33,791 nucleotides of DNA, from positions 1 through 33,791 of the forward strand of contig CANRGC010000018.1 of the NCBI GenBank assembly GCA_947630045.1, read 5' to 3'. Of this stretch, positions 1-33,791 are shown piece by piece. Below the pieces are notes generated by a model. That model saw only the letters and a list, made by a program, of their open reading frames with translations, had not been told where the DNA came from and did not search any database. Made by a program: the position numbers and the translations under genes. The stretch comes from Candidatus Gastranaerophilales bacterium. GTDB lineage: Bacteria; Cyanobacteriota; Vampirovibrionia; Gastranaerophilales; Gastranaerophilaceae. Numbering within the stretch: the first letter of the stretch is position 1; every line of letters starts with the position of its first letter.

Positions 1-110
1 TACAAAAAATGTCAGATTCAGAAATGGTAAAACAGGAAAACTGGAGAGGAATGGGGATAACTTCACTTTGTACGATAGTAGATATAATAAAATTATGGAA
101 ACATATTAGT

Positions 111-458
111 TTAAAGATTTGGCACTTTATCAAGTGGCAGCATTTCTATTATCGTTCCCGTTATATCTTTATTTCTGTCAATTATTCCATTTAATTTTGC
201 AAGCTCATTGCTTCCTTTTCCTCCATAATACAGTTTTGCCATTTTATAAATAGTTGAGCCTTTTGGGGCAATAACATTACTCGGTATATATTTTAAAATC
301 GGACGTGATTTAAGTTTTATGTTTTTGCTATATTTTTAAATTCAATTTCGTCCTTAATCTTTTCAATATTAGCAGGCAGATTTGGGGGTTTTATCCCAAC
401 AGTTAATGTTGCAAAACTTCCGACCAAAACGGACTTTAAATATACAACTTTAAAATAC
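111..458 (-). pseudogene. Remnant of a LysM-domain protein (frameshifted, N-terminus missing)
   Basis: Read on the minus strand, the last ~65 codons before the TAA at 113-111 give a LysM-like segment (IAPKGSTIYKMAKLYYGG, then NELAKLNGI and a closing IIEMLPLDKVP). This matches the family pattern of V-x-KGDT-x-x-x-IA, YYG, LNG and a terminal LP. The upstream part (VGSFATLTVGIKPPNLPAN, then EFKNIAKT) continues sensibly but in another frame; the shift falls near 320-330 beside A-runs. No start codon is visible before the reading meets the terminator and tRNA-like repeat at 459-526. LysM domains bind peptidoglycan or occur in phage tail and baseplate proteins, so a decayed prophage or wall protein is possible. 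The parent gene is not identified. Confidence 0.4.
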
Positions 459-526
459 AAAATCAGATAATAAAAAAGGACAACCGAAGTTGTCCTCTTT
501 TATTTGGGCCATCTTGGACTCGAACC
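459..526. repeat. Left copy of a ~68-bp direct repeat (tRNA-Ile 3' end plus its terminator)
   Basis: This stretch matches 7132-7198 with only a few differences. It holds the AATCAGATAATAAA segment, a terminator hairpin and the last 22 nt of tRNA-Ile, including the T-loop GTTCGAGTCC and acceptor strand. Differences inside the hairpin are compensatory (GGACAAC/GTTGTCC here, GGATAAC/GTTATCC at the right copy). A displaced tRNA 3' end opposite an intact tRNA is the usual signature of an att site; tandem duplication of the tRNA gene would also give it. Confidence 0.8.
471..500 (-). terminator. Terminator hairpin, left copy
   Basis: GGACAAC (478-484), loop CGAA, GTTGTCC (489-495), flanked by an A-run on the left and TCTTTTATTT on the right. 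On the minus strand the loop reads TTCG and is followed by TTTTTT, a good intrinsic terminator. It lies directly after the tRNA-like 3' fragment, as the sister hairpin does after the intact tRNA-Ile. It could act in both directions. Confidence 0.65.
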
Positions 527-546
527 CCAAGGGAGTTTACGACCTT
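505..546 (-). pseudogene. tRNA-Ile-like 3' fragment
   Basis: On the minus strand, 526-505 is identical to the last 22 nt of the intact tRNA-Ile (T-loop, T-stem 3' strand, acceptor 3' strand and discriminator A). Upstream of it (546-527) the sequence departs from the intact gene: CTTGG of the T-stem is recognisable but carries two extra G residues, and GGTCGTAAACTCC precedes it. The same GGTCGTAAACTCC occurs at the end of the tRNA-like 5' half at 7052-7128, so the two halves join into one tRNA-shaped sequence if 547-7066 is removed. It is not expected to be functional. Confidence 0.5.
532..546. repeat. 15-bp direct repeat, left copy
   Basis: GGAGTTTACGACCTT is identical to 7052-7066 and in the same orientation. 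The two copies bracket the ATPase-mod-res genes. This could be the crossover core or target duplication of the island. Confidence 0.6.
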
Positions 547-941
547 TGTAAAGAAACACATGGCTTGATTATTTGGATCACTTAGTTTGAGTATTACTTC
601 CCTCAGGCTGGAAATGAAACAAGATTTTTATTATTCAATTTATGCGTGAATATTGGTTTTCGACATTCACAAATTCATATTAACTCTGTTTTAATCTAAT
701 TTCGAGTGGTTTGAGCCGGAGAATTTTCCCCGATTTTATTTTTCAAGCTATATTGGATTTGATGGCAAAAATTTGAAAAATCGCCTCGCCGAAACCCCTA
801 ATTCAACGTTTAAATTTTAGCAACTTTTCCCCGATACAAAAATATTATTTGAACGATATTAATAGTTCATTGAAAAAATGAAGAATTTTTTAAAAAGTCC
901 ATAGAAAAAGTGTAAAATTTAAAAAAATCTACATCGAATAA
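547..941. other. Non-coding leader between the left repeat and the ATPase gene
   Basis: About 395 bp without a credible reading frame on either strand. It is AT-rich with two CCCCGAT segments (about 729 and 829). No integrase remnant, RNA gene or convincing -35/-10 pair could be recognised. Promoter activity for the restriction operon must lie here or at its 3' end; TGTAAAAT at 911-918 is a candidate -10-like element but has no good -35. Confidence 0.4.
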
Positions 942-2294
942 ATGAGTAATAATGAAGTAATATATGCTAAATTATTAAATACAATGCGAAGATATGCCAT
1001 TAACAAACTAATAGCTTGGAAAGAAAGCAAAACAAGAAAACCTCTTATAATAAGGGGAGCAAGACAAGTCGGTAAAACTTGGCTTATGAAAGAGTTTGGC
1101 AAATCGTATTATAAAAAAACTATTTACATAAACTTTGAAAATAACGACCTAATGCGTGAGCATTTTTCAAAAGATTTAAATACAAATCGTATCATTGAAG
1201 GTTTAGAACTTGAATATTCAAAAATTGATGCCGATAATACACTGATTATTCTTGATGAAATTCAAGAATGCCCGAAAGCTTTAACAGTGTTGAAATATTT
1301 TTATGAAAATAATCCGCAGTATCATATTGTGACGGCAGGAAGTTTGCTTGGTGTTGCACTGCATGAAAATATTTCATTCCCCGTTGGTAAAGTTGATTTT
1401 TTGGACTTATATCCACTATCATTTTTAGAGTTTTTAGAAGCAATCGGAGAAGAAAATTTTGTTAATTTATTAAATAATCACGGGTCTGATAATATAAAAA
1501 CATTTAAACCAAAATATATTGAATGGCTCAAAAAATATTATTATATCGGTGGAATGCCTGAAGCTGTTAACTTGTTTATTGAAACAAATGATTTTAAGAA
1601 AGTAAGAAAAGTTCAGGAAACCATTTTAGAAACTTATCGCAACGATTTTTCAAAACATATTTCGTCAACCGGCAAACTGAAAATAGATTTACTTTGGGAA
1701 TCAATTCCAAACCAATTAACACAAGAGAGTAAAAAATTTGTATATAAAAAAATTAAACAAGGTGCAAGGGCGGATGAATTTGAAGAAGCTTTATCCTGGC
1801 TTATAAACTGCGGTCTTGTTTATAAAATCAACCGTATAACTAAGCCTGCACTGCCGATTAAAGCCTACGAAGATACAAAAGCCTTTAAGCTGTACATTTT
1901 AGATGTCGGACTGCTTTGTGCTTTGAGTAAGCTTCCTGCAAGAACATTAATTGACGGGGATAAAATTTTTACCGAATTTAATGGTGCATTAGCCGAACAA
2001 TATGTCCTGCAGCAGCTAAAAACACTTGAAGATATAGAAGTTGCTTATTGGATAAGTAAGTCAGGTAATGCGGAGATTGATTTTGTAATTCAAACCGACG
2101 GCTATGTAATTCCTGTTGAAGTAAAAGCAGCAACAAACTTGCAAGCAAAATCCCTAAAGGTTTATAGGGAAAAATTTGAGCCTGAAATAAGTATAAGAAC
2201 AAGCCTTGCCTATTTTGAAATGAATAATGGACTTTATAACATTCCGCTATTTATGGCAGGGAAAATTGGTGAGATTATAAAGGATGAGAGATAG
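942..2294 (+). CDS. AAA+ ATPase of the DUF4143 family
   Basis: The 450-aa protein has an N-terminal AAA domain with Walker A GARQVGKT (about residues 39-46) and Walker B TLIILDEIQ (about 100-108), followed by the DUF4143 region. Near the C-terminus EIDFVIQ and IPVEVKA form a D-x(n)-E-x-K pattern typical of the PD-(D/E)XK-like tail of these proteins. The family is widespread and poorly understood; members are often near defence or mobile genes. Here it is the first gene of a unit with a type III restriction system, and its stop codon lies 1 nt before the probable mod start. No strong ribosome site precedes the ATG; MRRYAINK at 984 is a possible later start. A role in the restriction system, for example control or recruitment, is inferred from position only. 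Confidence 0.85.
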   Translation: MSNNEVIYAKLLNTMRRYAINKLIAWKESKTRKPLIIRGARQVGKTWLMKEFGKSYYKKTIYINFENNDLMREHFSKDLNTNRIIEGLELEYSKIDADNTLIILDEIQECPKALTVLKYFYENNPQYHIVTAGSLLGVALHENISFPVGKVDFLDLYPLSFLEFLEAIGEENFVNLLNNHGSDNIKTFKPKYIEWLKKYYYIGGMPEAVNLFIETNDFKKVRKVQETILETYRNDFSKHISSTGKLKIDLLWESIPNQLTQESKKFVYKKIKQGARADEFEEALSWLINCGLVYKINRITKPALPIKAYEDTKAFKLYILDVGLLCALSKLPARTLIDGDKIFTEFNGALAEQYVLQQLKTLEDIEVAYWISKSGNAEIDFVIQTDGYVIPVEVKAATNLQAKSLKVYREKFEPEISIRTSLAYFEMNNGLYNIPLFMAGKIGEIIKDER

Positions 2295-2295
2295 T

Positions 2296-4239
2296 ATGGC
2301 AAAAAAGAAAACAGGTTTTTATTTTGAATTGTTGGATTTATTGAAAAAAGACCCAGAGCAAAGGTTTTACGCAGATAATGGAAAAGACTTATTAAGGAAC
2401 AAAGTCTATGAATGTGCTATGAAAATGGATAAGGATTTAATCAAGTTGCTTCTGTCTAATGACAAAATGAAAGCTAAGTTTTTTACTGATATAGAGGGGA
2501 CATTGGTTTTTGATAAGATTGCATTTGGTTGGGCTATAAATAATAAGGCTTTTCTTCAAGATTCATATACAAGATTTAAGAATACTATTGGTTTAATAGA
2601 TGGCAAAGAACAATTCATTTCTTCTAAGAATGATGTTGTTTTATCATTCCCTTATAAAGACTGTGTATTAGAAGGCGGTCAAACTAAAGAAGACCAGAAA
2701 AGAGGAGAAATATTCTATAATGAATTGCTTGCCCCAGATGATATTGACAGGCTTCTTTCACCAAAAGTATTTACTAATATGAAAAGATATACTAAAGACG
2801 GGGAAGAAAACATAACTGAATTTAACGATACAGATAATCTTCTAATTAAAGGAAATAACTTACTTGCATTATCATCAATATTAAAAAGATATGAGGGCAG
2901 AGTTAAATGCATATACATTGACCCTCCATATTATTTCAATAAAACAACAGAAACAGATGCTTTTAAATATAATTCTAATTTTCACATGTCTACATGGTTG
3001 GTATTTATGAAGAATCGTTTAGAGATAGCAAAGAAAATGTTATGTGAGGGTGGAACAATATGGATAAGTATTAGCGATGACGGTATGCATTATTTAAAAG
3101 TAATGGCTGATAATATATTTGGCAAAGAACATTTTGTTGCAACGCTACCAAGAAGAACCCGTAATGGAAAATCAGATGTTCCATTTAATCTTTCACAGGA
3201 TTTTGACTGGTTATTATGCTATACGAATGTTACCGATAAAACAGATGTTGTAGGCAGAGTTGTCAATAGAAAATATTATGAAACACCTGATTTTCTAGGA
3301 CGTCCTTGGCGTATATCAGATTTAACAACGCAAAAGGTAGAATCTCAACGTCCTAACTCTGCATTTGATTTGATTGACCCTAAAACCAAAAAGGTATATA
3401 AATACAATCCTAAAAGACTTTGGGGGATTACCAAAGATACATTTCAAGAATATTACGACAGAGGTGCTATCGTTTTTCCTGACGACTATGATTTTTTAAA
3501 TATTACAGTTCCATATTCTCGTAAATTTAAAGAGGAAGATGATAGAAGTGGAAAATTAAGTGCCGTAATTTCTGATTTTCAAATTCAAGAATTTCTAAGC
3601 AATTTAATGTTATATTCTAAGAATAAAGATGGCAATGAACAAATTGAAAGAATATTAGGAAATGAAAAGTTTAACTATGCTAAGCCAGAAAACCTTGTTA
3701 AATCAATTATAGAGGTTTGTACAAAAGAGCATGATATTGTTCTGGATTTTTTTATGGGGTCTTCAACTACTCAAGCAGTTTCATTAAAAATGAATAGACA
3801 GTTTATTGGTATTGAACAAATGGAATATATTGATACTGTTTCCGTTGAAAGACTAAAAGCTACTTTGCAAGGAGAGAAAGGCGGTGTATCTGAAGCTGTT
3901 AACTGGCATGGCGGTGGGAGTTTTGTTTATTGTGAATTAAAAGAATTAAATCACAAGTATATAGACGAAATACAAGTTGTTGATGAGAATAGGCTAAATG
4001 ACTTGTACAAAGAAATCACTGAGTCTGAGTTTATAAGCTATAAGATTGATATAAATAAACTTAAAGAATCTGAACAAGACTTCAAAGAACTACCAATAGA
4101 AGACAAGCGCAATTTTCTAATTCAAGTATTAGATAAGAACTTGCTGTATGTTAATTACTGTGATATGGAAGATGAAGACCTCGCTGTAACAGAAGAAGAA
4201 AAAGCCTTTGCAAGAAGTTTTTATGGAGATAAAAATTAA
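2296..4239 (+). CDS. mod: Type III restriction-modification methyltransferase subunit
   Basis: This is a beta-class N6-adenine methyltransferase: catalytic motif DPPY (YIDPPYYFN, about residues 209-212) comes before the SAM-binding motif (DFFMGSSTTQAV, about 484). The ~270 residues between them should hold the target-recognition domain. The length, ~647 aa, is normal for type III Mod. Mod recognises the asymmetric site, methylates one strand and is required by Res. I prefer the ATG at 2296 (MAKKKTGF), preceded by GAGAG 6 nt away; an in-frame ATG at 2284 has no room for a ribosome site and would overlap the ATPase gene. The TAA shares one base with the res ATG, implying translational coupling. 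No inactivating change is visible. Confidence 0.93.
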   Translation: MAKKKTGFYFELLDLLKKDPEQRFYADNGKDLLRNKVYECAMKMDKDLIKLLLSNDKMKAKFFTDIEGTLVFDKIAFGWAINNKAFLQDSYTRFKNTIGLIDGKEQFISSKNDVVLSFPYKDCVLEGGQTKEDQKRGEIFYNELLAPDDIDRLLSPKVFTNMKRYTKDGEENITEFNDTDNLLIKGNNLLALSSILKRYEGRVKCIYIDPPYYFNKTTETDAFKYNSNFHMSTWLVFMKNRLEIAKKMLCEGGTIWISISDDGMHYLKVMADNIFGKEHFVATLPRRTRNGKSDVPFNLSQDFDWLLCYTNVTDKTDVVGRVVNRKYYETPDFLGRPWRISDLTTQKVESQRPNSAFDLIDPKTKKVYKYNPKRLWGITKDTFQEYYDRGAIVFPDDYDFLNITVPYSRKFKEEDDRSGKLSAVISDFQIQEFLSNLMLYSKNKDGNEQIERILGNEKFNYAKPENLVKSIIEVCTKEHDIVLDFFMGSSTTQAVSLKMNRQFIGIEQMEYIDTVSVERLKATLQGEKGGVSEAVNWHGGGSFVYCELKELNHKYIDEIQVVDENRLNDLYKEITESEFISYKIDINKLKESEQDFKELPIEDKRNFLIQVLDKNLLYVNYCDMEDEDLAVTEEEKAFARSFYGDKN

Positions 4240-6842
4240 TGACATTTTTATACGAAAAAATTAAAAATATAGAAGAATTTGGTGGATTAGCTGAATTACC
4301 GAAATTTATAGAAAATAACTTGACTAACAAAATTGAACTAAGACCATATCAGAAAGTAGCTTTTCAAAATTTTATCACATATTTTGAAAATGATAAATTT
4401 AAAAATAACAATAATAATATTCCTATAAAATTATTATTTCATATGGCAACAGGCAGTGGCAAGACGGTTATAATGGCCGGTTTAATCATATATTTATATA
4501 GTCAGGGTTATAGAAATTTTCTGTTTTTTGTAAATTCAGATAATATTATTCAAAAAACAAAGGAAAATTTTTTAAATTCTGCTTCTCTTAAATATCTTTT
4601 TAATGAAAAGCTAAATATAAATGGTAAATATATTAATATAAATGAAGTTACTAATTTTGAAAATTTTGATAATAATAACATTAATATATGTTTTTCTACA
4701 ATACAGGGTTTGCATACTAAGTTAACAAAAGTATGTGAAAATAGTCTTTCTTTTGATGATTTTTTAGAAAAGAAAATAGTACTAATTGCAGATGAAGCTC
4801 ACCATTTAAATGCTAATACAAAAAGGACAAAAAAGGAGGAGAAAGAAGAAAAAGAGCTGGAAAACACATGGGAAACAACAGTAAAACATATATTTGAATC
4901 AAACAAAGACAATATTATGCTTGAATTTACCGCTACATGTGATTTGAAAAATCAGGATATAAAAAATAAATATGAAAATAAAATAATAATGAACTATCCT
5001 TTAGTTAATTTTAGAAATGATAAGTATTCAAAAGAAGTTGAAACATTATCTGTCGGTATGGAAATTGATGATAGAGTCATACAAGCAGTATTATTGAGCC
5101 AATATAGATTAAAATTGTTCCAAAAGAATAAAATTGCAATTAAGCCTGTTGTAATGTTTAAGCATAAAGGTATTTCTCTCAGCAATGAATATAAACAACA
5201 TTTTCATAGTCTTATAAAAAATCTTACTATTGAACAAATTTTGAATATAAAAAATACATCAACAGCAAGTATTGTTCAAAAAATGTTTAAATATTTTGAA
5301 GAAAATACAACAATAGAAAATTTAATTGAAGAAATAAAAGAAGGATTTTCAGAAGAAAATTGTATTTCTGTAAATGATGAAAAACAAGCAAAAAACTATC
5401 AAATTCAGGTTAATACATTGGAAGATAGAAATAATCTTATAAGATGTGTATTTGCGGTTGATAAATTGAATGAAGGTTGGGATGTCTTAAACTTATTTGA
5501 TATAGTACGGTTGTATGAATCTCAAAGTAAAAGAAGCGATGGGGTTCCCGAAAAACAAACCGTGCAGGAAGCACAATTAATTGGTCGAGGTGCAAGATAT
5601 TGTCCATTTGTAATCAACGAATATGATAACAAACATCAAAGAAAATTTGATAATGACATTGATAATGAGTTAAGAGTTTGTGAAACTTTATACTATCATT
5701 GTATGCATGACAATTCATATATAGGTGAATTGAGACGTGCAATGAGAGATATTGGAATTAAAGATGATAATTCCATAGAAGTAAATTATCAATTAAAGGA
5801 TAGTTTTAAACAAACAAAATTATATAATGAGGGGTTTTTATTCGAGAATAGTAAAAAGTTAAAATTTAGTGAAAATTTTGCAAACGATTTTCCTAAATTA
5901 AAAAAAGAAATCTTTTATATTAATGTCCCAAGTGGAGAAAGTGTGACTACAAGATTATTAGATGATGAAGCTATTTACGAAGAAAATATTTTAGTCCCAA
6001 AATACACAACACTTAAACAATTAAAAGAAATAGATTATAGAATTTTAAATAAGGCTATAAGACAATTCCCAATTATGCAGTTTTCAAATTTAAAACAAAA
6101 ATATAAAAGCTTAAAAACTACAAGAGAATTTTTAACTGATACAAATTATTTGGGTAATATTCAGCTATCTATTACATCTGACACAAAACTGTTAACTCCG
6201 GAACAGTATTATTATGCTTGTAAGGAAATTCTAAATAAAATTTCTGATTCTATAATGAAAAAAGAGGATGAATTTATAGGTACAAAAGAATTTAAAGCTA
6301 AAAAATTAAAAGAGATAATAAAAGATAAAAAATTAAAATTATCAATAACAGAAAAAGATAGCGTAGGAGTCTCTCAAAATAACTGTATAGATGAAGATTT
6401 AAGGCTTAATTTAAAAAATGAAAATTGGTATGTTTATAATGATAATTTTGGTACTTCTGAAGAAAAAGCATTTGTAAAATATTTCAAAAACTATGTTGAT
6501 AGTTTAAAAGAGAAATATGAAAATGTATATTTAATTAGGAATGAAAGATTATTAAAATTATTTACATTTGAAAATGGACAACGCTTTGAACCTGATTACA
6601 TATTGATATTGGATTCAAAAAAACAAGACAAATCCATTCAGTACCATATTTTTATTGAACCAAAAAGTTCACATCTTATAGAAAAAGACTTATGGAAAGA
6701 AGAATTCTTATTACAAATAGAAGAATCCGGAAGACCTGTTAAAACACTTGTAGATGATAACAATTATAAGATTATAGGATTCCCATTCTTTAATGTTGCA
6801 TATAGGCAAGCTCAATTTAGAGAAGCAATGAGTAAGTTATAA
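4239..6842 (+). CDS. res: Type III restriction endonuclease subunit
   Basis: The 867-aa protein is a superfamily 2 helicase/nuclease. Visible motifs are Walker A MATGSGKT (about residues 69-77), DEAH box in IADEAHH (about 184), motif III-like EFTATCD, motif VI QLIGRGAR (about 445), and a C-terminal nuclease with EPDYILIL and IFIEPKS (about 784 and 807), the PD-x(n)-(D/E)xK triad of Res proteins. With Mod it forms the ATP-dependent complex that cleaves DNA when unmethylated sites meet head-to-head. It looks intact. Its codons are unusually rich in AAT and AAA (Asn/Lys stretches near residue 52-60) compared with the housekeeping genes to the right, in keeping with acquisition by transfer. Start fixed by the 1-nt overlap with mod. 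Confidence 0.93.
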   Translation: MTFLYEKIKNIEEFGGLAELPKFIENNLTNKIELRPYQKVAFQNFITYFENDKFKNNNNNIPIKLLFHMATGSGKTVIMAGLIIYLYSQGYRNFLFFVNSDNIIQKTKENFLNSASLKYLFNEKLNINGKYININEVTNFENFDNNNINICFSTIQGLHTKLTKVCENSLSFDDFLEKKIVLIADEAHHLNANTKRTKKEEKEEKELENTWETTVKHIFESNKDNIMLEFTATCDLKNQDIKNKYENKIIMNYPLVNFRNDKYSKEVETLSVGMEIDDRVIQAVLLSQYRLKLFQKNKIAIKPVVMFKHKGISLSNEYKQHFHSLIKNLTIEQILNIKNTSTASIVQKMFKYFEENTTIENLIEEIKEGFSEENCISVNDEKQAKNYQIQVNTLEDRNNLIRCVFAVDKLNEGWDVLNLFDIVRLYESQSKRSDGVPEKQTVQEAQLIGRGARYCPFVINEYDNKHQRKFDNDIDNELRVCETLYYHCMHDNSYIGELRRAMRDIGIKDDNSIEVNYQLKDSFKQTKLYNEGFLFENSKKLKFSENFANDFPKLKKEIFYINVPSGESVTTRLLDDEAIYEENILVPKYTTLKQLKEIDYRILNKAIRQFPIMQFSNLKQKYKSLKTTREFLTDTNYLGNIQLSITSDTKLLTPEQYYYACKEILNKISDSIMKKEDEFIGTKEFKAKKLKEIIKDKKLKLSITEKDSVGVSQNNCIDEDLRLNLKNENWYVYNDNFGTSEEKAFVKYFKNYVDSLKEKYENVYLIRNERLLKLFTFENGQRFEPDYILILDSKKQDKSIQYHIFIEPKSSHLIEKDLWKEEFLLQIEESGRPVKTLVDDNNYKIIGFPFFNVAYRQAQFREAMSKL

Positions 6843-7051
6843 TTCATAAATATTATTTAAAGTCTCAATTTTTAAAAACGGTCTTTTCCGAAATAATCAG
6901 CTAACGCATACAGGCTCATTGATTTTGCCTTTGGCTCAATAATTCGCTTTGTAAAACTAAGCGTACAATTCAAACACGTTAGGCGTGATACAGGTGGGAA
7001 AATAATTTTAAGCCAACTTTCCGTAAATATCAAACTACTCAATTAACTACA

Positions 7052-7066
7052 GGAGTTTACGACCTT
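7052..7066. repeat. 15-bp direct repeat, right copy
   Basis: GGAGTTTACGACCTT, identical to 532-546. It forms the 3' end of the tRNA-Ile-like half at 7052-7128 as read on the minus strand. Confidence 0.6.
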
Positions 7067-7128
7067 GTGCGGTATCGCACTACACCTCACCCTATCGCTT
7101 ATGCGCTTTGTATCTAAGCTAACAGCCT
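7052..7128 (-). pseudogene. tRNA-Ile-like 5' half (decayed)
   Basis: On the minus strand this begins GGCTGTTAGCTTAG and aligns with the start of tRNA-Ile (GGGCTATTAGCTCAG). It shares TTAGCT, AGCGCA, GAT at the anticodon position and a nine-base block GGGTGAGGT. A D-stem GCTT/AAGC can form. The anticodon stem is broken, and where the T-arm should start there is instead a small hairpin (GTGCG-ATAC-CGCAC). The sequence then runs into the 15-bp repeat, whose other copy continues into a tRNA 3' end at 505-526. The similarity is clear by eye, but its origin (old tandem copy or part of a mobile element) is inferred. Confidence 0.45.
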
Positions 7129-7131
7129 TTT

Positions 7132-7198
7132 AAAATCAGATAATAAAGAGGATAACCGAAGTTATCCTCTTTTATTTGGGCCATCTTGGACTCGAACC
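7132..7198. repeat. Right copy of the ~68-bp direct repeat
   Basis: Covers the AATCAGATAATAAA segment, the terminator hairpin and the 3' 22 nt of the intact tRNA-Ile; partner at 459-526. If these are att sites, the excised circle would be about 6.67 kb. Confidence 0.8.
7145..7172 (-). terminator. tRNA-Ile terminator
   Basis: A perfect 12-bp stem (7145-7156 with 7161-7172; core GAGGATAAC/GTTATCCTC) closed by CGAA, which is TTCG on the minus strand. It begins 5 nt after the tRNA 3' end, is flanked by A/T runs on both sides and should end the tRNA transcript. Confidence 0.75.
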
Positions 7199-7250
7199 AA
7201 GGACCTCACCCTTATCAGGGGTGCGCTCTAGCCACCTGAGCTAATAGCCC
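7177..7250 (-). tRNA. tRNA-Ile (anticodon GAU)
   Basis: The 74-nt minus-strand sequence folds as a normal cloverleaf. Acceptor GGGCTAT pairs with ATGGCCC (one G-U), the D-stem is GCTC/GAGC, the anticodon stem CACCC/GGGTG encloses CTGATAA with anticodon GAT at 7216-7214, and the T-arm is CTTGG-TTCGAGT-CCAAG. The discriminator base is A; CCA is not encoded. It reads AUC/AUU. It lies 89 nt downstream of argS on the same strand and is followed at once by a terminator. It marks the right border of the restriction island. Confidence 0.97.
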
Positions 7251-7288
7251 TTATTTGCAACTTACATATGTAAGCTTTGCCGTAAATT

Positions 7289-7317
7289 AAATTATCACAG
7301 ACAAAATTTAAAATCAA
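7289..7317 (-). promoter_or_regulatory. Candidate promoter of tRNA-Ile
   Basis: On the minus strand, TTGATT (7317-7312) and TAATTT (7294-7289) are separated by exactly 17 nt, about 39 nt before the tRNA. Between them and the tRNA is a perfect palindrome CTTACATATGTAAG (7261-7274) that may fold in the leader. Read-through from argS is also possible. Confidence 0.45.
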
Positions 7318-7339
7318 CAGATTTTTTAATTGTCCGCTT

Positions 7340-9034
7340 TTACATTTTTTCGGGGGCTTCAACCCTGATTAACGCAAAAGCTTGTTTCATGACCGTTTTT
7401 ACAGCCATAACAATTAAAAGGCGGTTTTTTGTCATCTCAAAATCGTTTGACAAAACTCTTGTATAGTTGTAAAAATGGTGCAAATCTCCTGCAATTTCCT
7501 GAAGATATTTACACAAAAGATAAGGCGCTCTCAGTCTTGAAGCGGCTTCCACTATTGATTTAAATTCCTCAAGTTTTAAAACAAGGCGCTTTGTAGCATT
7601 ATCAGACTTTTCATCATCGTCAAAAAGCCTTGTAACATCGTGCTCTTTAGCCAAATTATTAAATTCTTCTTTGCTGATATATGGCTTTAAGACCTCTTTG
7701 GTTTCAATATCTGCTCTGTTTTCTTGCGCTTTTCTTAAAATCGAACAACATCTGGCATGGGCGTATTGAGCATAAAATACAGGGTTTTGGTCACTTTTGG
7801 TTTTTGCAAGTTCAACATCAAAATCAAGCGTCGTATCTATTGAACGCATTAACATCCAATATCTTGTGGCGTCAACCCCAACTTCGTCGACGAGTTCTTC
7901 CAATGTAACCATTTTCTTTCTTTTGCCCATTCTGACAGCTTCGCCGTTTTCTATAATGTTCACAAGCTGACCCAACAAAACTTCGAGTTTTTCGCTTGAA
8001 TATCCGAGTGCGTCAATTGCCGCCTTCATCCTCGGAATATAGCCATGGTGGTCTGCCCCCCAGATGTTGATTAAAAGGTCAAAACCCCTGTCCAGCTTGT
8101 TTTTATGATATGCAATATCAGCCGTGAGATAGGTGTTTGTGCCGTCAGATTTTTTCAAAACTCTGTCTTGAGAATCGGTATAGTCAGTTGATTTAAACCA
8201 GATTGCGCCGTCTTTTTCGTATAATTTTCCCGAATTTTCAAGCTTTTTGACGCATTTTTCAACTTCGCCGTCTTTATACAGAGTGAGTTCTGAAAAGAAA
8301 ACATCAAAATCGGTTTTAAATTTTGCTAAAAGCTGTTTTTGAAGTTTTAACATATAGCTTTTTGCAAAATCGCCGTATGAAAGCCCGTTATTGTCTTCAA
8401 TATATGCCTTTGCACAAGGAATAAGATATTCGCCTTTGTAAAGGTCATCGTCCCATATAACTTTTTCGCCATTAAGTTCTTTTACCCTCAATTCCAATGA
8501 TTTTGCAAGTTTTTGAATTTGATTTCCCGCATCATTTATATAAAATTCCTGACAAACATCATAATTTGTAAATTTCAAAATCTCCGCAAGCGAAGAACCA
8601 ATGGCTGCCCACCTTCCGTGACCTATATGAAAAGGTCCCGTGGGGTTAGCGGAAACATATTCTATGTTAACTTTTTTACCATGCCCGAGGTCAATTTTAC
8701 CGAAATTTTCTTTTTCGGATAAAACCTCGTTCAAAATACCGATTAGAAATTTTTCATTGAGTTTAAAGTTTAAAAAGCCGCTTACAACGTTAACTTCAAA
8801 ATCTTTTTTTTCAATTGTTTCTGCTAAAATTTCCGCAATTTTAACAGGGGGCATTTTTGCAAGCCTTGACAGAGGCGAAACATTAATAGCATAGTCGCCA
8901 AACTGAGTGTTTTTGGGAATTTCGCATTTGAATGAAACTTGTGAATTTGCGTTTTCAATATTTAACTTTTTGTCTGAAACCGCCTTGTTAAAAGCGTCTA
9001 AAACTGTTTTTTCAAAAAAATCTTTAATCATCAT
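7340..9034 (-). CDS. argS: Arginyl-tRNA synthetase
   Basis: Class I aminoacyl-tRNA synthetase that charges tRNA-Arg using ATP. The 564-aa product is a usual length. It has the N-terminal ArgRS additional domain (about residues 1-85), the HIGH motif in NPTGPFHIGHGRW (HIGH at 136-139), a KMSKS-equivalent MGKRKKMVTLEEL (about 372) and the C-terminal helical anticodon-binding domain with HHFYNYTRVL. The gene begins with two ATGs in a row (9034 and 9031); neither has a strong ribosome site. It is transcribed towards tRNA-Ile. The gene is complete and gives a fixed housekeeping landmark on the right side of the island. Confidence 0.97.
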   Translation of the reverse strand: MMIKDFFEKTVLDAFNKAVSDKKLNIENANSQVSFKCEIPKNTQFGDYAINVSPLSRLAKMPPVKIAEILAETIEKKDFEVNVVSGFLNFKLNEKFLIGILNEVLSEKENFGKIDLGHGKKVNIEYVSANPTGPFHIGHGRWAAIGSSLAEILKFTNYDVCQEFYINDAGNQIQKLAKSLELRVKELNGEKVIWDDDLYKGEYLIPCAKAYIEDNNGLSYGDFAKSYMLKLQKQLLAKFKTDFDVFFSELTLYKDGEVEKCVKKLENSGKLYEKDGAIWFKSTDYTDSQDRVLKKSDGTNTYLTADIAYHKNKLDRGFDLLINIWGADHHGYIPRMKAAIDALGYSSEKLEVLLGQLVNIIENGEAVRMGKRKKMVTLEELVDEVGVDATRYWMLMRSIDTTLDFDVELAKTKSDQNPVFYAQYAHARCCSILRKAQENRADIETKEVLKPYISKEEFNNLAKEHDVTRLFDDDEKSDNATKRLVLKLEEFKSIVEAASRLRAPYLLCKYLQEIAGDLHHFYNYTRVLSNDFEMTKNRLLIVMAVKTVMKQAFALIRVEAPEKM

Positions 9035-9207
9035 AACAATAAAAATTATAAAACAAACAAAGAAGATTTATCTTTTAAAAAAATGTAAAATTTTTGTAAC
9101 AATAAGCGGTTTCCAAGACAATTTTGACTTTTCAGCTTTTTTAGATACAATGAAAAAGTAAGCTTAAATGAACCACATTTTACTTAGAGAAAGATGAAGT
9201 TAAAGGT

Positions 9208-9429
9208 ATGGCAAGTGTACAGCCTGTAAAAATTTCTGATGTCGGGTATAGCACCATAAGCACAGGAAGAAGCCGTCAAGACAATTCAAGCGCTTACATC
9301 GCAAGTCGCATTAACGACCTTTATATACAGGCGTTATCAAGACAAGCGGGCTTTCAAGGAACAAGGTCACTAAAACGTTTTATTGACTCAAACTCAAAAG
9401 ACGGCAAAAAGCTTCACAAAATCGTATAG
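9208..9429 (+). CDS. Small hypothetical protein, 73 aa
   Basis: The ATG-started frame codes for a basic, soluble 73-aa protein (MASVQPVKISDVGYSTI, ending KKLHKIV) rich in Ser, Arg and Lys, without a signal peptide, membrane segment or cysteines. It lies in the gap upstream of argS, divergent from it, and its stop is only 2 nt from the convergent 9432-10121 gene. AAAGG precedes the ATG by only about 1-2 nt, which is tight. The codon pattern looks like a real gene, but I do not recognise the family. It is probably lineage-specific. Confidence 0.6.
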   Translation: MASVQPVKISDVGYSTISTGRSRQDNSSAYIASRINDLYIQALSRQAGFQGTRSLKRFIDSNSKDGKKLHKIV

Positions 9430-9431
9430 AA

Positions 9432-10121
9432 TTATATTTTTTTAGTCAATTTTGCATGTATAACATTCGCACAGCTGAGGCATGCAATAAAATCATTATA
9501 CCTTCCTTCAGATTCCCCGTACGGAATTTGTTTTGAACAAAGGTTATTTGCGCTTTCATTAAGCATAACAAGCTTGTTTAAAGCTTTTCTTACCATAAAA
9601 TTTTTCTTTAAAACGGGAAAAATTTTAAAAATTATTTTTTCAACATTGCTCAAGCCTTTTTTAATAGATGCGCTATCCTCATAAGATGTTTCATCCGTGT
9701 TGAAATCTTTGGAACAAAGAAGCATGAGTGCACCGTTTAGAGCTTCTTTTTCATCCTTTAATTTTTCAATAAGAATTTTATCATCTAGGTCTTCAAGCAT
9801 AAAAAGTTTGTCATCAATTTTTTTTATTAGCCCTTTAATTTTTTTAATTTTTTCGCTTTTTGTAAGCTCTTTGTCTTCAATATTAATCTGGGTATCACTG
9901 GCAAAAAGGTTGTTATCAAGCTCGTTTAGTCTTGTTTTAATTATTTTATTTTCTTGTTTTATTGTATCAGTCGAATTTTTATCCCCTTCAAACGGAGAAT
10001 GTTCCATATTTCCGGTTAAAATTCCAAAAGGCAAATAATCGGCACCGTCATTAGAATTTTTGACAATTCCGTTTTTTTCAAGTTGTCCTAAAAGGGAATT
10101 TTTCGGATATTTTTCCATCAT
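9432..10121 (-). CDS. Hypothetical lysine-rich protein with predicted coiled coil
   Basis: 229 aa, starting MMEKYPKNSLLGQLEKNG. Residues ~55-125 are charged and helix-favouring, with repeated KIKKIKGLIKKIDDKL and EKLKDEKEAL patterns, so a coiled coil is likely. Three cysteines lie in the C-terminal half (LCSKD, LCSKQ, CLSCAN); the last forms CxxC. There is no signal peptide or membrane span. It has its own upstream region shared with divergently transcribed nifU, so co-expression with Fe-S genes is possible but not shown. The start could be either of two adjacent ATGs (10121, 10118); no ribosome site is visible. Family not recognised. Confidence 0.6.
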   Translation of the reverse strand: MMEKYPKNSLLGQLEKNGIVKNSNDGADYLPFGILTGNMEHSPFEGDKNSTDTIKQENKIIKTRLNELDNNLFASDTQINIEDKELTKSEKIKKIKGLIKKIDDKLFMLEDLDDKILIEKLKDEKEALNGALMLLCSKDFNTDETSYEDSASIKKGLSNVEKIIFKIFPVLKKNFMVRKALNKLVMLNESANNLCSKQIPYGESEGRYNDFIACLSCANVIHAKLTKKI

Positions 10122-10215
10122 ATAATTATTATTGAATATGTAAGAAATTTTAACACCATATACACGTTGTATTTTTATTTTTGATTTATAATTTTTTTGA
10201 ATAAGGAATTAAATT

Positions 10216-11028
10216 ATGTGGGAATATTCAGAAACTGTTAAAGAACACTACAAAAACCCTAAAAATGTAGGTTCAATAGAAAATGCCGACGCCATTGGAG
10301 AAGCCGGCGCACTTGCTTGCGGAGATGCTCTTAAACTTTACTTGAAAATAGAAAACGACATTGTCGTTGACGCTAAATTCCAAACGTTTGGCTGCGGAAG
10401 CGCCGTTGCCTCATCAAGTATGCTCACTGAAATGATAATCGGAAAGCCGCTTGAAGAAGTTAAAAAAATTACAAACAAAGATATAATTGACCGTCTCGGC
10501 GGGCTTCCGCCCGAAAAAACCCACTGTTCCGTTATGGGCAGAGAGGCTCTTGAAGACGCTCTTAAAAATTATTACGGATATGAAATCGGCGAAAAATCTA
10601 CCGATAAAATTATCTGCACCTGTTTTTCGGTTACGGAAAACACAATCAAAGAAGCGGTTGAACACGGGGCAAAAACCGTTAAGGAAGTTGCAGACCTTAC
10701 TTATGCTTCAAGCGCATGCGGAAGGTGCAAAGACGCAATTCAAGGAATTATCGACTCTATTATCGGGAAAAAAGAGGTTGAACAAAAGGCTTTGACCCCC
10801 GTTCAATTTGCAATTAAAGTAAACAAAATTTTGGAAGAAAATATTGCGCCGGAGCTTTCAAAAGACAAGGGCGGAATTGAACTTTTAGACATTGAAGGCA
10901 AAAATATTTATATTAAACTTCAAGGTACATGTTCATCATGTCCGAATTCAACCGCCACTTTAAAAGGGTTTGTAGAAAAAAAATTAAAAGAGCTGGTTGA
11001 CCCTGAAATCTCTGTTATAAGCGTATAA
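10216..11028 (+). CDS. nifU: Fe-S cluster scaffold protein NifU (three-domain form)
   Basis: The 270-aa protein has the full NifU layout. An IscU-like scaffold domain carries Cys35 (GALACGD, with Asp37), Cys60 (FGCGSA) and Cys104 (HCSVMG). A central BFD-like [2Fe-2S] domain carries Cys134/Cys136 (ICTCF) and Cys168/Cys171 (ACGRC). A C-terminal Nfu domain carries Cys239/Cys242 (TCSSCP). It receives sulfur from NifS and assembles clusters for delivery to apo-proteins. AAGGA lies about 8 nt before the ATG. nifS follows after 12 nt, so the two form an operon. No nitrogenase genes are in this window; in anaerobes this pair commonly serves general Fe-S assembly, for example for radical-SAM enzymes such as HemW at 27374. 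Confidence 0.96.
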   Translation: MWEYSETVKEHYKNPKNVGSIENADAIGEAGALACGDALKLYLKIENDIVVDAKFQTFGCGSAVASSSMLTEMIIGKPLEEVKKITNKDIIDRLGGLPPEKTHCSVMGREALEDALKNYYGYEIGEKSTDKIICTCFSVTENTIKEAVEHGAKTVKEVADLTYASSACGRCKDAIQGIIDSIIGKKEVEQKALTPVQFAIKVNKILEENIAPELSKDKGGIELLDIEGKNIYIKLQGTCSSCPNSTATLKGFVEKKLKELVDPEISVISV

Positions 11029-11040
11029 GAAGGAATTTTT

Positions 11041-12225
11041 ATGGATACGGTTTATCTTGATAACAATGCAACAACAAAAGTTGACCCTAAAGTTTTTGAA
11101 GCTATGATTCCTTATTTTTGCGAAAACTACGGGAACCCTTCAAGCATTTACGAAAGCGCCCATGTAAGCCATTGTGCCGTGGAAAAATCAAGAGAAACAA
11201 TATGCGAGTTTTATAGTGCTTCTTCACCAAAAGAAATTATCTTTACTTCTTGCGGAACGGAAAGCGCAAACCTTGCCATAAGGGGCACTTTGCATAACAC
11301 TTCAAAAAAACATATCATTACAACCAAAGTTGAACATCCTTGTGTCTTAAATACATACAAAGACCTTGAAGAAATGGGCTATAAGGCTGATTATATCGGG
11401 GTTGACGAGAACGGGGAATTAAATCTTGACGAATTAAAATCTCTTGTAAATCAAGACACTGCGCTTGTTTCAATTATGGCTGCCAACAATGAAACAGGGG
11501 CAATTTATCCTTATGAAGAAGCGGCAGAAATTGTAAAATCAATAAATCCCGAAACAAAAGTTTTTGTGGATGCCGTTCAGGCAGCGGGAAAAATCAAACT
11601 TGATGTTAAAAATACAAAGGTTGATTTTATGGGAATTTCGGGACATAAATTCCACGCCCCCAAAGGAATTGGCGCCATTTATATTAAAGAAGGAACAAAT
11701 ATTGCACCCGTTTTAACCGGCGGACATCAGGAAAGAGCTTTAAGGGCGGGAACGGAAAACGTTCCTTATATAGTGGGGCTTGCAAAAGCGGCAGAGCTTG
11801 CAATGAATTATCTTCCATATGAAAGCACAAATGTAAAGGCGCTTAGAGATAAACTTGAAAACGGAATTTTATCCACGGTTAAAAACGCAAAATTAAACTC
11901 CAGAACAAAAAACAGAGTGCCAAACACAACAAACATAGGTTTTGAATATGTTGAAGGAGAGTTAATCTTATTACATCTGGATGAACTTGGAATTTGCGCA
12001 AGTTCAGGCTCCGCATGCACGTCGGGAAGTTTAGAACCAAGCCATGTTTTAAGAGCAATGAAAACACCGTTTACTTCGTTGCACGGGAGTATCAGATTTT
12101 CATTAAGCCGCTTCAACACGGAAGATGAAATAGACTATGTACTTAAAAACATACCCGAATTAATGAAAAAACTGGCAAAAATTTCACCTTTTCAAAAAGA
12201 ACTTTCTCAAATTTTAGAAATATAA
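11041..12225 (+). CDS. nifS: Cysteine desulfurase, NifS/IscS type
   Basis: PLP-dependent enzyme that takes sulfur from L-cysteine, giving alanine and an enzyme persulfide for Fe-S assembly. At 394 aa it shows the family start YLDNNATTKVD, the PLP lysine Lys203 in SGHKFHAPKG, and the active cysteine Cys326 in SSGSACTSGS. The Cys loop and its length place it in class I (IscS/NifS) rather than SufS. AAGGAA lies just upstream of the ATG. It follows nifU by 12 nt and surely works with it. Its stop is 3 nt from the end of the convergent 12229-12939 gene, with no terminator between. Confidence 0.96.
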   Translation: MDTVYLDNNATTKVDPKVFEAMIPYFCENYGNPSSIYESAHVSHCAVEKSRETICEFYSASSPKEIIFTSCGTESANLAIRGTLHNTSKKHIITTKVEHPCVLNTYKDLEEMGYKADYIGVDENGELNLDELKSLVNQDTALVSIMAANNETGAIYPYEEAAEIVKSINPETKVFVDAVQAAGKIKLDVKNTKVDFMGISGHKFHAPKGIGAIYIKEGTNIAPVLTGGHQERALRAGTENVPYIVGLAKAAELAMNYLPYESTNVKALRDKLENGILSTVKNAKLNSRTKNRVPNTTNIGFEYVEGELILLHLDELGICASSGSACTSGSLEPSHVLRAMKTPFTSLHGSIRFSLSRFNTEDEIDYVLKNIPELMKKLAKISPFQKELSQILEI

Positions 12226-12228
12226 AAC

Positions 12229-12939
12229 TTACGCAGCTTCAGCTTTAGAAGCCTTTTCTTTGGCAGGCTCAGCGGCATTTGCTTTGTCCGTACCCTTGTT
12301 TATACCGAGAAGCGGGTCAACAACGTGGTTAAAAAGTTTCTTTGCTGCCCAATCAACAGGTTTCATTAATTTTGAAAGTGCAATTATTGAAATTATTCCG
12401 CCGGCTATTTTTGCGGGCATTCCTGCTTTTGAGAGAACCTCTTTTACAGTTTTATTATTAACCTTTTCGCCAAGGCTCTTTAAGCCTTTTCCTGCATTGC
12501 CCATATTGAAGGGCAAACTTTCAAGAAGTTTATTACCGAATTTTGAAACTGTTTTCATTATGACAAGAGGCGCTGCAACGCTTGTTACTCCTTGATAAAG
12601 AGCTTCTCTGAAGCCCATTTTCAAGCTCGGCTTGTTTCCGGTTCCGTCCTCGCCTTTTTTATATTTGTCATATACATCTGCCGCCATATATAAAGTTGCC
12701 GGCACTATTGCCATTTTGGGGATATTTTTTATAACAGGGTTTTTAAAGCCGTTTAAAAAGGGTGCAAGGGCAAACGCCGTTTCGTCGAGAAAGCCTAATT
12801 TTCTAATCGGTGTTTCGGTAAGTAAATCTTTTTTATCTTTTTTAGACGCTTTTTTCTCGACTGAGCCTACTTGCGGCTTTTTTTCAGAATTTTTTGCCTG
12901 TATTTGGACGTTTTGACTGTTTAGTGAGTTGATTTCCAT
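12229..12939 (-). CDS. Hypothetical membrane-associated protein, 236 aa
   Basis: The N-terminal ~50 residues are polar and Lys/Ser-rich (ending EKKASKKDKKD). Hydrophobic stretches follow near residues 55-90 (PKMAIVPATLYMAADVY), 113-130 (GVTSVAAPLVIM) and 180-195 (AGGIISIIALSKL). The tail is Ala/Glu/Lys-rich (AAEPAKEKASKAEAA). AAGGG lies upstream of the ATG. I do not recognise a named family; the pattern resembles the lineage-restricted proteins at 13391, 17343 and 23199. Inner-membrane or envelope association is inferred from hydrophobicity only. Confidence 0.65.
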   Translation of the reverse strand: MEINSLNSQNVQIQAKNSEKKPQVGSVEKKASKKDKKDLLTETPIRKLGFLDETAFALAPFLNGFKNPVIKNIPKMAIVPATLYMAADVYDKYKKGEDGTGNKPSLKMGFREALYQGVTSVAAPLVIMKTVSKFGNKLLESLPFNMGNAGKGLKSLGEKVNNKTVKEVLSKAGMPAKIAGGIISIIALSKLMKPVDWAAKKLFNHVVDPLLGINKGTDKANAAEPAKEKASKAEAA

Positions 12940-13163
12940 TAAAATACCCTTATTATTTAGGCTTACATATAATTAAAGTTTAAAAAAGGGAAAAAATTGT
13001 TATATTTTAAAAAAAATTTTTACACCCGTTTACATTAAAAAAATATCCTAAAAGCATGGTAATTGGCAAGATTAAACATCAATGTCAATATCGAAAAGAA
13101 ATTTTTACATTAAGACAAAAACGATTTACACCGATTTTTTTTTAAAAGATACTTTTCAATGAA

Positions 13164-13388
13164 ATGGGTAAGGCTAAAAAACGTATACTGCATAAAACTA
13201 ACTCAAACCTTTATATGACAAGAGAAACTGCCGTGTCTAAGGTTTCTGAAATAATAAAAAAGTCTATCACAAAAGATTCAAAAACGGTTTCTATGTTGAT
13301 AACTCTTTTTGGCTTATCAGCCGAAGAATTATCGGAAGCCGGCGTTCCTTATGAAAATTTGATAGCTCTTTCAAGCATTATGCAATAA
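13164..13388 (+). CDS. Small hypothetical protein, 74 aa
   Basis: A soluble protein with a basic N-terminus (MGKAKKRILHKTNSN), then a helical segment (RETAVSKVSEIIKKSI) and a compact end LFGLSAEELSEAGVPYENL. The last part resembles a small helical bundle. It stands alone with ~220 bp of upstream sequence containing three TTTACA hexamers. Its stop is 2 nt from the convergent 13391-14863 gene. The amino-acid pattern supports a real gene. Function unknown; a regulator or adaptor is only a guess. Confidence 0.6.
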   Translation: MGKAKKRILHKTNSNLYMTRETAVSKVSEIIKKSITKDSKTVSMLITLFGLSAEELSEAGVPYENLIALSSIMQ

Positions 13389-13390
13389 TT

Positions 13391-14863
13391 TTATGCTTCG
13401 TAATAATTAATAACTTGATTTTGTGCCGTATTTGAAGTATCCGTTGTTCCGTTATATGAATTCGGTGTTGCAAAAGCTGATGTAGTATTGTCTGAATTTG
13501 CGAAAACCGAGTTTAACTTTTCATCAGATATATTATAAATGGATGAGTCACCCTGATAAATTCTGGTTAATGAGTCGTTAAGCCAGTTTGTAACCCCGCC
13601 TGTTACAGGATTTGTCGTAGTATATTGCATTCCGTTTGCAGTGACATTATTTAAATATTCACTCATTAATTCGGTATCTTTCGTAACTGTTCCGTTTGCA
13701 ATATCAGATTGAACCTGTTGTTCAACAAGCGCATTTAATTGTTGAAGCTGAGTCGGATCTGATGCAATTTGTTGGGCAGCTTCTTCGGTTTGTTGTTCTT
13801 GAATTTTTTCAACTTCCGATTTTCCTGTAATTTTTTCGGCAACCTTACCTGCAACCGCAGAACCGACAAAGCCGCCTACGACTTTACCTATACCGCCGCC
13901 TATGAACGTGCCTAAAGGTCCAAAGATTGAACCTATTGCGCTACCAAGAGCCTGACCGACTGCGGAACCGCCCGTCCAACCGACTGCCGTACCAACAGCT
14001 TTGACTGCAGTTTTTCCTATTTGTTTTACACCAGATTCAACGCCACCGGCTTGAAATGCGGGAATTACGTCTGTTATAAGCCCCATTGCGCAATCTATAC
14101 CAACCATAAAGCCTGCGCCTGAGCCTTTTACAATATTTTTAGCTTTTGATAAAATTCCTGTGCCGCCTTTTTTAGCCAGAGCCGTTGCAGCTTCTTTAGC
14201 GCCTGTTTCAGCGGCTGTTGTTGCCGTTTTACCAAAAAGTTTGCTTAAAAATCCGCCGCTCTTTGTTGCCGCAGTTTCAGCTACCTCTTTAGCACCTGTT
14301 TCAGCGGCTTTTGTTGCAGTTTTGCCAAAAAGTTTGCTGAAAAATCCGCCACTTTTTGTTGCCGTAGTTTCAGCTAACTCTTTAGCGCCTGTTTCAGCGG
14401 CATTTGTTGCCGTTTTACCAAAAAGTCTGCTAAAAAATCCGCCGCCTTTTGAAGCTTTTTCAGCAACTTTTTTTGCGCCGCTTTCTTCAAACTCTGAAAA
14501 AACATTTTTTAACTGAGCAATCGGGTTTTTGCTTACAAGAGTTTTTGTTGCTTGACCCGTTTTATCAACAATATATCCGGCTTTATTTAATGTAGCATCT
14601 TTTGCCCATTTAGCCGCTTCAAATCTGTTTGTAAAATATGATGTAATTTTGCCCAAGCCTTTTCCCTTGGACATTGCACCGTTAACAGTTTCATAAGCAT
14701 CTTTTGTAGTACCCAATGCACCCGTCAGAGCAAAAACTCCGGTCATAGGACTGAATACGGATGAAGAAATATCTTGCCCGATAGAAGTTGTTTCTTGTGT
14801 AATCGGGGTGCCGTTTACGTATTTTATGGCGTCAGATATTGCTGATACATTGTTAACAGTCAT
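13391..14863 (-). CDS. Repeat-containing glycine-zipper protein, 490 aa
   Basis: Four regions are visible. Residues 1-139 are Ser/Thr-rich. Residues 140-232 are three copies of a 31-aa repeat (GGFFSKLFGKTATKAAETG, then AKEVAETAATK). Residues ~250-345 form a long Gly/Ala-rich hydrophobic stretch with GxxxG patterns (GSAIGSIFGPLGTFIGGG), a glycine zipper likely to insert in membrane. The Gln/Asn-rich C-terminus has no known domain. AAGGAG lies 7 nt before the ATG, so expression is likely. The repeats encode amphipathic helices. No signal peptide is seen. The family is not known to me; similarity in style to 17343-19337, including the shared tripeptide CAM beside the glycine-rich part, suggests related roles. 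Confidence 0.75.
   Translation of the reverse strand: MTVNNVSAISDAIKYVNGTPITQETTSIGQDISSSVFSPMTGVFALTGALGTTKDAYETVNGAMSKGKGLGKITSYFTNRFEAAKWAKDATLNKAGYIVDKTGQATKTLVSKNPIAQLKNVFSEFEESGAKKVAEKASKGGGFFSRLFGKTATNAAETGAKELAETTATKSGGFFSKLFGKTATKAAETGAKEVAETAATKSGGFLSKLFGKTATTAAETGAKEAATALAKKGGTGILSKAKNIVKGSGAGFMVGIDCAMGLITDVIPAFQAGGVESGVKQIGKTAVKAVGTAVGWTGGSAVGQALGSAIGSIFGPLGTFIGGGIGKVVGGFVGSAVAGKVAEKITGKSEVEKIQEQQTEEAAQQIASDPTQLQQLNALVEQQVQSDIANGTVTKDTELMSEYLNNVTANGMQYTTTNPVTGGVTNWLNDSLTRIYQGDSSIYNISDEKLNSVFANSDNTTSAFATPNSYNGTTDTSNTAQNQVINYYEA
14168..14446 (-). repeat. Three tandem 93-bp in-frame repeats
   Basis: Codons 140-232 of the 490-aa gene consist of three 31-codon units with high identity. 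The unit is a multiple of three, so gain or loss of a copy keeps the frame. An antisense frame stays open here (14160-14516) only because of the repeat. Confidence 0.85.
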
Positions 14864-14984
14864 TATTTGCTCCTTAAATCCATAATATATATATAAATAA
14901 AGTTATTTTTCTGTATATAATTGCCATATATGGAACCTATATTAAATTTTGTAACGATTTTTTTGTGTTAAAATTATATTAGAT

Positions 14985-15338
14985 ATGGAAAGCTATAATC
15001 TTAAACAATATGCTCATATCGGCGATGCCGTTTGGGAAATTTTTATAAGGGAATATGTAATAAGTTACGCAAAAACCCAAAAAGCTCTTCACAATGAAAC
15101 GGTGAAATATGTTAACGCAAGTTTTCAGGCTTCCGTTTTAGAAAAACTTGAACTTAAAAACAACGAGGCGGAACTTGTAAAAAGGGGGCTAAATCTTCAT
15201 CTTGCGTCATGCAAAAGAAATAATCAAAACATACACAGACACGCAAGCGGTTTTGAGGTTTTAATCGGATATCTTTATTTAAACGACAAAAAAAGATTAG
15301 ACGAATTATTTGAATTTATTCAAAAAGAAGCGTTATAA
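14985..15338 (+). CDS. mrnC: Mini-ribonuclease 3
   Basis: A stand-alone RNase III catalytic domain without the dsRNA-binding domain, 117 aa. It has the family motif HIGDAVWE (Asp14) near the start, YVNASFQA in the middle and SGFEVLIGYLYL (Glu91) near the end; the acidic residues bind metal. In Bacillus the enzyme matures 23S rRNA ends. It begins about 120 nt from the divergent 13391-14863 gene, and the histidine kinase gene follows after 7 nt, so it probably shares a transcript with the two signalling genes. No ribosome site is obvious. Confidence 0.9.
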   Translation: MESYNLKQYAHIGDAVWEIFIREYVISYAKTQKALHNETVKYVNASFQASVLEKLELKNNEAELVKRGLNLHLASCKRNNQNIHRHASGFEVLIGYLYLNDKKRLDELFEFIQKEAL

Positions 15339-15345
15339 TAGCCTT

Positions 15346-16062
15346 ATGGACAGAACAAAAGAATTTTTATCCACAATATCTCATGAGATAAGAACCCCTT
15401 TGACAAGCATTAAGGGGTTTTCGAAAACTATTCTTGACTCTTACGACAGCTTGTCTGACGAACAAAAGAAAAAATTTATAAAAATTATTTTAGAACAATC
15501 GGAAAGACTCACCGGACTTATCGAAAACGCACTTACTGCCGCTGAAACAGATAACAAATATTCAAATTTTATTTTTAAAAAGGCAGATATAAATTCCATT
15601 TTGAATAAATCAATAGAAGTTGTAAAAATGAATTATAAAAACATTTTTTACAAAACAGAGTTTGAAAACGGGCTTTATTGTTGTCTTGATACCGATAAAA
15701 CGGAACAAATCTTTGTAAACATTTTGGATAACGCCTCAAAATATTCTCAAAATTCAGACACAGTTGAGGTTAAAACGGGCTGTAAAAAAGAATATAATTT
15801 CATCTCTGTTAAAAATTATGGAACCTATATTCCAAAAGAAAAACAGGATAGAATTTTTGACAAGTTTTACAGGGTTGATTCCTATTTGACTTCAAAAACT
15901 CAAGGAAGCGGACTTGGGCTTTACATTGTAAAAATGCTTGTTGAAAAAATGGACGGAAAAATTGAGGCAATTTCTGAAAATAACCCCGCTTACACCGAAT
16001 TTATTATTTATTTCCCAACCTTTAAGGTGGAAGAATTTACGAAAGGAGCAAAAAATGTATAG
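15346..16062 (+). CDS. Soluble sensor-less histidine kinase
   Basis: The 238-aa protein starts directly with the dimerisation/phosphoacceptor domain: His13 in EFLSTISHEIRTPLT. It continues with an N-box (NILDNASKY, Asn129), a G1-like KNYGTYIP, an F-box (DRIFDKFYR) and a G2 box (GSGLGLYIV, ~187-195). The G1 aspartate is Asn, as in some VanS-type kinases. There is no sensor domain or membrane span, so it may depend on a partner for input. I choose the ATG at 15346; a TTG at 15310 would add 12 codons inside mrnC. It overlaps the following response regulator by 8 nt, so the two are a pair. Confidence 0.88.
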   Translation: MDRTKEFLSTISHEIRTPLTSIKGFSKTILDSYDSLSDEQKKKFIKIILEQSERLTGLIENALTAAETDNKYSNFIFKKADINSILNKSIEVVKMNYKNIFYKTEFENGLYCCLDTDKTEQIFVNILDNASKYSQNSDTVEVKTGCKKEYNFISVKNYGTYIPKEKQDRIFDKFYRVDSYLTSKTQGSGLGLYIVKMLVEKMDGKIEAISENNPAYTEFIIYFPTFKVEEFTKGAKNV

Positions 16063-17350
16063 CCCTTCCGTACTTATCATAAGCAAAAGAAAAGAGCTTT
16101 CAGTCAGATATAAAAAGATTTTAAGATTTCTCTCCGCCGAGGTTTCGCTTATTGACAACCTTCATGACGGTTTTAACAAAATTAAAGAAAACGAGTTTGA
16201 ATTTATAATAATTTCAGACACCGTTAAAGAAAATATCCAAGAATTTATAAAGAAAGTTAGGGTTATAACTTATTCTTCAAGACCGACAATTATTGTTGTT
16301 TCAAAGTCGGAAGAAATTTCAGACAGACTTGAGATTTTAAATGCGGGCGCAGACGACTTTTTGTCGGAAGTCATGCAAAACAGAGAGTTTCAGGCAAGAA
16401 TTAATGCCCATATAAGAAGACACACGGAAAGCCTGACAAACCCTATTACAGGCTTTTTAAACGAAAAATTAACAAGAAAAACTTTAAGACAGCTTGTTAA
16501 AAAAGAAGAAAGTTCGTCTGTTATTTTGGTTTCGATTGAAAAAACAAATTATTACAGAGAAATTTACGGTGAAATTGCCTGTGAAAAAGTCTTTCAAACG
16601 CTTGGCGCAATTATATCATCCGCCCTTGCAAAAGAGGATACTATCGGGCATTACAGCCAAAACGAGTTTTTAATTTTTACGGCAAACTATAAGGCGGAAA
16701 AACTTGCGGAATTTATTGTTTTTGCCTTTGATAACGTTTTGAAACGTTTTTATTCCGAATACGACTATCAAAACAATTTTGTTATGTATTCAAGCAACTC
16801 AAAACAAGAAAAAAAGACTTCTCTTATGAATGTAATAGAAGCCGTTGTTGAATATAGCCCTTCAAGATTTAAAACCGCAGAAAGCATTGTTCAATATTTG
16901 TTTAACGTGATAAAACCCCTGAAAAATTCAGGCAAATCAACCTATATAATAGACAGACCAAAGCTTTACGGCAAAGTTGACAATATTGAAAAAAATAAAA
17001 TACTGATTATGGAAAATGATGAGGCTCTCGGGCTTTTAATTGAAACAAGCTGTACAATTAAAGGCTATAAGACAATGGTTTGCCCTTCATATGAAAGCTT
17101 CATGGACTGTTTAAAAGAGTTTGAGCCCAATCTGGTTATTATAGATTACGGCTTAAACAAAATCGGGCTAAAGGTTCTTGATGAGGCAAGAAAATATTAT
17201 TCCGATTTAAATAAAAAAATGCCTTCGGTTATTTTTTCAACAAATATTTTGGATAAAAAAAGCATTTTATCTCACGGGGCTGATTTTTATCTTCCAAAGC
17301 CCTATGATATACAAACCCTAATAAATACGGTTAATGAATTTCTTATTTAA
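16055..17350 (+). CDS. Response regulator with REC, degenerate GGDEF and second REC domain
   Basis: The ATG at 16055 (MYSPSVLIIS) follows AAAGGAG, the strongest ribosome site in this region, giving 431 aa. The first receiver domain (~1-120) has Asp55 in IIISDT but lacks the conserved C-terminal Lys (DDFLSE). Residues ~130-280 resemble a GGDEF fold (NPITGFLNEK, then YREIYGE) but the GGDEF loop reads SQNEF, so it should not make cyclic di-GMP. The second receiver (~315-431) is canonical: Asp364 in LVIIDYG and Lys415 in YLPKPYD. No DNA-binding domain is present, so output is probably protein-protein contact. The upstream kinase is the likely phosphodonor. Its end overlaps the convergent 17343-19337 gene by 8 nt. 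Confidence 0.85.
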   Translation: MYSPSVLIISKRKELSVRYKKILRFLSAEVSLIDNLHDGFNKIKENEFEFIIISDTVKENIQEFIKKVRVITYSSRPTIIVVSKSEEISDRLEILNAGADDFLSEVMQNREFQARINAHIRRHTESLTNPITGFLNEKLTRKTLRQLVKKEESSSVILVSIEKTNYYREIYGEIACEKVFQTLGAIISSALAKEDTIGHYSQNEFLIFTANYKAEKLAEFIVFAFDNVLKRFYSEYDYQNNFVMYSSNSKQEKKTSLMNVIEAVVEYSPSRFKTAESIVQYLFNVIKPLKNSGKSTYIIDRPKLYGKVDNIEKNKILIMENDEALGLLIETSCTIKGYKTMVCPSYESFMDCLKEFEPNLVIIDYGLNKIGLKVLDEARKYYSDLNKKMPSVIFSTNILDKKSILSHGADFYLPKPYDIQTLINTVNEFLI

Positions 17351-19337
17351 CAAATTTGTGAAAAATATTTAAAATACCTTTTTTAGTAAAAATATTTGAA
17401 AGGTTTTCAACCAAGTTTTTATCTTCGCCCAAATCAGAATTGTCGGGGTTTTTTGCGCCTGTTTTCGTATTTTTTTCAGATTTTTTCATGCCTGAATTTT
17501 TGCCGTTTGTTTCAGGCTTGATTTCGGGTTTAATTTCGGGTTTAATTTCGGGTTTAATTTCTGCCTTAGGTTGAGCCGTTATGGGCTTAGCTTCAGGTTT
17601 GATTTCAGGTTTAGCCTTTGGTGTTGTTTTTGTATCTGTCTTAGGCGTTGCTTTTGTATCTGTCTTAGGCGTTGCCTTTGTATCTGTCTTAGGCGTTGCC
17701 TTTGTATCTGCCTTTGGTGTTGCTTTTGTATCAGCCTTTGTATCTGCCTTGGGCGTTGCTTTTGTATCTGTCTTAGGCGTTGCCTTTGTATCAGCCTTGG
17801 GCGTTGCTTTTGTGTCTGTCTTAGGCGTTGCTTTTGTGTCAGCTTTAGGCGTTGTCTTTGTATCTGCCTTTGTGTCAGCCTTGGGTGTTGCTTTTGTATC
17901 AGCCTTTGGTGTTGCTTTTGTATCTGCCTTTGGCGTTGCCTTTGTGTCAGCCTTGGGCGTTGCTTTTGTGTCAGCTTTAGGTGTTGCTTTTGTATCAGCT
18001 TTAGGCGTTGCTTTTGTGTCAGCCTTGGGTGTTGCTTTTGTGTCAGCCTTTGGTGTTGCCTTTGTATCAGCCTTTGGTGTTGCCTTTGTATCAGCCTTTG
18101 GTGTTGCTTTTGTATCAGCTTTAGGCGTTGCCTTTGTATCAGCCTTTGGCGTTGTCTTTGTATCTGCTTTAGGTGTTGCTTTTGTGTCAGCCTTGGGCGT
18201 TGCTTTTGTGTCAGCTTTAGGCGTTGTCTTTGTATCTGCTTTAGGCGTTGCTTTTGTATCTGCCTTTGTGTCAGCCTTTGGCGTTGCTTTTGTATCAGCC
18301 TTGGGCGTTGTCTTTGTGTCAGCCTTTGGCTGAGGTTCTGAATTATCTTTTGCATTTTTAATGCCCGCAGTAATTCCTCCTGCTGCGGCACCTATAAGTC
18401 CGCCGGCTGCGGCAGAATATGCCGTATTTTGAACAAATTCATTTATATTAAATTGTTGATTTTCATCCATTGCGCATTCAATTGCGTAATCACCTGCGCC
18501 CATTGCCGCACCTGCAATTGTTCCGCCTCTAAGCCCTATAATTGCAGCTTTTCCGTTCGTCAGAGCATCCGCCGAATTTTTAGATTTTAACGTGTGTGTC
18601 ATTGTGTATGAAACAGCGCCATTTAATGCACCTTGCAAACCGTCTTTCAATATGGTTTTTCCGTCAAGTGCGTCAGATTTAATATTATTTGTTGCTCTGT
18701 CAATTGTTTTGAGTCCGGCTTTTGCGGCTGCGCCAACACCGAGAGCGGTTGCAAATGAGTTAAATCCAAACTTGGCACCGCCTTTTGTTGCCGCCAATAT
18801 TGAAAGCCCGCCCGCAGCAAGACCTGTTACGGTATTTAGCATTCCTTTTTGTTTTGAAGAATAAGCAAGCAACTTGTTATAAGCGTCATTTACATTCATT
18901 TGACCCGCTTTTGCAGCGTCAATATACTGTTGACATTTTTTACTGCTCAAGCCCAGTCCTGTCATGCCTTTTATAGAATCTATGGTTTTTCCGATAACAC
19001 CTTGCTCATTTTTTGCCGTTTCAAGCAAATATTGCATATTTAAAAGTTTTGCAGCGTCTGTCTGCGGTGTATATATGTCGTTTCTCGGTTGATTTTGCGG
19101 GTTTTGAGCTTGCATACCGTTATTCGGCATAGGCGCAAGCGGAGAAACCTGCATTGTTTGTTGCATATAAGGGGGTGGGTTTATAGCACCGCCGGTAAAA
19201 TAATTAATTCCGGATGAAGGCATAGCTGAAGGGTGCATACCATAGCCAAAACCCATAATCGGAAATGCACGTGAAGCGCCAAACCCAAACGGGCTGCCGC
19301 CTAAATATTTATCCGAACATATACCAAAAAGTGCCAT
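17343..19337 (-). CDS. Glycine-zipper protein with long ADTKATPK repeat tail
   Basis: The 664-aa product has three parts. Residues ~1-90 are Gly/Pro/Met/Asn-rich (FGFGASRAFPIMGFGYG). Residues ~95-330 are Ala/Gly-rich with several hydrophobic GxxxG stretches (LAAGGLSILAATKGG; AAAGGLIGAAAGGITAG) suited to membrane insertion. Residues 339-574 are about 28 ADTKATPK octapeptides plus three half units, followed by EIKP repeats and a Lys-rich end. The tail is strongly basic, unstructured and Pro-spaced, like histone H1-type or wall-spanning linkers. AAAGGG precedes the ATG. No signal peptide or anchor motif is clear. Function is unknown; an envelope-spanning or surface polymer-binding protein fits best, and a nucleic-acid-binding tail is the alternative. 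Confidence 0.75.
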   Translation of the reverse strand: MALFGICSDKYLGGSPFGFGASRAFPIMGFGYGMHPSAMPSSGINYFTGGAINPPPYMQQTMQVSPLAPMPNNGMQAQNPQNQPRNDIYTPQTDAAKLLNMQYLLETAKNEQGVIGKTIDSIKGMTGLGLSSKKCQQYIDAAKAGQMNVNDAYNKLLAYSSKQKGMLNTVTGLAAGGLSILAATKGGAKFGFNSFATALGVGAAAKAGLKTIDRATNNIKSDALDGKTILKDGLQGALNGAVSYTMTHTLKSKNSADALTNGKAAIIGLRGGTIAGAAMGAGDYAIECAMDENQQFNINEFVQNTAYSAAAGGLIGAAAGGITAGIKNAKDNSEPQPKADTKTTPKADTKATPKADTKADTKATPKADTKTTPKADTKATPKADTKATPKADTKTTPKADTKATPKADTKATPKADTKATPKADTKATPKADTKATPKADTKATPKADTKATPKADTKATPKADTKATPKADTKATPKADTKATPKADTKADTKTTPKADTKATPKTDTKATPKADTKATPKTDTKATPKADTKADTKATPKADTKATPKTDTKATPKTDTKATPKTDTKTTPKAKPEIKPEAKPITAQPKAEIKPEIKPEIKPEIKPETNGKNSGMKKSEKNTKTGAKNPDNSDLGEDKNLVENLSNIFTKKGILNIFHKFVK
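17616..18323 (-). repeat. 708-bp minisatellite, 24-bp unit
   Basis: This region encodes residues 339-574 of the gene: 28 units of 8 codons plus three half units of 4 codons (ADTK). Unit variants are A/T at position 1 and A/T at position 5, with synonymous third-base changes scattered. Because 24 is a multiple of three, copy change keeps the frame, and all other frames also stay open, creating long false ORFs on both strands. Confidence 0.95.
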
Positions 19338-19420
19338 AGTTTACCCTTTTATCTATTTATACAAAATATTTTCGAAAGAAAAAATTGCCCTAACCAAAAT
19401 AGAATGTAAAAGTTTGTAAA

Positions 19421-19459
19421 GAAAAAGCCCCTTGCATTTATTTGCAAGAGGCTTTTTTT
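19421..19459 (-). terminator. Terminator after the OadG-like gene
   Basis: AAGCCCCTTGCA pairs with TGCAAGAGGCTT (one mismatch), with A-runs on the left and T-runs on the right. It lies about 10 nt past the stop codon of 19472-19714 on the minus strand, where the stem is followed by CTTTTTC. It sits upstream of the 17343-19337 gene and separates the two. Confidence 0.75.
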
Positions 19460-19471
19460 ATATTTGATATT

Positions 19472-19714
19472 TTATTTATTCATTTTTAAAATGGCAGCTG
19501 CAATCGCAACGGCAATTTCTTCTTCTCCGCCCGCTGATTTTTTAACGGCAACAAGAGAAGGTGAAGCGACGGGAAAAATTTTGTTTAAATAACGAACTAC
19601 TACGCTCATGATATTCATTGCGAAAATTAATACGGTTAAAAATGCAAAAACGACAAAAAACCCTACGCAAAGAACCGTAACGCCGTCTTGCAGTTTGCTT
19701 ATATCTATATTCAT
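19472..19714 (-). CDS. OadG-like small membrane subunit (sodium-pump decarboxylase gamma family)
   Basis: An 80-aa protein with one N-terminal membrane span (VTVLCVGFFVVFAFLTVLIF), a short polar linker and a C-terminal EEEIAVAIAAAI helix. This matches the OAD_gamma family, whose members anchor the alpha subunit of biotin-dependent decarboxylases to the membrane beta subunit. No alpha, beta or biotin-carrier gene is next to it, so it may be an orphan piece of a complex encoded elsewhere. GGAG lies 11 nt before the ATG. It has its own terminator, so it is a single-gene unit. Confidence 0.75.
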   Translation of the reverse strand: MNIDISKLQDGVTVLCVGFFVVFAFLTVLIFAMNIMSVVVRYLNKIFPVASPSLVAVKKSAGGEEEIAVAIAAAILKMNK

Positions 19715-19781
19715 CCTCTTATTTTCTCCAAAACAAATGTACTACTGAAAATTATACTTTAAAAAATTAAAACTTCAACCG

Positions 19782-21023
19782 TTAAAGAGAGTTTTTATAG
19801 TTAACAAGGAATTGCCTTGCAACTCTTGGCGCTCTGTTTCCTTTTAAAAGGGCATACGCTTCGGCTTCCCTGAAAAGTTTTGTTTCTTCATATTCTAAAC
19901 CAATTTCATCGGCAAGTCTGCGCACAATTTCAAGATAGTCTTTTTTGTCGGGCGATGAAAAAGTTATTGTAACGCCAAACCTGTCGGAAAGTGAAGCCGC
20001 TTCATCCATTGTATCATTCAAATGAACCTCGCTTCCTTCACGGGAAGTAAAACTTTCTTTTACAATATGCCTTCTGTTGGTTGTGGCATAAATAAGCACG
20101 TTGTCAGGGTTTTTAGCCAATGAACCTTCCAAAACGGCTTTTGCGGAAGCAAACTGGGGGTCATTTTCATCAAAAACAAGGTCATCCAGAAAAATTATAA
20201 ACTTTGAAGGCAACACAGACAACTGTTCATAAAGTTCTTCAAGCGATGAAAGATTGTTTTTTGTAACCTGAATAACTTTTAAGCCCAAGTTTTTATATTC
20301 GTTCAAAATTGCTTTTACAAGAGAAGACTTTCCGCAGCCTCTGTCCCCATATAAAAGAATATTGTTTGCTTTTTGTCCTTTTATAAAAGACAGAGTGTTG
20401 TTTTTGACCGCTTCTTTTTGGAAATCATAAAGTTTTAAATCTGAAAGAGTTATCTTATCAGGCTCACAAACAGGCACAACGTTTAAATTGTTATCGAGTT
20501 TAAATGCGTAAAATTTCGATAAAAGACCGTAACCTATTGTTTTATATGAATTTATAACTTGTTCTTTTGTGAAAAGAAGTTTATAAGAATCAAATTTTGC
20601 AAGTATTTTTGAGTTTGTTTCATTTAATTTATTCGGGTACATAACAAGAATTGAATTTTTAATATCCTCAAAGCTAACGCTTGCAAGCTCACTTAAGGTT
20701 TTTAATTCATTTTCAAAAGTTGTCATGACAAATTCGGGAATTTGTTTGAGATTATTTTTAGCACAGTTTATTGAAACAACATTTTTATCACTCAAGACAA
20801 AATCTCTGACATATTTTGACCAATCACCCATAGAATTTGAAGAATAAAGGTCAGACACAAAATCGGAATATATTTCCAAAACGTTCAAAAAATCATCTTT
20901 TTCATTTATTGTATTTAACAGCAAGGCAAATTTCAAGCCCGCATTATCCGCCAAAAAATTCTTATAAATCGCAAGTGAGGCAAGATTTTTTTGAAAATAT
21001 TCAATATCAAACATTTTGCTCAT
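19782..21023 (-). CDS. DUF815-family AAA+ ATPase
   Basis: 413 aa. The N-terminal half (~1-190) has no known motif. The AAA domain follows DFQKEAVKNN and has Walker A GDRGCGKS (226-233) and Walker B FIIFLDDLVF (~278-287). Further marks are sensor-1 YATTNRRHI and the DUF815 signature SLSDRFGVTITF with NRAPRVARQF at the end. The family resembles DnaA/ClpX-type ATPases; its substrate is unknown. AAGGAC lies 9 nt before the ATG. It is divergent from ilvC, with a ~110-bp intergenic region holding the ilvC promoter. Standing alone, it appears to be a housekeeping ATPase. Confidence 0.88.
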   Translation of the reverse strand: MSKMFDIEYFQKNLASLAIYKNFLADNAGLKFALLLNTINEKDDFLNVLEIYSDFVSDLYSSNSMGDWSKYVRDFVLSDKNVVSINCAKNNLKQIPEFVMTTFENELKTLSELASVSFEDIKNSILVMYPNKLNETNSKILAKFDSYKLLFTKEQVINSYKTIGYGLLSKFYAFKLDNNLNVVPVCEPDKITLSDLKLYDFQKEAVKNNTLSFIKGQKANNILLYGDRGCGKSSLVKAILNEYKNLGLKVIQVTKNNLSSLEELYEQLSVLPSKFIIFLDDLVFDENDPQFASAKAVLEGSLAKNPDNVLIYATTNRRHIVKESFTSREGSEVHLNDTMDEAASLSDRFGVTITFSSPDKKDYLEIVRRLADEIGLEYEETKLFREAEAYALLKGNRAPRVARQFLVNYKNSL

Positions 21024-21070
21024 AATAATTGTCCTTCATACGGTCAATTATACACTAAAAAAACAATTAA

Positions 21071-21099
21071 TTGACTATTGCATAATTTGGTTTTAAACT
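21071..21099 (+). promoter_or_regulatory. ilvC: Candidate ilvC promoter
   Basis: TTGACT (21071-21076) and TAAACT (21094-21099) are separated by exactly 17 nt, 34 nt before the ATG. The leader is short, so no T-box or leader-peptide attenuator fits in front of ilvC. Confidence 0.55.
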
Positions 21100-21109
21100 T
21101 AGTGAATAA

Positions 21110-22129
<1,020 letters not shown>

Positions 22130-22144
22130 AATAACAGACAAACT

Positions 22145-22178
22145 AAAATCGGGAGCAATTAAAACTCCCGATTTTTTA
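22145..22178. terminator. Terminator of ilvC
   Basis: An 11-bp stem, AAAATCGGGAG (22145-22155) with CTCCCGATTTT (22165-22175), followed by a T-run. It lies 15 nt after the ilvC stop. The A-run on the other side would let it act also for the convergent gene 22205-23095. Confidence 0.85.
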
Positions 22179-22204
22179 TGCTTATTTATAACAAGTGAAA
22201 TAAA

Positions 22205-23095
22205 CTAACCTTCAATAATTTCTTTAATTTGCGCTCTTGCTCTGTCATTTCTTTCAGAACCGAAAATATTAACGGTAATTGCAAGATACCACATGGGAAT
22301 TACAATTGCCGCAAAAGTTTTTAGAGTGCAAGAAAGCATGATGATTGCAAAACTTTCATTATTGACGCTTTTCCATATTGTATAAGAAACGGCAGCTGCA
22401 ATCAAAAAAGCAAAAAAGCCGAAAAGGATTGTATAGAGCCAAAGCGATTTCATATATCTTTTGTTTTTCCACAATTTAAGGCTTTTTTGGTTTTCACGGT
22501 AATATGAAAATTGAGCGCTGAAGCCTTCTATATCTTTTTTAGAATCAACATTAACAACCTCAAGCGGAAAATCAGGCTTAAAACGTTTTAAATCAATCAT
22601 TCTGTATACATATGCGGGGGAATAAATTAACACCCCGTCAGACTTAGAATCTTGGAATATAAACTTTTCACCATTTTTAAGTTCAATTGTGGTTTTATAC
22701 CCGAATGGTCTTAAAAGGCAGTTTTCTTTTTTTATTTCGCCTTCATCTTTTTTGTTTCTTTCCCAATTGGGCGAAATTGTATAACTTTTAATATCACTAT
22801 AGCCTATATCCGTTCTTGTTTTGTTTCCTTTTGTGTCGGTCAGAACAACGGAGAGATAATTTTTTAAAAGTTCAACCTCGGTTGAGCTTCTTTTCATGCT
22901 TTTAAAAAACATATAAAAAGTATAGCTGACACAGTATAGCGCCGTTAAACCCAGTGAAGTATCAATTATCGGGTTAAAAAAGTCGTAGTGCGCTCTAATC
23001 AAGACCGCACCCAAAATAACACCCGTTAAGACGGGCATTAAAATTTTGGACATTTTGTCCGTTGTTTCAACAACATAAAATCTATCCGTGTTCAT
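22205..23095 (-). CDS. Hypothetical four-span membrane protein
   Basis: 296 aa from the ATG at 23095 (MNTDRFYVVE), preceded by GAGGAA; a TTG at 23113 would add six codons but would use that ribosome site as coding sequence. Two N-terminal membrane segments (ILMPVLTGVILGAVLI; LGLTALYCVSYTFYMFF) are followed by ~120 polar residues resembling a PH-like beta-rich domain (VVLTDTKGNKTRTDIGY; TIELKNGEKFIF). Two C-terminal segments (LYTILFGFFAFLIAAAVSY; TFAAIVIPMWYLAITV) complete it. The arrangement resembles membrane proteins with bacterial PH-like domains, but the family was not identified. It is convergent to ilvC and shares its terminator. Confidence 0.7.
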   Translation of the reverse strand: MNTDRFYVVETTDKMSKILMPVLTGVILGAVLIRAHYDFFNPIIDTSLGLTALYCVSYTFYMFFKSMKRSSTEVELLKNYLSVVLTDTKGNKTRTDIGYSDIKSYTISPNWERNKKDEGEIKKENCLLRPFGYKTTIELKNGEKFIFQDSKSDGVLIYSPAYVYRMIDLKRFKPDFPLEVVNVDSKKDIEGFSAQFSYYRENQKSLKLWKNKRYMKSLWLYTILFGFFAFLIAAAVSYTIWKSVNNESFAIIMLSCTLKTFAAIVIPMWYLAITVNIFGSERNDRARAQIKEIIEG

Positions 23096-23198
23096 AAAGT
23101 TATAATTCCTCAAAGATTAATATCGTAACATAGATTAATACAAATTTATATTATCAATTTGTTTTAAATTAATCAATACGGAATATATTATATCCTTC

Positions 23199-24254
23199 TT
23201 ATGTTTGAGCCGATTTTATTTTTTGGCTTTTATTCAGGTTTTTATCAATTTTATCAGACACAAACGTAGATATAACCGGCAAAATTCCGTAATAGACAAA
23301 GGCAAAAATAAGAGTTGGTCTTAAAATGTTTATTCCTTCAATATATTTTAAAAGTTTCGGATCGTTTTTATTTATTTCGGAAAACTTCTTCAAAAAGCCT
23401 TCGCCGCTTTTTTGAACCGCCTTATCAAGAGAATATCCGAAAAGAATGCTTGCGCCCGTAGAAATCAGGTTGTTATAAATAAGAGGGTTTTTTCTTTCTT
23501 TTTCAATTTTTTTTGAACTTTTTATTCTTAAAGCCGTTGTCGCACTTAACAAAACATCCGTGCCAACCGTCATATTTCTTGCAACGTTAAAGTCATTTTT
23601 GCTCATTTTTTTTGCAAAATCTTGAACTTTCTTGTTGTCTAATATTTTGCCTATTCCTTTTGCCGTTTTATCAATAATTCCCCCCTTAAAAGCAAGATTT
23701 CCGCACACCGGTTCAAAAACCCTGTCATACTTTTGAAAGGCTATATCAGAGTTATTTTTCGGGTTTTTTCGGGAAATTATTTTATCCATAATAACCGGAA
23801 TTAAAGCGACGGTTAAAAGAGATTTTGGAATTGCACTTATAAAGCCTGCGCCCAGCTTGATATTTTGGGTTGCAAATCTGTAATTTTTAGATTTTATAAG
23901 GTCAGACGCACCGTCTTTTAAATTTTCCATCGTTTCTTTTTTAAGATATGAAGCGGGGGTTTTGTTGATTTTTGAAATAGCCTTTTCAACCGGAATGGCT
24001 ATCGCTTCGGTTATTGCAAGTTTCATTATGCCCGAAGCTATTGAGTTTGCCGAAGCGTATTTTTTGTTTTCCCTGTCGGTTTTTGGAGCAAACGATATTG
24101 CAAGCGGGCGAAGGGTCATGGCGGATAAGAATGAAACTCCTGCAGCAAAACTTGCCCCGTGGTCTGAAATTTTTTCCAAACCTTTGAGCAAAAGCTTATT
24201 ATTTAGACAGCCTTTGAAATTCGGGTTATTATTTTTTACTGAATTGACTCTCAT
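23199..24254 (-). CDS. Lineage-type membrane protein with N-terminal NPNFKG motif
   Basis: 351 aa from the ATG at 24254 (MRVNSVKNNNPNFKGCL); the frame is open to a TTG at 24338 but that is unlikely. NNNPNFKG near the N-terminus is a tag I associate with many Gastranaerophilales proteins. The rest is hydrophobic in patches (GASFAAGVSFLSAMTLRPLA; PKSLLTVALIPVIMDKII; NILRPTLIFAFVYYGILPVI) separated by Lys-rich segments (KKIEKERKNP). This suits a multi-span membrane or membrane-associated protein. It is divergent from pnuC, 68 nt away. The function is unknown; paralogues elsewhere in the genome are expected. Confidence 0.7.
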   Translation of the reverse strand: MRVNSVKNNNPNFKGCLNNKLLLKGLEKISDHGASFAAGVSFLSAMTLRPLAISFAPKTDRENKKYASANSIASGIMKLAITEAIAIPVEKAISKINKTPASYLKKETMENLKDGASDLIKSKNYRFATQNIKLGAGFISAIPKSLLTVALIPVIMDKIISRKNPKNNSDIAFQKYDRVFEPVCGNLAFKGGIIDKTAKGIGKILDNKKVQDFAKKMSKNDFNVARNMTVGTDVLLSATTALRIKSSKKIEKERKNPLIYNNLISTGASILFGYSLDKAVQKSGEGFLKKFSEINKNDPKLLKYIEGINILRPTLIFAFVYYGILPVISTFVSDKIDKNLNKSQKIKSAQT

Positions 24255-24322
24255 TTGTCTTTGCCGCTTTTTATAATCATAAATATTTTTGATATTCAAG
24301 AATTTTATTTTACAATTAAAAA

Positions 24323-25009
24323 ATGAAAATTTCGGCAATCGTTAAAAAATATTTAGGAGAATTTAGCGGGCTTGAAACCGTATTTTTCTCTTTTTCGATA
24401 TTATTCGCTCTTTTTTTATCCGTTTATATGAAAGACAACCTTCTGTCAACGATTTCAGCCGTGTGCGGTCTTTCATACACAATTCTTGCGGGCAAGGGAA
24501 GAATTTTTTGTTATTATATCGGAATAACAGGAACTCTCTGTTATTGCGTTTTGTCTTATAAAAACGGTTTTTTCGGGAACTGTCTTTTATACGGACTTTA
24601 TTATTTACCAATGGAAATAACGGGAATTTTCATGTGGAAAAAACACCTGAAAGAAAATTTGACAGAAATTAAAAAAACTTGTCTTATAGCAAAAGAAAGG
24701 CTTTTATACTTTAGTGCGGCTTTGTTTTTAGCTTTTGCGTTTTTTATAATTTTAAAATATTCAAATGACCCTTCCCCTTTTATTGATTCGTTTACAACCG
24801 TTTTTTCCGTCTTGGGGCTTTATTTAACGGTTAGAAGATGTATTGAACAGTGGTATATATGGTTTATTATAAATCTTTTGTCAACAATTATGTGGACAAA
24901 AGCCCTGATAAACGGGGCTATGTGCGCAGGAACGGTTGTTATGTGGCTAATTTACACGATTTTAGCTGTTTATTTTTTATGGGATTGGAAAAAAGAATTA
25001 AAAAATTGA
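24323..25009 (+). CDS. pnuC: Nicotinamide riboside/NMN-type transporter, PnuC family
   Basis: A 228-aa hydrophobic protein with about seven membrane segments. Family marks include the C-terminal WYIWFIINLLSTIMW segment, where W/N residues line the vitamin path, and WLIYTILAVYFLWDWKKE at the end. PnuC proteins import nicotinamide riboside or other B-vitamin precursors by facilitated diffusion, supporting NAD salvage. No NadR or riboswitch is seen next to it, so the substrate is not certain (thiamine or riboflavin relatives exist). No ribosome site is visible before the ATG. rmuC follows 52 nt later. Confidence 0.85.
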   Translation: MKISAIVKKYLGEFSGLETVFFSFSILFALFLSVYMKDNLLSTISAVCGLSYTILAGKGRIFCYYIGITGTLCYCVLSYKNGFFGNCLLYGLYYLPMEITGIFMWKKHLKENLTEIKKTCLIAKERLLYFSAALFLAFAFFIILKYSNDPSPFIDSFTTVFSVLGLYLTVRRCIEQWYIWFIINLLSTIMWTKALINGAMCAGTVVMWLIYTILAVYFLWDWKKELKN

Positions 25010-25061
25010 TAATTGGAACTTTTTATTTTAAAATTTTAAAAGGGGAAGTTAAGGAAAAAAT

Positions 25062-26300
25062 ATGGCGAATTTAATTCTTTCAGGCTTGTTTGGTTTTGTT
25101 TTAGGGTTTTTAATCTGTGTTTTCGTTTTTATTGCCAAATTAAACAGAGAAAAAGAAAAAAATACCGAACTTTTGAGTGAAAATTCACGTCTGGATGCCG
25201 AATTAAAGGCAAGCGAACAATCAAAACTAAACGAAGAAAAACTTTTTGAAATTGTTAAAAAAGAGTTTAATTCCTGCGCAAATGAAATTTTAATTCAAAA
25301 ACAAAAATCTCTGCAAGAAGAAAACAAGGTTTCACTTGAGAGTTTTTTAAACCCCTTGAAAGAAAAAATAAAAGAGTTTCAATCAAAAGTCGAACAGGCT
25401 GATGAAACGGGCAAAATTAACACTGCAACCCTCAAACAAAAAATTGAAGACCTTGTTAAACAAAATCAAATAACTTTGGCACAAACCGAAAAACTTTCAT
25501 GCGCAATAAGTCAAAATTCAAAGTTCAGAGGCTCCATGGGAGAGCTTATTTTAGATAAAATTTTAAAATCGTCAGGGCTTATTGATAAAAAAGACAACCC
25601 CAATAAAGGAAACTACGAAACACAGGTTGGTTTTAAAAACTCGGACGGTTCCTTGGGAACAAAAATTGTGGATGCGGTTATTTACCTTGCGGAAGGAAAA
25701 AATATCATAATAGACTCAAAAGCTTCTCTTGTTGAATTTATGAACTTTGTCGACTCGGAAGATGAAAAAGAAAAAGAAGCGCATATGAAGGCTTTTATGA
25801 ATGACATTTCAGACAGAATTAAAGAACTTGGCAACAAATATACAAACCTTGAAGGGCTTAATACTCCGGATTTTACAATAATGTTTATTCCGTTTGAAAG
25901 TTCGATTGCATATATTTATTCAAACAACAAGCTGATTGAAGACGCACTAAAACAAAACGTTATCATATCGGGACCTTCCACTTTAATTGCAACTTTAAGA
26001 ACAATAAACTACGCATGGTCACAAAAAAATCAATATGACAACATAAAAGATATAACCAAGCTTGGCGCTTCTATTTATGACAAGTTTGTAACTTTTATTC
26101 AAAAGCTGGAAACCGTCCAAACCTCATTTGAAACAACAAGCAAAAAATTTAACGATGTCTTTACCACAATTAAAGGCAGAGGGGGGCTTTTGGGTCAGGT
26201 GGACAAATTAAAGGAATTTGGGCTTGTTCCGTCAAAAGAAATTGAAGAAAAATATTTAACCGAACAGCCTGAACTTGCAGTTTTAAGCTCTAACGATTAA
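25062..26300 (+). CDS. rmuC: DNA recombination protein RmuC family
   Basis: 412 aa. An N-terminal membrane anchor (LILSGLFGFVLGFLICVFVF) is followed by a coiled coil (~25-150, Glu/Lys-rich). The RmuC nuclease-like domain has FRGSMGELILDKIL, VDAVIYLAEGKNIIIDSKAS (a PD-(D/E)xK-type core) and FTIMFIPFESS. RmuC proteins limit inversions between short repeats, which may be relevant to the repeats in this window. AAGGA precedes the ATG by about 8 nt. It overlaps the convergent SIS gene by 4 nt at the 3' ends. Confidence 0.92.
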   Translation: MANLILSGLFGFVLGFLICVFVFIAKLNREKEKNTELLSENSRLDAELKASEQSKLNEEKLFEIVKKEFNSCANEILIQKQKSLQEENKVSLESFLNPLKEKIKEFQSKVEQADETGKINTATLKQKIEDLVKQNQITLAQTEKLSCAISQNSKFRGSMGELILDKILKSSGLIDKKDNPNKGNYETQVGFKNSDGSLGTKIVDAVIYLAEGKNIIIDSKASLVEFMNFVDSEDEKEKEAHMKAFMNDISDRIKELGNKYTNLEGLNTPDFTIMFIPFESSIAYIYSNNKLIEDALKQNVIISGPSTLIATLRTINYAWSQKNQYDNIKDITKLGASIYDKFVTFIQKLETVQTSFETTSKKFNDVFTTIKGRGGLLGQVDKLKEFGLVPSKEIEEKYLTEQPELAVLSSND

Positions 26301-27331
26301 TTTGAAACAACCTTTTTTAGCCCTTTTGGCTTATCGACGTCAAGCCCCAGCTTAAGAGCGCATTTAAGGGCAAGAAGCTGTAAAATAACGGTTATTGCAC
26401 AAATTTTTGCAAGTTCGGTTTTATATTTTTTAAATCTTATTGCGTTTTTTGAATTTACCTCTTTATCAGTAATTTCAATAATTTCAGGGTTAAAATCATT
26501 TTTTATTTTTTTAAGAGTGTTTTCTTCAAATTTTGAAAAAGATTCTGTATAAATTTCAATCAGAGTTTTATTTGAGTTTAAAATTGCAGTGTGACCGTGA
26601 AGAAATTCGCCCGTCGGATATGCCGTTGTATCAATATATGAAGTTTCTTTTATTTTAAGGGCAAGCTCTTTTGCAAGAATATAGCCGTAATGATAGCCTA
26701 TGATTGAAAGTTTATTCTTTTCGGATAACAGTTTTGCGGGCATGTCAAGAGCGTTATTACCGTTTAAAACGTCTTCTATTGCAACAAGCGCCTCATTTTT
26801 AAATTCCCCCATATTTTCTTTGTCAAAATCTTTTGAAAAAGTTATGGCAAGAAGCCAAAGGCAAATTACACAGGCTAAAAACGATTTTGTTGCGGCAATT
26901 GAGTTTTCAACACCCGCCAAAACATCAATTTTATAGTCTGCCTCGTTATATATTGTTGAATTTGAATTATTCACAAGGGCAAGGGTTTTTCCGCCTTCAT
27001 TTTTCACAATTTTTTGAGCATACTTTGTATCGTAGGTTTCGCCCGATTGGCTTATAAAACAGTAGAGGGTATCGTTTTTTATTTTTTTGTTTTCGTTTGA
27101 AATAAACTCTGAGGCATATTCAAAGCTGACTCTTTTTGTTGTATAGTTCTCAAAAAATTTGTGTCCCAGCCTTGCTGCGTTATACGATGAGCCTGAAGCA
27201 ATAAATTTAATTTCTTCAAAATTAAGACAAAGACCTTTAAAATAAGGTGTATTATCTTTTGTGTAATTCTCAAAAATGCGCTCTAAAACCTCTTTTTGAG
27301 AAAAAATTTCAAGCTCCATATTGTTTTTCAT
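26297..27331 (-). CDS. Double-SIS sugar-phosphate isomerase/deaminase-like protein
   Basis: 344 aa from the ATG at 27331 (MKNNMELEIF). It holds two SIS domains like the isomerase half of GlmS: IASGSSYNAA (~45-54), SQSGETYDT (94-102), NNSNSTI, AATKSF, then YPTGEFLHGHTAI in the second. The N-terminal glutaminase domain of GlmS is absent, so it is a GlmS-like/AgaS-like protein that probably handles an amino-sugar phosphate. It is head-to-head with hemW, 42 nt apart, and the frame upstream of 27331 only overlaps hemW. The exact substrate is unknown; wecB at 32216 is another amino-sugar gene nearby. Confidence 0.82.
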   Translation of the reverse strand: MKNNMELEIFSQKEVLERIFENYTKDNTPYFKGLCLNFEEIKFIASGSSYNAARLGHKFFENYTTKRVSFEYASEFISNENKKIKNDTLYCFISQSGETYDTKYAQKIVKNEGGKTLALVNNSNSTIYNEADYKIDVLAGVENSIAATKSFLACVICLWLLAITFSKDFDKENMGEFKNEALVAIEDVLNGNNALDMPAKLLSEKNKLSIIGYHYGYILAKELALKIKETSYIDTTAYPTGEFLHGHTAILNSNKTLIEIYTESFSKFEENTLKKIKNDFNPEIIEITDKEVNSKNAIRFKKYKTELAKICAITVILQLLALKCALKLGLDVDKPKGLKKVVSN

Positions 27332-27373
27332 ATTTTTATTATAAGGCTTTTTATTCCTGATACAATAGTGATT

Positions 27374-28459
27374 ATGGTTGAATTTTCTTATATACATATT
27401 CCTTTTTGTACAAAAAAATGCAAATACTGTTCGTTTGTATCTTTTGTAAATCAAAATTTAAAGAAAGACTATGTCGAAAAACTTATTTATGAGATTGACA
27501 AAGAATATAAAGGAGAATTACAAAAAACCCTTTATTTTGGCGGGGGAACGCCTTCTTTATTAGAAATTAAAGATATTAAAAAAATTATTTCAAAATTTAA
27601 TCTTGAAAAAGAGGCTGAAATCAGTTTTGAATTAAACCCTGAAAATGGAAGCTATGACTATTTAAAATCTCTTTTTGACATTGGGATAAACAGGCTTAGC
27701 GTTGGAATTCAAACCTTTAATGATGAAATTTTACAAAAAATAGGAAGAAGACACAATAAATATGACAGTCTAAAAAGCCTTGAAAACGCACTTAAAGCCG
27801 GATTTAAAAACATTAGCGCAGATTTTATGTACGGCTTGTTAAATCAGGATATTGATTTATTTGAAAAAGATTTAAATCTCGCAAATTCGCTTGATATAAC
27901 CCATATTTCAACCTATGGGCTTAAAATTGAAAAGGGAACATTTTTTGAAAAATTTCCCCCGAAAAACCTTCCCGATGAAGAATTGCAAGCAAAAATGTAT
28001 AAACTTGCGATTGAAAAATTGACCAATTTTAAATTATATGAAATTTCAAACTTTGCAAAAGAAGAAAAATATCAATCTCGTCACAACTTGTGTTACTGGA
28101 ATTTAGAACCTTATTACGGCTTTGGGCTTTCAGCCTCGGGCTTTGACGGCAAAAAAAGATATAAAAACACAACCTCTATAAAAAAATATTTGTCTTGCCC
28201 CCTTTTAAAAGAAGAAGTTTTCGATATGGATGAAAATTCCCTTCTTGAAGAAAAAATTTTTCTCGGGTTTAGAAAAAAAGAAGGAATAAACGTGGGAGAA
28301 ATTGAAAAAGAGTTTTCAGTTGATTTTAATAAAAAATACGGAAAAATTATTGAAAAATATTTGAAAACGGGTCATATTCAAAAAACGGAAAAAGGCTACA
28401 GATTAAGCATAGAAGGCATATTGATTTCAAATTATATTCTGTGTGATTTTTTATGTTAA
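27374..28459 (+). CDS. hemW: Radical-SAM heme chaperone HemW
   Basis: 361 aa from the ATG at 27374 (MVEFSYIHIP). The radical-SAM cluster motif is Cys12, Cys16, Cys19 (FCTKKCKYCSF), followed by FGGGTPSLL, ELNPENG, SVGIQTFNDEIL and GRRHN, all typical of HemW (formerly annotated as oxygen-independent coproporphyrinogen III oxidase). HemW lacks the fourth cysteine of HemN (CxxCxC), as here. It binds heme and transfers it to target proteins. The frame is open up to a TTG at 27296 but that overlaps the divergent SIS gene. No ribosome site is visible. Confidence 0.92.
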   Translation: MVEFSYIHIPFCTKKCKYCSFVSFVNQNLKKDYVEKLIYEIDKEYKGELQKTLYFGGGTPSLLEIKDIKKIISKFNLEKEAEISFELNPENGSYDYLKSLFDIGINRLSVGIQTFNDEILQKIGRRHNKYDSLKSLENALKAGFKNISADFMYGLLNQDIDLFEKDLNLANSLDITHISTYGLKIEKGTFFEKFPPKNLPDEELQAKMYKLAIEKLTNFKLYEISNFAKEEKYQSRHNLCYWNLEPYYGFGLSASGFDGKKRYKNTTSIKKYLSCPLLKEEVFDMDENSLLEEKIFLGFRKKEGINVGEIEKEFSVDFNKKYGKIIEKYLKTGHIQKTEKGYRLSIEGILISNYILCDFLC

Positions 28460-28469
28460 TATAAAATGT

Positions 28470-28784
28470 ATGGAAAATTCACAAAAAATTATTGAAGATA
28501 TGCAGCTTGTTGCAAAACAAATGTATGACGACGATGTTGAAGAAAACCCCGATATTCTTGAAGAATATTTCGATTGTTCGGCATGCGGAGAATATAAATG
28601 TATGGCGGGAAGCATTCAATACGGCAAATATCGTCTTTGTAACGACTGTGTTGTTTTGGCGGAGTCGGGTTTTAAACTCGGCAAAATTAAAGAAATTCAA
28701 GAACTCATTGACGCAATGGAAGATAAGCGCCTTGAAGTTATGTGCGATTTTATTAAACAAGACGAGCTGTCATCAAAAAATTAA
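28470..28784 (+). CDS. Small zinc-ribbon-like hypothetical protein
   Basis: 104 aa from the ATG at 28470 (MENSQKIIED); GTG at 28443 is a longer option but overlaps hemW. Residues ~35-60 contain CSACGEYKCMAGS and YRLCNDCV, so two CxxC pairs could bind Zn2+ or an Fe-S cluster. Flanks are acidic helices (YDDDVEENPDILEEYF; KIKEIQELIDAMEDKRLE). It lies 10 nt after hemW, probably in one transcript, and ends 13 nt before the convergent ilvN. No known family is recognised; an adaptor or regulator is possible. Confidence 0.7.
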   Translation: MENSQKIIEDMQLVAKQMYDDDVEENPDILEEYFDCSACGEYKCMAGSIQYGKYRLCNDCVVLAESGFKLGKIKEIQELIDAMEDKRLEVMCDFIKQDELSSKN

Positions 28785-28797
28785 ATGTTTTTAATGT

Positions 28798-29286
28798 TTA
28801 AAAACGGTTTGTTCTTGAAATTGCAACTTTTCCGCTTCTTACAAACTCTTTAACCGAATAAGGGCGAACCATTTCAACAAGGGCTTGAATTTGCTTTTCA
28901 TCGCCAAGAGCTTGGATTATATATGTTTTATCAGTAACGTCAATGATTTTTGAACCCGTGGCTTCCGCAATTCTTAAAATATCGCTCTTTTCTTCGTCTT
29001 TTACCTGAATTTTAACGAGAGCAATCTCTCTTTCAAGCGCTTCAGTTATGTTTAAATCGGCAACTTTAATAACGGGAATAAGCCTGTTTAACTGTTTGCA
29101 AATTTGTTCTATTGCTGCGGCATCACCGCCGGTTACGATTGTTACTCTTGAATAGAGCCTGTCTATAGTGGGCGCAACGGTAAGACTTTCGATGTTGTAG
29201 CCTCTGCCTGAAAAAAGGTCAACTATTCTGGACAAAACTCCTGATTCGTTTGAAACTAAGATTGAAATTGTATGAAAATTTTCCAT
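28798..29286 (-). CDS. ilvN: Acetolactate synthase small (regulatory) subunit
   Basis: 162 aa, the usual size of the ACT-domain regulatory subunit. The N-terminal ACT domain begins HTISILVSNESGVLSRI with GRGYNIESLTV, and a second ACT-like half ends VRPYSVKEFVRSGK. It binds valine and controls the IlvB catalytic subunit. AAAGGT precedes the ATG by 9 nt. It follows ilvB by 18 nt on the same strand, making an operon. The 3' end is close to the convergent small zinc-ribbon gene. Confidence 0.96.
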   Translation of the reverse strand: MENFHTISILVSNESGVLSRIVDLFSGRGYNIESLTVAPTIDRLYSRVTIVTGGDAAAIEQICKQLNRLIPVIKVADLNITEALEREIALVKIQVKDEEKSDILRIAEATGSKIIDVTDKTYIIQALGDEKQIQALVEMVRPYSVKEFVRSGKVAISRTNRF

Positions 29287-29304
29287 TTTGTTTACCTTTC
29301 AAAA

Positions 29305-31017
29305 CTACACGCTGCACTCGTTTGATAACAACACTTTTGTCAAAGGCTCACCCGCAAGAACCCAAGGATAAACCATTTCCGTCGGCTCTGTCACAAAATC
29401 AATCAATACGGGCGATTTTGCCTCAATCGCCTTTCTTATTGCCGGCTCAATTTCTTCTTCTTTTTGAACTAAAATTCCAAGCATTCCATAGGCTTCAGCT
29501 AATTTTACAAAATCGGGATGAGAAATTTTTGTTTCGGAATAGTGTTTGTTAAAAAGTTTTTCTTGCCATTGACGAACCATTCCCAAATATCCGTTATCAA
29601 TGACACAGTTTATTACCTTAAAGCCATAGTCCATACAGGTTGCAAGCTCTTGAATATTCATTTGAATAGAACCGTCGCCGGCAATATTTAAAACAAGAGA
29701 GTCGGGCTTTGCGGCGCAAGCGCCCATAGCTGCGGGAAAACCAAAGCCCATTGTGCCAAGACCGCCTGAAGTTACAAACTTTCTGGGTTGGTTAAATTTA
29801 AAAAGCTGAGCCGTCCACATCTGGTGCTGTCCGACTTCGGTACAAACAATAGGATTGTATTCTTTTGTCATTTCATAGAGTTTTTGTATAACAACTTGAG
29901 CGGAAAGTTTATCGGAATTAATTTTTCTCTCTGCCCTTTTTTCTCTCCATGCGGCAATTTCGCCGAGCCATTTTTCTTTGTCGGCTTCATAAATGTTGGG
30001 TTTTGTTTTTTCAAATTGTTCAATCATATTAACAAGAACATTTTTAATATCGCCTACAATCGGTATGTCGGATTTTACATTTTTTGAAATTGAACAGGGG
30101 TCAATATCAACATGAATTACCCTTGCATCTCTTGCAAACCTTGAAAGACAGCCCGTAATTCTGTCATTAAATCTCGTGCCGAGAGCAAAAATAACATCCG
30201 CATGAGAAACGGCATGATTTGCCCAGAAACTGCCGTGCATGCCGAGCATTCCCAAATCAAGCGGAGAATTTGAAGGAAAAGTTCCCGTTCCCATTAAAGT
30301 ATGCGCTACCGGCGCTTTTAACATTTCCGCTATTTTTAAAAGCTCTTGGTGAGCGCCGGATGTTAAAACGCCGCCGCCTGAAATTATAATAGGTCTGTGC
30401 GCTTCGGAAAGGGTTTGAAGCGCCTTTGCAATTTGAATGGGGTGACCTTTATAATTCGGGTTATATCCTGCAAGTTTAACCGTTTTCGGATAATCAAAAA
30501 CAGTTTTTTGCGACAGAATATCTTTTGGAAGATCAACGACAACAGGTCCGGGTTTTCCCGTTGTTGCAATATGAAAAGCCTCTTTTATAACTCTTTGAAG
30601 GTCTTTAACGTCTTTAACAAGATAGTTATGTTTGCAGCATGAACGTGTAATTCCGACAACGTCCGCCTCTTGGAATGCGTCATTTCCGATTTGGTTTAAA
30701 CCGACCTGACCCGTGAACACAACAATCGGATAACCGTCATAATAAGCGTTTGCAATTCCCGTTACGGTGTTGCATGCCCCAGGTCCTGATGTTACAAGGG
30801 CAACCCCCGGTTTACCGGTAACTCTTGCATAACCTTCGGCAGCATGTATTGCGGCTTGTTCATGTCTTACAAGATAGTGTTTGACCTCTTTTTGGTTATA
30901 AAGAGCTTCATAAACAGTTAATATAACACCGCCGGGGTATCCGAAAATTTCTTTCACACCTTCTTCAGCCAGCGATTTTAAAAGGATTTCAGCACCTGAG
31001 AACATTTGACCGGTCAT
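29305..31017 (-). CDS. ilvB: Acetolactate synthase large (catalytic) subunit
   Basis: 570 aa from the ATG at 31017 (MTGQMFSG), preceded by GGAG at 10 nt; a TTG at 31026 leaves no spacing. ThDP-dependent enzyme joining two pyruvates (or pyruvate and 2-oxobutyrate). It shows the ThDP glutamate in RHEQAAIHAAEGYARVTG, the FAD/central domain (GMLGMHGSFWAN), and the ThDP-Mg motif NIAGDGSIQMN with NNGYLGMV-like DNGYLGMVRQW. First step of branched-chain synthesis; with IlvN and IlvC three enzymes of the route are in this window. It is divergent from 31090. Confidence 0.97.
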   Translation of the reverse strand: MTGQMFSGAEILLKSLAEEGVKEIFGYPGGVILTVYEALYNQKEVKHYLVRHEQAAIHAAEGYARVTGKPGVALVTSGPGACNTVTGIANAYYDGYPIVVFTGQVGLNQIGNDAFQEADVVGITRSCCKHNYLVKDVKDLQRVIKEAFHIATTGKPGPVVVDLPKDILSQKTVFDYPKTVKLAGYNPNYKGHPIQIAKALQTLSEAHRPIIISGGGVLTSGAHQELLKIAEMLKAPVAHTLMGTGTFPSNSPLDLGMLGMHGSFWANHAVSHADVIFALGTRFNDRITGCLSRFARDARVIHVDIDPCSISKNVKSDIPIVGDIKNVLVNMIEQFEKTKPNIYEADKEKWLGEIAAWREKRAERKINSDKLSAQVVIQKLYEMTKEYNPIVCTEVGQHQMWTAQLFKFNQPRKFVTSGGLGTMGFGFPAAMGACAAKPDSLVLNIAGDGSIQMNIQELATCMDYGFKVINCVIDNGYLGMVRQWQEKLFNKHYSETKISHPDFVKLAEAYGMLGILVQKEEEIEPAIRKAIEAKSPVLIDFVTEPTEMVYPWVLAGEPLTKVLLSNECSV

Positions 31018-31039
31018 CTTTAACAAACTCCAACATTTT

Positions 31040-31067
31040 TTGATATAATTGCATTATAATATAAAAT
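31040..31067. promoter_or_regulatory. Divergent promoter region of ilvB and the SulP-like gene
   Basis: For the plus strand, TTGATA (31040-31045) and TAAAAT (31062-31067) are 16 nt apart, 22 nt before the 31090 ATG. For ilvB (minus), TATAAT at 31058-31053 fits a -10 but the upstream CTGTAA/TGTAAA is a poor -35. No T-box, riboswitch or leader peptide fits in the ~70-bp gap. Confidence 0.35.
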
Positions 31068-31089
31068 AAAATATTTTACAGGGAAAAGT

Positions 31090-32214
31090 ATGTTTGAAAA
31101 ATTTAGAGGAAATTTAAGGGGGGTTTTAGAATATATTCCGCTTATTTTTGCTCTTGGTTTTATAGTTGGTTTTGACTCTTACACAACGCTTTTGGGGTGT
31201 TTAATCGTTAGTCTGGTGTTCGCTTTTTCCAAAAGCAATTATCCTGCGATTTGCACCGTTTCAATAGGATATATTGCGCTTTTGGGGTCTGCAAATTCAT
31301 ATCTGGGCGCAAGATATTCCTCTCTTTTTGCGCTTATGTTTTTAAGCGGAATTTTCATGGTAATTTATTCTTTTTTAGCAAAATATAAGCCTTTTGAAAT
31401 CAATTTTTCAAAAGACGCCGCCTCAGGCTTCTATTCAGGGTGCAATATGGCGATATTAGTTTTGTGTTTGCCCCTTTGTTTCGGGAACAAAACTTTCTCA
31501 TCTCTCGGGTTAATTCAATATTCGCCCTCAGGCTTTTTTTCAAATGTAAAAATTTCAGCCGTTATAATTTCACTTTGTGCGGGGGTGATTTATTATAAAC
31601 TTTCCAAAAACAAAAGAGAGCTTCCCTGTGCTTTTATTTCCGTTGTTTTAGCCGGCATAATTAACTTTATATATAAACTTGATTGTGTCTGTATTAATTG
31701 GGGGAGCGGGTTTTTTAAGCCCTTTCCCGCCGGTGATTTTGGCAACACGGCTTGTCTTTTTTGCCTGAGCATTATAATTTGTATATTTTTAATCACTCAG
31801 ACAAAAAGCGTAAGAAAATTTTTAAAAACGGAAAATTCCCTGTCGGAAGATTGTTTTTGGGTTGGCATGGGAAACAGCATTTCTTCAATTTTTGGTTCAA
31901 TTGGCGGGGGAATTTCACCTTTTACATATAAAAAAGACCAAAATAACCTGTATGGCGTGATTTTTTCCGTATTGATTATTTTGACATTGCTTTTAACATT
32001 TAAATATTATTCGGCTTATATCCCGATTGCCGCTTGTTGTTCGGTTTTAATATTAAAGTGTTTAAGAGTTTTAAAGGTTGAATTTGCCCTGCAAAAAAAC
32101 AATTCTTCCCTTACACAGTTTATTTTTTTGTTATGTTTTTTAACTTCTTTGTATAATATAATCATAGGCGCAATTCTTACTGCAATTATCACAGTTTTAA
32201 GACGGATAAAATAA
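31090..32214 (+). CDS. SulP/SLC26-like membrane protein lacking STAS domain
   Basis: 374 aa with about 10-11 hydrophobic segments and short loops. The N-terminus (LRGVLEYIPLIFALGFIVGF) and FSKSNYPAICTVSIGYIA resemble the first membrane segments of SulP transporters, and the glycine-rich GNSISSIFGSIGGGISPF near residue 265 resembles their GNxxSxxFGG motif. The C-terminal STAS domain of normal SulP proteins is absent; the protein ends just after the last span. It may be an anion transporter, but the similarity is weak and the substrate is unknown. wecB begins 1 nt after its stop, so the two are co-transcribed. Confidence 0.55.
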   Translation: MFEKFRGNLRGVLEYIPLIFALGFIVGFDSYTTLLGCLIVSLVFAFSKSNYPAICTVSIGYIALLGSANSYLGARYSSLFALMFLSGIFMVIYSFLAKYKPFEINFSKDAASGFYSGCNMAILVLCLPLCFGNKTFSSLGLIQYSPSGFFSNVKISAVIISLCAGVIYYKLSKNKRELPCAFISVVLAGIINFIYKLDCVCINWGSGFFKPFPAGDFGNTACLFCLSIIICIFLITQTKSVRKFLKTENSLSEDCFWVGMGNSISSIFGSIGGGISPFTYKKDQNNLYGVIFSVLIILTLLLTFKYYSAYIPIAACCSVLILKCLRVLKVEFALQKNNSSLTQFIFLLCFLTSLYNIIIGAILTAIITVLRRIK

Positions 32215-32215
32215 T

Positions 32216-33328
32216 ATGAGAGAAAAAATAAAAGCTGCTATCGTTTTTGGAACAAGACCCGAAGCCATAAAAATGGCGCCCGTTGTTTTGGAATTTAAAA
32301 AAAGAAAAGAATTTGAAACCGTTGTCATTGTAACGGCTCAGCACAGACAAATGCTTGACGGTGTTTTGTCTCTTTTTAATATAAAACCTGACTATGACCT
32401 TAATTTAATGAAAGAAAATCAAAATCTTTGGAATTTGACTTCAGACATTTTACTTTCAACAAAAAAGGTTTTTGAAGAAATAAAACCCGATGTTGTTCTT
32501 GTTCATGGCGACACAACAACGGCTTTTGGCGCTTCTTTAAGCGCATTTTACGCAAAAATTCCAGTCGCTCATGTCGAAGCGGGGCTTAGAACTTTTGATA
32601 AAAATTATCCTTTCCCCGAAGAAATTAACCGTGTTCTTGCAGATTCGGTTTCAGATTTTCATTTTGCGCCGACAAAAGGCTCTGTTCAAAACTTGATTAA
32701 CTCGGGTATTAAAACAAAAAACACAATCTATGAAACGGGAAACACAGTCATTGACGCCCTGTTTTATACTTTGAAAAATTTTAAAAGCAAAGACGATTTC
32801 GGGCTTGACCCTAATTTAAGAACAATTCTTTTAACTTCTCACAGAAGAGAAAATTTTGGAGAACCGCTTGAAAACATCTGTAAATCAGTGATTGAGCTTG
32901 TTAAAAGAAATAAAGACATTCAGTTTATATATCCTGTTCATCCAAACCCGAATGTTAAAAACACGGTTGAAAAATATTTAAAGGGAATTGATAGGGTGAA
33001 ACTCATTGAGCCACTTGAATATGCACCGTTTTGCTCTTTAATGAAAAAAGCGGAAATAATTTTAACAGATTCAGGCGGAGTTCAAGAAGAAGCGCCTTCT
33101 TTGGGCGTGCCTGTCCTTGTATTAAGAGATGAAACAGAGCGCCCCGAAGCCGTTCATTCGGGCGGAGTAAAGCTTGTGGGGGCAAACCCTGATAAAATTA
33201 TCAAAACCGTTGAAACGCTTCTTTGCGACAAAGTTGAGTATCAAAAAATGGCACAGGCGATAAACCCTTATGGGGACGGGAATGCAGCAAAAAGAATTGC
33301 TGATATTTTAATTGAAAAATGTAAATAA
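32216..33328 (+). CDS. wecB: UDP-N-acetylglucosamine 2-epimerase (non-hydrolysing)
   Basis: 370 aa, full length. It interconverts UDP-GlcNAc and UDP-ManNAc for surface polysaccharide. Motifs: FGTRPEAIKMAPV (11-23), the catalytic acids in VLVHGDTTTAF, HVEAGLRT and PEEINRVLAD, the histidine in LTSHRREN, and the nucleotide-binding ILTDSGGVQEEAPSLG. The gene is tightly coupled to the upstream SulP-like gene. No terminator is obvious; an A/T-rich inverted repeat near 33348-33380 is a weak candidate. Genes using UDP-ManNAc are not in view. Confidence 0.95.
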   Translation: MREKIKAAIVFGTRPEAIKMAPVVLEFKKRKEFETVVIVTAQHRQMLDGVLSLFNIKPDYDLNLMKENQNLWNLTSDILLSTKKVFEEIKPDVVLVHGDTTTAFGASLSAFYAKIPVAHVEAGLRTFDKNYPFPEEINRVLADSVSDFHFAPTKGSVQNLINSGIKTKNTIYETGNTVIDALFYTLKNFKSKDDFGLDPNLRTILLTSHRRENFGEPLENICKSVIELVKRNKDIQFIYPVHPNPNVKNTVEKYLKGIDRVKLIEPLEYAPFCSLMKKAEIILTDSGGVQEEAPSLGVPVLVLRDETERPEAVHSGGVKLVGANPDKIIKTVETLLCDKVEYQKMAQAINPYGDGNAAKRIADILIEKCK

Positions 33329-33416
33329 TATAGGCGCTGCACTTTTAAAATAAAGAGGTGTCTTGTTTTATTTTTTTTTGCGTCATATAAAAAATTTGTT
33401 TTTAGGATAAAGGTGA

Positions 33417-33434
33417 GGCGGACTTTAGTCCACC
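33417..33434. repeat. REP-like palindrome, GGACT/AGTCC type
   Basis: GGCGGACTTTAGTCCACC followed by CTACGTG. A second, perfect copy GGTGGACTAAAGTCCACC with the same CTACGTG tail lies at 33544-33561. Confidence 0.65.
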
Positions 33435-33459
33435 CTACGTGTTACCCTGCGTGATTGTC

Positions 33460-33480
33460 ACCCTGAACTTGTTTCAGGGT
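33460..33480. repeat. Palindrome ACCCTGAA/TTCAGGGT
   Basis: An 8-bp inverted repeat with a 5-nt loop. Elements of the form CCTGAA-n-TTCAGG are common intergenic hairpins in many bacteria. Confidence 0.6.
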
Positions 33481-33502
33481 CTTACCGGTGCAAACTTGTA
33501 AC

Positions 33503-33530
33503 TTGTAGGGTAGGCTTTAGCCTACCGATT
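33503..33530. repeat. 28-nt REP-like repeat, copy 1
   Basis: Identical to 33735-33762. The core GGTAGGCTTTAGCCTACC is a perfect palindrome. It is the compensated version of the GGTGGACTTTAGTCCACC elements nearby, so one structure is kept while the bases change. Confidence 0.8.
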
Positions 33531-33543
33531 ATTGCTTAAACAT

Positions 33544-33561
33544 GGTGGACTAAAGTCCACC
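33544..33561. repeat. REP-like palindrome, second GGACT/AGTCC copy
   Basis: GGTGGACTAAAGTCCACC, perfect 8-bp arms, followed by CTACGTG as in the element at 33417. Confidence 0.65.
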
Positions 33562-33734
33562 CTACGTGCTGTCGTTTTGTTTTTTGCTAAACGGCACGCA
33601 GAAACTTCGTTTCTGACTTTGCCTGCCCCATTCTCGAAGGTTATTAACCTTCTCGAACGGGTGACCCTGTCGCCTATCAACTGCAACGGGTCTTGCTCAT
33701 CGCAAGCCCCTTTTGCACTGGCTTCGCATTCAGT

Positions 33735-33762
33735 TTGTAGGGTAGGCTTTAGCCTACCGATT
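33735..33762. repeat. 28-nt REP-like repeat, copy 2
   Basis: Identical to 33503-33530, same orientation, 232 bp further on. Confidence 0.8.
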
Positions 33763-33791
33763 GCTTTCTATGCAATAGCATTTCATTAAGT

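What the first reader, a model, noticed from the sequence alone, without database searches (positions are those of the whole stretch)
17343..19337. Glycine-zipper protein with a 28-copy octapeptide tail
A 708-bp minisatellite codes for ~28 ADTKATPK units plus EIKP repeats after a membrane-inserting Ala/Gly region. The unit keeps frame, so length can change by slippage without loss of the protein. It could be a length-variable envelope spacer or a polyanion-binding tail, and I know no described family with this layout.
Basis: partly seen in the sequence, partly recalled or inferred. Interest (0 to 1): 0.62.

Follow-up and report, generated by a model that had tools for sequence, protein, structure and literature searches.

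The report
Repeat-tailed member of effector-like family
The repeat-tailed protein is one member of an undescribed family, found almost only in gut bacteria of the order Gastranaerophilales, in which one glycine-zipper front part is joined to many different back ends, including toxin-like enzymes; here the back end is a 236-residue disordered repeat instead of an enzyme.

Summary
The gene at 17343-19337 (-) encodes 664 aa with 28 full and 3 half ADTKATPK units in exactly 708 bp, then EIKP repeats. The repeat is coding: differences between units fall 230/0/1127 on codon positions 1/2/3. I found no sign of recent slippage.

What matters is residues 95-332, an undescribed module (helical hairpin plus glycine zipper; no Pfam family above its cut-off). 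It occurs in 143 of 286 Gastranaerophilales genomes, 25 of 50 genera, up to 9 copies each; outside the order I saw one marginal partial hit. Elsewhere the module carries RelA/SpoT-like, ADP-ribosyltransferase, ABC1-kinase, cysteine-protease-like, PTP-like, HD, DnaJ-like or GNAT-like ends, or none. RelA-type genes are followed by one small ORF family in 26 of 26 loci; the ADP-ribosyltransferase gene lies beside an ADP-ribosylglycohydrolase.

The window gene belongs to a clade of syntenic orthologues in which a low-complexity tail replaces the enzyme. Tail sequence and charge differ between species, so length and disorder look constrained, not the motif.

Best reading: a non-enzymatic member of a lineage-specific, effector-like family whose module probably inserts in membranes. 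Export is inferred, not shown. The own genome keeps flagellum-type type III export genes but no flagellin.

The parts
17343..19337 (-). whole gene, 664 aa; module protein with repeat tail
   Evidence: orthologues in all 8 sampled other species of the genus
19056..19337 (-). aa 1-94: Gly/Phe/Tyr/Pro/Asn/Gln-rich leader, no Sec-type signal peptide apparent by eye; start resembles the GxYPSKYIGGxPYG start of most orthologues
18849..19055 (-). aa 95-163: conserved helical hairpin of the module (NEQGxIGK..D.IK..TGxGLSSKKCQ..I...G....A...I..Y..KQK)
   Evidence: alignments A1/A2; AlphaFold2 model helical, mean pLDDT 72
18342..18848 (-). aa 164-332: glycine-zipper helices with the conserved KAG.KT.DRATNN...DA core
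17616..18323 (-). aa 339-574: 28 full ADTKATPK units plus 3 half units; low-complexity, strongly basic
17508..17615 (-). aa 575-610: EIKP/EAKP repeats
   Evidence: TRF 17510-17568
17346..17429 (-). aa 637-664: short C-terminal helix-like element, weakly conserved among tail-type orthologues
   Evidence: p 0.02 against L006 and L007, 0.2 against L004; p 0.002 between L004 and L007
19472..19714 (-). OadG-like small membrane protein, conserved upstream neighbour
   Evidence: PF04277 6e-10; synteny
19782..21023 (-). AAA ATPase (PF05673/DUF815), conserved upstream neighbour
19431..19448 (+). terminator-like hairpin between the OadG-like gene and the repeat gene; near-symmetric, so the repeat gene may be its own transcription unit (inference)
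   Evidence: sequence

Best explanation
The gene encodes a non-enzymatic member of a Gastranaerophilales-specific, polymorphic effector-like family. Shown: the N-terminal module (helical hairpin, glycine zipper) is homologous across a family whose C-termini are exchanged among toxin-like or regulatory enzymes, and in the window's subclade the enzyme is absent and a low-complexity spacer, tipped by a short helix-like element, stands in its place. Inferred: the module stays soluble after synthesis and inserts conditionally into a membrane, that of a target cell or of its own envelope, through its glycine zippers; enzyme-bearing members pass their cargo across it. In the window protein the 236-residue repeat acts as a flexible spacer whose length and disorder matter, holding the C-terminal helix away from the membrane. 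The export route is unknown; the conserved flagellum-type type III export genes without flagellin are a candidate.
For: Family and swapping. The module tree has the tail genes as one clade (98*) placed with RelA-type members, and a GNAT-like end inside a RelA clade (98*). Toxin-like ends: ADPrib_exo_Tox 4e-20 in L107, ABC1 4e-19 in L014 and 3e-14 in L104, HD and PRTase-CE above cut-off; RelA/SpoT motifs invariant and profile hits to solved GTP pyrophosphokinases. Paired genes: small ORF 0-62 bp downstream of RelA-type genes in 26 of 26 loci; ADP-ribosylglycohydrolase 1e-74 near the ADP-ribosyltransferase gene. Leaders of many enzyme-bearing and some short members carry [ST][IVL]F, mostly at residues 30-37, in 34 of 79 against a shuffled mean of 4.6. 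Tail orthologues are syntenic with unrelated tail units. Precedent: a glycine zipper is needed to carry Tde1 across target membranes (PMC10240207).
Against: No export was shown and no secretion gene is linked to the window gene. The window protein lacks the [ST][IVL]F leader motif and has no partner gene beside it. The AlphaFold2 model is moderate (pLDDT 72, pTM 0.51) and its best PDB match has E 0.52. Some cargos (ABC1 kinase, J-domain) could act inside the producing cell.
Confidence: 0.5

Rival explanations
1. Envelope spacer: the module anchors the protein in its own inner membrane and the repeat spans the periplasm, TonB-like in mechanics, with no role in export or attack.
For: Pro/Lys/Glu/Ala-rich tails in most orthologues; glycine-zipper module; fixed chromosomal locus next to an OadG-like membrane protein.
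Against: No TonB or peptidoglycan-binding domain; hydropathy weak for classic transmembrane anchors; the same module carries toxin-like enzymes elsewhere.
Confidence: 0.22
2. Degenerate effector: the enzyme was lost and the linker between module and cargo overgrew by repeat expansion; the tail has little function of its own.
For: The tail clade is placed with RelA-type members; RelA-type paralogues have repeats in the same linker position (L041, L044); tail units differ between species.
Against: The repeat peptide is under strong purifying selection in the window (codon-position differences 230/0/1127); orthologues in all 8 other species keep module and low-complexity tail; the C-terminal element is weakly conserved.
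Confidence: 0.18
3. Polyanion-binding tail: the basic repeat binds nucleic acid, lipopolysaccharide or another acidic polymer.
For: Residues 333-574 carry about +27 at pH 7.
Against: Orthologous tails range from -13 to +10 net charge, so a conserved binding job is unlikely; it could be species-specific.
Confidence: 0.07

Closest known systems
Polymorphic toxin systems (PMC3482391, abstract)
   Same: constant N-terminal module, exchanged C-terminal toxin-like domains (RelA/SpoT-like, ADP-ribosyltransferase, phosphatase-like), adjacent small or antagonist genes
   Different: the N-terminal module matches none of the families searched; the window member has no toxin domain and no partner gene
Tde1, T6SS DNase effector with N-terminal glycine zipper (PMC10240207)
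   Same: GxxxG repeats in front of the cargo, there shown to be needed for crossing the target membrane
   Different: sequence relation not tested; T6SS genes not searched for; the module is about 235 aa with a helical hairpin in front
TonB-type Pro/Lys/Glu spacers (own knowledge)
   Same: low-complexity extended spacer after a membrane-associated part
   Different: no TonB domain; spacer sequence is replaced wholesale between species
Type III secretion effectors (own knowledge)
   Same: non-Sec leader, effector-type C-terminal enzymes, small gene next door in the RelA type; flagellum-type export core in the genome
   Different: leader signal and export by that apparatus were not tested

Membership tests
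Polymorphic toxin system | constant N-terminal module with exchanged C-terminal domains | tested here: met
Polymorphic toxin system | C-terminal domains of known toxin type in the family | tested here: met
   ADPrib_exo_Tox 4e-20; RelA/SpoT-like by invariant motifs and solved-structure hits; PTP, calpain-like and J-domain matches are below cut-off
Polymorphic toxin system | cognate immunity gene next to the toxin gene | tested here: inconclusive
   small ORF family beside RelA-type genes in 26 of 26 loci, but weak homologues occur in genomes where no RelA-type gene was shown; ADP-ribosylglycohydrolase near the ADP-ribosyltransferase gene in one locus; neutralisation not testable
Polymorphic toxin system | the window protein itself carries a toxin domain | tested here: not met
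   no domain hit above cut-off; the tail is low-complexity
Polymorphic toxin system | export from the producing cell | not testable with these tools
   needs experiment
Type III secretion substrate | export apparatus in the own genome | tested here: inconclusive
   SctV/FlhA, FliP, FliF-, FliH- and FliE-like and rod-like genes present, no flagellin; ATPase, needle and secretin not searched for, function unknown
Type III secretion substrate | N-terminal export signal and chaperone | not testable with these tools
   a leader motif occurs in other members, not in the window protein
TonB-like spacer protein | C-terminal TonB domain | tested here: not met
   no Pfam or NCBIfam match
Any described Pfam/NCBIfam/PHROGs/PADLOC family | match over residues 95-332 above cut-off | tested here: not met
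   window copy: none in Pfam, PADLOC or PHROGs, one chance-level NCBIfam hit; other members match only scattered weak Pfam families, best E 7e-6 to ThrE

The most novel reading that the evidence does not exclude
Gut Gastranaerophilales export a large, lineage-specific polymorphic effector family built on one glycine-zipper module, through a conserved filament-less flagellum-type type III apparatus that coexists with true flagella in motile members; the window protein is a non-enzymatic translocator or tether of that system.
Probability: 0.25. Interest if true: 0.85.

Novelty: new variant of a known kind. Interest (0 to 1): 0.6.

Why it matters
Gastranaerophilales are non-photosynthetic relatives of cyanobacteria in animal guts, described mainly as fermenting commensals. 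A lineage-restricted family with toxin-like ends and paired small or antagonist genes would give them a route to act on neighbours or host cells. It also makes testable whether the partial flagella gene sets, judged unable to encode a functional flagellum (PMC4040986), are a working export apparatus.

Tried and rejected
Recent slippage: adjacent repeat units are no more alike than distant ones, so I found no sign of it. Phage or plasmid origin: no relatives in viral contigs, phages or plasmids. Type IV secretion as the route: no VirB4 in 7 genomes. Contractile tail sheath: none in the own genome, two sub-cut-off hits in G006 and G008. Fold search of the module: best PDB match E 0.52, no informative fold. 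Repeat copy number within the species could not be measured with one genome per species. The literature searches showed no paper on a secretion role for the flagellum-type genes of this order.

Full report
Observation. The ORF at 17343-19337 on the minus strand encodes 664 aa. Residues 339-574 are 28 full octapeptide units and 3 half units in exactly 708 bp; TRF reports the array with periods 24, 48 and 72. Differences between full units fall 230/0/1127 on codon positions 1/2/3, so the array is coding and its peptide is under selection. 24 of 28 full units differ in DNA and adjacent units are no more alike than distant ones (p 0.17), which gives no sign of recent slippage. The Ala/Gly region is a statistically real glycine zipper of moderate hydropathy.

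The module. Residues 1-332 have relatives in all 8 sampled other species of the genus and in 18 of 58 genomes searched, own genome included. With a profile of the module, 143 of 286 genomes of the order match, in 25 of 50 genera, up to 9 copies each. A pattern scan of about 85,000 species genomes gave 59 confirmed loci. Most records are titled Gastranaerophilales; several are titled only 'bacterium', one Cyanobacteria, and one Ruminococcus (L032, close to L047 in sequence, perhaps a mis-binned contig). In a phylum sample 62 of 292 matched, and only one lay outside the own family, a marginal partial hit at E 4e-5. One genus-mate contig (L035, 4384 bases, matching G004:C227 in length) is titled Candidatus Galligastranaerophilus intestinigallinarum, so the window is probably from that genus. 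No Pfam family passes its cut-off over the module, and the window copy has no PADLOC or PHROG match and only a chance-level NCBIfam hit. An AlphaFold2 model is all-helical at mean pLDDT 72, pTM 0.51; the best Foldseek match in the PDB has E 0.52.

Exchanged C-termini. RelA/SpoT-like ends: R.K, D..G, GY and E.Q.R motif residues are invariant over 24 rows, with profile hits to solved GTP pyrophosphokinases. ABC1 kinase: L014 and L104 above cut-off, L105 and L110 read from sequence. ADP-ribosyltransferase above cut-off in L107, HD above cut-off in L109, PRTase-CE above cut-off in L106, which also has a calpain-like QGxxGDC motif read from sequence. PTP-like below cut-off with a CxxGxxRT motif in L111. 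A sub-cut-off calpain match in L103. DnaJ-like below cut-off. A GNAT-like end in L030 is judged from sequence only, with no Pfam hit. Short forms run to about 270-340 aa. In the module tree (quick method, SH-aLRT) the 9 tail-type genes form one clade (98*), placed with RelA-type members at 83-85, and a GNAT-like end lies inside a RelA clade (98*). A second tail type in another genus (L094-L099) is a separate clade (99*).

Neighbours. RelA-type genes are followed within 0-62 bp by one small ORF family in 26 of 26 loci. In the genus, G000 and G002 have neither the small ORF nor a detected RelA-type gene. The small ORF was found in the other seven, and a RelA-type gene was seen in six of these (G007, a fragmented genome, not shown). 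Weak homologues of the small ORF occur in other genera where I did not show a RelA-type gene, so the pairing is not proven to be obligate. The ADP-ribosyltransferase gene in L107 has an ADP-ribosylglycohydrolase (E 1e-74) close by on the opposite strand. The window gene has no such partner; it sits in a conserved row ilvC / AAA / OadG-like / this gene, with the response regulator next to it in several species.

The tail. Tail orthologues differ in unit and charge, -13 to +10, against +34 here; four of the nine tails are cut by contig ends or an N gap. The C-terminal element is clearly shared by L004 and L007 (p 0.002) and only weakly by the window (p 0.02 with L006 and L007, 0.2 with L004). 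I read the tail as a spacer constrained in length and disorder; that step is inference.

Export. Leaders carry [ST][IVL]F, mostly at residues 30-37, in 34 of 79 module proteins, enzyme-bearing and some short ones, against a shuffled mean of 4.6 and maximum of 13. Related sequences inflate this count, and the window protein lacks the motif. The own genome has FlhA/SctV, FliP, FliF-, FliH- and FliE-like genes and two rod-like genes but no flagellin. Two of seven genomes have flagellins. Each of them also has one FlhA copy at 54% identity to the own one and another at 81-84% over the first 250-260 residues, so the own copy belongs to a separate conserved system. That it exports module proteins is a hypothesis.

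Verdict. The repeat is real and coding but is the least general part of the finding. The general part is the module family. I rate the effector-like reading at about even odds because export and activity are untested.

Noticed in passing
G000:C9 (L116:12269-19010), G000:C13:4285-4857, G000:C3:16133-16546; L119, L122: Flagellum-type type III export and rod-like genes without flagellin in the own genome; a second FlhA type coexists with flagellins in G154 and G040.
   Followed up: partly
window 13391-14863 (-): Another Gly/Ala-rich protein with 2.8 copies of a 93-bp repeat (14193-14451), a below-cut-off Gly-zipper_Omp match and a relative in L047.
   Followed up: no
N-termini of the small partner ORFs; window 23199-24338 (-): An F[KRSTN]G-type motif is concentrated in the first 30 residues of ORFs in these loci (19 in the first two 15-aa bins, 0-3 in later bins; many are members of one family).
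   Followed up: partly
L002, L003, L005, L006: Three orthologous contigs end inside the tail repeat and one tail holds an N gap, so tail lengths from such assemblies need care.
   Followed up: no
G000:C10 (L108:942-5060): The only other module match in the own genome: a 1373-aa frame with an EF-hand-like stretch, coiled coil and a partial zipper match.
   Followed up: partly
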